Source: Lacrimispora xylanolytica
GTDB lineage: Bacteria; Bacillota; Clostridia; Lachnospirales; Lachnospiraceae
Direction of reading: 5' to 3'
Assembly (NCBI RefSeq): GCF_026723765.1
Contig: NZ_CP113524.1
Span: 1,783,001-1,847,000, forward strand
Length of the DNA: 64,000 nt
The number at the start of each line of letters is the position of its first letter. Within the stretch, counting starts at the first letter, position 1. A model generated the notes under the pieces. That model did not search any database. It was not told the DNA's origin and was given only the letters and a program-made list of their open reading frames with translations. Shown piece after piece: positions 1-64,000 of this stretch. A program made the translations under genes and the position numbers.

Positions 1-130
1 AATGCTGAATAAAACATACAATGACGCGCTGGATAAAGAGGTTAAGATGGGAAAAACAAAACGTCTCGTCATTAAAGATTATGATCCCCTTCATCCAAAT
101 GCAGGTACCGTAGAGTATCTGGAACAATAA
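1..130 (+). CDS. C-terminal end of a probable sugar ABC transporter substrate-binding protein (partial)
   Basis: An open frame enters from the left edge (codons in phase with base 2) and stops at TAA 128-130, leaving 42 residues ending GTVEYLEQ. The fragment is too short to identify on its own. The call rests on position: it lies directly upstream of two CUT1-type permeases on the same strand, the usual order being binding protein, permease, permease. A hairpin with a short T-run separates it from the permeases, as is common after binding-protein genes, which are made in excess over the membrane subunits. The true start lies outside the window. Confidence 0.5.
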   Translation, partial: MLNKTYNDALDKEVKMGKTKRLVIKDYDPLHPNAGTVEYLEQ

Positions 131-142
131 GGCTGGCATATT

Positions 143-184
143 GGCTGCTGCAAACAGATTTGCTGTCCTGCAGCAGCCTTTCTA
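143..184 (+). terminator. Intercistronic hairpin / partial terminator after the binding-protein gene
   Basis: A perfect 10-bp inverted repeat, GGCTGCTGCA (143-152) and TGCAGCAGCC (169-178), is followed by TTTCTATT. The T-run is short, so it probably acts as an attenuator or a 3' end protector, allowing part of the transcription to continue into the permease genes. Confidence 0.65.
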
Positions 185-218
185 TTCCGGTCAGGGCAAA
201 AAGTAAGGAGTGATAAGA

Positions 219-1148
219 ATGAATGAAAAAAAATCCATGGGACAGCAGATCAGAAGGAAATGGAACAATGGAGACATCCCCATGTGGCTCATGCTTTTTC
301 CAACCATATTTTTTATTGTGGTAATGTCAATCTATCCGTTTGCATGGCTGATCCGCTATGTTTTTTATGATTACAACGGATTCAAGGCTTACTTCGTGGG
401 ACTTGCAAATTTTAAACGAATGACCACAGATGCTATTTACTGGAAAAGTGTTCTTCACACCTTTGAATATGCATTTTTAAAGCTGCTGTTTGTCCTCCCC
501 CTTTCCCTGGTGACAGCAGTACTCTTACAGAGAAAGCGGTTTGGCAGCCAGCTTTTTCAGGGAATCTATTTTCTTCCCACCGTTATAAGCTCAGCGGTAT
601 ACAGCCTGATCTGGTATTTTATCTTTGCAACCTACAATGGAGTGCTTAACAGCTTTCTTCAGGGAGCAGGACTCATACAGGCGCCCATCGACTGGCTGGG
701 AAGCAGCAAAACTGCCATGATAGCAGTCGTCATTGTTGCCGTTTGGGGAGCCTTTGGAAATTATATGATACTTCTTATTTCCGGGCTTACAGGCATTCCT
801 TCTGATGTGTATGAAAGCGCCCAAATCGATGGAGCTACCGGAGTTCAGACCTTCTTTAAAATCACCCTTCCCATGCTTGGTCCCGTACTTAAGGTGGTCA
901 TTATGCTTGCCATAACAACCGCCTTTAAGGATTATGAATCCATCCTGGTACTGACTGCCGGAGGGCCAAATAACCGTACCCACGTTATGTTTTCCTATAT
1001 TTTTCAAATGGTATTTGGTACCTCCCGCGCGGCAGCCCAGCTTCAGATTGGATATGGCTCTGTACTCAGCATTATATCCGCTCTGATCGTGGGTATTGTG
1101 ACGATACTATATCTAAGGTTCAGTAAAAAAATGGATGATATATCCTAG
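219..1148 (+). CDS. Carbohydrate ABC transporter permease (MalF/LplB type)
   Basis: Integral membrane subunit (309 aa) of a CUT1-family sugar importer. It has about six hydrophobic segments, starting with one near residues 23-45, and the EAA loop near residue 200 (ESAQIDGATGVQTFFKITLP) that contacts the cytoplasmic ATPase. ATG 219 is chosen because AAGGAG at 205-210 sits 8 nt upstream; the GTG at 210 would overlap that site. The gene is followed by its partner permease 14 nt downstream. No ATPase gene is present, so the system probably uses a shared MsmK/UgpC-like ATPase encoded elsewhere. The substrate cannot be read from the sequence; oligosaccharides or glycosides are typical. Confidence 0.9.
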   Translation: MNEKKSMGQQIRRKWNNGDIPMWLMLFPTIFFIVVMSIYPFAWLIRYVFYDYNGFKAYFVGLANFKRMTTDAIYWKSVLHTFEYAFLKLLFVLPLSLVTAVLLQRKRFGSQLFQGIYFLPTVISSAVYSLIWYFIFATYNGVLNSFLQGAGLIQAPIDWLGSSKTAMIAVVIVAVWGAFGNYMILLISGLTGIPSDVYESAQIDGATGVQTFFKITLPMLGPVLKVVIMLAITTAFKDYESILVLTAGGPNNRTHVMFSYIFQMVFGTSRAAAQLQIGYGSVLSIISALIVGIVTILYLRFSKKMDDIS

Positions 1149-1162
1149 AAGGGAGAGAAACA

Positions 1163-2038
1163 ATGGCAAAAGAACGAACGGGTCATTCCGTAGAATCGAA
1201 AAAAACAAAGGCAGTCAATGGAGTCATTTTTCTTCTCCTTCTCCTGTTAGCAGCGCTGACTGTTTATCCGGTGGTCTACATAGGCTTTGGCTCCTTTAAA
1301 TTAAACAGTGAGCTGGTAAGCGGAGGTCTTAGGCTTCTTCCTGAAAAATTCATCCTGGATAACTACACTCAGGCCTGGGAGATGGCCAATTTCTCCAGAT
1401 ACACGGTCAACAGCCTTTTCATCAGCTTTGGAGTTATGGCAGTTTCTCTAATTGTCAGCAGCATGGCCGGGTATGTATTTTCCAGAAAACAATTCCGGTT
1501 AAAAAGCCTGATTTACAATGCCATGGTCATGTTTATGTTTATCAATGTAGGCAGTGCGGCTCTCCGTCCCCTGTTTGAGCTGGCGGTGAAGCTTCATATG
1601 AACAAATCTCTGATTTCCATAATTCTGATTTCAGCAGGAAGCGGTCAGGCCACCTATGTATTTCTCGTTCACGGCTTTATGAACAGCGTGCCAAAAGAGC
1701 TTGATGAGGCAGCTAAAATGGATGGCTGCAGTTTCTTTGGGATATACACCAGAGTCATACTGCCTGTTTTAAAACCGGCTCTTGCAAGTGTGGCACTTTT
1801 GTCCTTCCGCGGCGGCTGGAATGAGTATATCCTGCCTCTTATTTTCACCATGACCAACGAAAAGCTTCGTCCTCTGACTGTGGGTGTCGTGGCTCTTCAA
1901 AATGCAGGAGACGGTGCGGCAGCGTGGAACATCCTGTTTGCAGGCTCCTCCATAGCCATTGTACCAATCGTGCTGGTTTATATCTTTGCAAGCAGACAGT
2001 TTATGGGAGGAATCACGGCGGGAGCTGTCAAAGGATAA
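1163..2038 (+). CDS. Carbohydrate ABC transporter permease (MalG/LplC type)
   Basis: Second membrane subunit (291 aa) of the sugar importer. Six predicted membrane segments are visible, the first near residues 18-40, and the EAA loop near residue 180 (ELDEAAKMDGCSFFGIYTRV) is clear. Start ATG 1163 has GGGAGAG about 6 nt upstream. The gene lies between the first permease and the 809-residue protein with short gaps (14 and 29 nt), so all three are probably co-transcribed. The membrane channel would be a heterodimer with the 219-1148 product. Family assignment is firm; substrate unknown. Confidence 0.9.
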   Translation: MAKERTGHSVESKKTKAVNGVIFLLLLLLAALTVYPVVYIGFGSFKLNSELVSGGLRLLPEKFILDNYTQAWEMANFSRYTVNSLFISFGVMAVSLIVSSMAGYVFSRKQFRLKSLIYNAMVMFMFINVGSAALRPLFELAVKLHMNKSLISIILISAGSGQATYVFLVHGFMNSVPKELDEAAKMDGCSFFGIYTRVILPVLKPALASVALLSFRGGWNEYILPLIFTMTNEKLRPLTVGVVALQNAGDGAAAWNILFAGSSIAIVPIVLVYIFASRQFMGGITAGAVKG

Positions 2039-2067
2039 TAAATGGAAGGAAGAGAGGGACTTTATAG

Positions 2068-4497
2068 ATGGAATTAACATTAAATGAATACGGCTATATC
2101 ACCAATTATCTTGTAAGTGGAAGAAAGGAAACTCCTTATTCCAGCCCGGTTACCGGAAAGGATCAGCTAGCCTGTGAAAAGATTATGCGCAAAGAGGCTG
2201 TGGATCACAGTCCCATCATGCCGGAAGGAGAAATCCGATTAGGAGTACAAAGCTCCCTTTCCATGCCCTGGGAATATTATTACACCTACGGAAACTGGTT
2301 TGTAGATAAATCATTATTTTACCCCCTGCTTAAAAAGATCGAGCTTCACGGAGCCGTCATACTCCATGTGGAAGAGGAGCTTGAGTCAGAGGCATGGCTG
2401 TGGAGCTATGGAGCAGTTGACGTATGGGTAAATGGAGAGCACAGCGGAGGAATTGAGACCCCGGTTTATAAGCCGATCAACAGAGCGGTTTTAAAGTTTC
2501 ATTTAAAGAAGGGGGATAACCTGGTGTTTGTAAGGCTCCAAAATCTTGGGGTCAGGGATACCAGAACCTTGTTTGCCATTCAGATTCCGGGAGAAGAGCG
2601 CAGACAAATTAAAGTAAAGCTTCCTGGCATGGACACAGCAGAGGAAGCGGTCGCTGCCGGCCAATGGCTGTCAGGAATCCGTGTAACCAAAGGAGTCTTA
2701 AAGTTTCCTAAAAAGGCACCAGAGAACACCATCATTGTTTATGATAAAAGGCCGGTGGACTTTTCCCTCTATGGCAGCAGATATGTGAAAAAGAATATCT
2801 CGGGGCAGGAGGAAGAGATTCTGGACGCCCATAACCTCTATTTCACTGTGAAAGTAAGTATCTGCGGACAGACTCTGTCAAGGCGCTTTGAGCGCCAGGA
2901 GCTTTTGGGACCAGTGTGGAGCAATGAAACGGACCCGGAGAGAAATAAAGAGAGAGTTTATGAGAGAATCGCTTCCGTTTTACAGATTCCAAGAGGAGAT
3001 GGGGATAACTTTTCCATGTATCCGGTCCTTGCCCGCCGCTATACAGGGGCAATTCATGAAATTGATGAAAAGGAGATTTATAAATCCTTAGATCAGATGG
3101 AAAGCAGAAGAGACTGTTCAGATTTTCTCTCCTGTGCCATGGTTCGTTTCATGAAGCTTTACCCAATGGATGAGGCTCTGTCTGCCCGCTGCAAAGAGGT
3201 GATGTTAAATTACCGCTATTGGATGGATGAAACAGGCAATGACGGGATGTGCTTCTGGAGTGAAAATCATTCCCTCATGTTCTTTGTCAGCGCTTATATT
3301 GCAGGAGAATGTTATCCGGAGGATGTGTTTTCCCGCTCCGGTAAGACAGGAAGGGAAATGAAGGAAAAGGCAAGAACCAGAATCCATGACTGGCTAAAGG
3401 AAACTCTTTCTGAAGGGTTTGATGAATTCCACAGCGGCGGATATACGCCCATTACCTTTGCTGCACTTTTAAATGTAGTGGATTTTGGGGATGAAGAGCT
3501 CTCAGGGCTGGCAGTAAAAACAACAGACCGTCTCCTTCATGACCTGTCTCTCCAGACCTTTCAAGGGGTTTCCATTGCACCCATGGGACGTGTATACAGA
3601 GAAGCACTTTACCCCTATGCCCAGGATATCCAAAGCCTGGTGAATTTAATTGACCCCGAGGCGCCTGACTGGTTCAGCGAATGGATTATATTTCTTGCCA
3701 CAAGCAAATACAAGATCAAAGAAGAGCTTAAGGCTCTCATGAAGGAACCTCTTTCTCTTACCTATGATGAAAGCAATGCCAGCATATGCATCGAGAAAAA
3801 TGACCATTACATGATGACTTCCGTCCAGTCCCCAAGGGAAGGAATGAAAAGAAAATGGGAAAATATTTATGGAAGGGATGGCGTAGATGCAGGAAGCTTT
3901 GCATATGTAAAATCCTTAAATGAATGCTTCCATGGAACCACGGAGTTTCAGCCTGGAGTCTTTGGCTACCAGCAGCATATGTGGTATGCTGCCCTCAATC
4001 CCGCCGCTGTCATATTCGTAAATCATCCTGGTGGAAGCTGCGAGGCAAGCTCTGTAAGGCCGGGATATTGGTTTGGCAATGGAATCATGCCTGCCATCCG
4101 TCAGGTGAAGAATGTTCTGTGTTCTATTTACCGCATACCAGAAAGTCACCCTATTCCTTTTACTCATCTATACTGGCCTAAGAGCCGGTTCATTAGGCAG
4201 ATGATGAAGGAAGGCTGGCTGGCAGGAGAAGCCGGAACCGGGTATGTTGGCATCTGGTGCAGCCATGAATTAAAGCCATACCAGGATGAGCTTACGGACT
4301 GTGAATACAGAGCAGACAGCAGGGATACGGCCTATATTTGTATTTGCGAAAGTCAAGAGAAATATGGCAGTCTGGAAGCGTTTCTAAGTGACTGTATCAC
4401 AAAGAATCCGTCCTATGATAAAGGCACTGGAACGCTTCGATGCGGCAATGAAATTCTTAAGTTTGAAGCCTGTGAAAATAAGACTCAGTATGTATAA
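2068..4497 (+). CDS. Uncharacterised 809-aa protein of a sugar-uptake operon, possible glycan-active enzyme
   Basis: No named family recognised with confidence. Residues 1-170 look beta-rich with an ITNYLVSG opening and resemble the sandwich modules that precede catalytic domains in some glycan-active enzymes. Residues about 300-560 are helix-rich and contain WSENHSLMFF, GFDEFHSGGYTP and LLNVVDFGDE. I recall a similar SENH...GF-E--S--Y pattern in uncharacterised bacterial proteins. From about 560 on the sequence is again beta-rich (GYQQHMWYAALNPAAVIFVN). This sandwich, helical toroid, sandwich order resembles toroid-fold polysaccharide lyases and hydrolases. No signal peptide is seen, so it is probably cytoplasmic and acts on imported sugar. 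ATG 2068 follows AGGGAC loosely; GGAAGAGAGGG lies further upstream. Confidence 0.5.
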   Translation: MELTLNEYGYITNYLVSGRKETPYSSPVTGKDQLACEKIMRKEAVDHSPIMPEGEIRLGVQSSLSMPWEYYYTYGNWFVDKSLFYPLLKKIELHGAVILHVEEELESEAWLWSYGAVDVWVNGEHSGGIETPVYKPINRAVLKFHLKKGDNLVFVRLQNLGVRDTRTLFAIQIPGEERRQIKVKLPGMDTAEEAVAAGQWLSGIRVTKGVLKFPKKAPENTIIVYDKRPVDFSLYGSRYVKKNISGQEEEILDAHNLYFTVKVSICGQTLSRRFERQELLGPVWSNETDPERNKERVYERIASVLQIPRGDGDNFSMYPVLARRYTGAIHEIDEKEIYKSLDQMESRRDCSDFLSCAMVRFMKLYPMDEALSARCKEVMLNYRYWMDETGNDGMCFWSENHSLMFFVSAYIAGECYPEDVFSRSGKTGREMKEKARTRIHDWLKETLSEGFDEFHSGGYTPITFAALLNVVDFGDEELSGLAVKTTDRLLHDLSLQTFQGVSIAPMGRVYREALYPYAQDIQSLVNLIDPEAPDWFSEWIIFLATSKYKIKEELKALMKEPLSLTYDESNASICIEKNDHYMMTSVQSPREGMKRKWENIYGRDGVDAGSFAYVKSLNECFHGTTEFQPGVFGYQQHMWYAALNPAAVIFVNHPGGSCEASSVRPGYWFGNGIMPAIRQVKNVLCSIYRIPESHPIPFTHLYWPKSRFIRQMMKEGWLAGEAGTGYVGIWCSHELKPYQDELTDCEYRADSRDTAYICICESQEKYGSLEAFLSDCITKNPSYDKGTGTLRCGNEILKFEACENKTQYV

Positions 4498-4546
4498 ACA
4501 GAAATGAAAAAAGCTTTAAGTGCAATGTTTTTCCCGGTGGAATATC

Positions 4547-4575
4547 TTGTAAAATAAACATAAATGTGGTATACT
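4547..4575 (+). promoter_or_regulatory. Predicted sigma-A promoter of the desulfoferrodoxin gene
   Basis: TTGTAA (4547-4552), a 17-bp spacer and TATACT (4570-4575) lie about 48 nt before the start codon, in the otherwise empty gap after the 809-residue gene. This suggests the gene is transcribed independently of the sugar operon. Confidence 0.65.
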
Positions 4576-4623
4576 TTTCTTTGTAATTTCTTTTAGAAAA
4601 CATACATAAGGGAGGTTATTCAC

Positions 4624-4998
4624 ATGAAGTTTTTAAAGTGTAATCATTGCGGAAATATTGTTGCAGTCATTGAAGAAAAGGGCGGTACCATTACCTGCTG
4701 TAACGATGAGATGAAGGAGCTGGTTGCCAACACCACAGATGCAGCTACTGAGAAACATGTCCCTGTCATTGAGGTCAACGGGGAACACGTAACCGTTACG
4801 GTAGGATCTGTAGAACACCCCATGCTTCCGGAACACTTTATCGGCTGGATTGTCCTGGAGACAAAACAGGGAAATCAGAGAAAACTGTTAAGTCCAGGAG
4901 AAAAACCAGTTGCTAAGTTCATGCTTACAGAAGGCGATGAAGTAATTGCGGCCTACGAATACTGTAATCTCCATGGCTTATGGAAGGCAGAAGCATAA
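4624..4998 (+). CDS. dfx: Desulfoferrodoxin (superoxide reductase)
   Basis: Cytoplasmic iron protein (124 aa) that reduces superoxide to peroxide without making oxygen, a typical defence of strict anaerobes. The N-terminal desulforedoxin part has C6, C9 and the CC pair near residue 26 (KCNHCG, ITCCND) to bind the rubredoxin-like Fe site. The catalytic square-pyramidal Fe site is complete: EKH near residue 47, HPM--EH near 67-73, and the C-terminal CNLHGLW. AGGGAGG sits about 8 nt before ATG. The gene appears monocistronic, with its own promoter and terminator. Length matches two-iron desulfoferrodoxins (about 125 aa). Confidence 0.97.
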   Translation: MKFLKCNHCGNIVAVIEEKGGTITCCNDEMKELVANTTDAATEKHVPVIEVNGEHVTVTVGSVEHPMLPEHFIGWIVLETKQGNQRKLLSPGEKPVAKFMLTEGDEVIAAYEYCNLHGLWKAEA

Positions 4999-5010
4999 AC
5001 AAAAAGAGTG

Positions 5011-5047
5011 AAAAGCTCACAGGCCATATGGTCCGTGAGCTTTTTTT
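5011..5047 (+). terminator. Rho-independent terminator after dfx
   Basis: The inverted repeat AAAAGCTCAC (5011-5020) / GTGAGCTTTT (5035-5044) is followed by a run of T, 13 nt after the dfx stop codon. Confidence 0.9.
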
Positions 5048-5110
5048 AAGGGGCCTGGCCCATGGGGTTAAGGCAAATGGCTTAAGGCCACAGATAGGAG
5101 AAACAAGGAC

Positions 5111-6274
5111 ATGAATAAAAAAGAGACCAATGAAATAAAAAAGCTTTATACCCCAGCCAATTGTGCCATCAGCAGAATCTGCGGCTGCTATGTGGATGCA
5201 GAAAAAAATAAAAGGACTGAGCTTAAAGAAGCGTTCCTATCCCTTCCAGAGGAGGAGGCTTTTAAGTATTTTACTATTTTTAGAAGCGGTCTATCCGGTT
5301 CCATAGGAAAGAATCTGGTAAACATGGAGTTTCCTCTGTCAGCAGAAGAGGAGGGAGGAACCCAGAACTTTCTATTAAAGCTAAGGGACAGCCAGTTAAA
5401 GGATGACGCGCTGATTGAGGAATTTTACGATAAGCTCATCGCCAGCTATGATTACGGCGAAAATTACTACATAATCTTAATTCACTGTGCTTATGATATT
5501 CCGGCAAAATCCTCTGATGGACTGGAGATGTATGATGCCTCTGACTTTGTCTATGAGTTCATACAGTGCGCCGTATGTCCGGTAAAGCTTTCAAAAGCAG
5601 GTCTTTGCTATAATTCAGAAACCAATGTAATTGAGAACAGAAGCAGGGACTGGATTGTGGAGGCACCGGATACAGGCTTTATCTTCCCGGCATTTACAGA
5701 CCGGAATACAGACATTCATGGACTGCTCTATTATTCCAAAAACCCGGAGCAGATGCCGGAACGGCTCATTGACGAGCTTTTAGGCTGCTTCATACCAATG
5801 TCAGCCAAGAGCCAGAAGGAGACATTTCAGGCAATCGTAGAGGAAACTCTGGGAGAAAATTGCGATTTTGAGACAGTAAAGAACATTCATGAAAGTCTGA
5901 ATGAGATGTTAGAGGAGACAAAGGACGAACCAGTTCCCTTTACTCTGGACAAGTATCAGATGAAACGGCTTTTGGAGAACAATGGAGCCAGCGAGGAAAA
6001 GCTTTTGGAATTCGACCAGAGGTTTGAAGCCGACGAAGAAAAAAAGAATCCTGGTTTTATTGCTTCCAACGTAGTAAACACCAAAAGCTTTGAGATTAAG
6101 ACAACGGATGTGAGCATTAAGGTGGCACCAGATAAGACTCATCTGGTGGAAAACCGCATGATCGATGGCCGTCCCTGTATCGTAATCGGGATCAGCGAGC
6201 ATGTGGAAATCAATGGAATCACAGTGAGACCCATTGCAGCCCAGACACAAGCCTTAGAGGAAGATGTAGATTAA
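5111..6274 (+). CDS. DUF4317 domain-containing protein
   Basis: A 387-aa soluble protein matching, from memory, the DUF4317 family that is widespread in Lachnospiraceae and has no known function. Characteristic stretches are the opening KKETNEIKKLYTPANCAISR, the ICGCYVD segment and SGLSGSIGKNLVN. The C-terminal 60 residues form a separate, beta-rich patch. No signal peptide or membrane segment is seen. ATG 5111 has GGAG about 10 nt upstream. It converges on the acyltransferase gene, overlapping it by 4 nt tail to tail, with no hairpin terminator visible between them. Confidence 0.85.
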   Translation: MNKKETNEIKKLYTPANCAISRICGCYVDAEKNKRTELKEAFLSLPEEEAFKYFTIFRSGLSGSIGKNLVNMEFPLSAEEEGGTQNFLLKLRDSQLKDDALIEEFYDKLIASYDYGENYYIILIHCAYDIPAKSSDGLEMYDASDFVYEFIQCAVCPVKLSKAGLCYNSETNVIENRSRDWIVEAPDTGFIFPAFTDRNTDIHGLLYYSKNPEQMPERLIDELLGCFIPMSAKSQKETFQAIVEETLGENCDFETVKNIHESLNEMLEETKDEPVPFTLDKYQMKRLLENNGASEEKLLEFDQRFEADEEKKNPGFIASNVVNTKSFEIKTTDVSIKVAPDKTHLVENRMIDGRPCIVIGISEHVEINGITVRPIAAQTQALEEDVD

Positions 6275-7389
6275 TTCCTTTTAAAAAGTCTTTGAACGAG
6301 AAAGACAACGGTCTGGTCATAAACAAAGGCAGATACAGCAGATAGGGAGAGGACCAGGAAAAAGGCAAGTGGAATATTATCCGTAATGCCAATGAGATCC
6401 CGAACAACATAAAGCACTGCCCAGTGTACCATCAATATGGAATAGCTGTATCGAATCAAGAATTTCATAATCCGCCCTGGAGACGGAAGTTTGTTTTCCA
6501 GGGAACGGAGCAGCAGAAAGATGGAGCCGCCTAATAGTGTCATCATGGGTGCCCCATCTGCCTGTAAGATGGCGGTGTAGTCCGAGCGAATGAAAGTCAC
6601 CAGAACAGTGCCTGCCAGTGAGACCGCTCCAAGCACATAGAATCGCTGTCTTTTTTGCCAGGAGGCCGGGTGTGCAAAATAATATCCCAGTAAAAACACC
6701 CCCAGCCAGGGGCTTATCATTAGAGATAAGTCAATGGGCAGGCCAAAGATTGGCAGATAAAGGGACACACAGCCCATGAGAAGAATGATTGCAGCAAGCC
6801 CATGAAGCATGGCATCTGGCAGGTTCTTTAACAGAATAGAAAAAAACGGTGCCAGCAGATACAGGGATAAGATCACATATATGACCCAAAGGTGAGGCGC
6901 CCAGTCTATGGGGCCAGCAGCCATATCCTTCCCAGCTATCATAAGGCCTCTTAATAATCCGGAGTTAGTATACCGGGTAGATAACAGAATGTAGATGAAG
7001 TAGTAGCAGACAAAAGGAATAGCCACCTGGGTAAAACGCTTGTAATAAAATTGCAATAAGGACCCCTCTGTTCTGTTTAAAATCAAAGCCCCGCTGTTCA
7101 TAATAAACAGGGTATTGCATACAAGGAGAAGTGAAATAACCGCCTGTATAGCCAGATAGCCGATTCCCTCCCTTTCCATCTCTGAGGTTAAAGCATCCAC
7201 ACAATGAACCAGTATCACAAGGAGCGTAGCAAGTAACCGTATGTAATCAAGATATCGGATTCTTTTTTCACTTCCTTCTTTTCCGGCAAACAAACTTTTT
7301 ATATAGCTTTTATCCTTTTTATAATTTTTCACGTGGAGAAAAAGGGATGTAATAAGAAAAAACAATATCATAAGCTGTAACTTTCCCAT
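6271..7389 (-). CDS. Acyltransferase family 3 (OafA/YrhL-like) membrane protein
   Basis: Integral membrane protein (372 aa) with about ten hydrophobic segments. After an N-terminal membrane anchor comes the family signature RYLDYIRLLATLLVILVHC near residues 45-63, where the histidine corresponds to the conserved catalytic His of acyltransferase-3 proteins. Members transfer acetyl or other acyl groups to sugars of surface polysaccharides or peptidoglycan. The extracellular SGNH esterase domain found in longer relatives is absent. The acceptor cannot be predicted. A GAAAGGAAC ribosome site precedes the ATG. Divergently transcribed from the FokI-like gene. Confidence 0.85.
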   Translation of the reverse strand: MGKLQLMILFFLITSLFLHVKNYKKDKSYIKSLFAGKEGSEKRIRYLDYIRLLATLLVILVHCVDALTSEMEREGIGYLAIQAVISLLLVCNTLFIMNSGALILNRTEGSLLQFYYKRFTQVAIPFVCYYFIYILLSTRYTNSGLLRGLMIAGKDMAAGPIDWAPHLWVIYVILSLYLLAPFFSILLKNLPDAMLHGLAAIILLMGCVSLYLPIFGLPIDLSLMISPWLGVFLLGYYFAHPASWQKRQRFYVLGAVSLAGTVLVTFIRSDYTAILQADGAPMMTLLGGSIFLLLRSLENKLPSPGRIMKFLIRYSYSILMVHWAVLYVVRDLIGITDNIPLAFFLVLSLSAVSAFVYDQTVVFLVQRLFKRN

Positions 7390-7472
7390 GTTCTTTTGTT
7401 CCTTTCCTGCTGTTTTCTTTGGGCAATCTGCATTATATCACAGAATCACTCCCTGAAACAAACCAAAACGCT

Positions 7473-7501
7473 TTGCGCATCATATTGGGCTATGCTATAC
7501 T
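7473..7501 (+). promoter_or_regulatory. Predicted sigma-A promoter of the FokI-like gene
   Basis: TTGCGC (7473-7478), 17-bp spacer, TATACT (7496-7501), giving a leader of about 20 nt before the GTG start. It lies in the divergent gap shared with the acyltransferase gene. No controller-protein (C-box) repeat was noticed. Confidence 0.65.
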
Positions 7502-7528
7502 TTAAGAAAAAACGAAGAGGAAATAACA

Positions 7529-9268
7529 GTGGCAGACAGAACATTTGGCTGGGTACAGGAGGCTTATACCCTGGGAAATTTAAAGAATGTGGTATCCGTA
7601 TTTGTGCCGGGATCCAGAATTAACCGGCTTCTTTGTACGGATAAAATTCCAAGGCTTATCTCCGAAAAGGATGGAAGGGATGATTTTATCCGTGAGCTTT
7701 CTGAGGAGATAATCTGTATCCCATATACCCATCTGAAGGGAAAGGGAACCCCCAGCGGGTTTACAAGAAGCAATGCACCCTGTTCCGGTATCATACAGGC
7801 CGTACTTCCAGGGCAGCGTAAGGAATATCAAAGTGACTGGCCGGCAGATTCCTTTTTAAGATGGGCAGTCAGTGTGGGATTCCTTTCCTACAGCAGAACA
7901 CAGGATGCTTGTTCCATTACAGAACTGGGTCACCAGTATGCATTGGCTTTGGAAGGAAGTGAAGAAGAGGCAGAGGTCCTTAAAACAGCATTTTTATCCT
8001 ATCCTCCTGTTTGCAGGGTTATGTCCTTATTAGGGGAAGAAGAGCATCTGACGAAATTTGAAATAGGTGCAAGACTTGGCTTTATCGGGGAAGCTGGTTT
8101 CACTTCCATCCCTCAGTACATGATATTAGAGGGACTTTTGGAAGCAGAAACAAAAGAGGAGAAGACAAAGCTTTTACAGGATACAGAAGGGACCAGTGAT
8201 AAATACGTCCGCACCATTTGCAGCTGGCTCATACAGGTGGGCTGGATCAGTAAGGCAGCGAAGGAAGTGATCACAGGTACCGGCAGTAAGAGCTCATCTG
8301 CAATGATACCTCAGTCTTATAAGCTTACTCTAAAAGGAAGAACGGTAATAAAGCACATCACGGGCGTATCCAGGTTTGCCAGGATTCCCAAGCGGGTCAT
8401 GTGGGACATGCTGGCGACGAAAGTGGCTGACCGGGACTACTTAAGAAACAGAAGAACCTATATTATAAAATACTTGGAAGGCAGCTATCGTTCCCCTGTA
8501 CAGGTTAAGGAATATTTAGAGAGCAAAGGGCTGAAAGAAGAAATTGAGACCATTCTTGATGATATCAGAAGCTTTGAAAACATCGGCCTTCAGGTAAAAA
8601 AGTCAGGAGATACCTACCGGATCATGGATGAAATTGTGGGCTTAGAGCTTCCGGAAGACGGAGAATTTATGTTACCTGTTAAATCAGAAGTCTCTGTCTT
8701 TAAAGATTATCTAAGAACTCATTTGACTCATGTAGACCACAGATACTTAATTTTGGTGGATCTTGGTTTTGACGGAAGCTCAGACCGTGATTATGAGATG
8801 AAGACAGCGGAACTTTTTACAGCCGAACTTGGTTTCATGGGCGCAAGACTTGGGGATACCAGAAAGCCTGATGTGTGTGTGTACCACGGAGCCAATGGGC
8901 TTATCATTGATAACAAAGCATATGGAAAAGGTTACTCTCTTCCGATCAAGCAGGCGGATGAGATCTATCGGTATATTGAGGAAAACAAGGAGCGGGATGC
9001 CCGTTTAAATCCAAACCAGTGGTGGAAGGTCTTTGACGAGTCTGTGACTCATTTCCGGTTTGCATTTATCTCAGGTTCCTTCACCGGAGGCTTTAAGGAC
9101 CGGATTGAACTTATTTCCATGCGGTCAGGAATCTGCGGAGCGGCAGTCAATTCCGTCAACCTGCTCTTAATGGCAGAGGAACTGAAATCAGGAAGGCTGG
9201 ACTATGAGGAATGGTTCCAATATTTTGATTGCAACGATGAAATTTCCTTTCCAGTATCCCTTACATAG
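7529..9268 (+). CDS. FokI-like type IIS restriction endonuclease, solitary
   Basis: A 579-aa protein matching FokI end to end as I recall it. N-terminal recognition region: RTFGWVQ at residues 4-10, APC--IIQA near 85, FLRWA near 110, HLTKF-IG-LGF-GE-GFTS near 175-195, EG-SDKY near 217, and F-R-PKRV-W-MLAT near 285. The C-terminal nuclease keeps the PD-(D/E)xK site: D448 in RKPD, then D461 and K463 in IDNK, equal to FokI D450, D467 and K469. It also keeps QADE--RY (D477, R481, the FokI dimer pair D483/R487), NP-QWWKV and ISGSF-G. GTG 7529 has GAAGAGGA 7 nt upstream. FokI cuts downstream of GGATG. No methyltransferase lies within this window on either side. Exact specificity is unproven. Confidence 0.93.
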   Translation: MADRTFGWVQEAYTLGNLKNVVSVFVPGSRINRLLCTDKIPRLISEKDGRDDFIRELSEEIICIPYTHLKGKGTPSGFTRSNAPCSGIIQAVLPGQRKEYQSDWPADSFLRWAVSVGFLSYSRTQDACSITELGHQYALALEGSEEEAEVLKTAFLSYPPVCRVMSLLGEEEHLTKFEIGARLGFIGEAGFTSIPQYMILEGLLEAETKEEKTKLLQDTEGTSDKYVRTICSWLIQVGWISKAAKEVITGTGSKSSSAMIPQSYKLTLKGRTVIKHITGVSRFARIPKRVMWDMLATKVADRDYLRNRRTYIIKYLEGSYRSPVQVKEYLESKGLKEEIETILDDIRSFENIGLQVKKSGDTYRIMDEIVGLELPEDGEFMLPVKSEVSVFKDYLRTHLTHVDHRYLILVDLGFDGSSDRDYEMKTAELFTAELGFMGARLGDTRKPDVCVYHGANGLIIDNKAYGKGYSLPIKQADEIYRYIEENKERDARLNPNQWWKVFDESVTHFRFAFISGSFTGGFKDRIELISMRSGICGAAVNSVNLLLMAEELKSGRLDYEEWFQYFDCNDEISFPVSLT

Positions 9269-9317
9269 CCGTTTTTTTCAATATTCTTGTACTATTTGAG
9301 AAACATTCAAAAATTGC

Positions 9318-9346
9318 TTGCATTCTTCCTTTAAGAGAACTATATT
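9318..9346 (+). promoter_or_regulatory. Predicted sigma-A promoter of the SulP transporter gene
   Basis: TTGCAT (9318-9323), 17-bp spacer, TATATT (9341-9346), 46 nt before the start codon. No clear terminator hairpin separates it from the preceding endonuclease gene. Confidence 0.55.
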
Positions 9347-9391
9347 TTAAAATGTTTGTTAAAATATAAAATATACAAAGGATAAGGAAGC

Positions 9392-11032
9392 ATGAAAGAT
9401 ATGGTACCCCAGTTTTTTTTATCAGTGAAGCATTACACAAAAGAGCAGTTTATTAAGGACTTTATATCGGGAATTATTGTTGCTATTATTGCACTTCCTC
9501 TTTCCATAGCCCTTGCCCTTGCCTCTGGAGTGACTCCGGAACAGGGACTTTATACGGCGATTGTGGCTGGTTTTGTCATTTCCTTTTTAGGAGGCAGCAA
9601 GGTACAGATCGCAGGTCCTACAGCAGCATTTGCTTCGATTGTTGCAGGCATTGTGATAAAAAACGGTATGGATGGCCTTGCTCTCGCTACTGTGATGGCA
9701 GGTATCATTCTGGTTCTTATGGGAGTGCTCCGCTTAGGAAGCCTCATCCGCTTTATACCTTTTACCATAACCACTGGATTTACCACTGGTATCGCAGTCA
9801 CCATATTAATTGGTCAGATCAAAGATTTTCTTGGACTGACCTTTATGGAGGCACCGGTGGAGACCATGGGAAAGCTAAAACAGGTGGTTTTGTGCTTTGA
9901 CACCTTTAATCCCATGACATTTCTTGTTGGAGTCTTAGCCCTGGGAATTCTTGTGGTCTGGCCCAAATTTGTGAAAAAGGTTCCGGCTTCTCTCATTGCA
10001 GTAGTAGTGACCGCTTTTTTTGTAAAGGTCTTTGAGCTTCCGGTCAATACCATTGGAGACCTTTATACCATATCACCAAGCCTTCCGGCATTTCATGCAC
10101 CTGTTTTTTCCTTTGAATTGATGCGAAAGGTTCTGCCTGATGCCCTGACCATTGCGGTGTTAGCAGCCGTAGAGTCCCTCCTCTCCTGTGTGGTGGCTGA
10201 TGGAATGACAGGAGGCAGACATAATTCCAATATGGAACTTGTTGCTCAGGGAGTCGGTAATACCTGTTCTGCATTATTTGGAGGAATTCCGGCGACCGGA
10301 GCCATTGCACGGACTGCCGCCAACATTAAGAATGGAGGCCGGACTCCGGTGTCAGGTATGGTACATGCAGGACTTCTTTTGCTGGTTCTCGTTTTCCTTA
10401 TGCCTTTTGCAGCTCTTATTCCCATGCCAGCCATTGCAGCCATACTTTTTATGGTGGCTTATAATATGAGTGAATGGAGAGAATTTCTTTCTATACTTAA
10501 GACAGCTCCTAAAAGTGACTGGTCAGTACTCTTGGTTACCTTTATTCTGACTGTGGCATTTGATCTTGTAACTGCCATTGGTGTGGGACTGGTGATCGCC
10601 TCCCTGCTGTTCATGAAACGTATGGCTGATGTGGCAGAGGTTAGCGGCTGGCGGTATCTGGAGGATGAGAAGGAAATTGCTGACGGTGATCATGTGGATT
10701 TAAAGCCTGTACCAAGACACGTATCCGTATTTGAAATCAATGGCCCCATGTTCTTTGGAGCAGCTGATAAGATATCAAAGGTAGTGCTGGAGGACGGAAA
10801 GCGAGTGCTGATTTTAAGAATGCGAAGCGTTCCGGCCATGGATTCTACGGCATTAAAAAGCCTTCATAAGCTTTATGAGAATTTAAAAAAGAAAAATGTG
10901 GTTCTGGTTCTTTCCCATGTAAACCAGCAGCCAATGTCCATTATGGAGAAGGCTGGTTTTGCAGATTTGGTAGGAAGAGAGAATTTTGCCGGTAATATAG
11001 ATGATGCGCTATTGCGTGCATCAGGACTGTAG
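9392..11032 (+). CDS. SulP (SLC26) family inorganic anion transporter with STAS domain
   Basis: Membrane transporter (546 aa). Residues about 20-420 hold the hydrophobic core with the family start FIKDFISGIIVAIIALPLSIA-ALASG and the inverted-repeat transport fold; PTAAFASIVAGI near residue 74 is typical of SulP substrate-site helices. Residues about 440-545 form a cytoplasmic STAS domain (VSVFEINGPMFFGAADKI, then the MDSTAL loop). Family members carry sulfate, bicarbonate or other anions, usually with H+ or Na+. The substrate cannot be told. It is monocistronic and is followed by a strong two-way terminator. Confidence 0.93.
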   Translation: MKDMVPQFFLSVKHYTKEQFIKDFISGIIVAIIALPLSIALALASGVTPEQGLYTAIVAGFVISFLGGSKVQIAGPTAAFASIVAGIVIKNGMDGLALATVMAGIILVLMGVLRLGSLIRFIPFTITTGFTTGIAVTILIGQIKDFLGLTFMEAPVETMGKLKQVVLCFDTFNPMTFLVGVLALGILVVWPKFVKKVPASLIAVVVTAFFVKVFELPVNTIGDLYTISPSLPAFHAPVFSFELMRKVLPDALTIAVLAAVESLLSCVVADGMTGGRHNSNMELVAQGVGNTCSALFGGIPATGAIARTAANIKNGGRTPVSGMVHAGLLLLVLVFLMPFAALIPMPAIAAILFMVAYNMSEWREFLSILKTAPKSDWSVLLVTFILTVAFDLVTAIGVGLVIASLLFMKRMADVAEVSGWRYLEDEKEIADGDHVDLKPVPRHVSVFEINGPMFFGAADKISKVVLEDGKRVLILRMRSVPAMDSTALKSLHKLYENLKKKNVVLVLSHVNQQPMSIMEKAGFADLVGRENFAGNIDDALLRASGL

Positions 11033-11054
11033 TCCATTTGTAAAATAAACCTTT

Positions 11055-11087
11055 AAAAGCCGCTGAAGAAAGAGTTCAGCGGCTTTT
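11055..11087. terminator. Bidirectional terminator between the SulP and deacetylase genes
   Basis: The 13-bp inverted repeat AAAAGCCGCTGAA (11055-11067) / TTCAGCGGCTTTT (11075-11087) has A-rich and T-rich flanks, so it can end transcription of both converging genes. Confidence 0.88.
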
Positions 11088-11143
11088 AGCATGCAATCGG
11101 TCGTTCCGCTTTTTGGGACGGCCAGTTTTATATATTGTTCTTT

Positions 11144-12007
11144 TTATTTCTGCTCAGCCACCAGCTGATCCAGAGATTTAAACTTATAACCCATTTCTTC
11201 ATACTTGGTCAGCAGCTCGTCAAGAACCTGTGCGTTGGTACTGGAGGTGCTGTGAAGCAGGATAATGGCACCGGGATGAATTCTTCCAAGAAGCTTTTTA
11301 AAGGCTTCCTCCTTTGAGGGCTGTTTATCCTGATACCAGTCAACATAGGCAAGACTCCAGAAAAAGGTCTTATACCCCATATCCTTTGCCATCTGTAAGT
11401 TAGCCTCGCTGTATTTCCCCTGAGGTGGACGGTAATATTTCTTCATGGGCTGTCCTGTGGTTTTTTCGTATAAGGTCTCTAAATCCTTTAGCTCTTTTTC
11501 AAAGGAATCCTTAGAAGACATCTTAGACATATCCGGATGATGGAAGGTGTGGTTTCCTACTGTGTGGCCTTCTGCAATCATACGCTTTACAAGGTCAGGT
11601 GCGGTTTCTATGTAGTTTCCTACCACAAAAAAGGTTGCTGGGGCATTGTGTTTCTTTAACGCATCCAGTATGGCAGGAGTGTTGCCGTTTTCGTAACCGG
11701 CATCAAAGGTAAGATATAAGACTTTATCCGGTGTTTTCTGGGCGTAATAGGAATCAAATTGTTTTAAATAATCCATGGTGGCATTGGCTACGGGAGGTTG
11801 GCCTTCCTGTTGGAAGCTAAGACCCCAGTTCCCGTCAGCGGCCGCTGTAACCGCCTTTTGATGTGAGGTAAACATAGCGCCCATGCGACCAGCCATAAAA
11901 GCACAGAGAAACAGGAGAAAAATCTTAAGAGACCATATGCCCGTTTCCGGAGAAACAGGAATCGACCGGATCTTTTCCGTTATCTTTAGATTTTTTGGAA
12001 ACTTCAT
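11144..12007 (-). CDS. PdaA-like polysaccharide (peptidoglycan) N-deacetylase
   Basis: Membrane-anchored NodB-fold deacetylase (287 aa). A single membrane segment lies near residues 25-45, followed by NWGLSFQ and PPVANAT, typical of the delta-lactam-biosynthetic de-N-acetylase group (PdaA). Metal and catalytic residues are present: TFDAGYEN (Asp), H-TFHHPDMS (His pair), YRPPQGKYSE and the C-terminal LLHSTS. PdaA makes muramic-delta-lactam in the spore cortex, which suits a spore former, but vegetative paralogues exist. Start at 12007 is preferred: ACGGAG lies 9 nt upstream, while the earlier in-frame ATG at 12079 has no ribosome site. Confidence 0.87.
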   Translation of the reverse strand: MKFPKNLKITEKIRSIPVSPETGIWSLKIFLLFLCAFMAGRMGAMFTSHQKAVTAAADGNWGLSFQQEGQPPVANATMDYLKQFDSYYAQKTPDKVLYLTFDAGYENGNTPAILDALKKHNAPATFFVVGNYIETAPDLVKRMIAEGHTVGNHTFHHPDMSKMSSKDSFEKELKDLETLYEKTTGQPMKKYYRPPQGKYSEANLQMAKDMGYKTFFWSLAYVDWYQDKQPSKEEAFKKLLGRIHPGAIILLHSTSSTNAQVLDELLTKYEEMGYKFKSLDQLVAEQK

Positions 12008-12130
12008 ATCGATAAACTCCGTCAGTATATTTGTTTCAATATATGAAGTGAGATGCGTTCCTATTCGACATAATTTCATGGAGAGACCAAAGAACCTATA
12101 TAGGGGATACTGTTTTTGAAAATAAGGGGA

Positions 12131-12179
12131 AAGAAAAAACGTGAAATGTGATTATTTCCGTAGAAATGGGAATCACGTT
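12131..12179 (-). terminator. Second hairpin downstream of the carbamate kinase gene
   Basis: On the minus strand AACGTGA ... TCACGTT (pairing 12173-12179 with 12138-12144) is followed by TTTTTTC. It lies behind the stronger terminator at 12205-12241 and may be a back-up. Confidence 0.5.
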
Positions 12180-12204
12180 CCCTTTATATAGAAATGAAAG
12201 GATA

Positions 12205-12241
12205 AGAAAAAGGCAGGAGATGTAAAATCATATCCCCTGCC
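12205..12241 (-). terminator. Rho-independent terminator of the carbamate kinase gene
   Basis: On the minus strand GGCAGGGGAT pairs with ATCTCCTGCC through one G-U wobble and is followed by TTTTTC, about 30 nt after the stop codon. Confidence 0.85.
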
Positions 12242-12269
12242 ATAAATTATGAATTCAATAATATAAAGA

Positions 12270-13205
12270 TTATTCTGCGATAATGGTGCCGCCCTTATCT
12301 TCAAGGCTTGCCTTAGCCATCTCCAAAGAAGTAATAATCGCTTTTCTATTTCTTCCGTGTCCAATGAAATCAACAGAAGCTTCAATCTTTGGAAGCATGG
12401 AAGAGGATTCAAACTGACCGTCCTGAATGTAATCAGAAGCCTCTTTTAAATTCATCTGACTGATTGGAGTCTCATTTGCTTTTCCGAAATTTAAATCCAC
12501 ATGATCCACACTTGTAAGGATCATAAGCACATCGGCATCAATTTCCTTAGCAAGAAGACCGGCTGCACGGTCCTTTTCAATGACAGCGCTGGCTCCCTTT
12601 AATACATAGCCCTGCTCCATGACCGGGATACCGCCGCCACCGCATGCGATCACGATCTGATCTGCATCCATGATGGCTTTAATGATATCAATCTCAACAA
12701 TGGAAACAGGCTTTGGAGAAGCCACAACTCTTCGAAAGCCCTTGCCAGGAACTTCCTCTACATAATTTCCCTTTTCTTCCTCTAATTTTGCATCCTCTGC
12801 CGACATAAAACGACCGATTGGTTTCATAGGGGTGTAAAATGCTTCATCATACGGATTTACCATCATCTGGGTCAAAATCGTTGCCACTGACTTGTAAATT
12901 CCTCTTTTTAACAGCTCCGCGCGTATTCCGTTTTGAAGGTCATAACCAATGTAGCCCTGACTCATGGCAGAACATACGGACATGGGGGCGGAAGTATAAC
13001 CATCATGCAGCTTGCCAAACTCATTCATGGCGGTGTGGATCATGCCAACCTGGGGAGCGTTGCTGTGAGTGACTGCTACCTGCCAGCCGGCTTCAATAAA
13101 ATCAGCGATCACCTTGGCAGTTTTGCCAACCGCTTCTTTTTGCTCAGGCAGATTTGTTCCCAAAGCATTATGTCCCAACGCCATAACAATACGTTTTTTT
13201 GCCAT
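12270..13205 (-). CDS. arcC: Carbamate kinase
   Basis: Cytoplasmic enzyme (311 aa) that transfers phosphate between carbamoyl phosphate and ADP, giving ATP, carbamate and hence CO2 and NH3. It has the N-terminal phosphate loop MALGHNALGTNLPEQ (His where many have Gly), the THSNAPQVG segment near residue 46, SMVSIVEID-like PVSIVEIDII near 167, ACGGGGIPV near 188, and the late segment EASVDFIGHGRNRKAII. Length fits the family. No arginine deiminase or transporter is adjacent, and ornithine carbamoyltransferase is 22 kb away, so an arc operon is not present here. It could serve arginine, agmatine, purine or allantoin breakdown. Confidence 0.95.
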   Translation of the reverse strand: MAKKRIVMALGHNALGTNLPEQKEAVGKTAKVIADFIEAGWQVAVTHSNAPQVGMIHTAMNEFGKLHDGYTSAPMSVCSAMSQGYIGYDLQNGIRAELLKRGIYKSVATILTQMMVNPYDEAFYTPMKPIGRFMSAEDAKLEEEKGNYVEEVPGKGFRRVVASPKPVSIVEIDIIKAIMDADQIVIACGGGGIPVMEQGYVLKGASAVIEKDRAAGLLAKEIDADVLMILTSVDHVDLNFGKANETPISQMNLKEASDYIQDGQFESSSMLPKIEASVDFIGHGRNRKAIITSLEMAKASLEDKGGTIIAE

Positions 13206-13254
13206 ATCAGTTTCCTCTCAGTTCCATCGTAATTTTATTAAAAAAGATAAGGAT

Positions 13255-13283
13255 ATTATATTATCCGGCGGTAAAAAAAGCAA
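13255..13283 (-). promoter_or_regulatory. Predicted sigma-A promoter of arcC
   Basis: On the minus strand TTGCTT (13283-13278), 17-bp spacer, TATAAT (13260-13255), about 50 nt before the arcC start. The -10 lies in the near-palindrome GGATATTATATTATCC (13251-13266). Confidence 0.65.
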
Positions 13284-13421
13284 CAGGTTTTAAGGAATGG
13301 AAGAGTATGAAGAAAAAGGTATGGTAATTTTTCGAAAGAATTATAAAAATAATTATGGATATCTTAAGATCAGGTGGTATAATGTTTAGAAAGAAACTTA
13401 AAAGCGAAAGGACTCCTATTC

Positions 13422-14171
13422 ATGATACCATTGATACTCCATCTCATAGTTCCAATGTTTTTTTATACCGGAGTTTCCAGCTTATTGTTTCTGAATTTTA
13501 AGTTAAGCGCATTAACTTCAGCTGCTTTGTCCTCTATCCTTTGTACGCCCTTTCTCTATCTCTTATACCGAAGGGATCAAAGGGAGCGCAGCAAACCAAC
13601 CATAAGCAAAAAGCTTTATGGCTCTCTATGGTATATTCTGCTGTTTGGAGCAGCTTTATGCGTGTTTGGCAATGAAATCGTGGCGATAACAAGGCTGGAT
13701 TACTTATCCCCGGCCTATGAAGAGGCGAAGAAAGCAATTTATACACCGCCGGTTCTAATGCAGATTGGAGCTGCCGGAATTTTAATACCCATTGCCGAAG
13801 AATTTATTTTCAGAGGGCTTTGCTTTGCCGCTTTGAGGGACAGACTCTCTTTTCTTAAATCTGCCCTGATATCTGCGGCATTATTTGGGATTTATCATGG
13901 AAATCTCCCTCAGGGAGTGTACGCTTTTATTATTGGAATCGCACTTGCCTGGCTTTATGAGGTGTCGCATACCCTGCTGGCACCTATCCTTCTTCATATA
14001 TCAGCCAATTTACTGTCCCTGCTTATAACCAATACAGCGATGGGGACTTTGCTGGTGGGAAGGGAGAATGGAACAGCGATGGCAGTTACAGCCATTTTGT
14101 CTTTCCTCGTATCGATATTTAGTGCAATGCGGATTTATAGAAAAAATCAATTAAAGGAGGATTTGGTGTGA
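13422..14171 (+). CDS. CPBP family intramembrane metalloprotease (CAAX protease-like)
   Basis: Polytopic membrane protein (249 aa) with seven or eight hydrophobic segments. The three CPBP motifs are present: EEFIFRG near residue 127 (catalytic Glu pair), FGIYHGN near 160 (His), and HISANLLS near 190 (His, Asn). Family members cleave prenylated or peptide substrates in the membrane; bacterial ones often process bacteriocins or signalling peptides, and the substrate here is unknown. AAAGGA lies 9 nt before ATG. The stop overlaps the start of the glycosyltransferase gene by 4 nt (GTGA), so the two are translationally coupled. Confidence 0.9.
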   Translation: MIPLILHLIVPMFFYTGVSSLLFLNFKLSALTSAALSSILCTPFLYLLYRRDQRERSKPTISKKLYGSLWYILLFGAALCVFGNEIVAITRLDYLSPAYEEAKKAIYTPPVLMQIGAAGILIPIAEEFIFRGLCFAALRDRLSFLKSALISAALFGIYHGNLPQGVYAFIIGIALAWLYEVSHTLLAPILLHISANLLSLLITNTAMGTLLVGRENGTAMAVTAILSFLVSIFSAMRIYRKNQLKEDLV

Positions 14172-15187
14172 AACTCTTATCTGTAGCAATTCCTTGCTAT
14201 AATTCTGAATCTTACATGAGGCACTGCATTGAATCACTGTTGCCCGGCGGAGAAGAAGTTGAGATTCTTATTGTAGATGATGGCTCAACTAAAGATAATA
14301 CAGGAGCCATCGCTGATGAATATGAAAGCAGATATCCAACTATCTGCAAAGCGATTCATCAGGAGAATGGAGGCCATGGAGAGGCCGTCAATGCCGGACT
14401 TAGAAATGCAACCGGTATTTATTTTAAAGTAGTAGACAGCGATGACTGGGTAGACTATTCTGCCTATATGGAAATATTAAATACCTTAAGAGATTTTGTA
14501 TACGGCGAAAAGACCCTGGATATGCTGATCAGCAATTTTGTATATGAAAAAGAAGGGGCAAAACGGAAAAAGGTGATGAACTACAGATCAGCTCTTCCTA
14601 AGAATGAATTATTTGACTGGGATGATGTTAAAGTATTTATCCTTGGCCAGTACATTCTGATGCATTCGGTGATTTACCGGACAGACCTTTTAAAGCAATG
14701 CGGACTGGAGCTTCCAAAGCATACCTTCTATGTAGACAATATTTTTGTATATCAGCCCTTACCTCACGTTAAGACTATGTATTACCTTGACGTTAATTTT
14801 TACCGGTATTTTATCGGAAGAGAAGATCAGTCTGTAAACGAACAGGTGATGATCGGGCGGATTGACCAGCAGATACGTGTGACAAAGCTGATGCTTGGTT
14901 ACTATGATATCATGAAAATCAAGCAGCGAAAGCTTCGCCGCTATATGATTCGGTATCTGGAAATCATGATGACCGTTTCCTCCATTCTGGCAATCAAATC
15001 AGGAACAGAGGAAAACTTAGAAAAGAAAAGAGAGCTGTGGCAGCATTTAAGAAAACTGAATTTAAAACTGTTTCTCCGCCTTCGATGGGGATTCATGGGA
15101 CAGGGACTCAACCTCCCTGGAAAAAGCGGTATGAAATTCCCAATTGCAATTTATAAAATGACCCAAAAGTTCTTTGGGTTTAATTAA
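14168..15187 (+). CDS. Family 2 (GT-A) glycosyltransferase
   Basis: Cytoplasmic glycosyltransferase (339 aa) with SVAIPCYNSE at residues 5-14, EILIVDDGSTKDNT near 35-48, ENGGHGEAVNAGL near 66 and VVDSDDWVD near 90-98, where the DSDD carries the metal-binding DxD. The C-terminal 120 residues are basic and helical, possibly a membrane-surface contact. GTG 14168 is the start: AAAGGAGG lies 6 nt upstream and the codon overlaps the stop of the CPBP gene. It probably builds a surface glycan or glycolipid; donor and acceptor unknown. Confidence 0.92.
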   Translation: MKLLSVAIPCYNSESYMRHCIESLLPGGEEVEILIVDDGSTKDNTGAIADEYESRYPTICKAIHQENGGHGEAVNAGLRNATGIYFKVVDSDDWVDYSAYMEILNTLRDFVYGEKTLDMLISNFVYEKEGAKRKKVMNYRSALPKNELFDWDDVKVFILGQYILMHSVIYRTDLLKQCGLELPKHTFYVDNIFVYQPLPHVKTMYYLDVNFYRYFIGREDQSVNEQVMIGRIDQQIRVTKLMLGYYDIMKIKQRKLRRYMIRYLEIMMTVSSILAIKSGTEENLEKKRELWQHLRKLNLKLFLRLRWGFMGQGLNLPGKSGMKFPIAIYKMTQKFFGFN

Positions 15188-15193
15188 TAACAG

Positions 15194-15269
15194 GAGTAAA
15201 TCACAACCTATATAAATACGGATTCCTTATCCTGTGTTTATCCAGCGGGGAGTGGTTTACTCTTTTTTT
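15194..15269 (+). terminator. Terminator after the glycosyltransferase gene
   Basis: GAGTAAATCAC (15194-15204) pairs with GTGGTTTACTC (15252-15262), with one G-U pair, around a long 47-nt loop and is followed by TTTTTTT. Confidence 0.7.
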
Positions 15270-15310
15270 GCTTTATCAATCTGCAGTATTATTCTTTCAA
15301 TGAATGGCAC

Positions 15311-15339
15311 TTGACATTGGTTTGATATCAAACTATAAT
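15311..15339 (+). promoter_or_regulatory. Perfect-consensus sigma-A promoter with operator in its spacer (marR)
   Basis: TTGACA (15311-15316), exactly 17 bp, TATAAT (15334-15339): both hexamers equal the consensus. The spacer holds the perfect palindrome GTTTGATATCAAAC (15320-15333), which ends directly against the -10 box. This is a typical site for a MarR dimer, here probably the product of the gene that follows. A transcript would start near 15346, the A of the only plausible ATG. Confidence 0.88.
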
Positions 15340-15345
15340 GAAACC

Positions 15346-15768
15346 ATGAATCCAAATGACATCATTTCATTAATTTCCAAAATAAGAGATAAGGTAAACA
15401 AGCGTCTGATTGCTGAGATGGAGTTCCATGGAATAGAAGCAATTGTAACTTCCCATGGAGATATTCTATATGCTCTGGATCAAAAGAACCGAATGACTAT
15501 GGCAGAAATAGCTTCCGTAATCAGGAAAGATAAGTCCACAGTTACTTCACTGGTAGATAAGCTGGTTAAGCTTGGGTACGTGTCAAAGGAAAGGGACACA
15601 GAGGATACCAGGGTCATATACGTCACCCTTACCAGAGAAGGGCAAGAACTTATGCCTATCTTTCACCAGATATCCAGGGAGCTCTTAGAGGCTTTTTATG
15701 TCGGAATTACAGAGGAAGAAAAAGAACTATTATTTTCTCTTTTAAACAGGGTATATACAAATCTGTAA
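15346..15768 (+). CDS. MarR family transcriptional regulator, probably autorepressing
   Basis: A 140-aa winged-helix DNA-binding protein. The HTH covers about residues 45-75 (MAEIASVIRKDKSTVTSLVDKLVKLGYV) and the wing follows with KERDTEDTRVIYVTLT--G. Flanking helices at both ends give the dimer. The start is fixed at ATG 15346 because longer readings would begin inside the promoter and no in-frame start occurs until residue 25. No Shine-Dalgarno sequence precedes it and the expected transcription start coincides with the ATG, so the mRNA may be leaderless. Two matching palindromes, at 15320-15333 and 15783-15798, point to control of itself and of the next gene. The ligand is unknown. Confidence 0.93.
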   Translation: MNPNDIISLISKIRDKVNKRLIAEMEFHGIEAIVTSHGDILYALDQKNRMTMAEIASVIRKDKSTVTSLVDKLVKLGYVSKERDTEDTRVIYVTLTREGQELMPIFHQISRELLEAFYVGITEEEKELLFSLLNRVYTNL

Positions 15769-15782
15769 TTTTTTACTCATAT

Positions 15783-15803
15783 AGTTTGATGTCAAACTAA
15801 AAT
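15783..15803 (+). promoter_or_regulatory. Second MarR-type operator abutting a -10 box, before the alpha/beta hydrolase
   Basis: AGTTTGATGTCAAACT (15783-15798) is the same palindrome as in the marR promoter with one changed central base. It runs into TAAAAT (15798-15803), matching the operator/-10 geometry of the first site. The -35 at 15775-15780 (ACTCAT) is poor, so the promoter would be weak. Confidence 0.72.
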
Positions 15804-15835
15804 CATATCAGTTCGCATAGGGAAAGGAAAATACG

Positions 15836-16660
15836 ATGAACGATTATACGAAATTATTGCCGGAGCATATGGAAATGTATATTGGCGAAAATGACCTGTT
15901 CCTGGAAATATACCAAGGAGTCTTAAAAGGGACTTATAGTAAAACGAAGCCTCCCTTGCTATTTCTTCATGGAGCGTATACGGGAAGCTGGATGTGGAGC
16001 AAATATATTCCCCATTTTGTTAAAGCTGGTTTTGATTGTTATACCATGAACCTAAGAGGTCATTATAAAAGCAGATGCGTGGATTTATCTAAGGTCACTT
16101 TTGAAAATTATCTGGAAGATATAAAGGAAGCTCTTTTAAGATGTGAAGAACCACCAGTTATGATTGGGTTTAGTATGGGTGGGATACTGACTCAGAAGAT
16201 TGCTGAATCTGAGAATTTAAAAGGCATGATTTTAATTGACTCCAGTACATGCAGACAGGTATATGAAAAAGCCCCCTATGAACATCTTAAGAGGAGTGCC
16301 CCTGTGGATATTGTCCCAGCCCCGGAACGAAAGGAAACCTGCAGCGCGGATGAATCGTTGGAGGATATAGAATTTCAGCGAAAATATCTGACCATGGAAG
16401 CGGGCAAGGCTTTCTCGGCATGTTCCATAACCTTTGGAGCAAGTGATGGGATACCAATCGATAACACCCGTATTACCTGTCCGGCCCTGGTTATAAGAAC
16501 GGCCAATAATGAGGAAGAAGAACATCGGTTAAAAGTGGAAGCAGATTATTTTCATGGAGATTATGCTGGAATGAAACCGGCCACCCATACAGGGCTTTTG
16601 GTTGGACAAAAATACCATAAGGGCGTTGAAGTGATCCTGAAGTGGCTGGAAAGATTCTAA
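15836..16660 (+). CDS. Alpha/beta hydrolase
   Basis: Soluble 274-aa hydrolase. The oxyanion region is FLHGAYTGSWMW near residue 43, the nucleophile elbow is GFSMGG with S113, and the C-terminal ATHTGLLVG holds the likely catalytic His; an Asp/Glu between residues 215 and 240 would complete the triad. Similar proteins are esterases, lipases or C-C hydrolases, so the substrate is open. AAAGGAAA lies about 7 nt before ATG. It follows the MarR gene, with a shared operator sequence in the 67-nt gap, so it is probably induced by whatever inactivates MarR, perhaps a toxic ester or aromatic compound. Confidence 0.88.
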   Translation: MNDYTKLLPEHMEMYIGENDLFLEIYQGVLKGTYSKTKPPLLFLHGAYTGSWMWSKYIPHFVKAGFDCYTMNLRGHYKSRCVDLSKVTFENYLEDIKEALLRCEEPPVMIGFSMGGILTQKIAESENLKGMILIDSSTCRQVYEKAPYEHLKRSAPVDIVPAPERKETCSADESLEDIEFQRKYLTMEAGKAFSACSITFGASDGIPIDNTRITCPALVIRTANNEEEEHRLKVEADYFHGDYAGMKPATHTGLLVGQKYHKGVEVILKWLERF

Positions 16661-16712
16661 TCTACTGAGAAAGACAACTTTTGATCAAAGCACGAATAAT
16701 TTAGTTGGCTAT

Positions 16713-16763
16713 AAAAAAGGGTACTACCAAATCACGCAATGAAATGTGATTTGGCGGTACCCT
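16713..16763 (-). terminator. Terminator of the PAP2 gene
   Basis: On the minus strand an 18-bp stem, imperfect at two positions, pairs AGGGTACCGCCAAATCAC (16763-16746) with its partner at 16735-16718, followed by TTTTTTAT. It begins five bases after the PAP2 stop codon. Confidence 0.82.
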
Positions 16764-16768
16764 GTATG

Positions 16769-17425
16769 TTACCCAATTGCTTTTTCGGAAACCTTTTTTC
16801 TGCTGGGCTCATAGCTTCCTGCGTAAACGAAGTAATACATGATATATGCCATAGCCATGGCACCAAAGCCATCAAATGCGGAATGCTGTTTTAAAAATAC
16901 AGTGGCAAGACAGATAGAAACCATCAGTACAAAGGAAGCAGTCTTGACCAAATGATGTTTCCTCAATCGTTCGCTTCTGATAACAGCCAGATGCACACAA
17001 ATGGAATTGTACACATGAATGCTTGGGAAGACGTTGGTACAAGTATCTGCGGCATAAAGATAAGAAACCGTCTTAGCAAAAATATTTTTTGAAGGGTCTA
17101 TGACAGGCCTGAAATCCGTTCCATTAGGAAATACAGTGCAGATCATAAGGCTGATTGTCATTCCCGTAAAAAGCATGGTACAAAGCTTGTAATAGCTTTT
17201 TACGTCGGTAAGGAAAAAGAATCCTATGGCACCAGCCACATAAAAAAACCATAAAAGATAAGGTATGATGAAATATTCGTTAAATGGAATCAGATCATCA
17301 AGTGCAATATACATGATATGGTAGTTGCTTGTTACCGTTTTTTCCAGGTACATAAACCATGGAAGATAAATAAAAGCGTAGCCCAGCAACCAGGCGTGGC
17401 TGTATTTCTTCAATAGACTTTTCAT
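16769..17425 (-). CDS. PAP2 superfamily membrane protein
   Basis: A 218-aa polytopic protein with about six membrane segments. Two PAP2 phosphatase motifs are visible: PSIHVYNSI near residue 135 (SxxxH) and KQHSAFDGFGA near 180 (His-x3-Asp). The first KxxxxxxRP motif seems reduced to the segment near TDFRPVIDP. The pattern is closer to inositol-phosphotransferase (Aur1-like) PAP2 proteins than to undecaprenyl-pyrophosphate phosphatases. It likely acts on a lipid phosphate at the membrane. It is transcribed alone, with its own terminator. Confidence 0.82.
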   Translation of the reverse strand: MKSLLKKYSHAWLLGYAFIYLPWFMYLEKTVTSNYHIMYIALDDLIPFNEYFIIPYLLWFFYVAGAIGFFFLTDVKSYYKLCTMLFTGMTISLMICTVFPNGTDFRPVIDPSKNIFAKTVSYLYAADTCTNVFPSIHVYNSICVHLAVIRSERLRKHHLVKTASFVLMVSICLATVFLKQHSAFDGFGAMAMAYIMYYFVYAGSYEPSRKKVSEKAIG

Positions 17426-17817
17426 TATAAGTCACCATTCTCCGTTCTTGTGGTCAGGATTTTATTGATCAACTTTGGTGGATTATATCATACTCGTTTT
17501 CACAGTACAATAGTATTTCAAAAATGTTAATATTTTATTCCATGAAGTTTTATTTTCCCGTTAAAATTTACCAGTTGTAAAAATAATCTTTTTATAAAAT
17601 AGTTGATACAGCGTCAATCTTTGTGTATAGTATATAAGCAGACTTTAATTAGCAGAGGATGGAAATCAGGAGAACATAGCGGTGAAAGACTTCAGGCAGT
17701 GCCCTAGGCTGCCTGTTTGATAACCATAGGAAATCCAGTATTCTAGCTGTGGCAGAGTGCAATCATCATTGTACTTTGTAAACGGTATTCTAAGATTCTG
17801 GTAGGAAGAAGGACAGA
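17426..17817. other. 392-bp divergent intergenic region
   Basis: AT-rich spacer between the PAP2 gene (minus) and the Nudix gene (plus). It contains a good plus-strand promoter at 17603-17631 and a leader of about 180 nt. That leader holds a 12-codon reading frame (17682-17720, GTG start, AGGAGA 8 nt upstream) and the hairpin CAGGCAG / CTGCCTG (17693-17715). No known riboswitch was recognised. Confidence 0.6.
17603..17631 (+). promoter_or_regulatory. Predicted sigma-A promoter of the Nudix gene
   Basis: TTGATA (17603-17608), 17-bp spacer, TATAGT (17626-17631), about 190 nt before the start codon, leaving an unusually long leader. Confidence 0.65.
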
Positions 17818-18510
17818 ATGGAACGAAAGAATGAAGAGGGATTGACGGAAAAGGAGTTTCTTTTGCAGTATCGTCCGGGGGATTATGAACGTCCATCCGT
17901 GACGGTTGATGTGCTGATTTTTGCGGTGGATTTAGAAGAGGAAGATGCGGAAGCGGAAATCCTTTTAATCCGGCGGAAAAATCATCCTTACATCGGACAT
18001 TGGGCAATACCAGGAGGTTTTGCAGGTCTTGATGAGTCGCTGGAAGAAGCGGCTGCCAGAGAGCTTTATGAAGAGACAGGGGTAGAAGGGATATGCTTAG
18101 AGCAGCTCTATACCTGGGGCGCTGTGAAACGGGACCCCAGGACAAGAGTGATATCCGTATCTTACCTGGCTGCCGTACCAAAAGATCAGTTAAATCCTAT
18201 GGCATCTGATGATGCAGAAAAAGCAGGTTGGTTTAAGGTAAGGAAAAAGAAGCTTTCTGATTTGGAGAACGGATCAACCTATTCACTCACAGTTGAAAAC
18301 GACGAAGATCATATTTATATGACATACCGTATCACCGAGACCTATCACCGTCAGGGACTGATGTGGAAGAAGGAGACGGAGATCGAGCTTTTACCAGCGA
18401 TTGATATGCTGGATCAGGAGAAACTGGCGTTCGATCATGCGGAAATTTTAAATGTTGCCATGGACCGGCTGGAAGAGCTGGAAAAAGAATATAGGGAACA
18501 GAACTTTTAA
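17818..18510 (+). CDS. Nudix hydrolase (ADP-ribose pyrophosphatase-like)
   Basis: A 230-aa cytoplasmic protein with a full Nudix box near residues 65-88 (GGFAGLDESLEEAAARELYE then ETGV, fitting GX5EX7REUXEEXGU). The preceding PGDYERPSVTVDVLIF and the late LAFDHAEIL segment are typical of the COG1051 group that includes ADP-ribose pyrophosphatases and the NrtR regulators. The C-terminus ends soon after DHAEIL, so the winged helix of NrtR is missing or very short; an enzyme is more likely than a regulator. GGAAGAAGGA precedes ATG. The long leader suggests possible post-transcriptional control. Confidence 0.88.
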   Translation: MERKNEEGLTEKEFLLQYRPGDYERPSVTVDVLIFAVDLEEEDAEAEILLIRRKNHPYIGHWAIPGGFAGLDESLEEAAARELYEETGVEGICLEQLYTWGAVKRDPRTRVISVSYLAAVPKDQLNPMASDDAEKAGWFKVRKKKLSDLENGSTYSLTVENDEDHIYMTYRITETYHRQGLMWKKETEIELLPAIDMLDQEKLAFDHAEILNVAMDRLEELEKEYREQNF

Positions 18511-18546
18511 AAAAAGCGCATTATCCATCCGGGTGATGCGCTTTTT
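18511..18546 (+). terminator. Terminator after the Nudix gene
   Basis: AAAAAGCGCA (18511-18520) pairs with TGCGCTTTTT (18537-18546) directly after the TAA stop codon. Confidence 0.88.
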
Positions 18547-18649
18547 GCCATAAGTTTGTAAGAAAAATTTAAGCGGAAAAATTTGGATTATGTGATATAC
18601 TGTTGGAAGAAAATAGACGAGCAGGTACATATTTACAGGAGAAGAGGAA

Positions 18650-19984
18650 ATGACAAAAAAATCACTCAGACGATGCAGTCTGGCAATCGTTTTCAGTATA
18701 CTTGCATCAATACCTACCTATGGTGATGTTCCTGTGGTCCAGCCCTTTCCGGGTTCTACCGGCCAGAATACGGAAAACTCAACCGGGCCAGGGGCAGGAC
18801 TACCAGGGAGCAGCACACAAGCAACAGAGCCAGCCGCTTCACAAAGCACAGGCAACACAGCAAATACCACAAATGCATCTAATATAGCTCAGCCTCAGAT
18901 CGCCTCAGAGGGTGCGGTCCTGCTAGATGCCCAGACTGGTACCATTCTATTTGGAAAGAATGCTGAAACCAGATATTATCCTGCCAGCATAACGAAGTTA
19001 ATGACAGCCCTTCTCGTAGCAGAGCGGACAAATTTATCGGATACCGTTGTATATTCAAAGACAGCCACAACGAATCTGGAATCAGGAGCCGTTACCTTAG
19101 GACTGGTGGAAGGCGACCGCCTTACTGTGGAACAGAGTCTTTACGGTCTTATGCTGAAATCCGCCAATGAAGTGGCCAATGGACTGGCAGAGCATGTTTC
19201 AGGCAGTGTCAGCGGCTTTGCTGCTCTTATGAATGCAAAGGCCAAAGAGCTTGGGTGTACCAATACCAATTTCGTCAATCCCAATGGCCTGACAAGTTCC
19301 AGCCATTATACGACGCCCCGGGATATGGCTCTCATTGCAAGAGCTGTTTTTCAGAATGATAAAGTGAGAAAGGTGACCTCCACAGTAAGTTACCAGATAC
19401 CTGCAACGAAAAAAGCAGGAGCCAGAACCATAACCATGGGACATAAGATGATCAATTCCGGAGACGCAAGGTATTACCCCGGTGTCATCGGAGGAAAGAC
19501 AGGCTATACCTCAGCAGCAGGCAATACCTTAGTCACTTGCGCGGAGAAGAACGGAGTCCGTCTTATTGCCGTTGTAATGAAAAGTAAGTCCACTCACTAC
19601 GCAGATACAAAGGCCCTGTTAGACTACGGGTTTGCTGTAAAAGGCAGTGGGAACACTCTGACACAGAATTCTTCCGGGGGCTGGGAGAAAAGTGGCAGCC
19701 ATTGGTTTTATAAAAAACAGGATGGGAATAGAGCAGCCAGTCAATGGCTGAATATCGATGGAGCAGATTATTATTTTAATCCAGATGGAACCATGGCAAC
19801 CGGCTGGCGGGAATTATCAAGCGGCACCTGGTATTACTTAAAACCAAGCGGCGCCATGGCTCGCAATTACTGGGTAGAGAGCAGCAGCCTGTGGTATTAT
19901 TTAGGCGGAGATGGGATTATGCTAAAGAATACTACAACACCAGATGGTTATAAGGTGAACGGGTCAGGTGTATGGGTAAAGTAA
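18650..19984 (+). CDS. D-alanyl-D-alanine carboxypeptidase with C-terminal cell-wall-binding repeats
   Basis: Secreted peptidase S11 enzyme (444 aa) that trims the terminal D-Ala of peptidoglycan peptides. A signal peptide covers about residues 1-25. A Ser/Thr/Gln-rich linker (about 30-75) precedes the catalytic domain with S113-ITK-K116 (SxxK), SANE near 170 (SxN) and GGKTGYTS near 280 (KTG). From about residue 345 there are aromatic/glycine repeats of the choline/glucan-binding type (GWEKSGSHWFY, TGWRELSSGTWYYL, LWYYLGGDG). These replace the amphipathic membrane anchor of classical DacA, so the enzyme is probably held on the wall polymer. GAAGAGGAA precedes ATG. It lies alone between two terminators. 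Confidence 0.93.
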   Translation: MTKKSLRRCSLAIVFSILASIPTYGDVPVVQPFPGSTGQNTENSTGPGAGLPGSSTQATEPAASQSTGNTANTTNASNIAQPQIASEGAVLLDAQTGTILFGKNAETRYYPASITKLMTALLVAERTNLSDTVVYSKTATTNLESGAVTLGLVEGDRLTVEQSLYGLMLKSANEVANGLAEHVSGSVSGFAALMNAKAKELGCTNTNFVNPNGLTSSSHYTTPRDMALIARAVFQNDKVRKVTSTVSYQIPATKKAGARTITMGHKMINSGDARYYPGVIGGKTGYTSAAGNTLVTCAEKNGVRLIAVVMKSKSTHYADTKALLDYGFAVKGSGNTLTQNSSGGWEKSGSHWFYKKQDGNRAASQWLNIDGADYYFNPDGTMATGWRELSSGTWYYLKPSGAMARNYWVESSSLWYYLGGDGIMLKNTTTPDGYKVNGSGVWVK

Positions 19985-20000
19985 TCCTTCTTTATATGTA

Positions 20001-20027
20001 AAAAAAGAGCCATTCAGGCTCTTTTTT
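20001..20027 (+). terminator. Terminator after the carboxypeptidase gene
   Basis: AAAAAAGAGCC (20001-20011) pairs with GGCTCTTTTTT (20018-20028) around a 6-nt loop; A- and T-rich flanks suit both directions. Confidence 0.9.
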
Positions 20028-20065
20028 CGTCTTGGGTCATACGTTAAAGCGGTCAGTCCTGGATT

Positions 20066-20302
20066 TTATGTTTCCTGGTCTGTTTCGGTGGAGACTTCCA
20101 TAATATCTGCCCGGTATTCCATAATTTCCTCTACGCTGCAATCTAATATTTTGCAGAGCATATCAATGGTGTGGGTGGATACAAAATTATTTTTCTTAAG
20201 CCTACCGATTTGTCCGGCACTAACCTTATAATACTTAATCAGATGATACTGGCTGACGTTTTTCTTTTTCATGGTCTCCCACAGCCTGTCATAAACAATC
20301 AT
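20066..20302 (-). CDS. Small XRE/Cro-type helix-turn-helix regulator
   Basis: A 78-aa protein consisting of little more than one HTH domain: LWETMKKKNVSQYHLIK, then YKVSAGQIGRLKKN (recognition helix) and STHTIDMLCKILDCSVEEIM, matching the Cro/CI-like HTH_26 pattern. The tail is acidic. Start at 20302 is preferred because GAGGTG lies 6 nt upstream; the GTG at 20311 is part of that ribosome site. It is divergent from the small membrane protein gene and may regulate it; targets unknown. Confidence 0.85.
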   Translation of the reverse strand: MIVYDRLWETMKKKNVSQYHLIKYYKVSAGQIGRLKKNNFVSTHTIDMLCKILDCSVEEIMEYRADIMEVSTETDQET

Positions 20303-20344
20303 ATATGTCACCTCTAACCATAATTAAACCGTGAGTATCTGGTA

Positions 20345-20373
20345 TTGCATATTATCCATAATTGGCGTATATT
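20345..20373 (+). promoter_or_regulatory. Predicted sigma-A promoter of the 72-aa membrane protein gene
   Basis: TTGCAT (20345-20350), 17-bp spacer, TATATT (20368-20373), followed after 8 nt by the AGGAGG ribosome site. Confidence 0.6.
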
Positions 20374-20395
20374 ATAAGCAAGGAGGAATATACCA

Positions 20396-20614
20396 ATGAA
20401 AAGAAATGTGTTTAATGCAATTTTTTATCTGATTTGTTTTTTGGTTATTTGTTGTTCCATCTACCGCCTTGCGTTTACGGTTCCCCCTCAGCCAGGAACT
20501 CAGGGATATAAAGAGTATTTTTTTAGTACGATTGTTATGAGCGTAGGAATTGGCTTAATGGTAATACTGCCGAATCTGGTCATTGAGTATCTGGCAGGAG
20601 ACTGGTTTTCTTAA
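20396..20614 (+). CDS. Small membrane protein, unknown function
   Basis: A 72-aa protein with two hydrophobic segments, about residues 7-27 and 44-62, joined by a Pro/Gly-rich loop (FTVPPQPGTQGYKEY). Not recognised. A strong AGGAGG ribosome site lies 10 nt before ATG and a promoter just upstream, so it is very likely expressed. It is followed 75 nt later by the phosphoesterase gene, perhaps in the same transcript. Confidence 0.7.
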   Translation: MKRNVFNAIFYLICFLVICCSIYRLAFTVPPQPGTQGYKEYFFSTIVMSVGIGLMVILPNLVIEYLAGDWFS

Positions 20615-20689
20615 GCCTTGACGATGCAGGCAGTTCATTGTATGATGAAAAGACAGCAGGAAAATAAAACGGAAGTTGAGGAAAACCAT

Positions 20690-21544
20690 ATGTTATTTGC
20701 TGCCGGAGTTTTTTGTCTCGCTGCCATCGCAGGCTTTTTATTGCGTTCAGAATATGAAAAGGAACAGCTTTCCGAAGAACATATTGTTCTTAAAAGCGAT
20801 AAAGTCAGAAAGGATCATCGGATTTTATTTCTTTCTGATTTACACAATCATGAGTTTGGTGAGAATAACCAGAAGCTGCTTGAAACGATTGACCGGATCA
20901 GTCCGGAACTGATTCTTGTGGGTGGTGATATGCTCGTCAGCAAGGGAAGTGCGGACACCATGGTTCCTCTAAGTCTTTTTGAGAAGCTGGCGGACCGCTA
21001 TCCGGTGATCTGCGGAAACGGCAATCACGAAAACAGGATGTGCTGGCAGCCGGAGGTCTATGGAAAGCAGTACGAGGAGTACAGAGACGGCTTAAAGAAC
21101 CTGGGTGTAAAGGTTCTTGAAAACACAACAGAGCTTTTTGGCCAGGACCTGGCTGTGACTGGTATTGATTTGGAATACCCTTATTACAAAAAGTTTCATC
21201 GGGAAGAATTGACCAGGGAACGCATCGAAAAAAAGGTGGGAAAGGCAGAGAGAGAACCGTTTCAGATTCTTCTGTGTCATTCCCCCCTTTATTTTCGTGG
21301 ATGCAGGAGCTGGGGAGCTGATTTGACCCTTTCAGGACATTTTCATGGAGGAACCATAAGACTTCCTGTATTAGGAGGAGTCATGACTCCACAATTTCAG
21401 TTTTTCAACCCCTATTGCGCCGGGACCTTTGAACAGGACGGCAGGTATATGATAGTCAGCAGAGGCCTTGGGACTCACTCCATTAATATCAGGTTCAACA
21501 ACAAACCCCAACTGGTAGTAGTGGATTTAAAACGGAAAACATGA
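20690..21544 (+). CDS. Membrane-anchored metallophosphoesterase (YkuE-like)
   Basis: A 284-aa calcineurin-like phosphoesterase. One N-terminal membrane helix (about residues 2-19) is followed by the full set of metal motifs: FLSDLHNHEFG, LVGGDM, CGNGNHENR, LLCHSPLYF and SGHFHGG. Relatives include YkuE-type lipid or UDP-sugar phosphoesterases at the membrane; the substrate is not predictable. ATG 20690 is chosen because TGAGGA sits 7 nt upstream. The frame is open back to 20618, but those starts lack a ribosome site. Confidence 0.9.
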   Translation: MLFAAGVFCLAAIAGFLLRSEYEKEQLSEEHIVLKSDKVRKDHRILFLSDLHNHEFGENNQKLLETIDRISPELILVGGDMLVSKGSADTMVPLSLFEKLADRYPVICGNGNHENRMCWQPEVYGKQYEEYRDGLKNLGVKVLENTTELFGQDLAVTGIDLEYPYYKKFHREELTRERIEKKVGKAEREPFQILLCHSPLYFRGCRSWGADLTLSGHFHGGTIRLPVLGGVMTPQFQFFNPYCAGTFEQDGRYMIVSRGLGTHSINIRFNNKPQLVVVDLKRKT

Positions 21545-21627
21545 TTTTGGGTCTGGCATATATTTACAGATGAAGCAGGATTTGTTATACTAGTCCGTGG
21601 TGCATTAGATGTGCGTTGGAGGAATGT

Positions 21628-22452
21628 ATGGGAATCTCTTATAAACTGGATATTTTTGAGGGGCCGCTAGACCTGCTGCTTCATTTGATTGAAAAGAATA
21701 AAGTGAATATTTATGATATTCCCATTGCGACCATTACGGAACAGTACTTGGAGTATGTCAGTAACATGGAAACAGAGGATTTAAACATTGTCAGCGAGTT
21801 CCTTGTTATGGCAGCAACACTGATTGATATTAAGGCACGCATGCTTCTTCCAAAAGAAGTGAACGAAGACGGGGAAGAGGAAGATCCCAGAGCAGAACTG
21901 GTGGCGCGTCTTTTAGAATACAAATATTACAAATACATGTCTTTGGAATTAAAGGACCGGGAGGTAGGGGCTGACCGCCTGTTTTATAAAGACAGCACCC
22001 TTCCGCCAGAGGTGGCAAAGTATGAGCCACCGGTGGATTTGGATAAACTCCTTGACGGACTTACCCTGGCAAAGCTCCAGGAGATCTTCAGACAGGTAAC
22101 AAAACGAAAGTCTGACCGGATCGATCCTATCAGAAGCAGCTTCGGCAACATCAGAAAGGAATCCGTCAGTCTGGAGGACAAGATCTTATCCGTTATGAGC
22201 TATGCCAGACAGCACCGTAAGTTTTCCTTTCGCAAGATGCTGGAGAGGCAGACGGATAAAGTGGAGGTTGTTGTAACGTTTTTAGCGCTCCTGGAGCTGA
22301 TGAAGATCGGAAAGATCCGTTTGACCCAGGAGTATTTGTTTGATGATATGCTCATTGAGACCCTGGAAGAGGAAGGGGAAGAAGGAGAGCTTGATTTAAC
22401 GGATTTAATGGAAGATGAACAAGGAATCAGGGGAGAGGAAGCAGATGGATAA
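21628..22452 (+). CDS. scpA: Segregation and condensation protein A (kleisin)
   Basis: Kleisin subunit (274 aa) of the SMC-ScpA-ScpB condensin that compacts and segregates the chromosome. The N-terminal SMC-neck-binding region is typical (YKLDIFEGPLDLLLHLIEKN) and continues with DIPIATITEQYLEYV and the AATLIDIKARMLLP segment. The C-terminal winged helix (about 190-250) contains FLALLELMKIGKIRLTQEY. GGAGG sits 5 nt before ATG 21628; the in-frame TTG at 21616 overlaps it. The 3' end overlaps scpB by 8 nt, showing coupled synthesis of the two partners. Confidence 0.96.
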   Translation: MGISYKLDIFEGPLDLLLHLIEKNKVNIYDIPIATITEQYLEYVSNMETEDLNIVSEFLVMAATLIDIKARMLLPKEVNEDGEEEDPRAELVARLLEYKYYKYMSLELKDREVGADRLFYKDSTLPPEVAKYEPPVDLDKLLDGLTLAKLQEIFRQVTKRKSDRIDPIRSSFGNIRKESVSLEDKILSVMSYARQHRKFSFRKMLERQTDKVEVVVTFLALLELMKIGKIRLTQEYLFDDMLIETLEEEGEEGELDLTDLMEDEQGIRGEEADG

Positions 22453-23107
22453 AGAAACTCTTTTTGAGGAAGGGCTAAAAAAAATCACAAAAGAGGAAAA
22501 AGCATGGGAAGCAGTGATTGAAGCAGTTCTTTTTACCATGGGCAATTCTGTGGAATTAAGCCGTCTTGCGGCAGCCATCGGACAGGATGAAAACGCGGCA
22601 AGAGAAGCAGTTCTCCGCCTGAAAAAACGTTATGATACAGGGAAACGGGGCATGCAGATCATAGAGCTTGAAAACAGCTATCAGATGTGTACCCGTTCCG
22701 AATATTACGAACATCTCATCCGTGTGGCAGCTACACCTAAAAAACAGGTATTATCCGATGTGGTTTTGGAGACTCTCTCCATAATTGCCTATAAACAGCC
22801 GGTTACAAAGCTTGAAATTGAAAAAATCAGAGGTGTAAAATCAGATCATGCGGTCAATAAGCTGGTAGAATATAATCTGGTCTACGAGGTAGGGCGGCTT
22901 GATGCCCCAGGCCGGCCGGCACTGTTTGCCACAACAGAGGAATTTTTAAGAAGATTCGGGATTGGATCCACTCAGAATCTGCCGGTTGCAGATCCTGTAG
23001 TAGCGGCTGAGATCCGTATGGAAGTAGAAGAAGAGCTTTCTGGCAGCGGAGATCTAATGACAGATGACGATAAGAAAAAAGAGGATTTACAGGAGGAAAT
23101 AAGGTGA
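22445..23107 (+). CDS. scpB: Segregation and condensation protein B
   Basis: A 220-aa ScpB with two winged-helix domains: [20 protein letters not shown] in the first half, and [20 protein letters not shown] followed by [13 protein letters not shown] in the second, then the [17 protein letters not shown] signature. It dimerises on ScpA within condensin. Start ATG 22445 follows GAGGA and overlaps the scpA end. The acidic tail ([13 protein letters not shown]) is not conserved. Its stop overlaps the GTG of the dUTPase gene (GTGA). Confidence 0.96.
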
Positions 23108-23541
23108 CAGGAACCATTAAAATAAAGTATTTTACAGAGGAGATCGAGCGCCTTTCCTACATCGGAGGGAAGTCAGACTGGATCGACTTAAGAGCGGCTA
23201 AGGAAGTGGAGATGAAGGCTGGTGAGTTTAAGCTGATTCCTCTTGGTATTGCCATGGAGCTTCCGGCTGGCTATGAGGCACACGTAGTTCCAAGAAGCAG
23301 TACCTTTAAAAATTACGGCATTATTCAGACAAACAGCATGGGAATCATTGACGAGACCTATTGCGGAGATAATGACCAGTGGTTCTTTCCGGCTTATGCC
23401 TTAAGAGACACTGTCATTCATATCAATGACAGAATATGCCAGTTCCGCATCATGGAGCATCAGCCTGCCTTTGAATTTATGGCGGTGGACATGCTGACCA
23501 ATGAGGATCGGGGCGGTCACGGAAGTACGGGAAAACAATAG
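23104..23541 (+). CDS. dut: dUTP diphosphatase (trimeric dUTPase family)
   Basis: A 145-aa enzyme that splits dUTP to dUMP and PPi, keeping uracil out of DNA and feeding dTMP synthesis. Motifs in order: WIDLRAA (1), [12 protein letters not shown] (2), [15 protein letters not shown] (3), RICQFRI (4) and the C-terminal RGGHGSTGK (5, P-loop-like, with His where many have Gly-Phe context). GTG start with AGGAGG 7 nt upstream, overlapping the scpB stop by 4 nt. Co-transcribed with scpAB and the TPR gene. Confidence 0.93.
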
Positions 23542-23575
23542 CATTCATAGCTTTTATAAAGTTGGAGATAATAGC

Positions 23576-24352
23576 ATGAGAAAAAAGACTGGATATGCAG
23601 CTTTTGCTGTTCTTATTGGTCTGGTGATTACCTTATCCCAGGGCTGTGGAGGCAAAGACAGCAGATATACGTACCGGGATGCAGGGATCACTGCCTTACA
23701 GGAAGGTAATTACGAGGAGGCAATCGCGTCCTTTGATAAGGCCATTCATTCCTCAAAAGGTCTGGTCCAGAAGGTGGATATCGATATATTAAAATATCGG
23801 GCGGAAGCAGAGTTTTTAGCAGGTAATTATAAAGAAGCCGGAGAAACGTATGATAAGCTCATAAAAGCTGACGGTAAAAAACCGGAATATTTAAATCTGC
23901 GTTCCATATCAAGAGCGGAAGCAGGAGATTTAACCGGAGCCTTGGAGGATTACAAAAAGAGCGGGGAAACGGAAAAGGATTTTAAATCCCCGGGAAAACT
24001 AAATGCCCTTCTATCCGTAGGAGCTCTTATGGAAAAGAACGGAGCGATAGAGGATGCCATGGCTCTGTATCAGGAGGCTTTAACAGCAGGGCAAAAGGGT
24101 GCCAGACTCTACAATCAGCTGGGGCTTTTAAGTATGGCAAAGAAAGACTATGATTCCGCCTTAAGTTATTTTGACCGGGGTCTTTCCTCCGAAGACAGCG
24201 GTGAGGTGCCTGAGCTCTTATTTAATCAGGCAGTTGCCAGGGAGTATAAGGGAGATTTTAAAGAGGCCCTGACATTGATGCAGAAGTATGTCTCCGTTCA
24301 CGGTCCAGATGAGGCCGCGGAGCGGGAGATCACGTTTTTAAAGACGAGATAG
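23576..24352 (+). CDS. Tetratricopeptide-repeat protein, probably exported or lipid-anchored
   Basis: A 258-aa protein with an N-terminal hydrophobic signal (residues 7-22) ending SQGCGG, a loose lipobox with Cys near residue 24. The rest is TPR helices: AITALQEGNYEEAIASFDKA, AEAEFLAGNYKEAGETYDKL, RAEAGDLTGALEDYKKS, NQLGLLSMAKKDYDSALSYF and VAREYKGDFKEALTLMQKY. It is a protein-binding scaffold; partner unknown. ATG 23576 has GGAG about 9 nt upstream; upstream in-frame starts fall within dut. It sits between dut and hflX. Confidence 0.88.
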   Translation: MRKKTGYAAFAVLIGLVITLSQGCGGKDSRYTYRDAGITALQEGNYEEAIASFDKAIHSSKGLVQKVDIDILKYRAEAEFLAGNYKEAGETYDKLIKADGKKPEYLNLRSISRAEAGDLTGALEDYKKSGETEKDFKSPGKLNALLSVGALMEKNGAIEDAMALYQEALTAGQKGARLYNQLGLLSMAKKDYDSALSYFDRGLSSEDSGEVPELLFNQAVAREYKGDFKEALTLMQKYVSVHGPDEAAEREITFLKTR

Positions 24353-24365
24353 GTTGGTTGAATCT

Positions 24366-25610
24366 ATGGGAGAACTAATTGATTTAAAAGAAATAGAAGA
24401 AAAGGTCATACTCATCGCTGTCAGTACAGGGGATGGGGATGATACCATTGCTTCCGTTGATGAGCTGGAAGAGCTTGTGAAAACAGCGGGAGCAGTGACT
24501 GTGGATAAGATGATACAGAACCGGGAACGGATCCATCCAGGAACCTATCTTGGAAAGGGCAAGATCCAGGAGGTGAAGGAACGGGCGTGGGAGCTTGATG
24601 CTACAGGTGTGGTTTGTGATGATGAGCTCTCTCCTGCACAGCTTCGAAATCTGGAACAGGCACTGGATATGAAGGTGATGGACCGAACCATGGTAATCCT
24701 CGATATCTTTGCTGCCAGGGCCAGTACCAGAGAGGGAAAGATTCAGGTAGAGCTTGCCCAGTTAAAATACAGGGCTGCCCGTCTGGTGGGGCTCAGAAGC
24801 TCTTTATCCCGTCTGGGAGGCGGAATCGGAACCAGGGGACCTGGTGAGAAGAAGCTGGAGATGGACCGCCGTTTGATACACGACCGAATCAGTATCTTGA
24901 AAGCGGAGCTTGAGGATGTAAAACGCCACCGGGAAGTCGCAAGGCAGCAGAGGGACAAAAATCACGTAACCGTGGCTGCCATCGTAGGTTATACCAATGC
25001 GGGTAAATCCACGTTGCTTAACCGGCTTACTGATGCAGGAATTCTGGCTGAGGACAAGCTGTTTGCGACACTGGATCCTACCACCAGAAACCTAAACCTT
25101 CCTGGCGGACAGCAGATACTTCTTACGGATACCGTAGGATTTATTAGAAAACTGCCTCATCATCTGATTGAAGCCTTTAAAAGTACGCTGGAGGAGGCAA
25201 AATACAGTGATATCATCCTTCACGTGGTAGATGCCTCAAATCCTAACATGGATATGCAGATGTATGTAGTGTATGAGACCCTCAGGGAGCTGAAGGTCAG
25301 CGATAAGGTGATGGTAACTGTTTTTAACAAAATGGATGCAGCAGACCCTCAAACCACTCTTCGGGACGTTACCTCTGATCATCAGGTGAAGATTTCGGCC
25401 AGGACAGGAGAGGGGCTTGATGAGCTTTTAAGCCTTGTGGAAACGATTTTACGAAATCAGAAAATACATCTAGAAAAAGTCTATTCCTACAACGAAGCAG
25501 GTAAGATCCAGCTGATCCGTAAGTATGGACAGCTGTTAGCAGAAGAATACCGGGACGACGGTATCTATGTAAGTGCTTATGTACCATCGGAGTTGTTTGC
25601 CAGTTTATAA
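24366..25610 (+). CDS. hflX: GTPase HflX
   Basis: Ribosome-associated GTPase (about 414 aa) that splits stalled or stressed 70S ribosomes. The N-terminal HflX domain has VDKMIQNRERIHPGTYLGKG and VCDDELSPAQLRNLE, then a helical linker with GGGIGTRGPGEKKLE. The G domain follows with G1 GYTNAGKST, G2 DPTTR, G3 DTVGF and G4 NKMD. ATG 24366 gives the usual N-terminus (MGELIDLKE); the ribosome site is weak, and the TTG at 24354 is an alternative. It begins 14 nt after the TPR stop and ends in a strong hairpin. Confidence 0.94.
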   Translation: MGELIDLKEIEEKVILIAVSTGDGDDTIASVDELEELVKTAGAVTVDKMIQNRERIHPGTYLGKGKIQEVKERAWELDATGVVCDDELSPAQLRNLEQALDMKVMDRTMVILDIFAARASTREGKIQVELAQLKYRAARLVGLRSSLSRLGGGIGTRGPGEKKLEMDRRLIHDRISILKAELEDVKRHREVARQQRDKNHVTVAAIVGYTNAGKSTLLNRLTDAGILAEDKLFATLDPTTRNLNLPGGQQILLTDTVGFIRKLPHHLIEAFKSTLEEAKYSDIILHVVDASNPNMDMQMYVVYETLRELKVSDKVMVTVFNKMDAADPQTTLRDVTSDHQVKISARTGEGLDELLSLVETILRNQKIHLEKVYSYNEAGKIQLIRKYGQLLAEEYRDDGIYVSAYVPSELFASL

Positions 25611-25641
25611 GGCAGAGCCGATGTAATTAACGACGAAAGAA

Positions 25642-25695
25642 AACACAATATGTAGAAGTGGTGTTAAAAAACCAATCTACATATTGTGTTTTTTA
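25642..25695 (+). terminator. Terminator of hflX whose arms contain NrdR-box sequences
   Basis: A perfect 15-bp inverted repeat, AACACAATATGTAGA (25642-25656) / TCTACATATTGTGTT (25676-25690), is followed by TTTTTA, making a strong terminator 30 nt after hflX. Confidence 0.88.
25643..25689 (+). promoter_or_regulatory. Tandem NrdR boxes upstream of nrdD
   Basis: ACACAATATGTAGAAG (25643-25658) and AATCTACATATTGTGT (25674-25689) match the NrdR-box consensus acaCwAtATaTwGtgt at 12 and 13 of 16 positions. All strongly conserved positions (C, A, AT, T, G) are kept. Their starts are 31 bp apart, the usual three-turn spacing. The second overlaps the -35 box, so NrdR with dATP would block nrdD transcription. 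Confidence 0.78.
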
Positions 25696-25712
25696 TTTCG
25701 CTCTGTTATAAT
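25684..25712 (+). promoter_or_regulatory. Predicted sigma-A promoter of nrdD
   Basis: TTGTGT (25684-25689), 17-bp spacer, TATAAT (25707-25712), about 60 nt before nrdD. The -35 lies inside the right arm of the hflX terminator and inside the second NrdR box. Confidence 0.75.
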
Positions 25713-25773
25713 ACTTTTGTGTTTTAATTTTGAAGTCAAAAAGGGGTTCTTATAGGAAAGGAGTTAGGTTTTA

Positions 25774-28143
25774 ATGATCCAGGTGGTTAAAAGAGATGGG
25801 GAAATAGCTGAATTCAGCCTAGTTAAGATCACAGAAGCCATTAAGAAAGCGTTTAAGGCGACACAAAAAGAGTATAACGATGAGATTTTACAGTTGTTGT
25901 CTCTCCGGGTAACAGCAGATTTCCAGACCAAGATGTCAGAAAGCCAGGTATCTGTGGAGGAAATTCAGGACAGTGTGGAGCACGTGTTAGAGCAGGCCGG
26001 ATATACAGATGTGGCAAAGGCTTATATCCTTTACAGAAAGCAGAGAGAAAAAGTCCGGAATATGAAGAATACGATTCTGGATTACAAAGATGTGGTAAAC
26101 AGCTATGTGAAGGTGGAGGACTGGAGAGTCAAGGAAAACTCTACGGTTACATATTCCGTAGGAGGTCTGATCTTAAGTAATTCCGGTGCTGTTACGGCAA
26201 ATTACTGGCTGTCAGAAATATACGATCAGGAAATTGCAGATTCTCATAGAAATGCAGATGTACATATTCATGATTTATCCATGCTGACCGGTTATTGTGC
26301 AGGCTGGTCCTTAAAGCAGCTTTTGATGGAAGGCCTTGGCGGTATTCCAGGTAAGATTACCTCTTCACCGGCAAAGCATTTATCTGTGCTATGCAATCAG
26401 ATGGTTAATTTCCTCGGAATCATGCAGAATGAATGGGCTGGCGCACAGGCATTTTCCTCCTTTGATACGTATCTGGCACCTTTTGTAAAGGCAGATAACT
26501 TACCATATGGGGAAGTGAAAAAATGCATTGAGAGCTTTATTTTCGGCGTAAACACTCCAAGCCGCTGGGGAACACAGGCACCCTTTTCCAATATCACTCT
26601 GGACTGGACGGTACCATCTGATATGGCAGAACTTAATGCCATCGTAGGTGGAAAAGAGATGGATTTTAAGTACAAAGACTGCAAACAGGAAATGGATATG
26701 GTCAATAAAGCGTTTATCGAGACCATGATCGAAGGGGATGCCAATGGAAGAGGCTTCCAGTATCCCATTCCCACCTATTCCATTACAAAGGATTTTGACT
26801 GGTCCGATACAGAAAACAACCGACTTCTTTTTGAAATGACATCCAAGTATGGAACTCCTTATTTTTCTAACTATATAAACAGCGACATGGAGCCAAGCGA
26901 TGTAAGAAGCATGTGCTGCCGCTTACGCCTTGATCTGCGGGAACTTAGAAGAAAGACTGGAGGCTTCTTCGGCTCTGGGGAAAGTACCGGTTCTGTAGGC
27001 GTCGTGACCATTAATATGCCAAGAATCGCTTATCTGGCTAAGGATGAAGCCGACTTTATGAGTCGTCTGGATCACATGATGGATATTTCCGCCAGATCCT
27101 TAAAGGTAAAGCGTGAGGTCATTACGAAGCTTTTAAACCAGGGCCTCTATCCCTATACCAAACGGTATCTTGGCACCTTTGAAAATCATTTCTCCACCAT
27201 AGGCTTAATCGGAATGAACGAAGTAGGGTTAAATGCCAGGTGGCTGAAAGAAGATTTATCAAAGGCAAGAACTCAGAAGTTTACAAAAGACGTATTAAAC
27301 CATATGAGAGAAAGGCTCTCTGATTATCAGGAACAATACGGCGACCTTTATAACCTGGAAGCAACTCCGGCAGAATCCACGGCTTACCGTCTTGCCAAGC
27401 ATGATAAAGAGCGCTATCCGGGAATTAAGACTGCCGGGAAGGAAGGAGATACTCCTTACTATACCAACAGCTCCCACCTTCCTGTGGAGTTTACGGCAGA
27501 TATCTTTGATGCTCTGGATATCCAGGATGAGCTTCAGACGCTTTATACCTCCGGAACGGTATTCCATGCGTTTTTAGGAGAGAAGCTCCCGGACTGGCAG
27601 GCGGCTGCCAAGCTGGTAAAAACCATAGCGGAGCATTATAAGCTGCCTTATTATACCATGTCCCCGACCTATTCCATTTGTGCGGAGCACGGGTACTTAT
27701 CAGGAGAGCATAAGATCTGTCCCCACTGTGAAAAACCGGCAGAAGTATACAGCCGGATTACTGGTTATTACCGTCCGGTGCAGAACTGGAATGAGGGAAA
27801 AACCCAGGAATATAAAAACCGGATCACCTACAATCCGCTGGGTCTTTCAAAGAATAAGGTATCCTCTGAGGAAAAAGCACAGAAGGTACTTACTAAGAAA
27901 ACAGAGATTCCAACGGGAGCATATCTGTTTACCACAAAGACATGTCCAAACTGCCGTACGGCAAAGGAATTCCTGGAACATGTAGAATATGAAACTGTGG
28001 ATGCAGAGGAAAATGCAGAACTGGCGCAAGCCCTTGGGATCATGCAGGCGCCTACGCTGGTAGTGGTAAAGGAAGGTCTGATTCATAAGATTACCAATGC
28101 TTCTGATATTAGAAAGTATGCAGAGCGGGCAGGGCAGTTATAA
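25774..28143 (+). CDS. nrdD: Anaerobic ribonucleoside-triphosphate reductase with C-terminal redoxin domain
   Basis: Class III ribonucleotide reductase (789 aa), which makes dNTPs with a glycyl radical. Residues 1-90 form an ATP-cone for allosteric control (VVKRDGEIAEFSLVKITEAI). The barrel follows, with NTPSRWGTQAPFSN and GFFGSGESTGSVGVVTINMPR. Zinc ligands C-AEH and CPHC near 632-655 precede the radical segment RITGYYRPVQNWN with likely G664. Residues about 710-789 are an added glutaredoxin/NrdH-like domain with C724-PN-C727 and a cis-Pro loop (MQAPTLVVV), suggesting a redoxin-dependent rather than formate-dependent enzyme. The activase gene nrdG is not adjacent or in the window. AAAGGAG precedes ATG. 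Confidence 0.96.
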   Translation: MIQVVKRDGEIAEFSLVKITEAIKKAFKATQKEYNDEILQLLSLRVTADFQTKMSESQVSVEEIQDSVEHVLEQAGYTDVAKAYILYRKQREKVRNMKNTILDYKDVVNSYVKVEDWRVKENSTVTYSVGGLILSNSGAVTANYWLSEIYDQEIADSHRNADVHIHDLSMLTGYCAGWSLKQLLMEGLGGIPGKITSSPAKHLSVLCNQMVNFLGIMQNEWAGAQAFSSFDTYLAPFVKADNLPYGEVKKCIESFIFGVNTPSRWGTQAPFSNITLDWTVPSDMAELNAIVGGKEMDFKYKDCKQEMDMVNKAFIETMIEGDANGRGFQYPIPTYSITKDFDWSDTENNRLLFEMTSKYGTPYFSNYINSDMEPSDVRSMCCRLRLDLRELRRKTGGFFGSGESTGSVGVVTINMPRIAYLAKDEADFMSRLDHMMDISARSLKVKREVITKLLNQGLYPYTKRYLGTFENHFSTIGLIGMNEVGLNARWLKEDLSKARTQKFTKDVLNHMRERLSDYQEQYGDLYNLEATPAESTAYRLAKHDKERYPGIKTAGKEGDTPYYTNSSHLPVEFTADIFDALDIQDELQTLYTSGTVFHAFLGEKLPDWQAAAKLVKTIAEHYKLPYYTMSPTYSICAEHGYLSGEHKICPHCEKPAEVYSRITGYYRPVQNWNEGKTQEYKNRITYNPLGLSKNKVSSEEKAQKVLTKKTEIPTGAYLFTTKTCPNCRTAKEFLEHVEYETVDAEENAELAQALGIMQAPTLVVVKEGLIHKITNASDIRKYAERAGQL

Positions 28144-28163
28144 AGAACGGCCTTAGAAGAGTA

Positions 28164-28213
28164 TATAAAAAAATGCGTCTTGACTGGCTTTAAAGGCCGC
28201 TCAAGGCGCATTT
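28164..28213. terminator. Bidirectional terminator between nrdD and the Rrf2 gene
   Basis: AAATGCGTCTTGA (28171-28183) pairs with TCAAGGCGCATTT (28201-28213) through one G-U. The left flank is A-rich, so the minus-strand transcript of the Rrf2 gene ends in TTTTTTTATA; the plus side has a shorter T-run. Confidence 0.82.
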
Positions 28214-28241
28214 CCATGCTAAAGTATGGGTATTACGGATA

Positions 28242-28682
28242 CTATATCTCATAATGATGATATTCACGGTCCAATCTTCTTTGTTCTTCCACCAGGTCAG
28301 CAAGGGTAATATTGTCGATGACACCGGAGATTGCGTCGTCCAGCTTCTTCCATACCATAAGGCTTGCACAGATATCTGCACGATGGCAGTGGTTTACCTC
28401 ATCCTCCATACAGGCGACTGGGACTAAACTGCCCTCAGCAAGCCGTAGAATCATGCCAACGGTATATTCCGAAGGATCCTTAGTAAGAAAATACCCTCCC
28501 TTGGCACCTCTGCGGCTTTTCACGAGACCGGCCCGGCTTAGGATGGTTACAATCTGTTCTAAGTACTTGTCCGAAATTTCCTGACGCTGAGCCACCTGAT
28601 TAATCTTTGTACATTCGTTGGGATGAAGTGCAAATTCAAGCATCATACGAAGCGCATAACGCCCCTTGGTAGAAAATGTCAT
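28242..28682 (-). CDS. Rrf2 family transcriptional regulator (IscR-like)
   Basis: A 146-aa winged-helix regulator. The N-terminal segment TFSTKGRYALRMMLEFALHP and the HTH INQVAQRQEISDKYLEQI with the wing GGYFLTKDPSEYTV are typical. Three cysteines in ACMEDEVNHCHRADICA (C-x7-C-x5-C) are placed to bind an Fe-S cluster as in IscR, so it may sense iron-sulfur or redox status. No isc/suf genes are nearby; it is divergent from a MATE exporter gene. AAGGAG lies about 10 nt before ATG. Ligand and targets are inferred. Confidence 0.92.
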   Translation of the reverse strand: MTFSTKGRYALRMMLEFALHPNECTKINQVAQRQEISDKYLEQIVTILSRAGLVKSRRGAKGGYFLTKDPSEYTVGMILRLAEGSLVPVACMEDEVNHCHRADICASLMVWKKLDDAISGVIDNITLADLVEEQRRLDREYHHYEI

Positions 28683-28735
28683 TGCTAAAAATCTCCTTCC
28701 TAATTATTCTTATCTGTTTAGTAGGATATTAGTGT

Positions 28736-28764
28736 ATTTTACACGAAATACCAGAAAAAGTAAA
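28736..28764 (-). promoter_or_regulatory. Predicted promoter of the Rrf2 gene with a possible operator
   Basis: On the minus strand TTTACT (28764-28759), 17-bp spacer, TAAAAT (28741-28736). Directly downstream is ATACACTAATAT (28737-28726). A related sequence, GTATACTAATAC, occurs on the plus strand at 28803-28814 near the MATE gene; the two share ACTAATA. Confidence 0.55.
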
Positions 28765-28849
28765 CCTTAAATTCTCCGGCTTCCCAATTTGGTAAAATGG
28801 ATGTATACTAATACACATTGGGAGGACTGGAGAAGAGCAGGAGGATCAT

Positions 28850-30223
28850 GTGAGTAAAAAACAAAGAGCAGATCATGTAATTATGACAGAAGGTGTTATT
28901 TGGAAACAGCTGCTTGCTTTTTCCATGCCGCTTCTCATCGGAAACTTATTTCAGCAGCTTTACAACACCGCGGATTCCATCGTTGTAGGTAATTTCGTGG
29001 GAAGTGAAGCCCTGGCAGCCGTAGGTTCCAGTAATTCCCTGATTAATTTAATCATTGGTATGTCAATGGGAATCGGTACCGGAGCGGGAGTTATCATATC
29101 CCAGTATTATGGAGCAAAGGATGAGGAAAAGCTTTATGATGCCGTCCATACATCCATTGCTTTAAGCCTGTTAGGAGGCGTCCTTTTGACAATACTTGGC
29201 GTCGTTTTGTCCCCGGTTCTCTTGATCTGGATGGGGACACCAGCTGAGGTATTGCCTGGCGCTATCTCCTTTTTGAGAATTTTCTTTCTGGGCTCCATTT
29301 TTAATCTGGTGTATAATATGGGGGCAGGAATCCTTAGGGCAGTGGGCGATTCCAAACGGCCTCTTTATTATCTTTGCGTTTCCTCTGTGGTGAATATTGT
29401 ACTGGATCTTGTGTTTGTGGTTCTCTTTCAGATGGGAACAGCAGGCGCTGGATTTGCGACGGTAATTGCTCAGGCAGTCTCTTCTGTGCTGGTTGTGATG
29501 GCACTGATGAGAACAAAGGAAAGCCATCGGCTTATCCTATCGAAGATACGAATCGATAAGAAGATGATGAACAGAATCTTAAAGCTTGGAATCCCAAGCG
29601 GTATTCAGCAGTCAATTATTTCCCTGTCAAACGTTGTGGTCCAGGCCAATGTAAACAGCTACGGAGCTGCTGCCATGGCTGGATTTGGTGCTTATTCGAA
29701 AATCGATGGTTTCGCCATGCTGCCCCTTCAAAGCTTCTGTCTGGCCGCTACGACCTTTACCGGTCAGAACATCGGTGCGGGTAAATGGAAACGGGTGAAA
29801 CAGGGAATATTACAGGGAATCATCATAAGCATGATATACACGCTACTTATTTCCGTTGTATTGTTTCTGGATGCCGAGCGCATTCTTTCGATATTTTCAC
29901 CGGATAAAGATGTCATCGCTTATGGAAATGCCACTATGCTGATTCTTCTTCCGTTTTACTGGACCCTTGCTATTCATCAGATATTAATGGGCAGTATCAG
30001 AGGCAGTGGGCGAACCATAGTCTCCATGCTGATCGGCGTTGGAAACATGTGTATTCTTCGTATGATATACATTAATCTATTGGTTCCGTTTTTCCCCAGT
30101 TTTGAAGCAGTGATGTGGTGTTATCCTATCACATGGATAACAACGACGATTATGGATATTATTTACGCCTTAAAGGCAAAATGGATACCTACAGACATTG
30201 ATAAAAAGATAGGAGATAAATAA
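28850..30223 (+). CDS. MATE family efflux transporter
   Basis: A 457-aa integral membrane protein with twelve predicted helices and the MATE start pattern GVIWKQLLAFSMPLLIGNLFQQLYNTADSIVVG, followed by GMSMGIGTGAGVIISQYYGA. The second half repeats the pattern (LGIPSGIQQSIISLSNVVVQ). It exports drugs or cationic compounds using Na+ or H+. GTG 28850 is the start, with AGGAGG 5 nt upstream; the ATG at 28847 runs straight into TGA. It is followed 2 nt later by nadE. Possible control by the divergent Rrf2 protein. Confidence 0.94.
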   Translation: MSKKQRADHVIMTEGVIWKQLLAFSMPLLIGNLFQQLYNTADSIVVGNFVGSEALAAVGSSNSLINLIIGMSMGIGTGAGVIISQYYGAKDEEKLYDAVHTSIALSLLGGVLLTILGVVLSPVLLIWMGTPAEVLPGAISFLRIFFLGSIFNLVYNMGAGILRAVGDSKRPLYYLCVSSVVNIVLDLVFVVLFQMGTAGAGFATVIAQAVSSVLVVMALMRTKESHRLILSKIRIDKKMMNRILKLGIPSGIQQSIISLSNVVVQANVNSYGAAAMAGFGAYSKIDGFAMLPLQSFCLAATTFTGQNIGAGKWKRVKQGILQGIIISMIYTLLISVVLFLDAERILSIFSPDKDVIAYGNATMLILLPFYWTLAIHQILMGSIRGSGRTIVSMLIGVGNMCILRMIYINLLVPFFPSFEAVMWCYPITWITTTIMDIIYALKAKWIPTDIDKKIGDK

Positions 30224-30225
30224 GG

Positions 30226-32136
30226 ATGAAACATGGATATATCCGGGTTGCGGCAGCGACCCCTGACGTAAAAGTGGCAGATCCGGAATTTAACCGGGAA
30301 AAAATCTGTGAGCTGATTAAAGAAGCAATAAGAAACCATGTAAAAATTATCGTGTTCCCTGAACTTTGTCTTACTTCCTATACCTGCGGAGATCTTTTCG
30401 GACAGGATGCTCTGCTCCACAAAGCAAAAAAGGAACTGAAAGAGATTTTAAAGGCAACCAAGGGCCATGATATCCTTGTTTTTCTCGGCATGCCATGGGA
30501 GAACCTTGGAAAGCTTTATAACACAGCAGTAGCGGTGCAGGACGGTAGGATTCTTGGAATTGTTCCAAAGAAGAATCTCCCTAACTATTCTGAATTCTAT
30601 GAGCTTCGCTATTTTGAATCAGGCAATGAAATTCCTGTTTTCACCAAATGGGAAGGGCAGGATATCCCGATGGGAACGAACTTAATCTTTGCCTGTGAGG
30701 ACATTCCAGGTCTTATGATAGCGGCTGAGGTCTGTGAGGATGCCTGGGTTCCAAACCCCCCTTCCATTCGTCACGCACTGGCAGGAGCTACGGTCATTGT
30801 AAACTGTTCTGCCAGCGATGAAACAACGGGGAAGGATATATATAGAAGAAGCCTGATCACAGGCCATTCTGCCTGCCTGGTGTGCGGTTACATCTATTCC
30901 AATGCAGGAGAAGGAGAATCCACCCAGGATCTCGTGTTTGGCGGCCAGAATCTCATTGCGGAAAATGGAACGCTCCTGGCTGAATCCAAGCGGTTTGGCA
31001 ACGAGACCGTATATGGAGACATGGATCTGGAGCGCATCAATCATGAGAGACGGCGGATGACAACCTTTCCTCCTGCGGACAGAAGCAATTACACCGTAAT
31101 TCCCTTCCCCATGAAAAAAGAAGAGCTTCACTTAAAACGCCATATCGACCCAAGGCCCTTTGTCCCGGATAATGAAGCGGAGAGAAGCAGACGCTGTGAA
31201 GAAATCATTGCCATTCAGGCAATGGGGTTAAAAAAGAGACTTTCTCATACTGGATGCCGAAGTGCGGTCATCGGTATTTCCGGAGGTCTGGATTCTACCC
31301 TTGCGCTCCTTATCACAGCAAGAGCCTTTGATATGCTGGAGATACCAAGAAATCAGATTCATTCGGTGACCATGCCCTGCTTTGGAACTACGGACAGGAC
31401 GTATCAGAATGCCTGCCAGCTGACCAAAGAACTGGGGGCTGAGCTGACAGAGGTCAATATAAAAGAAGCGGTTACCATTCATTTCAGGGATATTGGACAC
31501 GATCCTGACGTTCATGATGTGACGTACGAAAACTCCCAGGCCAGGGAGAGAACTCAGATCCTTATGGACTTGGCTAACCGGTTCAATGGTCTGGTGGTCG
31601 GAACGGGAGATATGTCTGAGCTGGCCCTGGGCTGGGCCACCTATAACGGTGATCATATGTCCATGTACGGAGTCAATGCGTCGGTGCCAAAGACATTGGT
31701 GCGCCATCTGGTGCGGTATTATGCAGATACCTGCGAGGAAGAGACCTTAAAAGAGGTACTGCTGGATGTCCTTGATACCCCGGTCAGTCCAGAGCTTCTG
31801 CCGCCAAAGGACGGAGAAATCGCTCAGAAAACCGAGGACCTTGTAGGGCCTTACGAGCTTCACGATTTCTTCCTGTACCAGATTCTAAGATTTGGCTACC
31901 ATCCGGAAAAAATCTACCGGATGGCTGTTTACGCATTTCGGGGTCAATATGAAGATGAGATTATTTTAAAATGGCTCAAGGTCTTTTACAAAAGATTCTT
32001 CAGCCAGCAGTTTAAGCGCTCCTGTATGCCGGACGGTCCAAAGGTTGGATCGGTAGCGGTATCACCAAGAGGAGATTTAAGAATGCCAAGCGATGCGGTA
32101 AGTCGTCTGTGGCTGGAAGAATTGGATCATTTATAG
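30226..32136 (+). CDS. nadE: Glutamine-dependent NAD+ synthase
   Basis: A 636-aa two-domain enzyme that makes NAD+ from deamido-NAD with ATP and ammonia from glutamine. Residues 1-280 are a nitrilase-fold glutaminase: FPELCLTSY (Glu), VPKKNLPNY (Lys) and AAEVCEDAW (catalytic Cys). Residues about 330-636 are the synthetase with the PP-loop GISGGLDSTLALL, the ENSQARERTQILMDLAN helix and GTGDMSELALGWATYNGDH. The start lies 2 nt after the MATE stop, with AGGAG overlapping the end of that gene, so the two are probably one transcript. Confidence 0.96.
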   Translation: MKHGYIRVAAATPDVKVADPEFNREKICELIKEAIRNHVKIIVFPELCLTSYTCGDLFGQDALLHKAKKELKEILKATKGHDILVFLGMPWENLGKLYNTAVAVQDGRILGIVPKKNLPNYSEFYELRYFESGNEIPVFTKWEGQDIPMGTNLIFACEDIPGLMIAAEVCEDAWVPNPPSIRHALAGATVIVNCSASDETTGKDIYRRSLITGHSACLVCGYIYSNAGEGESTQDLVFGGQNLIAENGTLLAESKRFGNETVYGDMDLERINHERRRMTTFPPADRSNYTVIPFPMKKEELHLKRHIDPRPFVPDNEAERSRRCEEIIAIQAMGLKKRLSHTGCRSAVIGISGGLDSTLALLITARAFDMLEIPRNQIHSVTMPCFGTTDRTYQNACQLTKELGAELTEVNIKEAVTIHFRDIGHDPDVHDVTYENSQARERTQILMDLANRFNGLVVGTGDMSELALGWATYNGDHMSMYGVNASVPKTLVRHLVRYYADTCEEETLKEVLLDVLDTPVSPELLPPKDGEIAQKTEDLVGPYELHDFFLYQILRFGYHPEKIYRMAVYAFRGQYEDEIILKWLKVFYKRFFSQQFKRSCMPDGPKVGSVAVSPRGDLRMPSDAVSRLWLEELDHL

Positions 32137-32149
32137 AAAGAGGTATGTT

Positions 32150-32929
32150 ATGATTACCAGCAGTGCCAATGCAAAAGTAAAACAGGTAATGAATCTGGCA
32201 AAAAAAGCGAAGGCAAGAAAGCTTTCAGGTCTTTTTGTAGCGGAAGGTTTACGAATGTTTCGGGAGATTCCAAGAGACAGAATTGACAGTGTTTATGTAT
32301 CTGAGAGTTTTATAAAGGATGAGTCCCATCGGAAGCTGGTAGAAGGACTTCCCTTTGAAACGGTAGCAGACGATGTTTTTTCTGTTATGTCTGATACACA
32401 GACGCCTCAAGGCATTTTGGCTCTTGTCCGTCAGTATTCCTATGAAGTTGGGGATCTTCAAACCGTCACTTCTCCTGCATTCCTTATGATACTTGAAAAT
32501 ATTCAGGACCCAGGAAACTTAGGCACCATAATAAGGGCAGGAGAAGGCGCAGGAATTACCGGTATTATTATGGATGATACCACGGCGGATATCTATAATC
32601 CCAAGGTTATCCGTTCTACTATGGGTTCTGTCTGCCGGGTGCCATTTCTCTATACCAGCGACCTTCCCGGTACGTTAAAGAATTTAAAAGCCCAGGGAGT
32701 AAGACTTTATGCAGCTCATCTGGAAGGCAGGAATAATTATGAAAAAGAGGATTATACTGTTGATACAGGCTTTTTAATTGGAAATGAAGGCAACGGCCTT
32801 ACGGAGAAAATAACCGCTATGGCAGATGCTCTGGTAAGGATTCCTATGATGGGGCGTGTGGAATCCTTAAATGCAGCAGTCGCTGCATCTGTACTTATGT
32901 TCGAGGCCGCAAGACAGCGAAGACAATAA
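32150..32929 (+). CDS. TrmH/SpoU family RNA 2'-O-methyltransferase
   Basis: A 259-aa SPOUT methyltransferase. The N-terminal substrate-binding domain has SSANAKVKQVMNLAKKAKAR and LFVAEGLRMFRE. The knotted catalytic part carries the three motifs: LENIQDPGNLGTIIRAGEGAG (1), GFLIGNEGNGL (2) and IPMMGRVESLNAAVAASVL (3). Such proteins methylate ribose in rRNA or tRNA using S-adenosylmethionine; relatives (RlmB, TsnR-like) act on 23S rRNA, but the exact site cannot be called. It starts 13 nt after nadE with AAAGAGG upstream. Confidence 0.93.
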   Translation: MITSSANAKVKQVMNLAKKAKARKLSGLFVAEGLRMFREIPRDRIDSVYVSESFIKDESHRKLVEGLPFETVADDVFSVMSDTQTPQGILALVRQYSYEVGDLQTVTSPAFLMILENIQDPGNLGTIIRAGEGAGITGIIMDDTTADIYNPKVIRSTMGSVCRVPFLYTSDLPGTLKNLKAQGVRLYAAHLEGRNNYEKEDYTVDTGFLIGNEGNGLTEKITAMADALVRIPMMGRVESLNAAVAASVLMFEAARQRRQ

Positions 32930-32966
32930 GCGTCAGAAAAATGTAAGGCTTTTATTGGCGTAAATA

Positions 32967-32995
32967 TTGAGAAATATTGAAACATATAGTATGAT
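32967..32995 (+). promoter_or_regulatory. Predicted sigma-A promoter of the nfeD-stomatin pair
   Basis: TTGAGA (32967-32972), 17-bp spacer, TATGAT (32990-32995), 49 nt before the NfeD start codon. Confidence 0.6.
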
Positions 32996-33044
32996 AGTGA
33001 CACAGACAGATTTGCCGTAACCGGCAGGGAAGGGGAATGATAAT

Positions 33045-33485
33045 ATGGAAGCGATCTATTGGTTGATTGCCTTCGTGGTGCTTTTAGGAATAGAAGCAGT
33101 TACCATGGCTCTTACCACCATCTGGTTTGCAGGGGGAGCATTGATTGCATTTTTGCTGGCCTTATTCGGTGTGAATGTACAGGTTCAGCTGGCAGCATTT
33201 GTAATCGTGTCCTTTGTTCTTTTGTTTTTCACCAGACCATTTGCACTGCGGTATGTAAACAAAAACACCGTAAAGACGAATATTGACAGCCTTATCGGTA
33301 AGCATGCAAGAGTCACTGCCGAAATCAATAACATCGAGGCAAAAGGGGCTGTTTTACTTAACGGTCAGGAATGGACTGCAAGGGCGCTTAAGGATGATAG
33401 TATTTATCCTGTGGGAACAATGGTGGAAGTAAAGGATATCCGAGGTGTTAAGTTGATTGTAAGTAAGGAAGAGGAGGAAACATAA
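33045..33485 (+). CDS. NfeD family membrane protein
   Basis: A 146-aa protein with two or three membrane segments in the first 70 residues (IYWLIAFVVLLGIEAVTMAL, LIAFLLALFGVNVQVQLAAF) and a C-terminal OB-fold from about residue 82 (IGKHARVTAEINNIEAKGAV, LNGQEWTAR, GTMVEVKDIRGVKLIV). NfeD proteins pair with SPFH proteins in membrane microdomain organisation; the next gene, 2 nt downstream, is exactly such a partner. This is the short form without the N-terminal serine protease domain. Confidence 0.92.
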   Translation: MEAIYWLIAFVVLLGIEAVTMALTTIWFAGGALIAFLLALFGVNVQVQLAAFVIVSFVLLFFTRPFALRYVNKNTVKTNIDSLIGKHARVTAEINNIEAKGAVLLNGQEWTARALKDDSIYPVGTMVEVKDIRGVKLIVSKEEEET

Positions 33486-33487
33486 GT

Positions 33488-34417
33488 ATGTTAGGTTTTG
33501 CATTAGTAATTATTGTACTGATTATTATTCTGGTATTACTGGCCTCATGTGTGCGTATCGTGCCACAGGCTCAGGCTTTAGTTGTAGAACGTTTGGGAGC
33601 ATTTTTAGAGACATGGACAGTAGGTGTGCACATTAAGCTGCCAATCATTGACCGTGTGGCAAAGCGTGTGAATTTAAAGGAACAGGTAGCTGATTTCCCG
33701 CCACAGCCTGTAATTACAAAGGATAACGTTACCATGAGAATTGATACGGTAGTATTTTTCCAGATTACAGATCCTAAGCTTTATGCTTATGGAGTGGAAA
33801 ATCCTATTATGGCCATTGAAAATCTGACAGCTACCACCCTTCGTAATATCATTGGTGATCTGGAGCTTGACCAGACTCTGACTTCCAGAGAGACCATCAA
33901 TGCAAAGATGAGAGAAACACTTGATATTGCTACTGACCCATGGGGGATTAAAGTAAACCGAGTAGAGCTTAAGAACATTATGCCTCCGGCTGCCATTCAG
34001 GATGCCATGGAAAAGCAGATGAAGGCAGAGCGTGAGCGTCGTGAAGCTATCTTAAGGGCAGAAGGTGAAAAGAAATCCACTGTCTTAGTTGCAGAGGGTA
34101 ATAAGGAATCTTCAATTCTCTATGCTGAGGCTGAAAAGCAGGCAGCAATTCTTAAAGCGGAAGCGGAAAGAGAAAAGAGAGTCCGTGAAGCAGAAGGTGA
34201 GGCAGAAGCGATCTTAAAGGTTCAGCAGGCTACCGCTGATGGTATCCGCATGATTAAAGAGGCAGGAGCTGACCGTTCTGTACTGGTGATAAAGAGCCTT
34301 GAGGCATTTAAGGCAGCTGCTGACGGAAAGGCAACGAAAATCATTATCCCGTCTGAGATTCAGGGATTGGCAGGACTTGTTTCTTCCATTACAGAGATTC
34401 CTAAGGATATGGAATAA
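33488..34417 (+). CDS. SPFH domain (stomatin/QmcA-like) protein
   Basis: A 309-aa membrane-anchored protein. One N-terminal helix (residues 2-22) precedes the SPFH domain (RIVPQAQALVVERLGAFLET, PPQPVITKDNVTMRIDTVVF, RNIIGDLELDQTLTSRETIN) and a long Ala/Glu-rich coiled coil (about 175-250) that drives oligomerisation. Stomatin-like proteins form ring assemblies on membranes and bind proteases or NfeD proteins. It is encoded directly after the NfeD gene, with GAGGAGG upstream of ATG. Function here inferred from family and pairing. Confidence 0.94.
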   Translation: MLGFALVIIVLIIILVLLASCVRIVPQAQALVVERLGAFLETWTVGVHIKLPIIDRVAKRVNLKEQVADFPPQPVITKDNVTMRIDTVVFFQITDPKLYAYGVENPIMAIENLTATTLRNIIGDLELDQTLTSRETINAKMRETLDIATDPWGIKVNRVELKNIMPPAAIQDAMEKQMKAERERREAILRAEGEKKSTVLVAEGNKESSILYAEAEKQAAILKAEAEREKRVREAEGEAEAILKVQQATADGIRMIKEAGADRSVLVIKSLEAFKAAADGKATKIIIPSEIQGLAGLVSSITEIPKDME

Positions 34418-34434
34418 TTGGATTTTTAAATTAC

Positions 34435-34470
34435 CGCAGCAGGGGGCGCAATGCTTCTTGCTGCGTTTTT
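34435..34470 (+). terminator. Terminator after the stomatin gene
   Basis: CGCAGCA (34435-34441) pairs with TGCTGCG (34459-34465) and is followed by TTTTT. The patatin gene starts 29 nt later, so read-through is possible. Confidence 0.75.
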
Positions 34471-34498
34471 CAGTCAAAGGAAGGTTTGAGGAGGTCTT

Positions 34499-35656
34499 AT
34501 GGAACTGAAACTGGATTTGGATAAGGAGTATGGACTTGTACTGGAAGGCGGCGGCGCTAAGGGTGCTTATCAGATTGGAGCCTGGAAGGCACTAAAAGAA
34601 GCCGGAGTAAAGATAAAAGGTATCGCAGGGGTATCCGTAGGCGCTTTAAATGGCGCACTGATCTGTATGGATAACTTAGAGCGGGCGGAAGAAATCTGGA
34701 AGAACATTGATTATTCCAAGGTCATGGCAGTCAGCGATGATACCATAAAAGCACTAAAGAACAAGAATTTCAAATCATTAGGTCTCACCGAACTTATTAA
34801 CAGCGGACTGCAGTTTTTTAAGGACGGAGGATTTGATGTTACACCTTTAAAGAATCTGATTTCAGAGGTAGTGGGAGACGAAGGGGAGATCCGCAACTCC
34901 TGCAGAGAGCTTTTTGCGGTAACATATTCGGTATCAGACAGAAAAGAGCTGGCCGTAGATGTGAGGACCAGCGAGATTGGCACGGTAAAGGATATGCTTC
35001 TGGCAAGTGCTAATTTTCTTGCTTTTAAAAATGAGAAGCTGAATGGAAAGAAATATATCGATGGCGGCGGATTCAACAATGTTCCCATCAACGTTCTTTT
35101 AGATCACGGATATCAGGATATAATCGTCATACGTATCTATGGCTGGGGCTTTGATAAGGAGCGGGTAGTCAAAATACCGGAAAATGTCACTGTGTCTCAC
35201 ATCGCTCCCAGGCAGGACTTAGGAGGAATCCTTGAGTTTGACAAGCGCCTTGCAAGAAAGAATATGACCTTAGGATATTATGACGCCCAGAGACTTTTGT
35301 ATGGGCTTTGCGGCAAGGTCTATTACATTGACGCACCTAATTCAGAGCCTTATTATTTTGACCGTATGATGTCTGAACTGGAGCTGTTAAAATACTATAT
35401 TAAGGATATTGTGACCGAAGAGGGGATGGAAACCTTAACCGGATACAGAACTTTTACAGAGAAACTGTTTCCCAAGCTGGCAGCTGATTTTAAGCTGAAA
35501 ACGGATTGGGATTATAAGGACATGTACCTGGCGCTTTTGGAAGATATGGCCAGACGTCTAAAGGTAAAACGCTTCCAGATCTATACCGTGGAAAGCCTTT
35601 TTGACGAAATAAAAAGAAAAATAAAATTGCAGGAAGAACAAAATCCCGTTTTATAG
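34499..35656 (+). CDS. Patatin-like phospholipase
   Basis: A 385-aa lipid acyl hydrolase. The oxyanion loop EGGGAKGAYQIG (residues 16-27), the nucleophile elbow GVSVGALNG near residue 46 and the Asp of the Ser-Asp dyad in DGGGFNNVP near 190 are all present. No signal peptide is visible, so it is probably cytoplasmic. The C-terminal 150 residues are helical and charged, without a recognised domain. Substrates of bacterial family members are membrane phospholipids or lysophospholipids. GAGGAGG precedes ATG. Confidence 0.92.
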   Translation: MELKLDLDKEYGLVLEGGGAKGAYQIGAWKALKEAGVKIKGIAGVSVGALNGALICMDNLERAEEIWKNIDYSKVMAVSDDTIKALKNKNFKSLGLTELINSGLQFFKDGGFDVTPLKNLISEVVGDEGEIRNSCRELFAVTYSVSDRKELAVDVRTSEIGTVKDMLLASANFLAFKNEKLNGKKYIDGGGFNNVPINVLLDHGYQDIIVIRIYGWGFDKERVVKIPENVTVSHIAPRQDLGGILEFDKRLARKNMTLGYYDAQRLLYGLCGKVYYIDAPNSEPYYFDRMMSELELLKYYIKDIVTEEGMETLTGYRTFTEKLFPKLAADFKLKTDWDYKDMYLALLEDMARRLKVKRFQIYTVESLFDEIKRKIKLQEEQNPVL

Positions 35657-35675
35657 CCTCTTTTATAAAAATGTG

Positions 35676-35704
35676 TTGCATGTTTATGCATGATATACTA
35701 TAAT
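35676..35704 (+). promoter_or_regulatory. Predicted sigma-A promoter of argF
   Basis: TTGCAT (35676-35681), 17-bp spacer, TATAAT (35699-35704), 37 nt before the start codon. It is flanked and overlapped by two predicted ARG boxes. Confidence 0.78.
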
Positions 35705-35722
35705 GATGTATAAAAATACAAC
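35677..35722 (+). promoter_or_regulatory. Two predicted ARG boxes (ArgR/AhrC operators) at argF
   Basis: TGCATGTTTATGCA (35677-35690) overlaps the -35 and spacer. TGTATAAAAATACA (35707-35720) lies just after the -10; both fit TGNAT-W4-ATNCA, the first with one mismatch. The wider second site, GATGTATAAAAATACAAC, matches the Bacillus AhrC consensus CATGAATAAAAATKCAAK at most positions. The sites start 30 bp apart. Bound arginine repressor would cover the whole promoter. Confidence 0.75.
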
Positions 35723-35741
35723 ATATCACGGAGGAAGCGCC

Positions 35742-36677
35742 ATGAACTTAAAGGGAAGAAGTTTTATCACATTAAAAGATTATACACCAGAGGAGATTGC
35801 ATATTTATTGGATCTGTCAGCGGATTTAAAGGCAAAAAAGAAGCAGGGCATCACAGGAAGCTCCTTAAAAGGGAAAAATATTGCATTGATCTTTGAAAAG
35901 CCCTCTACCCGTACCAGATGTTCCTTTGTAGTGGCTGCCGTTGATGAAGGTGCCCATCCGGAGTATTTAGGTAAGGATGATATCCAGCTTGGACATAAGG
36001 AAAGCGTGGAGGATACAGCCAGAGTCCTTGGACGAGTTTTTGATGGAATTGAGTTTCGTGGATTTAAGCATAAAACAGTAGAAGATCTGGCTAAATATGC
36101 AGGTGTGCCTGTTTGGAACGGACTGACAGATGATGATCATCCGACCCAGATACTTGCAGACCTTCTGACCATGAAAGAACATTTTGGATATTTAAAAGGC
36201 CTTCATTTTGTATATGCAGGTGATGGACGTAATAATATGGCAAACAGTCTGATGATTGGAATGAGTAAGATGGGAGTTCATTTTACCATTCTGGCGCCGA
36301 AAAGTCTGTGGCCAGGGGAAGAACTGGTGGAGCTGTGCCAGGGATATGCAAAGGAAAGCGGAAGTACGATCACTATAACAGAGGATTGCGCCGCTGCAAA
36401 GGATGGAGACGTTATTTACACGGATGTGTGGTGCTCCATGGGTGAAGAAGATAAGGCAGCTGAGAGAATTTCCATCTTGAAGCCTTATCAGGTAAACCAG
36501 GAACTTATGAAACAAACAGGCAAGGATACTACCATCTTTATGCACTGCCTGCCGGCTGTCAAGGGATATGAAGTGACAGAGGATGTATTTGAATCCGGCG
36601 CATCGGTAGTATTTGACGAAGCAGAAAATAGAATGCATACCATTAAGGCGGTTATGGTTGCGACCTTAGGAGAGTAA
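35742..36677 (+). CDS. argF: Ornithine carbamoyltransferase
   Basis: A 311-aa enzyme that condenses ornithine and carbamoyl phosphate to citrulline in arginine synthesis. Motifs: [11 protein letters not shown] near residue 48 (carbamoyl phosphate), [12 protein letters not shown] near 130, DVWCSMGEE near 228 (ornithine loop), and FMHCLPA near 266. GGAGGA lies 7 nt before ATG 35742; an in-frame ATG at 35703 is inside the promoter. The short length and the ARG boxes over its promoter favour the biosynthetic, repressed form over a catabolic ArcB. No other arg genes are adjacent. Confidence 0.94.
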
Positions 36678-36678
36678 G

Positions 36679-36987
36679 ATGTATATACAGGAACGAGGAA
36701 GAAACTTAAGAAATGCCTCTATGATTGTGGATCTTGTCCACATTGTAGTCGGTATCCTGATTGTAGTGCTGTCAGTTATTTCATTTTTAAACCCAGAAGA
36801 ACACATGGTATTGCTGCCGGTCATCTTTTTTCTTGCCGGAGCGCTTAATCTCATTCACGGAATCTACAAGATTCGGTTAAGCGGCAGAGAGAAAAAGAAA
36901 AAAGCAGCAGCCATTGCAGCAACTCTTTTCGGAGTTTGCCTTTTTGCTCTATCCGTTGTCAGCGCAGTAAGTATATGGCGGGGGTGA
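36679..36987 (+). CDS. Small membrane protein, unknown function
   Basis: A 102-aa protein with three hydrophobic segments (about residues 15-38, 46-65, 77-99) and a basic stretch REKKKKAAA between the second and third. It resembles small DUF308-like membrane proteins but is not assigned. It begins 1 nt after the argF stop, with AGGAG of the argF tail as ribosome site, and its stop touches the birA start region, so it lies in an argF-birA transcript. The association with birA may be incidental. Confidence 0.72.
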   Translation: MYIQERGRNLRNASMIVDLVHIVVGILIVVLSVISFLNPEEHMVLLPVIFFLAGALNLIHGIYKIRLSGREKKKKAAAIAATLFGVCLFALSVVSAVSIWRG

Positions 36988-36992
36988 GGAGT

Positions 36993-37970
36993 TTGAAAAC
37001 AGAAATATTAAAGCTTCTGAAGGAAAGCGAAGGCTATCTTTCAGGACAGGAGCTTTGCGAACGCTTTGGTGTTTCCAGAACAGCCATATGGAAAGTAATC
37101 CGGCAATTGGAGGAAGAAGGCTATAAAATTGAAGCGGTTCGAAATAAAGGGTACCATTTCATCGATTCCTGTGATATAATGACGAAAACGGAGATTGAAA
37201 GTTGTATCCGGGGGAAATTTGGCAGAGTGGTGGAATATCACGATGCCATTGATTCCACCAATATAAGAGCTAAGCGCCTGGCTGAGGAAGGCGCGCAGTC
37301 TGGAACGCTTGTGGTTTCGGATTGTCAGATAGCAGGAAGAGGCAGAAGAGGAAAAGAATGGGTTTCTCCTTCTGGTACCAATGTATTTATGAGCTTGATC
37401 CTAAGACCAGACATTCTGCCGGGATCTGCTTCCATGCTTACTTTAGTGGCTGCTTTGGCGGTTCATGAAGGAATCAGACAAGAGACCGGATTGGAAGCTT
37501 TTATCAAGTGGCCCAATGATATTGTTGCCAACGGGAAAAAGCTGTGTGGAATTCTGACTGAGATGAGTGCAGAACTGGAAGGAATTCACTACGTGGTAGC
37601 AGGCATTGGCATTAATGTGAATATGGAGGTATTTCCCCAGGAGGTTTCTTCTATGGCAACTTCTCTATATCTGGAAACCGGAAAAAAGGTGAGAAGAAGT
37701 TCTCTGATCGCCTCCGTTTTAGAAGCTTTTGAACGATATTATGAAGAATTTATCAGCCAGGGTGATTTATCCGGGCTAATAAGTGTCTATAATAGCTGTA
37801 TGATCAATGCAGGCAAAGAAGTAAAGATTCTTGATCATGCCGGTGATTATACTGGAAAAGCTTTGGGAATCAACGAGAAGGGAGAGCTTCTTGTTGAAAT
37901 GCAGTCAGGAGAGGTAAAACATGTGATCTCTGGTGAAGTATCCGTCCGGGGACTCTATGGATATGTATAG
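36993..37970 (+). CDS. birA: Biotin operon repressor / biotin-[acetyl-CoA carboxylase] ligase
   Basis: Bifunctional BirA (about 325 aa). An N-terminal winged helix (LSGQELCERFGVSRTAIWKV) binds biotin operators. The ligase core has DSTNIRAKRLA, AGRGRRGKEWVSP (biotinyl-AMP loop), FIKWPNDIVANGKKLCGIL and a C-terminal SH3-like domain. It attaches biotin to carboxylase subunits. The start is uncertain: TTG 36993 gives the usual KTEIL N-terminus with GGTGA upstream; GTG 36984 (4-nt overlap with the previous stop) and ATG 36975 are alternatives. The gene ends 2 nt before mutY. Confidence 0.93.
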   Translation: MKTEILKLLKESEGYLSGQELCERFGVSRTAIWKVIRQLEEEGYKIEAVRNKGYHFIDSCDIMTKTEIESCIRGKFGRVVEYHDAIDSTNIRAKRLAEEGAQSGTLVVSDCQIAGRGRRGKEWVSPSGTNVFMSLILRPDILPGSASMLTLVAALAVHEGIRQETGLEAFIKWPNDIVANGKKLCGILTEMSAELEGIHYVVAGIGINVNMEVFPQEVSSMATSLYLETGKKVRRSSLIASVLEAFERYYEEFISQGDLSGLISVYNSCMINAGKEVKILDHAGDYTGKALGINEKGELLVEMQSGEVKHVISGEVSVRGLYGYV

Positions 37971-37972
37971 AA

Positions 37973-39067
37973 ATGAAGCATTCGCTATATGATAAGCTGC
38001 AGACCCTAAAACCACGGGGCGAGGCGCTTGACGATCAAAACCGTTTAAAGGCAATGGAACGTCCCCTTCTATCCTGGTATGAAGAACATCGAAGGATTCT
38101 TCCCTGGAGAGAAGATCCTAAGCCCTATCGGGTATGGATTTCCGAAATTATGCTGCAGCAGACCCGGGTAGAGGCTGTAAAGCCTTACTTCGCCCGTTTT
38201 ATGGAAGCGCTGCCGTGTATTGGTGACCTTTCAGAGGTTTCGGAGGACGAACTTTTAAAGCTGTGGGAAGGCCTTGGCTATTATAGCAGGGCGAAGAATT
38301 TAAAGAAAGCAGCCAAGCTTCTCGTAGAACAGTATGGGGGAGAACTCCCTGCGTCCTATGAGGAGCTAAAAAAGCTTCCTGGAATTGGGTCCTATACAGC
38401 TGGAGCCATTGCTTCTATAGCCTTTGGAATTCCGGTTCCTGCTGTGGATGGGAATGTACTTCGGGTGATTTCAAGGGTCATAGGAAGCAAAGAAGACATT
38501 CTAAAGCAGTCAGTTAAGTCTGGCATAGAAGAAAAATTAAAAGCAGTAATGCCAAAGGAGGCAGCCAGTTCTTATAATCAGGGACTGATTGAGATTGGTG
38601 CAGTGGTCTGTATTCCCAATGGAGCTCCTCTTTGTGACCGGTGTCCTTTAAGCTCACTTTGCGTTGCAAGAGAGAAGGATTTAACTGGAGTGATACCGGT
38701 GAAGACACCGAAGAAGCCGAGGAAATCTGAGGATAAAACTGTTATGCTGCTGTGGCTAAAAGGCCGGGTTGCCATAAGGAAACGAGAGGGAACCGGGCTT
38801 TTGGCTTCTCTGTATGAATTTCCTAATGCAGAGGGTCACCTTGATGAAGCTCAGCTTCTTTCCTATTTACAGGTAAAGGAAGGAAACATTAAAGAGCTTC
38901 CTCCTTCCAGACATATATTCAGCCACGTGGAATGGAATATGACGGCATACCGAATTGAGTTAGAAGAAATGCCAGGCGGTGACTATTTATGGGTCACTCC
39001 GGAAGAAATCAAAAAAACTTATTCTCTGCCAGGTGCTTTTAAGGCGTATACAAAGTTGGTCAGGTGA
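37973..39067 (+). CDS. mutY: Adenine DNA glycosylase MutY
   Basis: A 364-aa base-excision repair enzyme that removes adenine mispaired with 8-oxoguanine. The N-terminal HhH-GPD domain shows WREDPKPYRVWISEIMLQQT, LPGIGSYTAGAI and the catalytic Asp in VDGNVLRV. The [4Fe-4S] cluster ligands are C-IPNGAPL-C-DR-C-PLSSL-C (C-x7-C-x2-C-x5-C here). The C-terminal MutT-like domain (about 250-364) recognises 8-oxoG. ATG 37973 lies 2 nt after birA. The stop overlaps the 5' leader of the lipid kinase gene. Confidence 0.95.
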   Translation: MKHSLYDKLQTLKPRGEALDDQNRLKAMERPLLSWYEEHRRILPWREDPKPYRVWISEIMLQQTRVEAVKPYFARFMEALPCIGDLSEVSEDELLKLWEGLGYYSRAKNLKKAAKLLVEQYGGELPASYEELKKLPGIGSYTAGAIASIAFGIPVPAVDGNVLRVISRVIGSKEDILKQSVKSGIEEKLKAVMPKEAASSYNQGLIEIGAVVCIPNGAPLCDRCPLSSLCVAREKDLTGVIPVKTPKKPRKSEDKTVMLLWLKGRVAIRKREGTGLLASLYEFPNAEGHLDEAQLLSYLQVKEGNIKELPPSRHIFSHVEWNMTAYRIELEEMPGGDYLWVTPEEIKKTYSLPGAFKAYTKLVR

Positions 39068-39072
39068 TTATA

Positions 39073-39975
39073 ATGAAAAAGATGCTTTTTATATTTAATC
39101 CGCGATCCGGCAAGGCGCAGATCAAAAACAAATTAATGGAAATTCTTGATATCTTTACGAAAGCAGGGTATGAGCTTCAGGTGCATGTGACCCAGGGGCC
39201 GAAAGATGCATCCGAGGCGGCAGCCGCCTTTGGAAAATCAATGGACCTGGTGGTTTGCAGCGGTGGGGATGGCACTTTAAATGAGACCATCAACGGACTG
39301 ATGAAGCTTGATAAGATTCCAAGGCTTGGTTATATACCTGCTGGTTCCACCAATGATTTTGCTTCCAGTCTTAAGATATCAAAAAACATGATAACGGCTG
39401 CCAGAACGGTTGTTTCAGGTGTACCTTACCCCATTGATATTGGCTGCTTCTGCAGGGACAGGCACTTTGTGTACATTGCAGCTTTTGGGGCGTTTACTGA
39501 AGTTGCCTATTTAACACCTCAGGATTTTAAAAATGTTCTGGGACACCAGGCATATATCATGGAGGGAATGAAAAGTCTTGCTTCCATCAAGTCTTATGTA
39601 CTTCGTGTCGAATGCGATTCTACCGTTTTAGAGGGGGATTTTATCTTCGGCATGATTACCAATACCATAAGCGTTGGAGGCTTTAAAGGGCTGGTCACAC
39701 AGGATGTGGCTTTAAATGACGGAGAGTTTGAGGTTCTTTTGATCCGAACTCCCAAAACACCTCTTGATTTTACCAATATCATTAATTATATGTTTCTCAA
39801 AGAAGAACCTAACGAATACGTCCACAAGCTACGGACTAGTTGTATCAAGATATTCCCTGAAGAGCCCATCGACTGGGTCCTTGATGGTGAGTTTGGAGGA
39901 TCCAGAAGGGAAGTTGAAATTTTTAATTTGAAGAAACAAATCCGGATTTTGAGAAATCCGCAAAAAAAGCAATAA
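39073..39975 (+). CDS. Diacylglycerol kinase-like lipid kinase (DagK/YegS family)
   Basis: A 300-aa cytoplasmic kinase with the DAGK catalytic fold: FIFNPRSGKAQIKNKL at the N-terminus, CSGGDGTLNETINGL near residue 62 (nucleotide loop) and IPAGSTNDFASSL near 90. The second half is a beta sandwich with the late DGEF motif (LDGEFGG). Members phosphorylate diacylglycerol, recycling it into phospholipid, or related lipids. ATG 39073 is preferred over the in-frame GTG 39064 because GGTGA lies 5 nt upstream. Last gene of the argF-to-lipid kinase run; rpoD has its own promoter. Confidence 0.92.
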   Translation: MKKMLFIFNPRSGKAQIKNKLMEILDIFTKAGYELQVHVTQGPKDASEAAAAFGKSMDLVVCSGGDGTLNETINGLMKLDKIPRLGYIPAGSTNDFASSLKISKNMITAARTVVSGVPYPIDIGCFCRDRHFVYIAAFGAFTEVAYLTPQDFKNVLGHQAYIMEGMKSLASIKSYVLRVECDSTVLEGDFIFGMITNTISVGGFKGLVTQDVALNDGEFEVLLIRTPKTPLDFTNIINYMFLKEEPNEYVHKLRTSCIKIFPEEPIDWVLDGEFGGSRREVEIFNLKKQIRILRNPQKKQ

Positions 39976-39999
39976 TTCTGCTTTTACAAAAGAAATATG

Positions 40000-40028
40000 T
40001 TGAAATATGAAGCATGGTAGTATATAAT
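40000..40028 (+). promoter_or_regulatory. Predicted sigma-A promoter of rpoD
   Basis: TTGAAA (40000-40005), 17-bp spacer, TATAAT (40023-40028), about 50 nt before the GTG start. Confidence 0.72.
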
Positions 40029-40079
40029 GAAATGTTGTGTGGGCTTTATGTATACTTCTTAGCGAAAGGACGTTATTAA

Positions 40080-41222
40080 GTGGAAAAGGAAAATTTTTTA
40101 GAGAAGCTGGGTAAGCTTGTCGATCTTGCAAAAACAAAGCAGAATGCTTTGGACGTAACGGAGATTAATAACTTCTTCATAGGAGAAGAGTTGACTGCAG
40201 AGCAGATGGATCAGATTTATACGTACCTGGAGAACCGCGGCGTTGACGTGGTCCCGGTCATTGACGATTCCGTTTTGGCTGATGATGTGCTCATGTCAGA
40301 AGATCTTCTTTTAGACGATGATATTGATGATGGCTTCATAAAGGACATCGATGAAGAAGATATCGACCTTGACGCTATTGATTTGCTTGAAGGCATCGGC
40401 ACAGAGGACCCTGTCCGCATGTATTTAAAGGAAATCGGTACAGTACCACTTTTAAACGCAGAGGAAGAACTGCGCCTTGCTAAGAGAAAAGCTGATGGCG
40501 ACGATGACGCCAAAGAACGTTTAATCGAAGCAAATTTACGTCTTGTGGTCAGTATTGCAAAGCGCTATACGGGCCGCGGAATGAGTTTTCTTGATTTGGT
40601 TCAGGAAGGAAACCTGGGTCTTATTAAGGGCGTTGAAAAGTTTGACTATACCAAAGGTTATAAATTAAGTACATATGCTACTTGGTGGATACGTCAGTCT
40701 GTAACCAGAGCGCTTGCAGACCAGGCAAGAACGATCCGAGTGCCTGTGCATATGGTTGAGACCATTAATAAAATGTCCAAGATGCAGAGAAAACTTACTC
40801 TGGAACTGGGATATGAACCATCGGTGGCTGAACTTGCGGAAGCATTGGACATGACTGAGGATAAGGTCATGGAGATCATGCAGATCGCCAGAGAACCTGC
40901 TTCCCTGGAAACACCAATTGGTGAAGAGGACGATTCAAACCTTGGGGACTTTGTAGCGGACAACAATGTGGTAACTCCGGAAGGCAACGTAGAATCCGTG
41001 ATGTTAAGAGAACATATCGATGCCCTTCTCGGCGATTTAAAAGAGAGAGAGCGTCAGGTTATTGTGCTTCGTTTTGGTCTGGAAGACGGCCATCCACGTA
41101 CATTGGAAGAAGTGGGAAAAGAATTTAATGTTACCCGAGAGCGCATTAGACAGATTGAGGCAAAGGCTCTTAGAAAGTTAAGGAATCCTGTACGCAGCAA
41201 GCGTATTCGGGACTTCTTATAA
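40080..41222 (+). CDS. rpoD: Primary sigma factor RpoD (sigma-A)
   Basis: The housekeeping sigma factor (380 aa). Region 1.1 (residues 1-75) is followed by an acidic stretch and region 1.2 ([21 protein letters not shown]). Region 2 carries [21 protein letters not shown] and [19 protein letters not shown], the -10 recognition helix. Region 3 and region 4 ([20 protein letters not shown]) complete it. The size is typical of Firmicute SigA. GTG 40080 with AAAGGA 10 nt upstream. In this window dnaG is not upstream, unlike the common dnaG-rpoD order. Confidence 0.97.
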
Positions 41223-41227
41223 GAAGC

Positions 41228-41261
41228 AAAAGGCGTAGCAGAAAGATTCTACGCCTTTTTT
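41228..41261 (+). terminator. Terminator after rpoD
   Basis: AGGCGTAG (41231-41238) pairs with CTACGCCT (41249-41256), extended by A/T pairs and followed by TTTTT, shortly after the rpoD stop. Confidence 0.88.
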
Positions 41262-41303
41262 GCATTTTTCGTACATTGTTTTCGTATGGCGAAGGGAGAC
41301 GTT

Positions 41304-41921
41304 ATGAACCGTAGAAATTATCAGAAGGAACTTGATCAGATCATTGCGGAACTGGAAGAGGAAAAGAAGGTTCCAAGACTTTTGATACATAGCTGTTGTG
41401 CACCCTGCAGCAGTTATGTACTGGAGTATTTATCCCAGTATTTTGCTATAACGATTTATTTTTATAATCCCAATATTTACCCACCGGAAGAATACTTAAG
41501 GCGGGTAGAGGAACAGGAGCGCCTTGTTGTCGGTATGGACTTTATACACCCGGTAACAATCGTAAATGGCGCCTATGAGCCTCAGGAGTTCTACCAGATC
41601 ATAAAGGGTTATGAGAAGGAGCCAGAGGGTGGAGAACGGTGTTTTCGCTGCTATGAGCTGCGCCTCCAGGAGGCGGCTAAAATTGCTCAGGCAGAACATT
41701 TTGATTACTACACTACCACACTGTCCATCAGCCCTTTAAAGAATGCAGATAAGTTAAATGAAATTGGTGAAAAGCTAGCCAGGGAATACCGGGTTTCTTA
41801 CCTTCCATCCGACTTTAAAAAGAAGAATGGTTATAAACGTTCGGTGGAATTGTCAAAGGAACACGGGCTATACCGCCAGGATTACTGCGGCTGTATATTT
41901 TCCCAGCGAAAGGAAGATTGA
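41304..41921 (+). CDS. queH: Epoxyqueuosine reductase QueH
   Basis: A 205-aa iron-sulfur enzyme of the QueH (formerly DUF208) family, the non-cobalamin replacement for QueG, which performs the last step of queuosine synthesis in tRNA. Conserved Cys clusters are visible: HSCCAPCSSY near the N-terminus, ERCFRCYELRL near residue 112 and QDYCGCIFSQ near the C-terminus. NGYKRSVELSKEHGLYRQ is also typical. ATG 41304 has AAGGGAG 5 nt upstream; an in-frame ATG at 41286 precedes that site. No other que genes are nearby. Confidence 0.93.
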   Translation: MNRRNYQKELDQIIAELEEEKKVPRLLIHSCCAPCSSYVLEYLSQYFAITIYFYNPNIYPPEEYLRRVEEQERLVVGMDFIHPVTIVNGAYEPQEFYQIIKGYEKEPEGGERCFRCYELRLQEAAKIAQAEHFDYYTTTLSISPLKNADKLNEIGEKLAREYRVSYLPSDFKKKNGYKRSVELSKEHGLYRQDYCGCIFSQRKED

Positions 41922-42032
41922 CCGCCTTGCAAAATAAAAAAGACATGCCGGGTTTGGCTTGACACAAACTTGATATTGTAATAAAATTAACAGCAAGGAG
42001 TATATAAAATTGAGGATAAAGGAGAGAACGAT

Positions 42033-42299
42033 ATGTTATCTAAAACACTGACTGTAATAAATCCATCCGGACTTCACTTAAGACCAGCAGGAGTTCTGTC
42101 TCAGACAGCTATGAAGTTTAAATCTGATATAATTGTTGAGTATGGCGAGAAGAGAATTGTTGCAAAGAGCGTATTAAACGTTATGGCAGCAGGAATTAAA
42201 AGTGGTGCTGAAATCACTTTAATCTGTGATGGCGAAGATGAAGAAGCAGCTATGCAGACTATGACTGAGGCAATTGAAAGCGGCCTTGGCGAGATGTAA
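42033..42299 (+). CDS. ptsH: HPr family phosphocarrier protein
   Basis: An 88-aa HPr. His15 in NPSGLHLRPAG is the site phosphorylated by enzyme I for sugar uptake through the PTS. Ser46 in VAKSVLNVMAAGI is the usual target of HPr kinase/phosphorylase in Firmicutes, linking it to carbon catabolite control. GGAGAG lies about 6 nt before ATG. It is monocistronic, with no ptsI alongside, as is common in clostridia. A Crh-like role cannot apply, since His15 is present. Confidence 0.92.
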   Translation: MLSKTLTVINPSGLHLRPAGVLSQTAMKFKSDIIVEYGEKRIVAKSVLNVMAAGIKSGAEITLICDGEDEEAAMQTMTEAIESGLGEM

Positions 42300-42329
42300 T
42301 CGTATCGTTTGGCTTATTAAGAAACGGGC

Positions 42330-42364
42330 AAAAGCTCTGGGAAGATATTCCCAGAGCTTTTTTT
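42330..42364 (+). terminator. Terminator after the HPr gene
   Basis: AAAGCTCTGGGA (42331-42342) pairs perfectly with TCCCAGAGCTTT (42349-42360) and is followed by TTTT. Confidence 0.92.
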
Positions 42365-42744
42365 ATGTAATCGATAAATAGACCCTGTTACATAAAAAAG
42401 CTCCGCCGGGCGGGATAGGCACGACGTCCTATGATATCAATTGCTTAATTAAATAAAGGCACTGCACCATAGGCGGCGCATAAAATACCGTCTGTTGCAA
42501 AGTACCGTCTTATATAGCACCTACTTGTGTATTCCCGGAGCATATGGGGGTGCTAATTTTCCTGATTTATGGTTTTAACTATAAAAAAATAAAAGCTATC
42601 TTAAACTTGGAAGGCAAAAGCTTAATATAATTAGGAATTTCAGCCATTTTCTTCTGTAGAGGCCTTAATTGCACTTGCATAAGAGTTAATAATGTAATTT
42701 AGATTACAATAAACTGATATAATATCTTGTGAATCCTAAAATAT

Positions 42745-42763
42745 CTAATTATCTGACAATTAG
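42745..42763. promoter_or_regulatory. Candidate activator (LysR/GltC-type) site for gltB
   Basis: The inverted repeat CTAATT-N7-AATTAG is centred at 42754, about 58 bp before the predicted gltB transcription start. That is the distance where LysR-type activators such as GltC bind. The regulator is not encoded nearby, so this is inference from spacing. Confidence 0.4.
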
Positions 42764-42776
42764 CAAATAAAACACA

Positions 42777-42805
42777 TTTACAAAGTGATAAAAATGTAGT
42801 ATTAT
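42777..42805 (+). promoter_or_regulatory. Predicted sigma-A promoter of gltBD
   Basis: TTTACA (42777-42782), 17-bp spacer, TATTAT (42800-42805), giving a leader of about 60 nt. A second candidate -10 (TATAAT, 42718-42723) lacks a good -35. Confidence 0.62.
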
Positions 42806-42871
42806 CAACTAAAATTACTGTAACACTGTAACACTCGAAAGCAAAACTGGCAGTTGGGAAAGGATGAGATT

Positions 42872-45800
42872 ATGGATAAGAGTTTATACTCCCCAAACAA
42901 AATAGTGACTCCGGGACTTTATGATTCCCGTTTTGAGCATGATAACTGCGGTATTGGTGCTGTTGCCAATATGAAAGGTGAAAAGACCCACAAGACCGTT
43001 GAACAGGCACTACATATCGTAGAAAATCTGGAACACAGAGCAGGTAAGGATGCAGAAGGAAAGACTGGCGACGGTGTTGGAATCATGCTTCAGATCTCCC
43101 ATAAGTTTTTTAAAAAGGCAGCTAAGACCCTGGGAATTGAAATCGGAGAAGAAAGAGAATACGGTATTGGTATGTTTTTCTTTCCTCAGGATGAACTTGC
43201 CAGAAATCAGGCCAAGAAGATGTTCGAGATTATTGTGGAAAAGGAAGGGCTTCAGTTCTTAGGCTGGAGAGAAGTGCCTACTCATCCGGAACTCATTGGA
43301 AAGAAGGCTGTCGATTGCATGCCTTACTTTGCTCAGGGCTTCGTAAAAAAACCTTCTGATATCAATAAGGGACTGGATTTTGACCGGAAGCTCTATGTGT
43401 CCAGAAGAGTTTTTGAGCAGAGCAATGATAACACTTATGTTGTTTCCTTAAGCAGCAGAACCATCGTTTATAAAGGTATGTTCCTGGTAAAAGAGCTTAG
43501 AAAGTTCTTTCAGGATCTTCAGGATAAGGATTACGAGTCAGCAATCGCAGTGGTTCATTCCCGTTTTAGTACAAACACAAACCCCAGCTGGATGAGGGCT
43601 CATCCCAACCGTCTGATTGTACACAACGGCGAGATCAATACCATTCGCGGAAATGTAGATAAGATGATGGCCAGAGAAGAAAATATGGAATCAGAGTACT
43701 TCCAGAACGACATGCATAAAGTACTTCCTATTATTAATCAGGAAGGCTCCGATTCTGCCATGCTTGATAATGCACTGGAATTTATGACCATGAGCGGAAT
43801 GGATCTTCCTCTCGCCGTTATGGTAACAATTCCGGCGCCGTGGGAGCATGATAAGTCCATGCCTCAGGAAATCAAAGATTTTTACCGTTACTACGCTACC
43901 ATGATGGAGCCTTGGGATGGTCCTGCTTCTATCGTCTTTAGTGACGGTGATCTTTTGGGAGCTGTCCTTGATCGTAACGGTCTGCGTCCTTCCAGATATT
44001 ACATCACAGATGACGATCATATGATCCTTGCCTCTGAGGTTGGTGCCATTGATATTGACCAGAGCCGTGTGGTGAGAAAGGAACGTCTTCGTCCTGGTAA
44101 AATGCTTCTCATTGATACGGTGAAAGGCTGTCTCATTACAGATGAACAGTTAAAAGAGTATTATGCCACCCGTAAACCTTATGGAGAATGGCTGGATTCT
44201 AATCTCATCGAACTTAAGAATCTCCAGATTCCTAATAAGGGAGTTCCTGTGATGAGCCGTGACGAGCGGGCCAAAATGCAGAAGACCTATGGCTACACCT
44301 ATGAAGAGTATAAGACCATGATTCTTCCTATGGCTTTAAATGGGGCTGAAGCCGTCTCTGCCATGGGTACAGACAGTCCTCTGGCGGTGCTCAGCAAAAA
44401 ACATCAGCCTTTATATAATTACTTTAAGCAGTTGTTTGCTCAGGTTACCAATCCTCCGATCGACTCCATTCGTGAAGAGATTGTTACCTCCACTACGGTC
44501 TACGTAGGAGAGGAAGGCAACATTCTGGAAGAAAAAGCAGAAAACTGCAAAATACTTAAGGTGAGCAATCCCATTCTTACCTGCACTGATTTATTAAAGA
44601 TTAAGCATATGAAGAAGCCTGGCTTTAAGGTAGAAGTGATCCCGATTACATATTATAAGAACACTTCTCTGGAAAAGGCCATTGACAGATTGTTTCTGGA
44701 AGCAGACCGGGCCCATAGGGATGGGGCAAATATCATCATCCTGTCTGACCGTGACATTGACGAGAATCATGTGCCGATTCCTTCCCTGCTGGCGGTTTCT
44801 GCGCTACAGCAGCATTTGGTAAAAACAAAAAAGAGAACCTCCGTGGCCTTAATTTTAGAAAGCGGAGAACCAAGAGAGGTTCATCATTTTGCGACCTTAC
44901 TTGGCTATGGAGCCTGTGCCATCAATCCATATCTGGCTCAGGAATCCATTCATTATCTTATTGAAAGCGGAATGCTTGATAAAGATTATTATGCAGCTGT
45001 GGAAGATTACAATTCCGCCGTTCTTCACGGAATTGTCAAGATCGCATCCAAGATGGGAATTTCCACCATACAGTCTTATCAGGGAGCCCAGATCTTTGAA
45101 GCAGTTGGTATCTCAAAGAATGTGATTGATAAATACTTCACAGATACTGTAAGCCGTGTGGAGGGAATTACTCTGGAAGACATCGCAGATGATGTAGATG
45201 ATCTTCATTCAGCAGCCTTTGATCCCTTAGGACTTGATGTGGATCTCACCCTTGACAGTGTGGGAAGCCATAAGGAGAGAGCGGGACAGGAGGAGCATTT
45301 ATACAATCCTCTCACCATACATCTTCTTCAGGAAGCCACCAGGACAGGAAGCTATGAAACATTTAAGGAATACACCCATGCTTTAACGAACGAGGGTCAG
45401 ATGGTGAATTTAAGAAGTCTTTTGGATCTTGATTATTCCAAGGCAAAAGAAATTCCTCTGACAGAAGTAGAGAGTGAGGATTCCATTGTAAAACGGTTTA
45501 AGACAGGTGCTATGTCTTACGGCTCCATCTCCCAGGAGGCACATGAGACTCTGGCTATCGCCATGAACCGCATTCACGGAAAATCCAACAGTGGTGAGGG
45601 TGGAGAGAGCCTTGAGCGATTAAACCCAGGCGTTGATGGTGTAAACCGCTGTTCTGCAATCAAGCAGGTTGCCTCCGGTCGTTTTGGTGTTACCTCAAGA
45701 TATTTAGTAAGTGCGAAAGAAATCCAGATTAAGATGGCCCAAGGTGCGAAACCAGGCGAGGGCGGACAGCTTCCGGGACAGAAGGTATATCCCTGGGTTG

Positions 45801-47431
45801 CAAAGACAAGACATTCCACAACCGGTGTGGGACTGATCTCCCCGCCTCCTCATCATGATATTTACTCCATTGAGGACTTGGCGCAGCTGATTTATGACCT
45901 TAAAAACTCCAATACCGAAGCAAGAATCTCAGTAAAGCTTGTTTCAGAAGCAGGAGTTGGTACGGTTGCTGCCGGTGTTGCCAAGGCAGGTGCCCAGGTA
46001 ATTCTTATCTCAGGCTTTGATGGAGGAACGGGAGCAGCTCCAAGAAACTCCATTTACAATGCAGGACTTCCATGGGAGCTTGGTGTGGCTGAGGCTCATC
46101 AGACCCTGATCATGAACGGGCTTCGTGATAAGGTAATTCTTGAAACAGATGGAAAGCTTATGACTGGCCGTGATGTTGCCATCGCGTGTATGCTAGGCGC
46201 GGAAGAGTTTGGATTTGCAACAGCGCCCCTTGTAACTCTTGGCTGCGTTATGATGAGAGTCTGCAATCTGGATACCTGCCCAGTAGGGGTTGCTACCCAG
46301 AATCCGGAACTTCGTAAGCGATTTAAAGGGAAACCGGAGTATGTAGTTAACTTCATGTATTTTATCGCCAAAGAGCTTAGAGAGTATATGGCAAAGCTTG
46401 GCGTTCGTACAGTAGATGAGCTGGTCGGTAGAACGGATCTTTTAAAGAAGAAGGAAGCTCTCTCTTCCGAGCGTGCCCGCAAGGTGGATTTAAGTGCTAT
46501 TTTAGGCAATCCATATGCAGACCAGAAGCTTGCAGGCTACAGCAGTAAGCACATCTATGACTTTGAACTGGATAAGACCATGGATGAAAAGACCATCTTA
46601 AAGAAATTAAAGCAGGCACTTTTAGCAGGCCAGAAAAAGGGACTTCAAATTGATGTTTCCAATACAGACCGTGCCCTTGGTACTATCTTTGGGTCAGAAA
46701 TCACCAGACTGTATCCGGAGGGACTGGCAGAAGATACCTTTACCATTAACTGTACTGGCAGCGGCGGACAGAGCTTTGGAGCATTCATACCAAAGGGCCT
46801 TACCCTGGAGCTTGTAGGCGACAGCAACGATTATTTCGGAAAAGGACTTTCCGGCGGCAAGCTGGTGGTGTATCCTCCTCAAGGTGTTAAGTTTAAAGCA
46901 GAGGACAATATCGTAATCGGTAATGTGGCACTTTACGGAGCGACCAGCGGCAAAGCCTTTATCTGCGGCGTAGCAGGGGAGCGGTTCTGTGTCCGTAACT
47001 CTGGTGCAACAGCCGTAGTAGAGGGCGTAGGCGACCATGGCTGTGAGTATATGACAGGCGGCCGTGTTGTGGTCCTTGGCTCTACCGGAAAGAATTTTGC
47101 AGCAGGTATGAGCGGTGGAATTGCTTATGTTCTGGATGAAAAGACAGACCTTTATAAGAGACTTAACAAGGAAATGGTTTCCTTTGAAGAGGTTACAAAT
47201 AAATATGATGTTCTGGAACTGAAAGAGATGATCAAGGAGCACGTGGCTTACACCAATTCCGCAAAAGGAAAAGAAATCCTTGATAATTTTGGAGAGTACC
47301 TGCCTAAATTCAAAAAGATCATGCCTCATGATTACAGACGCATGATGAATACCATCGTTCAGATGGAGGAAAAGGGATTAAGCAGTGAACAGGCACAGAT
47401 TGAAGCATTTTATGCCAATTCAAAAGGATGA
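42872..47431 (+). CDS. gltB: Glutamate synthase, large (alpha) subunit
   Basis: A 1519-aa ferredoxin/NAD(P)H-type glutamate synthase subunit making two glutamates from glutamine and 2-oxoglutarate. A 25-residue propeptide ends at C26 (FEHDNCGIGAVAN), the N-terminal nucleophile of the class II glutaminase. A central domain follows, then the FMN domain with GAMSYGSISQEAH and PGEGGQLPGQKV. The 3Fe-4S loop is CVMMRVCNLDTCPVGVATQ, and the C-terminal beta-helix starts near residue 1260 (GSGGQSFGAF). ATG 42872 follows AAAGGATGAG; TTG 42854 is an unlikely alternative. The partner gltD follows 13 nt later. Confidence 0.97.
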   Translation: MDKSLYSPNKIVTPGLYDSRFEHDNCGIGAVANMKGEKTHKTVEQALHIVENLEHRAGKDAEGKTGDGVGIMLQISHKFFKKAAKTLGIEIGEEREYGIGMFFFPQDELARNQAKKMFEIIVEKEGLQFLGWREVPTHPELIGKKAVDCMPYFAQGFVKKPSDINKGLDFDRKLYVSRRVFEQSNDNTYVVSLSSRTIVYKGMFLVKELRKFFQDLQDKDYESAIAVVHSRFSTNTNPSWMRAHPNRLIVHNGEINTIRGNVDKMMAREENMESEYFQNDMHKVLPIINQEGSDSAMLDNALEFMTMSGMDLPLAVMVTIPAPWEHDKSMPQEIKDFYRYYATMMEPWDGPASIVFSDGDLLGAVLDRNGLRPSRYYITDDDHMILASEVGAIDIDQSRVVRKERLRPGKMLLIDTVKGCLITDEQLKEYYATRKPYGEWLDSNLIELKNLQIPNKGVPVMSRDERAKMQKTYGYTYEEYKTMILPMALNGAEAVSAMGTDSPLAVLSKKHQPLYNYFKQLFAQVTNPPIDSIREEIVTSTTVYVGEEGNILEEKAENCKILKVSNPILTCTDLLKIKHMKKPGFKVEVIPITYYKNTSLEKAIDRLFLEADRAHRDGANIIILSDRDIDENHVPIPSLLAVSALQQHLVKTKKRTSVALILESGEPREVHHFATLLGYGACAINPYLAQESIHYLIESGMLDKDYYAAVEDYNSAVLHGIVKIASKMGISTIQSYQGAQIFEAVGISKNVIDKYFTDTVSRVEGITLEDIADDVDDLHSAAFDPLGLDVDLTLDSVGSHKERAGQEEHLYNPLTIHLLQEATRTGSYETFKEYTHALTNEGQMVNLRSLLDLDYSKAKEIPLTEVESEDSIVKRFKTGAMSYGSISQEAHETLAIAMNRIHGKSNSGEGGESLERLNPGVDGVNRCSAIKQVASGRFGVTSRYLVSAKEIQIKMAQGAKPGEGGQLPGQKVYPWVAKTRHSTTGVGLISPPPHHDIYSIEDLAQLIYDLKNSNTEARISVKLVSEAGVGTVAAGVAKAGAQVILISGFDGGTGAAPRNSIYNAGLPWELGVAEAHQTLIMNGLRDKVILETDGKLMTGRDVAIACMLGAEEFGFATAPLVTLGCVMMRVCNLDTCPVGVATQNPELRKRFKGKPEYVVNFMYFIAKELREYMAKLGVRTVDELVGRTDLLKKKEALSSERARKVDLSAILGNPYADQKLAGYSSKHIYDFELDKTMDEKTILKKLKQALLAGQKKGLQIDVSNTDRALGTIFGSEITRLYPEGLAEDTFTINCTGSGGQSFGAFIPKGLTLELVGDSNDYFGKGLSGGKLVVYPPQGVKFKAEDNIVIGNVALYGATSGKAFICGVAGERFCVRNSGATAVVEGVGDHGCEYMTGGRVVVLGSTGKNFAAGMSGGIAYVLDEKTDLYKRLNKEMVSFEEVTNKYDVLELKEMIKEHVAYTNSAKGKEILDNFGEYLPKFKKIMPHDYRRMMNTIVQMEEKGLSSEQAQIEAFYANSKG

Positions 47432-47444
47432 GGAGGAGTAGAAC

Positions 47445-48932
47445 ATGGGAAAGCCAACAGGATTTTTAGAATATGACAGAAAAACAGGAAAAACGGTAGA
47501 CCCCAAGACTCGTATTAAGAACTACGACGAGTTCCATCTGCCTCTTTCTGAGAAAGAACAGAGATGCCAGGGCGCACGCTGCATGGATTGCGGCGTTCCC
47601 TTCTGCCAATCCGGAGTGATTATCAAAGGAATGGTATCCGGCTGTCCGATCAACAATCTGATACCGGAATGGAATGAGCTTGTTTATACTGGAAATTGGC
47701 AGCAAGCCTATAAAAGGCTGAAAAAGACAAACAGCTTTCCGGAGTTCACCGCCAGAGTATGCCCGGCCCCTTGTGAGGCTGCATGTACCTGCGGGTTAAA
47801 CGGAGATCCGGTAAGCATTAAAGAAAATGAATTTGCCATCATTGAGCGGGCATATGAAGTGGGGATCGCAGGCCCTAATCCTCCGAAAATCCGCACAGGC
47901 AAACGAATTGCAGTCATTGGCTCCGGTCCTGCCGGCTTATCGGCGGCGGATCAGCTAAATAAGAGAGGCCACAAAGTCACTGTATTTGAACGTGAGGATC
48001 GTATCGGCGGACTTTTGATGTATGGAATTCCTAATATGAAGCTGGAAAAACATATCATCGACCGTAAGGTAAAGATCATGCAAGAGGAAGGCATAACCTT
48101 TGTGACAGGAGCAGATGTAGGTAAGAATCACAAGGTAAAGGATCTATTAAAGGATTTTGACCGAATTATTCTGGCTTGCGGAGCCTCCAATCCAAGAGAT
48201 TTAAAGGTTCCGGGAAGAGATGCTCAGGGAATATACTTTGCAGTGGATTTCTTAAAGTCTACCACCAAAAGTCTTCTTGATTCCGATCTTCAGGATAATC
48301 TTTATATCTCTGCGAAAGGCAAGCATGTCATTGTGATCGGTGGCGGAGATACTGGAAATGACTGTGTGGGAACTGCCATACGTCACGGCTGTGCTTCCGT
48401 CACCCAGCTGGAGATGATGCCAAGGCTTCCGGAAAAGAGAACGGCAGACAATAGCTGGCCTCAGTGGCCCAAGGTATTAAAAACCGATTACGGCCAGGAG
48501 GAATCCATCGCAGTGTTTGGAAAGGATCCAAGAAGCTATCAGACAACGGTTAAGGAATTTATTAAAGATAAATCCGGTAAGCTTATAAAGGCTGTCTTAA
48601 TGAAGCTGGAACAGAAGATGGATGAGAAGACCGGAAGGCTCGTGATGCAACCGGTAGCTGGAAGCGAAAAGGAAGTGCCTGCAGATCTTGTTCTCATTGC
48701 AGCTGGATTTCTTGGAGCCCAGAGCTATGTGGCCGATGCCTTTGGGGTTAAATTAAATGAACGCAGCAATGTGGAGACCCCGAAGGGGAAATACCGCACG
48801 GACGTGGATAAGGTATTTGTGGCCGGAGATATGCACAGAGGCCAGTCATTGGTTGTATGGGCGATCCGGGAAGGTCGTGAGGTAGCCAAAGAGGTGGATA
48901 AAAACTTAATGGGATATTCTAATCTGGCATAA
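47445..48932 (+). CDS. gltD: Glutamate synthase, small (beta) subunit
   Basis: A 495-aa NAD(P)H-oxidising flavoprotein that passes electrons to GltB. N-terminal Fe-S cysteines are in CMDCGVPFCQ, SGCPINN and CPAPCEAACTCG. The FAD dinucleotide fold is IAVIGSGPAGLSAADQL near residue 158, and the NAD(P)H fold is HVIVIGGGDTGNDCVGTA near 300. The C-terminal segment VFVAGDMHRGQSLVVWAI closes the FAD site. GAGGAG precedes ATG, 13 nt after gltB. Terminated by a clear hairpin. Confidence 0.97.
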   Translation: MGKPTGFLEYDRKTGKTVDPKTRIKNYDEFHLPLSEKEQRCQGARCMDCGVPFCQSGVIIKGMVSGCPINNLIPEWNELVYTGNWQQAYKRLKKTNSFPEFTARVCPAPCEAACTCGLNGDPVSIKENEFAIIERAYEVGIAGPNPPKIRTGKRIAVIGSGPAGLSAADQLNKRGHKVTVFEREDRIGGLLMYGIPNMKLEKHIIDRKVKIMQEEGITFVTGADVGKNHKVKDLLKDFDRIILACGASNPRDLKVPGRDAQGIYFAVDFLKSTTKSLLDSDLQDNLYISAKGKHVIVIGGGDTGNDCVGTAIRHGCASVTQLEMMPRLPEKRTADNSWPQWPKVLKTDYGQEESIAVFGKDPRSYQTTVKEFIKDKSGKLIKAVLMKLEQKMDEKTGRLVMQPVAGSEKEVPADLVLIAAGFLGAQSYVADAFGVKLNERSNVETPKGKYRTDVDKVFVAGDMHRGQSLVVWAIREGREVAKEVDKNLMGYSNLA

Positions 48933-48934
48933 AT

Positions 48935-48963
48935 AAAAGGGAGACAATTGAGTCTCCCTTTTT
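48935..48963 (+). terminator. Terminator after gltD
   Basis: AAAAGGGAGAC (48935-48945) pairs with GTCTCCCTTTTT (48952-48963); it can also serve the converging MBL gene. Confidence 0.88.
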
Positions 48964-48973
48964 GTGCCTTCCG

Positions 48974-49780
48974 TTAAATCTCTATGGTCAGTCCGACCCC
49001 CACCTCGTGTACCGGTAACTTGTCCATCATCTTAGCTTTTGCAAGAAGAGAGATGCAGTGACATGGATAAATCTGGTCCACCTGGCAGCTTTCTAAATGA
49101 TTCACAGTCTGTACAAAACGCTCGTTTACATCTAGCAGGTGGAAACCTCCCAGCACACCGGCGACGTGATCTTCCTTGCATACTTCCTTTGCATAATCAA
49201 GAGCATTGCAGATGCCGCTGTGAGAGCAGGAGGAGATAAGGAATAGTCCTTTGGAGGTCTTTAAAGCGATGGCAGAGTCATCCGTGAGATAATCATCCTG
49301 CCATTCGCCTTCTCTCATAACTTTACCGAAAGGACTTCTCTGTTCAAACGAATGCTTTTGAGGAATCTCACCTAAAAACACACAATGATCGGATAAGAAA
49401 TACGGGGTATCAGATGGTATGTATTCGGTCTTTTCAAACAGTTCAGCCTCGGTAAATGGGGCTCCGATGCTTTGGCTTCCTGCTTTCCTTGGGTGAAAGC
49501 AGCCAGCATGAGAGATGATTGTGATCTTGGATAAATCTATGACTTCATCCAGATATTTCAATCCATTGGTATGATCGTTGTGTCCATGGGAAAGTACGAT
49601 ATGGGTCAGTTTGGTCAAATCAATTCCCATTTTTTCTGCATTGTATAAAACTATGTCAGAAAATCCGGTATCAAATAGGATCCTTAAATCGTCAATTTCA
49701 ATGTAAAAACTTGCGGCAGGCTCCCCTTTATAAAACTGGTCTACTAAAGTATTGTTGTCTACGACTATTTTCACTAACAT
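48974..49780 (-). CDS. MBL-fold metallo-hydrolase
   Basis: A 268-aa metallo-beta-lactamase-fold protein of the COG1237 type (relatives are called dihydropterin-ribofuranosyl-aminobenzene-phosphate synthases). The metal motif LSHGHNDHTNGL (HxHxDH) is near residue 63. It is followed by ISHAGCFHPRKAGSQSIG, SSCSHSGICNALDYAKEV near 185 and VLGGFHLLD near 210. True function in bacteria is unknown; pterin-like or phosphate-ester substrates are possible. AGGAG precedes ATG. Transcribed alone toward the gltD terminator. Confidence 0.88.
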   Translation of the reverse strand: MLVKIVVDNNTLVDQFYKGEPAASFYIEIDDLRILFDTGFSDIVLYNAEKMGIDLTKLTHIVLSHGHNDHTNGLKYLDEVIDLSKITIISHAGCFHPRKAGSQSIGAPFTEAELFEKTEYIPSDTPYFLSDHCVFLGEIPQKHSFEQRSPFGKVMREGEWQDDYLTDDSAIALKTSKGLFLISSCSHSGICNALDYAKEVCKEDHVAGVLGGFHLLDVNERFVQTVNHLESCQVDQIYPCHCISLLAKAKMMDKLPVHEVGVGLTIEI

Positions 49781-49892
49781 ATAAACTCCTGATCTGGCTG
49801 TTTTATTGCCTTCATTATAGCATAAAACGAGTTAAAATAAAGTTAAGATTACAAAAAAACACAGCATATGGAGAAAAAATGCATAATATGAC

Positions 49893-49930
49893 CAAAAAGA
49901 GCACAAACCGTATGGCTGTGCTCCTTTTTT
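49893..49930. terminator. Terminator of the FNT gene
   Basis: GAGCACA (49899-49905) pairs with TGTGCTC (49917-49923); the minus strand continues with TTTTTGG and the plus strand with CTTTTTTT. It lies between two minus-strand genes and ends the FNT transcript. Confidence 0.82.
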
Positions 49931-49945
49931 TGATTTGTATCGTAT

Positions 49946-50572
49946 TTAGTGTAAAGAAGGAAAATCTTCCTTGAATGTTTTCTTTAAAAGAGGAATCATA
50001 CATGCTCCCACCAGGTTTCCAAGAGATATTACAAGCATATACAGGACCGCCTTTGTGCTCCAGGCTCCTGCCATTGTGAAATAAAACATGTCTGCGATGC
50101 TATGTTCAAAGCCGGAAAGTATAAATACCATGATAGGAAGTATGAGAGCCAGGTGCTTGCCTACGCCGTCCTTAATCGTCTGAAAGCCAATGACAGCGAT
50201 GCACATCAACACTCCGCACATAAAAGCCATTACGAAGGTGCTGAATAAAGTGTCGGATAATTTCAAATCTACAATTTCCGTTGCATGCTCCACTAATTTT
50301 TCCAGTTTGGTATTGCGGAAGATGATACCGGAACCAAGGGTACCAATCAGATTGCCTATGTAGACCAGCAGAACTTCTTTTAGATATGCAGGACCCTCGT
50401 GAACGATATAACAGATCTTTCCGGTATACAGGTTAAAACCAAACGTATAAATCGTAAATAAACCGATGGAAAATAAAAAAGAACCAGCAATCCGGTTTTC
50501 AAGAGTCAGATAGATAATTCCTCCCATGGCAATACAGACTCCTGCTGCAATTGCTTTAATTATTGTTTTCAT
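49946..50572 (-). CDS. Formate/nitrite transporter (FNT) family channel, short form
   Basis: A 208-aa membrane protein with six hydrophobic segments. FNT marks are GFEHSIADMFYF near residue 150 (the Asn of the usual HS-AN motif is Asp here), GNLIGT near 75 and the closing SLGNLVGACM. FNT pentamers pass formate, nitrite, hydrosulfide or lactate. It is 50-70 residues shorter than FocA because the N-terminal region before the first helix is almost absent. AAGGAG precedes ATG. Substrate not predictable; formate would suit a fermenting anaerobe. Confidence 0.85.
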   Translation of the reverse strand: MKTIIKAIAAGVCIAMGGIIYLTLENRIAGSFLFSIGLFTIYTFGFNLYTGKICYIVHEGPAYLKEVLLVYIGNLIGTLGSGIIFRNTKLEKLVEHATEIVDLKLSDTLFSTFVMAFMCGVLMCIAVIGFQTIKDGVGKHLALILPIMVFILSGFEHSIADMFYFTMAGAWSTKAVLYMLVISLGNLVGACMIPLLKKTFKEDFPSLH

Positions 50573-50710
50573 TTTAAATACTCCTTCTCCTTTGTCACTT
50601 GATGTCTTAATATTAGTTGAGGTTTTTGCCCTGTCATATTATAGCATAATGGATACCGTTTGCAAGAATAAAGATACATTTGATATCACATAATCGTCTT
50701 AATTTGGGCA

Positions 50711-50740
50711 AAGAAAGGCCGGTGCTTTCAGGCACCGGCT
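50711..50740 (-). terminator. Terminator of ychF
   Basis: On the minus strand GCCGGTGC ... GCACCGGC (50739-50732 with 50725-50718) is followed by CTTTCTTTG, just after the ychF stop. Confidence 0.78.
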
Positions 50741-50748
50741 GATAAGCT

Positions 50749-51846
50749 TTAAACGTTGAAGCGGAAAAGGATGACATCCCCGTCCTTAACCACATATTCC
50801 TTCCCTTCGGAACGCACAAGTCCTTTTTCTTTTGCTGCATTGTAGCTCTTGCAGTCCAGAAGATCTTTGAAGTTAACGACTTCTGCACGGATAAATCCGC
50901 GTTCAAAATCAGAATGAATCTTACCGGCAGCCTGAGGTGCTTTGGTACCTTCCTCAATGGTCCAGGCTCTTGTTTCCATAGGACCGGCAGTTAAATAGCT
51001 GATAAGACCAAGCAGGTGGTAGCTTGCGCCAATGAGCTTTTCAAGTCCGGACTCAGTCAGGCCAAGATCTTCTAGGAACATCTTTTTCTCATCTTCTTCC
51101 AGTTCGGCAATTTCCTGTTCGATCTGAGCGCAGATGACAAAAACCTCGCTGTTGTTTTCTGCTGCAAAAGCTCTGACCTTGGCAACGTGCTCATTGGTGG
51201 CACCATCATCAGCCAGGTCGTCTTCGCAAACGTTGGCGGCAAAGATAACAGGCTTAAAGGTAAGAAGATTAAGGGTAGAGACGAAATTAAGTTCATCTGC
51301 ATCGTCAATTTCCATGCTTCTTGCCAGATTGCCGTCTTCTAAGTGGGCCTTGATTCTCTTTAAAATATCCAGTTCCTTTGCAAGAGACTTATCGTTCATT
51401 GCCCCCTTGGTGGACTTTGCGATACGGCGGTCTAAAATCTCAAGATCGGAAAAGATAAGTTCTAAATCAATGGTCTCAATATCACGCAAGGGATCTACAC
51501 TTCCGTCAACGTGAATCACATTGCCGTCTTCAAAACAGCGTACCACGTGGACGATGGCGTCAACCTCTCTTATGTTGGAGAGGAACTGGTTTCCAAGACC
51601 TTCTCCTTTTGATGCTCCTTTTACAAGTCCAGCGATATCCACAAACTCAATGGCAGCTGGAATTATTTTCTGAGAATTATAAAGTTCAGCCAACTGACCC
51701 AGGCGTGCATCCGGAACGGGAACGACTCCTACATTTGGATCAATTGTACAGAACGGATAGTTGGCAGATTCTGCCCCAGCCTTTGTGAGAGAATTGAACA
51801 AAGTGCTTTTACCTACGTTCGGTAATCCGACAATACCTAATTTCAT
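50749..51846 (-). CDS. ychF: Redox-regulated ATPase YchF
   Basis: A 365-aa Obg-family P-loop protein that prefers ATP to GTP and associates with ribosomes and the stress response. G1 is [15 protein letters not shown], the switch region holds [16 protein letters not shown]3 is [20 protein letters not shown] and the G4 position is NVCEDD-like. The C-terminal TGS domain is present ([35 protein letters not shown]). Start at 51846 gives the family's N-terminus [10 protein letters not shown] with AGGAAGG 9 nt upstream; the frame is open further upstream but without a ribosome site. Confidence 0.96.
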
Positions 51847-51997
51847 AGCAATTACCTTCCTAATATTGTTAATATTCATGGTTGATTTTTGTTTACAACT
51901 AATATAGAATAACATATTATCCGCAAAAAAAAAAGATAAAAAACATAAGATTCCCTGCTGTTGTCGAAAAATAGTTGAATATGTCGGGCGAATCTGT

Positions 51998-52026
51998 TTG
52001 ATTTTTGTGTTTTCACGGGGTAAAAT
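51998..52026 (+). promoter_or_regulatory. Predicted sigma-A promoter of lgt
   Basis: TTGATT (51998-52003), 17-bp spacer, TAAAAT (52021-52026), with a 26-nt leader before lgt, in the divergent gap shared with ychF. Confidence 0.6.
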
Positions 52027-52052
52027 AAAGAAAAATCGAAAGGAGAAGACGA

Positions 52053-52931
52053 ATGGCAAATACGGCAGATATTAGTTTTGTGCATTTGGGTATTACCATT
52101 GCTCATTTACGAAACAGTATCTCGATATTTGGGTTCCGCATTGCATTCTACGGGATTATCATTGGGATCGGAATTCTAACAGGCCTCTGGATTGCTTCTA
52201 AAGATGCAAAACGAAGAGGACAAGACCCGGAAATCTATCTGGATTTTGCCCTGTATGCTATCGTTGTTTCTATTATAAGTGCCAGACTTTACTATGTGAT
52301 TTTCGATTGGGCTAATTATAAAAATGACCTGTTACAAATTTTGAACCTGAGAGCAGGGGGGCTGGCTATTTATGGCGGTGTCATTGGCGCAGCTTTAACT
52401 CTGATCGTCTATACCAGGGTGAAGAAACTTTCCTTCTTTTCCTTGGCGGACACTGGATGTCTTGGACTGATAACCGGGCAAATTATAGGAAGATGGGGAA
52501 ACTTCTTTAATTGCGAAGCGTTTGGCGGATATACAGACGGCCTGTTTGCTATGAGAATCAGAAGGGCGCTAGTTAACGAGAATATGATATCAAAGGAACT
52601 GTTAAACCATTTAATCATTGAGAATGGTGTAGAGTATATACAGGTGCATCCCACTTTTCTTTATGAGTCAGTGTGGAACCTTTGTGTGCTTGTTTTTATG
52701 CTCTGGTACCGCAAACACAAACGGTTTGATGGGGAGATGTTTCTTATCTACCTGCTTGGCTATGGCTTAGGACGAGTATGGATAGAAGGAATCCGTACGG
52801 ACCAGCTAATATTCTTTGGTACTGGCATTCCGGTGTCTCAGGCACTGTCATTGATCCTGGTAGTGGTATCTACTCTTGTGCTCTTCTTCCAACACAGACA
52901 GATTAGATTAAAGAGCAAAGGAGAAACATGA
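52053..52931 (+). CDS. lgt: Prolipoprotein diacylglyceryl transferase
   Basis: A 292-aa integral membrane enzyme that moves diacylglycerol from phosphatidylglycerol to the lipobox cysteine of prelipoproteins. About seven membrane segments are visible. The Lgt signature GRWGNFFNCEAFGG near residue 146 and HPTFLYESVWNL near 197 are clear, as is the LGRVWIEGIRTDQL region near 242. AAAGGAG lies 9 nt before ATG. A short spo0E-like gene follows almost at once, with AGGAG at the lgt 3' end. Confidence 0.95.
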   Translation: MANTADISFVHLGITIAHLRNSISIFGFRIAFYGIIIGIGILTGLWIASKDAKRRGQDPEIYLDFALYAIVVSIISARLYYVIFDWANYKNDLLQILNLRAGGLAIYGGVIGAALTLIVYTRVKKLSFFSLADTGCLGLITGQIIGRWGNFFNCEAFGGYTDGLFAMRIRRALVNENMISKELLNHLIIENGVEYIQVHPTFLYESVWNLCVLVFMLWYRKHKRFDGEMFLIYLLGYGLGRVWIEGIRTDQLIFFGTGIPVSQALSLILVVVSTLVLFFQHRQIRLKSKGET

Positions 52932-52932
52932 T

Positions 52933-53085
52933 ATGATGATTTCAAAAGAAGAGTTAATCCGTAATATTGAAGAAGCTAGGGAAAGACTGAATAAAAGTAT
53001 TGATCATGATGATGGAGATGTTATTTATCTTAGGAGTGTAGAACTGGATAAATTAATTGAGCAATATATAGAAGCGGGTTATTAA
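52933..53085 (+). CDS. Spo0E-like aspartyl-phosphate phosphatase (50 aa)
   Basis: A 50-codon gene starting at ATG 52933 (or the next ATG, 52936), with AGGAG about 10 nt upstream in the lgt tail. The product is a two-helix hairpin: helix 1 ELIRNIEEARERLNKSI, a short loop, and helix 2 carrying SVELDKLIEQYIE, which fits the Spo0E signature SxELDxLI. Spo0E proteins remove phosphate from Spo0A~P and delay sporulation. It shares the lgt transcript and ends before a strong hairpin. The small size explains why it is easily missed. Confidence 0.82.
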   Translation: MMISKEELIRNIEEARERLNKSIDHDDGDVIYLRSVELDKLIEQYIEAGY

Positions 53086-53095
53086 TTTTATATGA

Positions 53096-53129
53096 AAGTG
53101 GGAAGGCCAGATGCCTTCCCACTTTTTTT
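53096..53129 (+). terminator. Terminator after the lgt-spo0E pair
   Basis: AAGTGGGAAGGC (53096-53107) pairs perfectly with GCCTTCCCACTT (53113-53124) and is followed by TTTTT. Confidence 0.93.
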
Positions 53130-53299
53130 GTGCAAATAATTACCATGATATTTTATCGGAGAATGTTCATTATAATATGAAGAAACTCTGATAAAGCGAG
53201 TGATATGGAAAAGCCTTGTCAAATTTTGGGAAAAATTGGTAAAGCTTGTATTTCAGGCTCTTTGTAACCGAAATCATTGAAAAATAATCAAAAATCTCC

Positions 53300-53328
53300 T
53301 TGCTATTTCCAGGTAAATGTACTAAAAT
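53300..53328 (+). promoter_or_regulatory. Predicted promoter of the dcw cluster (mraZ)
   Basis: TTGCTA (53300-53305), 17-bp spacer, TAAAAT (53323-53328), with a leader of about 85 nt that holds the predicted MraZ binding repeats. Confidence 0.68.
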
Positions 53329-53336
53329 TAAAGTAC

Positions 53337-53376
53337 AAGTGGAGGAAAGTGGTACAAAGTGGTAGAAAATGGTGGG
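53337..53376 (+). promoter_or_regulatory. Predicted MraZ operator: four 10-bp direct repeats
   Basis: AAGTGG or AAATGG recurs at 53337, 53347, 53357 and 53367, in strict 10-bp register (consensus AAAGTGGTAN). MraZ is known to bind TGGGN/AAAGTGK-type direct repeats at helical spacing just upstream of its own gene, so this is probably the autoregulatory site. Confidence 0.8.
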
Positions 53377-53419
53377 AAAGTAAGTAATCCACTCTACCTT
53401 GTACAAGCAGGTGATTGGT

Positions 53420-53845
53420 ATGTTCATGGGCGAATACAATCATACAGTCGATGCTAAGGGACGTCTCATAGTCCCATCGAAATTCAGAGAACAGCTTGGA
53501 GAAGAATTCGTCGTGACGAAGGGCTTGGACGGCTGTTTATTTGTGTATGATAATAAGGAATGGACTGCCCTGGAAGAAAAGTTAAAAAGCCTGCCGCTGA
53601 CCAATACCAATGCCAGAAAGTTCTCCAGATTCTTTCTCGCCGGTGCGTCCTCCTGTGAAGTGGACAAGCAGGGAAGAATTCTTCTTCCAGCAGTGCTTAG
53701 AGAACATGCAGGCATTGATAAGGATGCAGTTTTAGTGGGAGTAGGAAGCCGAATCGAGATTTGGAGCAAGGATGCATGGACAGCAGCCAATACCTATGAT
53801 GATATGGAAGAAATTGCGGAAGCTATGGAAGGACTTGGAATATGA
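53420..53845 (+). CDS. mraZ: Transcriptional regulator MraZ
   Basis: A 141-aa AbrB-like DNA-binding protein, first gene of the dcw cluster. Two MraZ repeats are visible: [20 protein letters not shown] near residues 4-23 and [20 protein letters not shown] near 78-97, each with the DAKGR / DKQGR motif. It binds repeats before its own gene and controls the cluster. ATG 53420 is chosen: AGGTGAT lies 4 nt upstream and it gives the usual MFMGEYNH N-terminus. It overlaps rsmH by 4 nt (ATGA). Confidence 0.95.
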
Positions 53846-54783
53846 TATTTGAACACAAGTCAGTGCTGCTAAATGAGACCATTGACAGCCTGAATATAAA
53901 ACCAGATGGAATATATGTTGACGGAACCCTGGGAGGTGGAGGACATGCTTTAGAAGTATGCAAACGCCTGTCAGAACACGGAAGATTAATCGGAATTGAC
54001 CAGGATGCAGCTGCCATTTCAGCAGCTACGGAAAGGCTCAAGGACCATAAAGATAAAGTAACAGTTGTAAGAAGCAACTATGTAAATATAAAAGAAGTGC
54101 TGAAAGAACTTGGCATTGAAAAGGTGGATGGTATCTATCTGGATTTGGGGGTATCCTCACATCAGCTAGATGTGCCGGAGAGAGGGTTCACTTATAGAGA
54201 AGAAGATGCACCTCTTGATATGCGTATGGATCAGAGGAATGATCAGACAGCCGCTGATATCATCAACGAATACAGCGAATTTGATTTATACCGGATCATA
54301 AGAGATTATGGTGAGGACAAGTTTGCAAAAAATATTGCAAAACATATTGTGAGAGAAAGACAAGTAAAGCCTATAAAGACAACTGGCGAATTGTCAGAGA
54401 TTATTAAAAACGCAATTCCTGCAAAGATAAGAGCCGTGGGAGGACATCCTTCCAAGCGCACATTCCAGGCAATACGAATTGAACTCAATAAGGAACTGGA
54501 GGTACTCAGTCAGTCCCTTGATACCATGATTGATTTGCTAAATCCAGGTGGGCGTTTATCTATCATTACGTTCCACTCTCTGGAAGACCGGATTGTAAAA
54601 GCGAGATTTAAGACAAATGAAAATCCATGTATTTGTCCACCGGATTTTCCAGTATGTGTCTGCGGTAAGAAAAGCAAAGGCAAGGTTATTACAAGAAAAC
54701 CTGTCATACCAACAGAGGAAGAGATCGAAGAGAATAAGCGTTCAAAAAGTTCCAAGCTTAGGGTATTTGAGCGTATAGATTAA
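53842..54783 (+). CDS. rsmH: 16S rRNA (cytosine-1402-N4)-methyltransferase RsmH (MraW)
   Basis: A 313-aa methyltransferase acting on 16S rRNA C1402 in the P site. Motif I is [15 protein letters not shown] near residue 31. [14 protein letters not shown] near 99 and [18 protein letters not shown] near 113-131 are family signatures, and the late SLEDRIVK segment is typical. A Cys-rich loop [12 protein letters not shown] occurs near residue 260. The 4-nt overlap with mraZ indicates translational coupling. Confidence 0.96.
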
Positions 54784-54797
54784 GGGAGGAAATTCGA

Positions 54798-55280
54798 GTG
54801 GCTGCCAAAAAAAATGTGCGTTCCTATGGGAATACTGCTTACGTGCACGGAAATACTGTCCGTAAAGCCATGCCAGCATCCATGCCGGCCCGTACGCCAG
54901 ATGAAGTCCGCCGGACATCTGTCAATCACAGAGTAAGGCGAAATCGTGAAAAAGCTCTGCAAATGGATTTACCCTATGTTCTTATGCTGACGGCTGCTGT
55001 CGTCTGCACCCTCTTTATCTGCATTAAGTATCTGCATCTGCAGTCATCAATTACAACCAACATTCACGGAATTGAGGTACAAGAAGCGAAGCTTGAAAAA
55101 TTACGAACTGAAAACAACGCACTGGAGATGAGTATTAAAACTTCCGTTGATTTGGATCATGTGTATAAGGTGGCCACTGAAGAACTTGGTATGGTCTATG
55201 CAAATAAAGATCAGATCCTTCACTATGATAAAACGGAAAGTGAGTATGTAAGACAGAATGAGGATATCCCGAAATACTAA
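54798..55280 (+). CDS. ftsL: FtsL-like cell division protein
   Basis: A 160-aa bitopic membrane protein. A basic N-terminal cytoplasmic part (about 55 residues) is followed by one membrane helix (YVLMLTAAVVCTLFICIKYL, about 58-77). An extracytoplasmic leucine-zipper-like coil follows (about 80-120: IEVQEAKLEKLRTENNALEM). Sequence is poorly conserved, so the name rests on architecture and on position between rsmH and the PBP genes. It would bind DivIC and recruit the septal PBP. GTG 54798 has GGGAGGA 8 nt upstream. It overlaps the next gene by 23 nt. Confidence 0.85.
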   Translation: MAAKKNVRSYGNTAYVHGNTVRKAMPASMPARTPDEVRRTSVNHRVRRNREKALQMDLPYVLMLTAAVVCTLFICIKYLHLQSSITTNIHGIEVQEAKLEKLRTENNALEMSIKTSVDLDHVYKVATEELGMVYANKDQILHYDKTESEYVRQNEDIPKY

Positions 55281-57513
55281 CAAAAACAGGAATAATAAGA
55301 GTAAAGTATTCCCACGTTATATGCAGGAAAAGCTGGCGATTACGGTTCTTGTAATTACGCTGGCTTTGTTTGCATTGGTTATGGTCCTTTATAATCTGAT
55401 GACCCATAAAAAAGAAGATTATAATCAGATCGTGTTGTCTCAGCAGGAATATGACAGCAGGGTAATTCCCTTTAAACGAGGCGACATTCTGGACCGAAAT
55501 GGAACGTATCTTGCTGCCAGTGAGAAAGTTTATAACTTAATCCTTGATCCAAAACAGATCATGTCTGACCCCGATGCATTTCTAGAGCCTTCGGTAACAG
55601 CCCTTACAGAATGCTTTGGTTATGACCGTACAGAGATCATGAATCTGATCCAGGAGAAGAAGGGCAAACAATACGTTCTCTATGCCAAGCAGCTTACCTA
55701 TGATGATAAAAATAAATATGATAAATACAAAACTGACAAATCCAAAGAACTGAAGAAAGCAAAGAAGGCCATAAAGGGTATCTGGTTCGAAGATGAGTAT
55801 AAGAGAGTGTATCCCTACAATTCCATGGGCAGCAAAGTAATCGGATTCGCCAATGGAGATGGAATGGGAGGAACCGGAGGAATTGAACAGTTTTATAATA
55901 CAACACTTATGGGGATCAATGGAAGAGAGTACGGATATCTAAACGATGATTCCAATTTAGAGCGAGTGATTAAACCCTCCACGAATGGAAATACAGTCGT
56001 ATCCACCATTGATGTGAACATACAGAAAATCGTTGAAAAATACATAAATGAATGGGAACAGCAGACGGGCAGTAAAAAGGTGGGAGTCATAGTCATGGAT
56101 CCCAACAACGCTGAGGTTCTGGCGATGGCAGATGATAAGTCCTTTGATCTTAACAATCCCCGTGATTTGAGACCGGAGTTTACTGCTGAGGTGTTAAGAG
56201 AGCTGGGAATCAAGGAAGCCATTGCTGATTATAAGAGAAAGAATAAGGATGCCGAGCCTCTGACAGCCGAGACCGTACCTCAGCACTACAGCGATCAGGA
56301 GATTATATCACTGGGAACTCAGGTTGCCTGGAACCAGACCTGGCGTAATTTCACCATTAGTGACGGTTTTGAACCAGGCTCAACAGAAAAGATATTTACC
56401 GTATCAGCCGCTTTGGAGGAAGGTGCAATCACAGGACACGAGACCTATGAATGCAATCGGTTCCTGGAAGTGGGAGGCCATAAAATCAAATGCGTCAGCC
56501 GATATGGACATGGTCTTATTACGGTAGAAGAGGGACTTATGAAATCCTGTAACGTAGTAATGATGAGGATTGCCCAGCAGATTGGCAAGGACAAATTCTA
56601 CAAATATCAGCAGATGTTTGGTTTTGGATCTAAAACAGGTATTGATCTTCCTGGTGAGGCTGATAATAAGAGTAATATATATACCGTTGAAAATGCAGGT
56701 CCAACGGATCTGGCAACCAATTCCTTCGGACAGAATTTCAACTCTACAATGATTCAGATGGCGGCGGCGTATTGTTCCGTCATTAACGGCGGTTCCTATT
56801 ACGAGCCTCATGTCGTAAAACAGATATTAAACGAGCAGGGAGCGATTATAAAAAAGGTGGATCCAGTTTTGGTTCGTGAAACAGTATCTGAGCCAACCGC
56901 CAAATTTATTAATGAAGCCTTGTTTAAGACGGTCAACGCAGAAGGAGGCACCGGCGGTGCTGCCAAAGTTGCAGGATATAAGGTTGCCGGGAAGACGGGA
57001 ACGGCAGAAAAGATACCTCGTGACAAGACGAATTATGTTGTATCATTCTGCGGATACGCACCAGCAGATAATCCCCAGGTACTGGTTTATGTGGTGGTAG
57101 ATGAACCTCACGTGGAAGACCAGCCTCACAGCACGTATGCAAGTCAGATATTCCAGAAGATTATGACGGATATTCTTCCTTATTTAAATATCTTCCCGGA
57201 TACAGATACAAACGGAGGTGCTCCGGCAGGAGATGGAGCAAAGCTTCCGGAACAGGAAGGAATCACCAGTGAGACTCAATCGGGTACGGAAGGACAAGAG
57301 GCAACTCAGGAGACTGGTACTCAGGAAACAACGGCACCAGCACCGACCATGGAAAATGGCCAGCCCATTCCCAATGAATACTTAAATCCTCCAGAAGAAT
57401 ACGTTAACAGGCAGGAGGGAGAAGACTTTAACCTTCCTGATTCCATACCAGGCGATACCGGAGAATCCACTGAGGGTGAAACGGAGTCTGAGGAAGAAAA
57501 CACTGCCCAATAA
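55258..57513 (+). CDS. Class B penicillin-binding protein (FtsI/PBP2B-like) with acidic tail
   Basis: A 751-aa septal transpeptidase. A membrane helix lies near residues 28-48, then the dimerisation domain (FKRGDILDRNGTYLA) and the transpeptidase domain. Active-site motifs: S375-T-E-K378 (SxxK, with Glu where STFK is usual), S430-C-N (SxN) and K579-T-G (KTG). No PASTA domain is seen. From about residue 650 the protein is a Thr/Glu/Gly-rich low-complexity tail, probably reaching into the wall. ATG 55258 is inside ftsL; the ribosome site is weak, so coupling to ftsL translation is likely. Confidence 0.93.
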   Translation: MRISRNTNKNRNNKSKVFPRYMQEKLAITVLVITLALFALVMVLYNLMTHKKEDYNQIVLSQQEYDSRVIPFKRGDILDRNGTYLAASEKVYNLILDPKQIMSDPDAFLEPSVTALTECFGYDRTEIMNLIQEKKGKQYVLYAKQLTYDDKNKYDKYKTDKSKELKKAKKAIKGIWFEDEYKRVYPYNSMGSKVIGFANGDGMGGTGGIEQFYNTTLMGINGREYGYLNDDSNLERVIKPSTNGNTVVSTIDVNIQKIVEKYINEWEQQTGSKKVGVIVMDPNNAEVLAMADDKSFDLNNPRDLRPEFTAEVLRELGIKEAIADYKRKNKDAEPLTAETVPQHYSDQEIISLGTQVAWNQTWRNFTISDGFEPGSTEKIFTVSAALEEGAITGHETYECNRFLEVGGHKIKCVSRYGHGLITVEEGLMKSCNVVMMRIAQQIGKDKFYKYQQMFGFGSKTGIDLPGEADNKSNIYTVENAGPTDLATNSFGQNFNSTMIQMAAAYCSVINGGSYYEPHVVKQILNEQGAIIKKVDPVLVRETVSEPTAKFINEALFKTVNAEGGTGGAAKVAGYKVAGKTGTAEKIPRDKTNYVVSFCGYAPADNPQVLVYVVVDEPHVEDQPHSTYASQIFQKIMTDILPYLNIFPDTDTNGGAPAGDGAKLPEQEGITSETQSGTEGQEATQETGTQETTAPAPTMENGQPIPNEYLNPPEEYVNRQEGEDFNLPDSIPGDTGESTEGETESEEENTAQ

Positions 57514-57587
57514 GAAAAGAAACTTAGAGGGCTCATAAAAAAGTCAGATATTCATATACTGTAACAATAATGACGGTGGAGCAGCAT

Positions 57588-59348
57588 ATGAATTCAAACA
57601 AAACACATCACAGAGAGAAAATAGCCCTCCTGTTTTTCCTGTTGTTTCTCGCCATGACAGGACTGATGGGTCGGCTTATTTTTCTAATGATCTTCCAATC
57701 CGAACATTACAGCGCCATGGCCGAAGATCTACATGAACGCGAGAGGACCATAAAGGCTGCCAGAGGAAATATCATTGATGCCAATGGTACCGTCATCGCA
57801 ACCAATCGGACGGTTTGTACCATTTCGGTCATTCATAATCAGGTGAAAAAGCCGGATGAAGTGGTGGCGGTCCTGTCTAAGGAGTTGGGGATTGAGGAAG
57901 CTGAAATACGTAAGAAGGTAGAGAAGTACAGCTCAAGGGAAATTATTAAGACCAATGTAGACAAGGCCCTGGGAGATCAGATCCGTACGTATCATCTTGC
58001 TGGAGTAAAGGTGGATGAGGATTATAAGCGTTATTATCCTTATGATACCATGGCTTCCAAGGTATTAGGCTTTACTGGCGGGGATAATCAGGGAATTATC
58101 GGACTGGAAGTAAAATACGAGCAGTATTTAAAAGGAATGAATGGAAAGATTCTCACCATGTCTGATGCGGCAGGAATTGAAATTGAAAATGCAGCAGAAG
58201 ACAGGATTGAGCCCATCTCCGGTCAGACACTGCAGATCAGCCTGGATGTAAATATACAGAAATATTGTGAACAGGCTGCCTATCAGGTCATGGAGAAAAA
58301 GGGAGCGAAGAAAGTATCTATCATTGTAATGAACCCTAAAAACGGGGAGATCAAGGCAATGGTAAACGTTCCGGAGTTTAATCTTAACGATCCATTTACC
58401 TTAAATACCAATGCAGAAATACCTGCGTCCGCCAAGGAAAAACAGGATCTGTTAAATCAGATGTGGAGAAATCCCTGCATCAATGATACGTATGAGCCAG
58501 GTTCCACTTTTAAAATCATAACGGCTGCAGCAGGTCTTGAGGCTGGAGTGGTTAAGCTTGATGATCATTTTTCCTGCCCGGGATTTCGGGTGGTGGAAGA
58601 TCGTAAGATACGGTGCCATAAGGTGGGCGGTCATGGTTCAGAATCCTTTCTTCAGGGAATGATGAACTCCTGTAACCCGGTTTTAATCGATGTAGGACAG
58701 CGCCTTGGTGTAGACAATTATTATAAGTATTTTGAACAGTTCGGGTTAAAAGGGAAGACAGGAATCGACGTACCAGGTGAGGCGTCTACCATCATGCATA
58801 GAAAGCAGGATATGGGACTGGTAGAACTTGCCACCGTATCCTTTGGTCAGTCATTCCAGATAACCCCACTGCAGCTTATCACAACGGCAGCCTCTATTGT
58901 AAACGGCGGAAACCGTATAACCCCTCACTTTGGTGTGAAAGCAATCACTGCTGACGGAGAGTCCTCTCATACCTTTACTTATCCAATGAAAGAGGGAATT
59001 GTATCCCAGCAGACCAGTGAGACCATGCGCTATATCCTGGAAGAGGTAGTAGCAGAAGGAAGCGGTAAAAAGGCAAAACTCGACGGCTATCGGGTCGGAG
59101 GTAAAACAGCTACATCAGAAAAGCTTCCAAGAAGCTTAAAGAAATATATTTCTTCTTTTGTAGGCTTTGCGCCGGCAAATGATCCAGAGGTAATTGCGCT
59201 TATTACCATTGATGAACCTCAGGGAATTTATTATGGAGGAACCATTGCGGCACCGGTTATCGCAGATATTTTTAAGAATATTCTTCCTTATATGGGAATA
59301 GAGCCAACAGAGGAAAAAACTGTTTCCACGTTTCGAATCAGTGGTTGA
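57588..59348 (+). CDS. spoVD: SpoVD-like class B penicillin-binding protein
   Basis: A 586-aa transpeptidase. A membrane helix (about 13-35) is followed by the pedestal domain (IKAARGNIIDANGTVIATN) and the catalytic domain with S306-T-F-K (SxxK) and S361-C-N (SxN). The third motif reads K506-T-A instead of KTG. The second-in-tandem position and sporulating context suggest SpoVD, the PBP of spore cortex synthesis; a division role is possible. There is no PASTA domain. ATG 57588 has GGTGGAG 6 nt upstream; the in-frame ATG at 57570 overlaps nothing useful. Confidence 0.85.
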   Translation: MNSNKTHHREKIALLFFLLFLAMTGLMGRLIFLMIFQSEHYSAMAEDLHERERTIKAARGNIIDANGTVIATNRTVCTISVIHNQVKKPDEVVAVLSKELGIEEAEIRKKVEKYSSREIIKTNVDKALGDQIRTYHLAGVKVDEDYKRYYPYDTMASKVLGFTGGDNQGIIGLEVKYEQYLKGMNGKILTMSDAAGIEIENAAEDRIEPISGQTLQISLDVNIQKYCEQAAYQVMEKKGAKKVSIIVMNPKNGEIKAMVNVPEFNLNDPFTLNTNAEIPASAKEKQDLLNQMWRNPCINDTYEPGSTFKIITAAAGLEAGVVKLDDHFSCPGFRVVEDRKIRCHKVGGHGSESFLQGMMNSCNPVLIDVGQRLGVDNYYKYFEQFGLKGKTGIDVPGEASTIMHRKQDMGLVELATVSFGQSFQITPLQLITTAASIVNGGNRITPHFGVKAITADGESSHTFTYPMKEGIVSQQTSETMRYILEEVVAEGSGKKAKLDGYRVGGKTATSEKLPRSLKKYISSFVGFAPANDPEVIALITIDEPQGIYYGGTIAAPVIADIFKNILPYMGIEPTEEKTVSTFRISG

Positions 59349-59423
59349 TTATTCGGAAAAAAAGACGTATACTACTTACTGTGTACTTTTGATATACGAA
59401 TACATAAAATATTGAGGTGTGAC

Positions 59424-60392
59424 ATGATTAACGAAACGATTCTGGCAATCATCATAGCTTTTGCCATCAGCGCCATGCTGTGTCCCATAGTGATTCCATT
59501 TTTACACAGACTGAAATTTGGCCAGGAGGTCCGTAAGGAAGGTCCTGAAAGCCATTTGAAAAAACAGGGGACTCCCACCATGGGAGGACTTATTATACTG
59601 ACCAGTGTTATCATCACGTCCTTGTTTTATATCAGGGATTATCCAAAGATCATTCCTGTGCTTTTTATGACGGTAGGATTTGGAATTGTTGGATTTCTTG
59701 ATGATTATATCAAGATCGTGATGAAACGGTCAGAGGGGCTTACCCCTGTTCAAAAGATGGCCGGGCAGTTAATCATCACAGGAATTTTTGCTTATTATCT
59801 CATTCATTCAAAAGACGTGGGCACGGGAATGCTGATTCCATTTACCGGAGGCTTTGATAAAGGACTTTATCTGAACCTGGGAATATTCTTTGTACCCGCT
59901 GTATTTTTCATTGTCATAGGAACGGATAACGGCGTTAATTTTACTGATGGTCTGGACGGACTGTGTACCAGTGTGACCATTTTGGTTGCTACGTTCCTTA
60001 CTGTGGTTGCTATTGGGGAAAAGACTGGCATCAGCCCCATTACAGGAGCCGTCGTAGGAAGCCTTCTTGGATTTTTACTTTTTAATGTTTATCCGGCCAG
60101 AGTATTTATGGGAGATACCGGTTCCCTTGGACTTGGAGGCTTTGTAGCTTCCAGTGCCTTTATGATGCAGATACCGGTTTTCATCGCCATAATCGGCTTC
60201 ATTTATTTGCTGGAAGTGTTATCTGTCATTATTCAGGTGACATATTTTAAGAAAACAGGCGGCAAAAGAATTTTTAAGATGGCCCCCATTCATCACCATT
60301 TTGAACTGAGCGGATGGTCTGAAACCAGGGTGGTCGCTGTGTTTGCTATTATTACGGCAGTTCTTTGCCTGCTTGCTTACCTTGGATTATAG
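59424..60392 (+). CDS. mraY: Phospho-N-acetylmuramoyl-pentapeptide-transferase
   Basis: A 322-aa polytopic enzyme that joins phospho-MurNAc-pentapeptide to undecaprenyl phosphate, making lipid I. About ten membrane helices. Signature segments: KKQGTPTMGGLIIL near residue 48, GFLDDYIKI near 93 (Mg-binding Asp pair), NFTDGLDGL near 174, GDTGSLGLGG near 228 and APIHHHFEL-GW near 288. ATG 59424 follows TGAGGTG; the in-frame TTG at 59412 is part of that ribosome site. Confidence 0.97.
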   Translation: MINETILAIIIAFAISAMLCPIVIPFLHRLKFGQEVRKEGPESHLKKQGTPTMGGLIILTSVIITSLFYIRDYPKIIPVLFMTVGFGIVGFLDDYIKIVMKRSEGLTPVQKMAGQLIITGIFAYYLIHSKDVGTGMLIPFTGGFDKGLYLNLGIFFVPAVFFIVIGTDNGVNFTDGLDGLCTSVTILVATFLTVVAIGEKTGISPITGAVVGSLLGFLLFNVYPARVFMGDTGSLGLGGFVASSAFMMQIPVFIAIIGFIYLLEVLSVIIQVTYFKKTGGKRIFKMAPIHHHFELSGWSETRVVAVFAIITAVLCLLAYLGL

Positions 60393-60404
60393 GAGAGAAA
60401 CCAT

Positions 60405-61751
60405 ATGAGTCAGAAGATTTTAGTAGCCGGCAGTGGAAAAAGTGGTATCGCCGCCTCCAGGATGATTTTAAAGACGGGTGATGAAGTTGTACTTTATGAC
60501 AGCAATGATGCCTTAAATAAGGATGAGCTGTCAGAACAGTTTAAGGGAGAGGGATCCTTCTCCGTTTTGCTGGGGGAATTAAAAAAGGAAGATTTAGCAG
60601 GTGTTGACCTTTGTGTCATCAGCCCTGGTATTTCTCTTGATGCCCCTTTTGTAGCGGTTTTAAATGAGGAGAATATCCCAATCTGGAGTGAGATTCAGCT
60701 GGCATATCACCATGCCAGAGGTAAGCTCCTTGCTATCACCGGGACCAATGGAAAGACCACCACAACGGCTCTCACCGGAGAGATCATGAAGGCTTTTTAT
60801 GATCACGTTTTTGTGGTAGGAAACATTGGAATTCCTTATACAGAGGAAGCGCTTAAAACAACGGAAGATTCTGTGACCGTAGCAGAGATCAGCAGCTTTC
60901 AGTTAGAGACGATAACAGACTTTAGACCCCATGTCAGTGCGATCCTTAATATCACTCCGGATCACTTAAATCGTCATAAAACAATGGATTGTTACATAAA
61001 AGTAAAGGAAAGCATTACAAAAAACCAGGGAGCAGAGGATTCTTGCGTCTTAAATTATGACGACCCGGTGTTAAGAGCGTTTGGAAGTACGGTAAAATCA
61101 AAGGTGGTATTTTTCAGCAGCCGGGAAGCTTTAAAAGAAGGGTATTGCCTTGATGGGGACATGATCATCCGCAATCATGAAGGTGTGCGGGAAGATATCG
61201 TTTCCGTTCATGAATTAAAGCTTCTTGGACGTCATAATCATGAGAATGTTATGGCAGCCATTGCTATGGCTGTGGAAGCAAAGGTTCCCATGGAAGTGAT
61301 TAAAAAGGCAGTCTGTGAATTTAAGGCAGTGGAGCATAGAATTGAATATGTGGCAGAGAAGTCAGGGGTTAAATATTACAATGATTCCAAGGGTACTAAC
61401 CCTGATGCAGCCATTCAGGCTGTTAAGGCTATGCCTGGTCCTACTATTCTCATAGCGGGAGGGTATGATAAGGAATCGGAGTATGATGAATGGATCGAGT
61501 CCTTTGACGGTAAGGTAAGATATATGGTTTTGCTTGGACAGACCAGGGAAAAAATTGCCGAATGTGCCGCAAGACATGGCTTTACCAATGTGATGTATGC
61601 AGAGGATATGCAGGAAGCTGTCAGTGTCTGCGCTTCCTATGCCAATAACGGAGATTATGTACTTCTCTCTCCGGCATGTGCCAGCTGGGGCATGTTTAAA
61701 TGCTATGAGGAACGCGGCGAAATCTTTAAAGAATGCGTCCGCAATCTCTAA
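60405..61751 (+). CDS. murD: UDP-N-acetylmuramoylalanine--D-glutamate ligase
   Basis: A 448-aa cytoplasmic ligase that adds D-Glu to UDP-MurNAc-L-Ala. An N-terminal Rossmann domain (ILVAGSGKSGIAASRMIL) is followed by the ATP loop AITGTNGKTTTTALTGE near residue 113, then SSFQLETI near 163, ILNITPDHLNRH near 182, and the C-terminal domain with YNDSKGTNPDA near 325 and LLSPACASWGMF near 423. AGGAGAG precedes ATG, 12 nt after mraY. Confidence 0.97.
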   Translation: MSQKILVAGSGKSGIAASRMILKTGDEVVLYDSNDALNKDELSEQFKGEGSFSVLLGELKKEDLAGVDLCVISPGISLDAPFVAVLNEENIPIWSEIQLAYHHARGKLLAITGTNGKTTTTALTGEIMKAFYDHVFVVGNIGIPYTEEALKTTEDSVTVAEISSFQLETITDFRPHVSAILNITPDHLNRHKTMDCYIKVKESITKNQGAEDSCVLNYDDPVLRAFGSTVKSKVVFFSSREALKEGYCLDGDMIIRNHEGVREDIVSVHELKLLGRHNHENVMAAIAMAVEAKVPMEVIKKAVCEFKAVEHRIEYVAEKSGVKYYNDSKGTNPDAAIQAVKAMPGPTILIAGGYDKESEYDEWIESFDGKVRYMVLLGQTREKIAECAARHGFTNVMYAEDMQEAVSVCASYANNGDYVLLSPACASWGMFKCYEERGEIFKECVRNL

Positions 61752-61793
61752 GGTACTTTCTGCATAGAAGTATGGTTGGCGAGGAGGAATGAT

Positions 61794-62945
61794 ATGGCAG
61801 AAAAAAGGCCAGTGAAGAAAAAGAATAAACCACGCCGTTTTTACGATTACAGCCTTTTATTTACCGTGATATTCCTGACAGTCTTTGGACTTGTCATGAT
61901 ATACAGCTCCAGTTCTTACGCTGCTCAGCTTAAATTCAATAATGCGGCATTTTTTATGATGAAGCAGGCAAAGATCGCACTTGGTGGCTTTGTACTTATG
62001 ATTATAATATCCAGAATGGATTATCACTGGTATGGAAAGTTTGCAGTGTTTGCTTATGTGCTTTCCTACATACTTATGATTGCAGTTTCTCTTGTGGGTA
62101 TTGAGGCAAACGGAAAAAAGAGGTGGCTTGGAGTCGGCTCTCTTTCCTTTCAGCCTACAGAGTTTGTAAAAATCGCTTTGATCGTTATGCTGGCTCTCAT
62201 GATTGTACAGATGGGTAAAAATATCAATACAAGAAATGGAGTCATTCTGGTCATCATTACGACCGTTCCCATTGCAGGTATCGTTGCTGCAAATAACTTA
62301 AGCTCCGGAATTATTATTTTGGGAATTGCTTTTGTCATGCTGTTTGTGGCATGTAAAAAGAAATGGCCGTTTTTTGCCTGTGGTTTAGGTGGAGTAGCAC
62401 TTTTGGCTTTTGCAGGGCCTGTGGCTACCGTTCTTCAGAAAATGAACATCCTGCATGATTATCAGCTGGGCCGTATCTTAGTATGGCTGGAGCCGGAGGC
62501 ATACCCGTCTACCGGTGGATATCAGGTATTACAGGGCTTATATGCCATTGGTTCCGGCGGCCTTGTCGGAAGAGGCCTGGGAGAGAGCATACAGAAGATG
62601 GGATTTGTGCCTGAGGCGCAAAACGATATGATTTTTTCCATTATCTGCGAAGAGCTGGGGCTTTTTGGAGCGGTATCAGTCATTCTCATTTTTCTCTTCA
62701 TGATATACCGTTTCATGCTGATTGCAGACAATGCACCGGATCTGTTTGGTGCGCTTCTTGTGGTTGGAGTCATGGGACATATTGCCATACAGGTTATCCT
62801 TAACATTGCAGTAGTTACCAATACCATACCGAATACGGGTATTACCCTGCCGTTCATCAGTTATGGGGGTACCTCGGTCATGTTTCTTATGATGGAAATG
62901 GGTATGGTTTTAAGCGTTTCCAACCAGATAAAGCTGGAAAAATGA
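61794..62945 (+). CDS. ftsW: SEDS family peptidoglycan glycosyltransferase (FtsW/SpoVE)
   Basis: A 383-aa membrane protein with ten predicted helices. SEDS marks: GLVMIYSSSSYAA near residue 28, GIEANGKKRWLGVG-LSFQPTEFVKI near 103-125 and the late NTIPNTGITLPFISYGGTS near 345, which holds the catalytic-region Gly/Pro pattern. It polymerises lipid II with a class B PBP, probably one of the two upstream. FtsW and SpoVE cannot be told apart by sequence here. ATG 61794 has AGGAGG 6 nt upstream; an in-frame TTG at 61776 is less likely. Confidence 0.94.
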   Translation: MAEKRPVKKKNKPRRFYDYSLLFTVIFLTVFGLVMIYSSSSYAAQLKFNNAAFFMMKQAKIALGGFVLMIIISRMDYHWYGKFAVFAYVLSYILMIAVSLVGIEANGKKRWLGVGSLSFQPTEFVKIALIVMLALMIVQMGKNINTRNGVILVIITTVPIAGIVAANNLSSGIIILGIAFVMLFVACKKKWPFFACGLGGVALLAFAGPVATVLQKMNILHDYQLGRILVWLEPEAYPSTGGYQVLQGLYAIGSGGLVGRGLGESIQKMGFVPEAQNDMIFSIICEELGLFGAVSVILIFLFMIYRFMLIADNAPDLFGALLVVGVMGHIAIQVILNIAVVTNTIPNTGITLPFISYGGTSVMFLMMEMGMVLSVSNQIKLEK

Positions 62946-63013
62946 TAAAATTTGATACCATTCTCTCACTTTTAACATAGGATAGTATATAAGAAGCCAT
63001 GGGAGGTACCGGA

Positions 63014-64000
63014 TTGTCAGTCATACAGGTCCAGGGGTTACGATCCTTAAAAGGTGAGATAAAGATTCAGGGTTCCAAAAATGCTGTTCTGCCCATGATG
63101 GCAGCGGCGGTTCTCCATAAAGGTACAACAGTGATTCATAACGTCCCCAGGATACAGGATGTGTTCTGTATGCTGGGGATACTTCAGCGTATTGGCTGTG
63201 ATTGCCGCTTGGACGGCAATACACTGATCGTAAACGCATCATCAATTACTCAGGCAGAGATTCCGGAAGAATATATAAAGAGCATGCGGTCGTCCATTAT
63301 TTTGTCCGGCCCCCTTCTTGGGAGAACAGGTCTTGCAGTTACAAGTTTTCCTGGCGGCTGTTCCATTGGACAGAGACCGATTGATCTTCATTTATCTGCA
63401 TTTCAGAAACTTGGGGCAGTGGTTGAAGAGAAGGTCGAAAAGCTTATTGTATCTGCAAGAACACTCACAGGTGCTGATATAGAACTTAAGTTTCCCAGTG
63501 TGGGAGCAACAGAGAATGCACTGCTTGCTTCCGTATTTGCCAAAGGAATCACTGTAATCCGGGGAGCGGCAAAAGAGCCGGAGATCACCACTCTTTGTGA
63601 ATTTTTAAACAATATGGGTGCGAAGATTGAAGGAGCCGGAACCTCAAAGCTGACGGTCATGGGTGTAAATAATCTCCACGATTCTGAATTTATTGTAGCA
63701 GGAGACCGGATCGTAGCAGGAACTTACTTAGCGGCAGTTATGGCCGCAGAAGGGAACATCTCTATAACGGGAATCCGGCCAGAGGAACTATCAGCGGCTC
63801 TCACACTTGCAGAACGCATGGGCGCAGAACTGAAAACCTACCGTGACGGATTAGAGGTGTCTATGAAGGGACGCCCTGACTGTCTCGATGTGGTGACTTC
63901 ACCCTATCCTGGATTTCCCACGGATCTTCAGTCTCAGATCATGGCAGTGATGGCATCGGGACATGGGACGGGAAGACTTACGGAAACTATTTTTGAAGGG
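63014..64000 (+). CDS. murA: UDP-N-acetylglucosamine 1-carboxyvinyltransferase MurA (3' end outside window)
   Basis: The first 329 residues of MurA, which transfers enolpyruvate from PEP to UDP-GlcNAc, the first committed step of peptidoglycan synthesis. The frame is open to the window edge; about 90 residues are missing. GSKNAVLPMMAAA near residue 20 (Lys-Asn pair) and FPGGCSIGQRPIDLH with C116, the fosfomycin-target cysteine, are present. It continues with GATENALLASVFA near 164 and FPTDLQSQIMAVMASG near 304. The start is TTG 63014 with GGGAGG 7 nt upstream; no ATG fits. In many relatives murG follows ftsW; here murA takes that place. Confidence 0.95.
   Translation, partial: MSVIQVQGLRSLKGEIKIQGSKNAVLPMMAAAVLHKGTTVIHNVPRIQDVFCMLGILQRIGCDCRLDGNTLIVNASSITQAEIPEEYIKSMRSSIILSGPLLGRTGLAVTSFPGGCSIGQRPIDLHLSAFQKLGAVVEEKVEKLIVSARTLTGADIELKFPSVGATENALLASVFAKGITVIRGAAKEPEITTLCEFLNNMGAKIEGAGTSKLTVMGVNNLHDSEFIVAGDRIVAGTYLAAVMAAEGNISITGIRPEELSAALTLAERMGAELKTYRDGLEVSMKGRPDCLDVVTSPYPGFPTDLQSQIMAVMASGHGTGRLTETIFEG

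Follow-up and report, generated by a model that had tools for sequence, protein, structure and literature searches.

A FokI-type endonuclease gene of Lacrimispora xylanolytica and its methyltransferase pair elsewhere on the chromosome

The gene at positions 7529..9268 (+) of the window, the whole 64,000-nucleotide stretch analysed here (G000:C1:1783001-1847000, on a single 4.516-Mb contig), almost certainly encodes the endonuclease (R) of a complete Type IIS restriction-modification (RM) system scattered on one chromosome, with two distant methyltransferases (M1 and M2) as its other components; in a near strain, this is the Csp12AI system. R and its counterpart in Clostridium sp. 12(A) (L067) share 577 of 579 residues, the two exceptions being positions 61 and 237; the two genes differ by 20 nucleotides, and the 13.7 kb around R is 99.5% identical. 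The window therefore derives from a very near strain, and the gene is the endonuclease of the already published Csp12AI system. According to the available text of Blow et al. 2016 (PMC4752239), Clostridium sp. 12(A) carries an M.FokI-like pair, M1/M2.Csp12AI, with a FokI-like endonuclease gene 1.2 Mb distant. There, both methyltransferases are functional (Cm6ATCC for M2, GGm6ATG deduced for M1), Csp12AI was expressed from a clone and characterised by its endonuclease activity, and the three genes are treated as one system (PMC4752239). To the known dispersed system, the present analysis adds its genus-wide spread, the contrast with linkage elsewhere, and the discordance between the branches of R and M.

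The endonuclease gene and its distant methyltransferases

R, a FokI-type Type IIS endonuclease gene orthologous to Csp12AI, is an open reading frame of 579 residues with a GTG start and no internal stop. Pfam places FokI_D1, FokI_dom_2, FokI_D3 and the cleavage domain in this one chain (E-values 7.9e-35, 9.3e-42, 2.9e-16 and 3.8e-58, all above the cut-off), and the alignment with crystallised FokI runs from end to end (E 6e-130, 40% identity), in agreement with the first-pass annotation, which had read the gene as a full-length FokI homologue. The catalytic triad and dimer pair that it had proposed are likewise confirmed by alignment: D448/D461/K463 correspond to FokI D450/D467/K469 and D477/R481 to FokI D483/R487, and all are invariant across R, three relatives and FokI. 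R thus combines the four domains of the FokI family with its PD-(D/E)xK triad and dimer pair. PADLOC labels the protein a Type II restriction enzyme, and an NCBIfam search of it returned no family.

The GTG start codon (7529..7531, +) is shared by every one of the 23 orthologues read, of which 22 are from the genus and one is from G056, a member of another genus. By eye, a likely ribosome-binding site, GAGGA, lies at 7517..7521 (+), 7 nt before the GTG, and a probable promoter at 7472..7501 (+), composed of TTTGCG, 18 nt and the extended -10 element TGcTATACT (TATACT at 7496-7501). A consensus promoter scan listed nothing at 7472-7501 and yielded 4 sites in total, against 4.8 in shuffled sequences. 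The sequence TGNTATACT, of which the window holds five copies, is found in the 120 bp preceding R at 18 of the 20 loci where R is unlinked to a methyltransferase (defined below); the two Hungatella loci are without it.

R lies between a SulP transporter gene and a group made up of desulfoferrodoxin, DUF4317 and acyltransferase genes, and the Pfam assignments bear out the acyltransferase and SulP neighbours named at first. Whole-genome profile searches with PF02086, PF01555, PF00145 and PF02384 gave no match inside the window, and the earlier statement that no methyltransferase occurs in these 64 kb holds for those four families. It does not extend to the genome. The only PF02086 matches in the whole genome are M1 and M2, side by side on the same chromosome as R at G000:C1:576543-578431. 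M1 (349 aa) starts at 576543, M2 (282 aa) ends at 578431, and the two genes overlap by 10 nt; with R at 1.79 Mb and M1/M2 at 0.58 Mb, the separation is 1.21 Mb. The top PADLOC model for both is a single 646-position two-domain methyltransferase, of which M1 covers positions 1-339 and M2 positions 362-641, and at the authentic FokI locus (L136), M.FokI shares 48% identity with M1 in one part and 52% with M2 in the other. By homology, then, the genome holds the two M.FokI-related adenine methyltransferases of a FokI-type RM system. Adjacent R and M genes are usual, though not essential, in such systems; here they lie 1.21 Mb apart.

The first-pass annotation had seen no companion methyltransferase and had suggested a genome-wide search for an M.FokI-like enzyme. 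That search finds M1 and M2, the halves of M.FokI, and the solitary claim fails; a solitary endonuclease is ruled out by the PF02086 search of the whole genome. Among the options that it had offered, protection encoded elsewhere proves to be the right one, given a split M.FokI homologue 1.21 Mb away whose 12(A) counterpart is published as active. As for the other families, PF01555 has one match over the cut-off in the genome (at 1386621) and three weak ones, PF02384 has one weak match barely over the cut-off, and PF00145 has none in the whole genome. The strong PF01555 match, at G000:C1:1386621-1387658 (L174), belongs to a 1071-aa frame and is the other strong methyltransferase match among the four families searched.

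The R gene itself contains six GGATG and one CATCC, including the GGATG at 7669 and 7678 pointed out earlier. Across the window, GGATG sites number 134 against 157 expected (z -2.5, rank 43 of 512 words). The earlier view that the site is not avoided stands, but the site is mildly rare. Protection through site avoidance is unsupported by these counts.

Distribution and inheritance of the dispersed layout

The dispersed layout characterises the genus Lacrimispora and is also found in Hungatella; its genes are inherited together and are under purifying selection. Counting the genome analysed here, M1 and M2 are each present in 24 of 24 genus genomes and R in 23 of 24, the sole genome without R being 67% complete. 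The R frame is intact in 22 of the 23 genus copies. G023, a single-contig assembly with 89% completeness and 6% contamination, has R split into two frames and M1 likewise; these split frames (G023:C1; L026, L028 and L053, on a contig shared with L095) perhaps reflect sequencing error. In the seven genus genomes assembled as single contigs (G000, G002, G009, G012, G014, G015 and G023), R and M are separated by 1.2-1.6 Mb, taking the shorter way round if these contigs are circular. The same layout is found in G056, Hungatella hathewayi and H. effluvii, where M1 is 77-78% and R 70-71% identical. The 10-nt overlap of M1 and M2 recurs in all 24 loci read (23 genus genomes, G023 excepted, plus G056).

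Among the 17 genus loci of the named collection, within the stretch covered, 15 have DUF4317 upstream of R and 16 have SulP downstream of it; of 24 genus loci, 22 carry a GGDEF-motif gene before M1. Around M, the neighbours are different in Hungatella and G056, and in Hungatella those around R are different as well. Nine chosen pairs gave dN/dS ranges of 0.058-0.090 (R), 0.019-0.092 (M1) and 0.012-0.098 (M2), with dS above 1, and hence unsure, in a few pairs. Distances between R's and between M's are correlated at r = 0.93 over 23 genomes (22 genus plus G056), a value reached in none of 2000 permutations. A silent pseudogene is disfavoured by the dN/dS values and the intact frames, and the initial suggestion that the enzyme might be silent or used alone is contradicted by purifying selection together with the published cloning and activity in 12(A). 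A second FokI-type cluster occurs in one genus member at G018:C89:29251-32175 (partly contained in L027); it has a fused 674-aa methyltransferase frame, 42% identical to M1 and 49% to M2, adjoined by a FokI-like stretch (35% identity, residues 279-574). A literature search, with REBASE, supplements and most subscription journals outside its scope, found no report of genus-wide spread or of R-M discordance.

Elsewhere, R and M are usually linked. In a survey of the best 80 of 98 FokI-like loci, 20 lack an M homologue over 6 kb or as far as the contig reaches: 17 from the genus, G056 and the two Hungatella loci. Of the other 60, 57 have an M homologue no more than 6 kb from R; of these, L139 has M on the opposite strand, downstream of R, and in L120, L128 and L141 just a piece of M2 is visible, where the contig ends. 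In the three without M (L089, L101 and L131), R is no more than 360 bases from a contig end. A search for relics of a lost adjacent methyltransferase near R in the 20 unlinked loci found none, its three hits being at chance level (E 0.22-0.75).

The wider family was surveyed with 299 genomes, one per genus. R is matched in 11 of them, over most of its length in seven; M lies apart from R in G000, G056 and G120, and M1 is beside an R match in G200, G240, G343 and G365. An exclusive pairing of R and M is spoken against by the M1 matches, which number 37 among the 299, most of them weak. In G137, M1 is present at 68% identity and R is absent, with no M2 seen in the 6 kb around M1. M1-like genes at L167:477-1538 (G137:C95) and L168:5591-6646 (G161:C6), 68% and 51% identical, both belong to genomes without a FokI-like match and have no M2 in the stretches taken. 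A collection of 50,697 phage records gave no match to R, which leaves carriage by phages unsupported. FokI-like proteins occur in 13 plasmid records, all below 60% identity to R. Eight of these matches (H6-H13) are on Staphylococcus plasmids and cover residues 4-297, the recognition part, only; six nevertheless carry the annotation of a FokI catalytic domain protein.

Discordant ancestry of R and M

The trees of R (58 rows) and M (56 rows) are quick trees, and the groups tested were defined with the trees already in view. In the R tree, the genus and Hungatella group with E-type enzymes, characterised by RTFGWVQEAY, in a set of 26 with 100% SH-aLRT; this set includes L103, which is without the RTFGWVQEAY motif, and L110, whose matched stretch is without the N-terminus. 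In the M tree, the M's of linked E-type systems fall in one part (L093 apart), and the genus M's stand beside L137 and the M.FokI branch. Constraining the genus and E-linked M's to be monophyletic is rejected (AU p 1.5e-45, with L093 left out and L110 added), as is a constraint uniting the genus and Hungatella R's with L137 (p 1.7e-8). The same test does not reject a separate clade of E-linked R's (AU p 0.058), and for this reason partner exchange is stated without a direction.

R and M thus belong to different branches of the FokI family, which suggests that R has changed its methyltransferase partner. Since the two are not sister pairs in the family trees, M is probably not the original partner of R. 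The hybrid cluster at L093:4966-8632 is a natural intermediate: it carries an M1 of the E-linked clade, an E-type R and then, downstream of R, an M2 of the genus/L137 type. In addition, a supported group of seven R's (L119, L125, L129, L134, L137, L140 and L144) is partnered with M's from different branches. Partner exchange therefore seems to be recurrent in these phylogenies, which suggests that the M branches share one specificity. In the shared ancestry of Lacrimispora and Hungatella, a FokI-type endonuclease of one lineage probably came to depend on the M pair of another, encoded elsewhere; the scattered hybrid would then have become a core, vertically inherited immune function rather than a mobile, self-preserving cassette.

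Specificity, alternative readings and known systems

The FokI family is defined in part by recognition of GGATG and cleavage at 9/13. FokI Q12, R79, W105, E220, K225 and R228, which we take to be base contacts, are invariant in 79 of 79 homologue rows. Every one of the 25 rows from the genus, G056 and Hungatella, and each of the 16 from linked E-type systems, has E at the position of FokI N13; of the remaining 38, 21 have N and 17 have D. The N217 position varies among rows. In the available text of PMC4081073, a FokI N13Y mutant is binding-deficient. The shifted specificity raised as an option at first is unsupported, since the published M sites are GGATG/CATCC and the six contact positions are invariant, yet N13 is replaced by E. 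By analogy with FokI, R would recognise GGATG and cut at the same exact position as FokI.

In the proposed mechanism, the N-terminal domains of R would bind GGATG, and R would dimerise before its C-terminal PD-(D/E)xK domain cuts at a distance, as in FokI. M1 (GGm6ATG) and M2 (Cm6ATCC) would each methylate one strand, so that host DNA would be spared and unmethylated incoming DNA cut. Phage defence is presumably the benefit of the system.

It is very unlikely that R has a target other than that of M1/M2, the genes being kept separately as two solitary functions with R otherwise protected or regulated. Such a divergence would fit the variable position 217 and the E that replaces FokI N13 throughout the 25 rows of the genus, G056 and Hungatella. 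The different family branches of R and M would also fit it, but closely related R's are partnered with M's of different branches, and the L093 cluster combines an E-type R and a genus-type M2. R and M also co-occur in 23 of 24 genus genomes, in G056 and in the two Hungatella, just one other strong methyltransferase match is found in the genome among the four families searched, and the available text of Blow et al. (PMC4752239) handles the three genes as one system.

That R is silent or decaying, with the methyltransferases kept for another reason, is hardly credible. The GTG start, the far-off partner and the promoter scan without a site at 7472-7501 could be read in this way, but TGNTATACT is retained upstream in 18 of 20 unlinked loci and the 577/579-identical 12(A) protein was active when cloned, according to the available text of PMC4752239. 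Likewise, R and M1 each lie in two frames in G023 (the assembly 89% complete and 6% contaminated), but the R frame is intact in 22 of 23 genus copies and dN/dS is 0.058-0.090 in nine of nine pairs. The reading preferred here remains a complete, dispersed RM system.

Complete RM systems are described in the available text of PMC4176335 as rapidly gained and lost and mostly outside core genomes, and very few distantly located systems are known to function. In the present case, the parts are proven in one strain, lie more than 1 Mb apart and occur in nearly every genome of the genus, a clean case for asking how RM systems become domesticated and swap partners without host death.

The closest known system is Csp12AI itself, in which, as here, a FokI-like R lies ~1.2 Mb from a split M.FokI-like pair. 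The experiments were performed on 12(A), another strain, and the present system is described by sequence comparison; the available text of the Csp12AI paper (PMC4752239) does not describe genus-wide spread or an exchanged partner. FokI/M.FokI of Planomicrobium okeanokoites (L136) shares the R domains and catalytic residues, but its M.FokI is one 656-aa open frame directly upstream of R, unlike the two overlapping genes 1.21 Mb away in the present system. The linked E-type systems (e.g. L085, L088 and L107) have R's 62-64% identical with the same RTFGWVQEAY start; in contrast, their M1-M2 genes are immediately upstream of R and come from a different M clade, with 40-43% identity to the M1 and 45-47% to the M2 found here. 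The putative separated R-M systems of Ershova et al. 2012 (PMC3488263) also have R and M far apart, paired through comparative genomics; in the available text, Table 2 lists seven Type II groups in which Lacrimispora and Hungatella are unnamed, and 'FokI' is absent from the main text.
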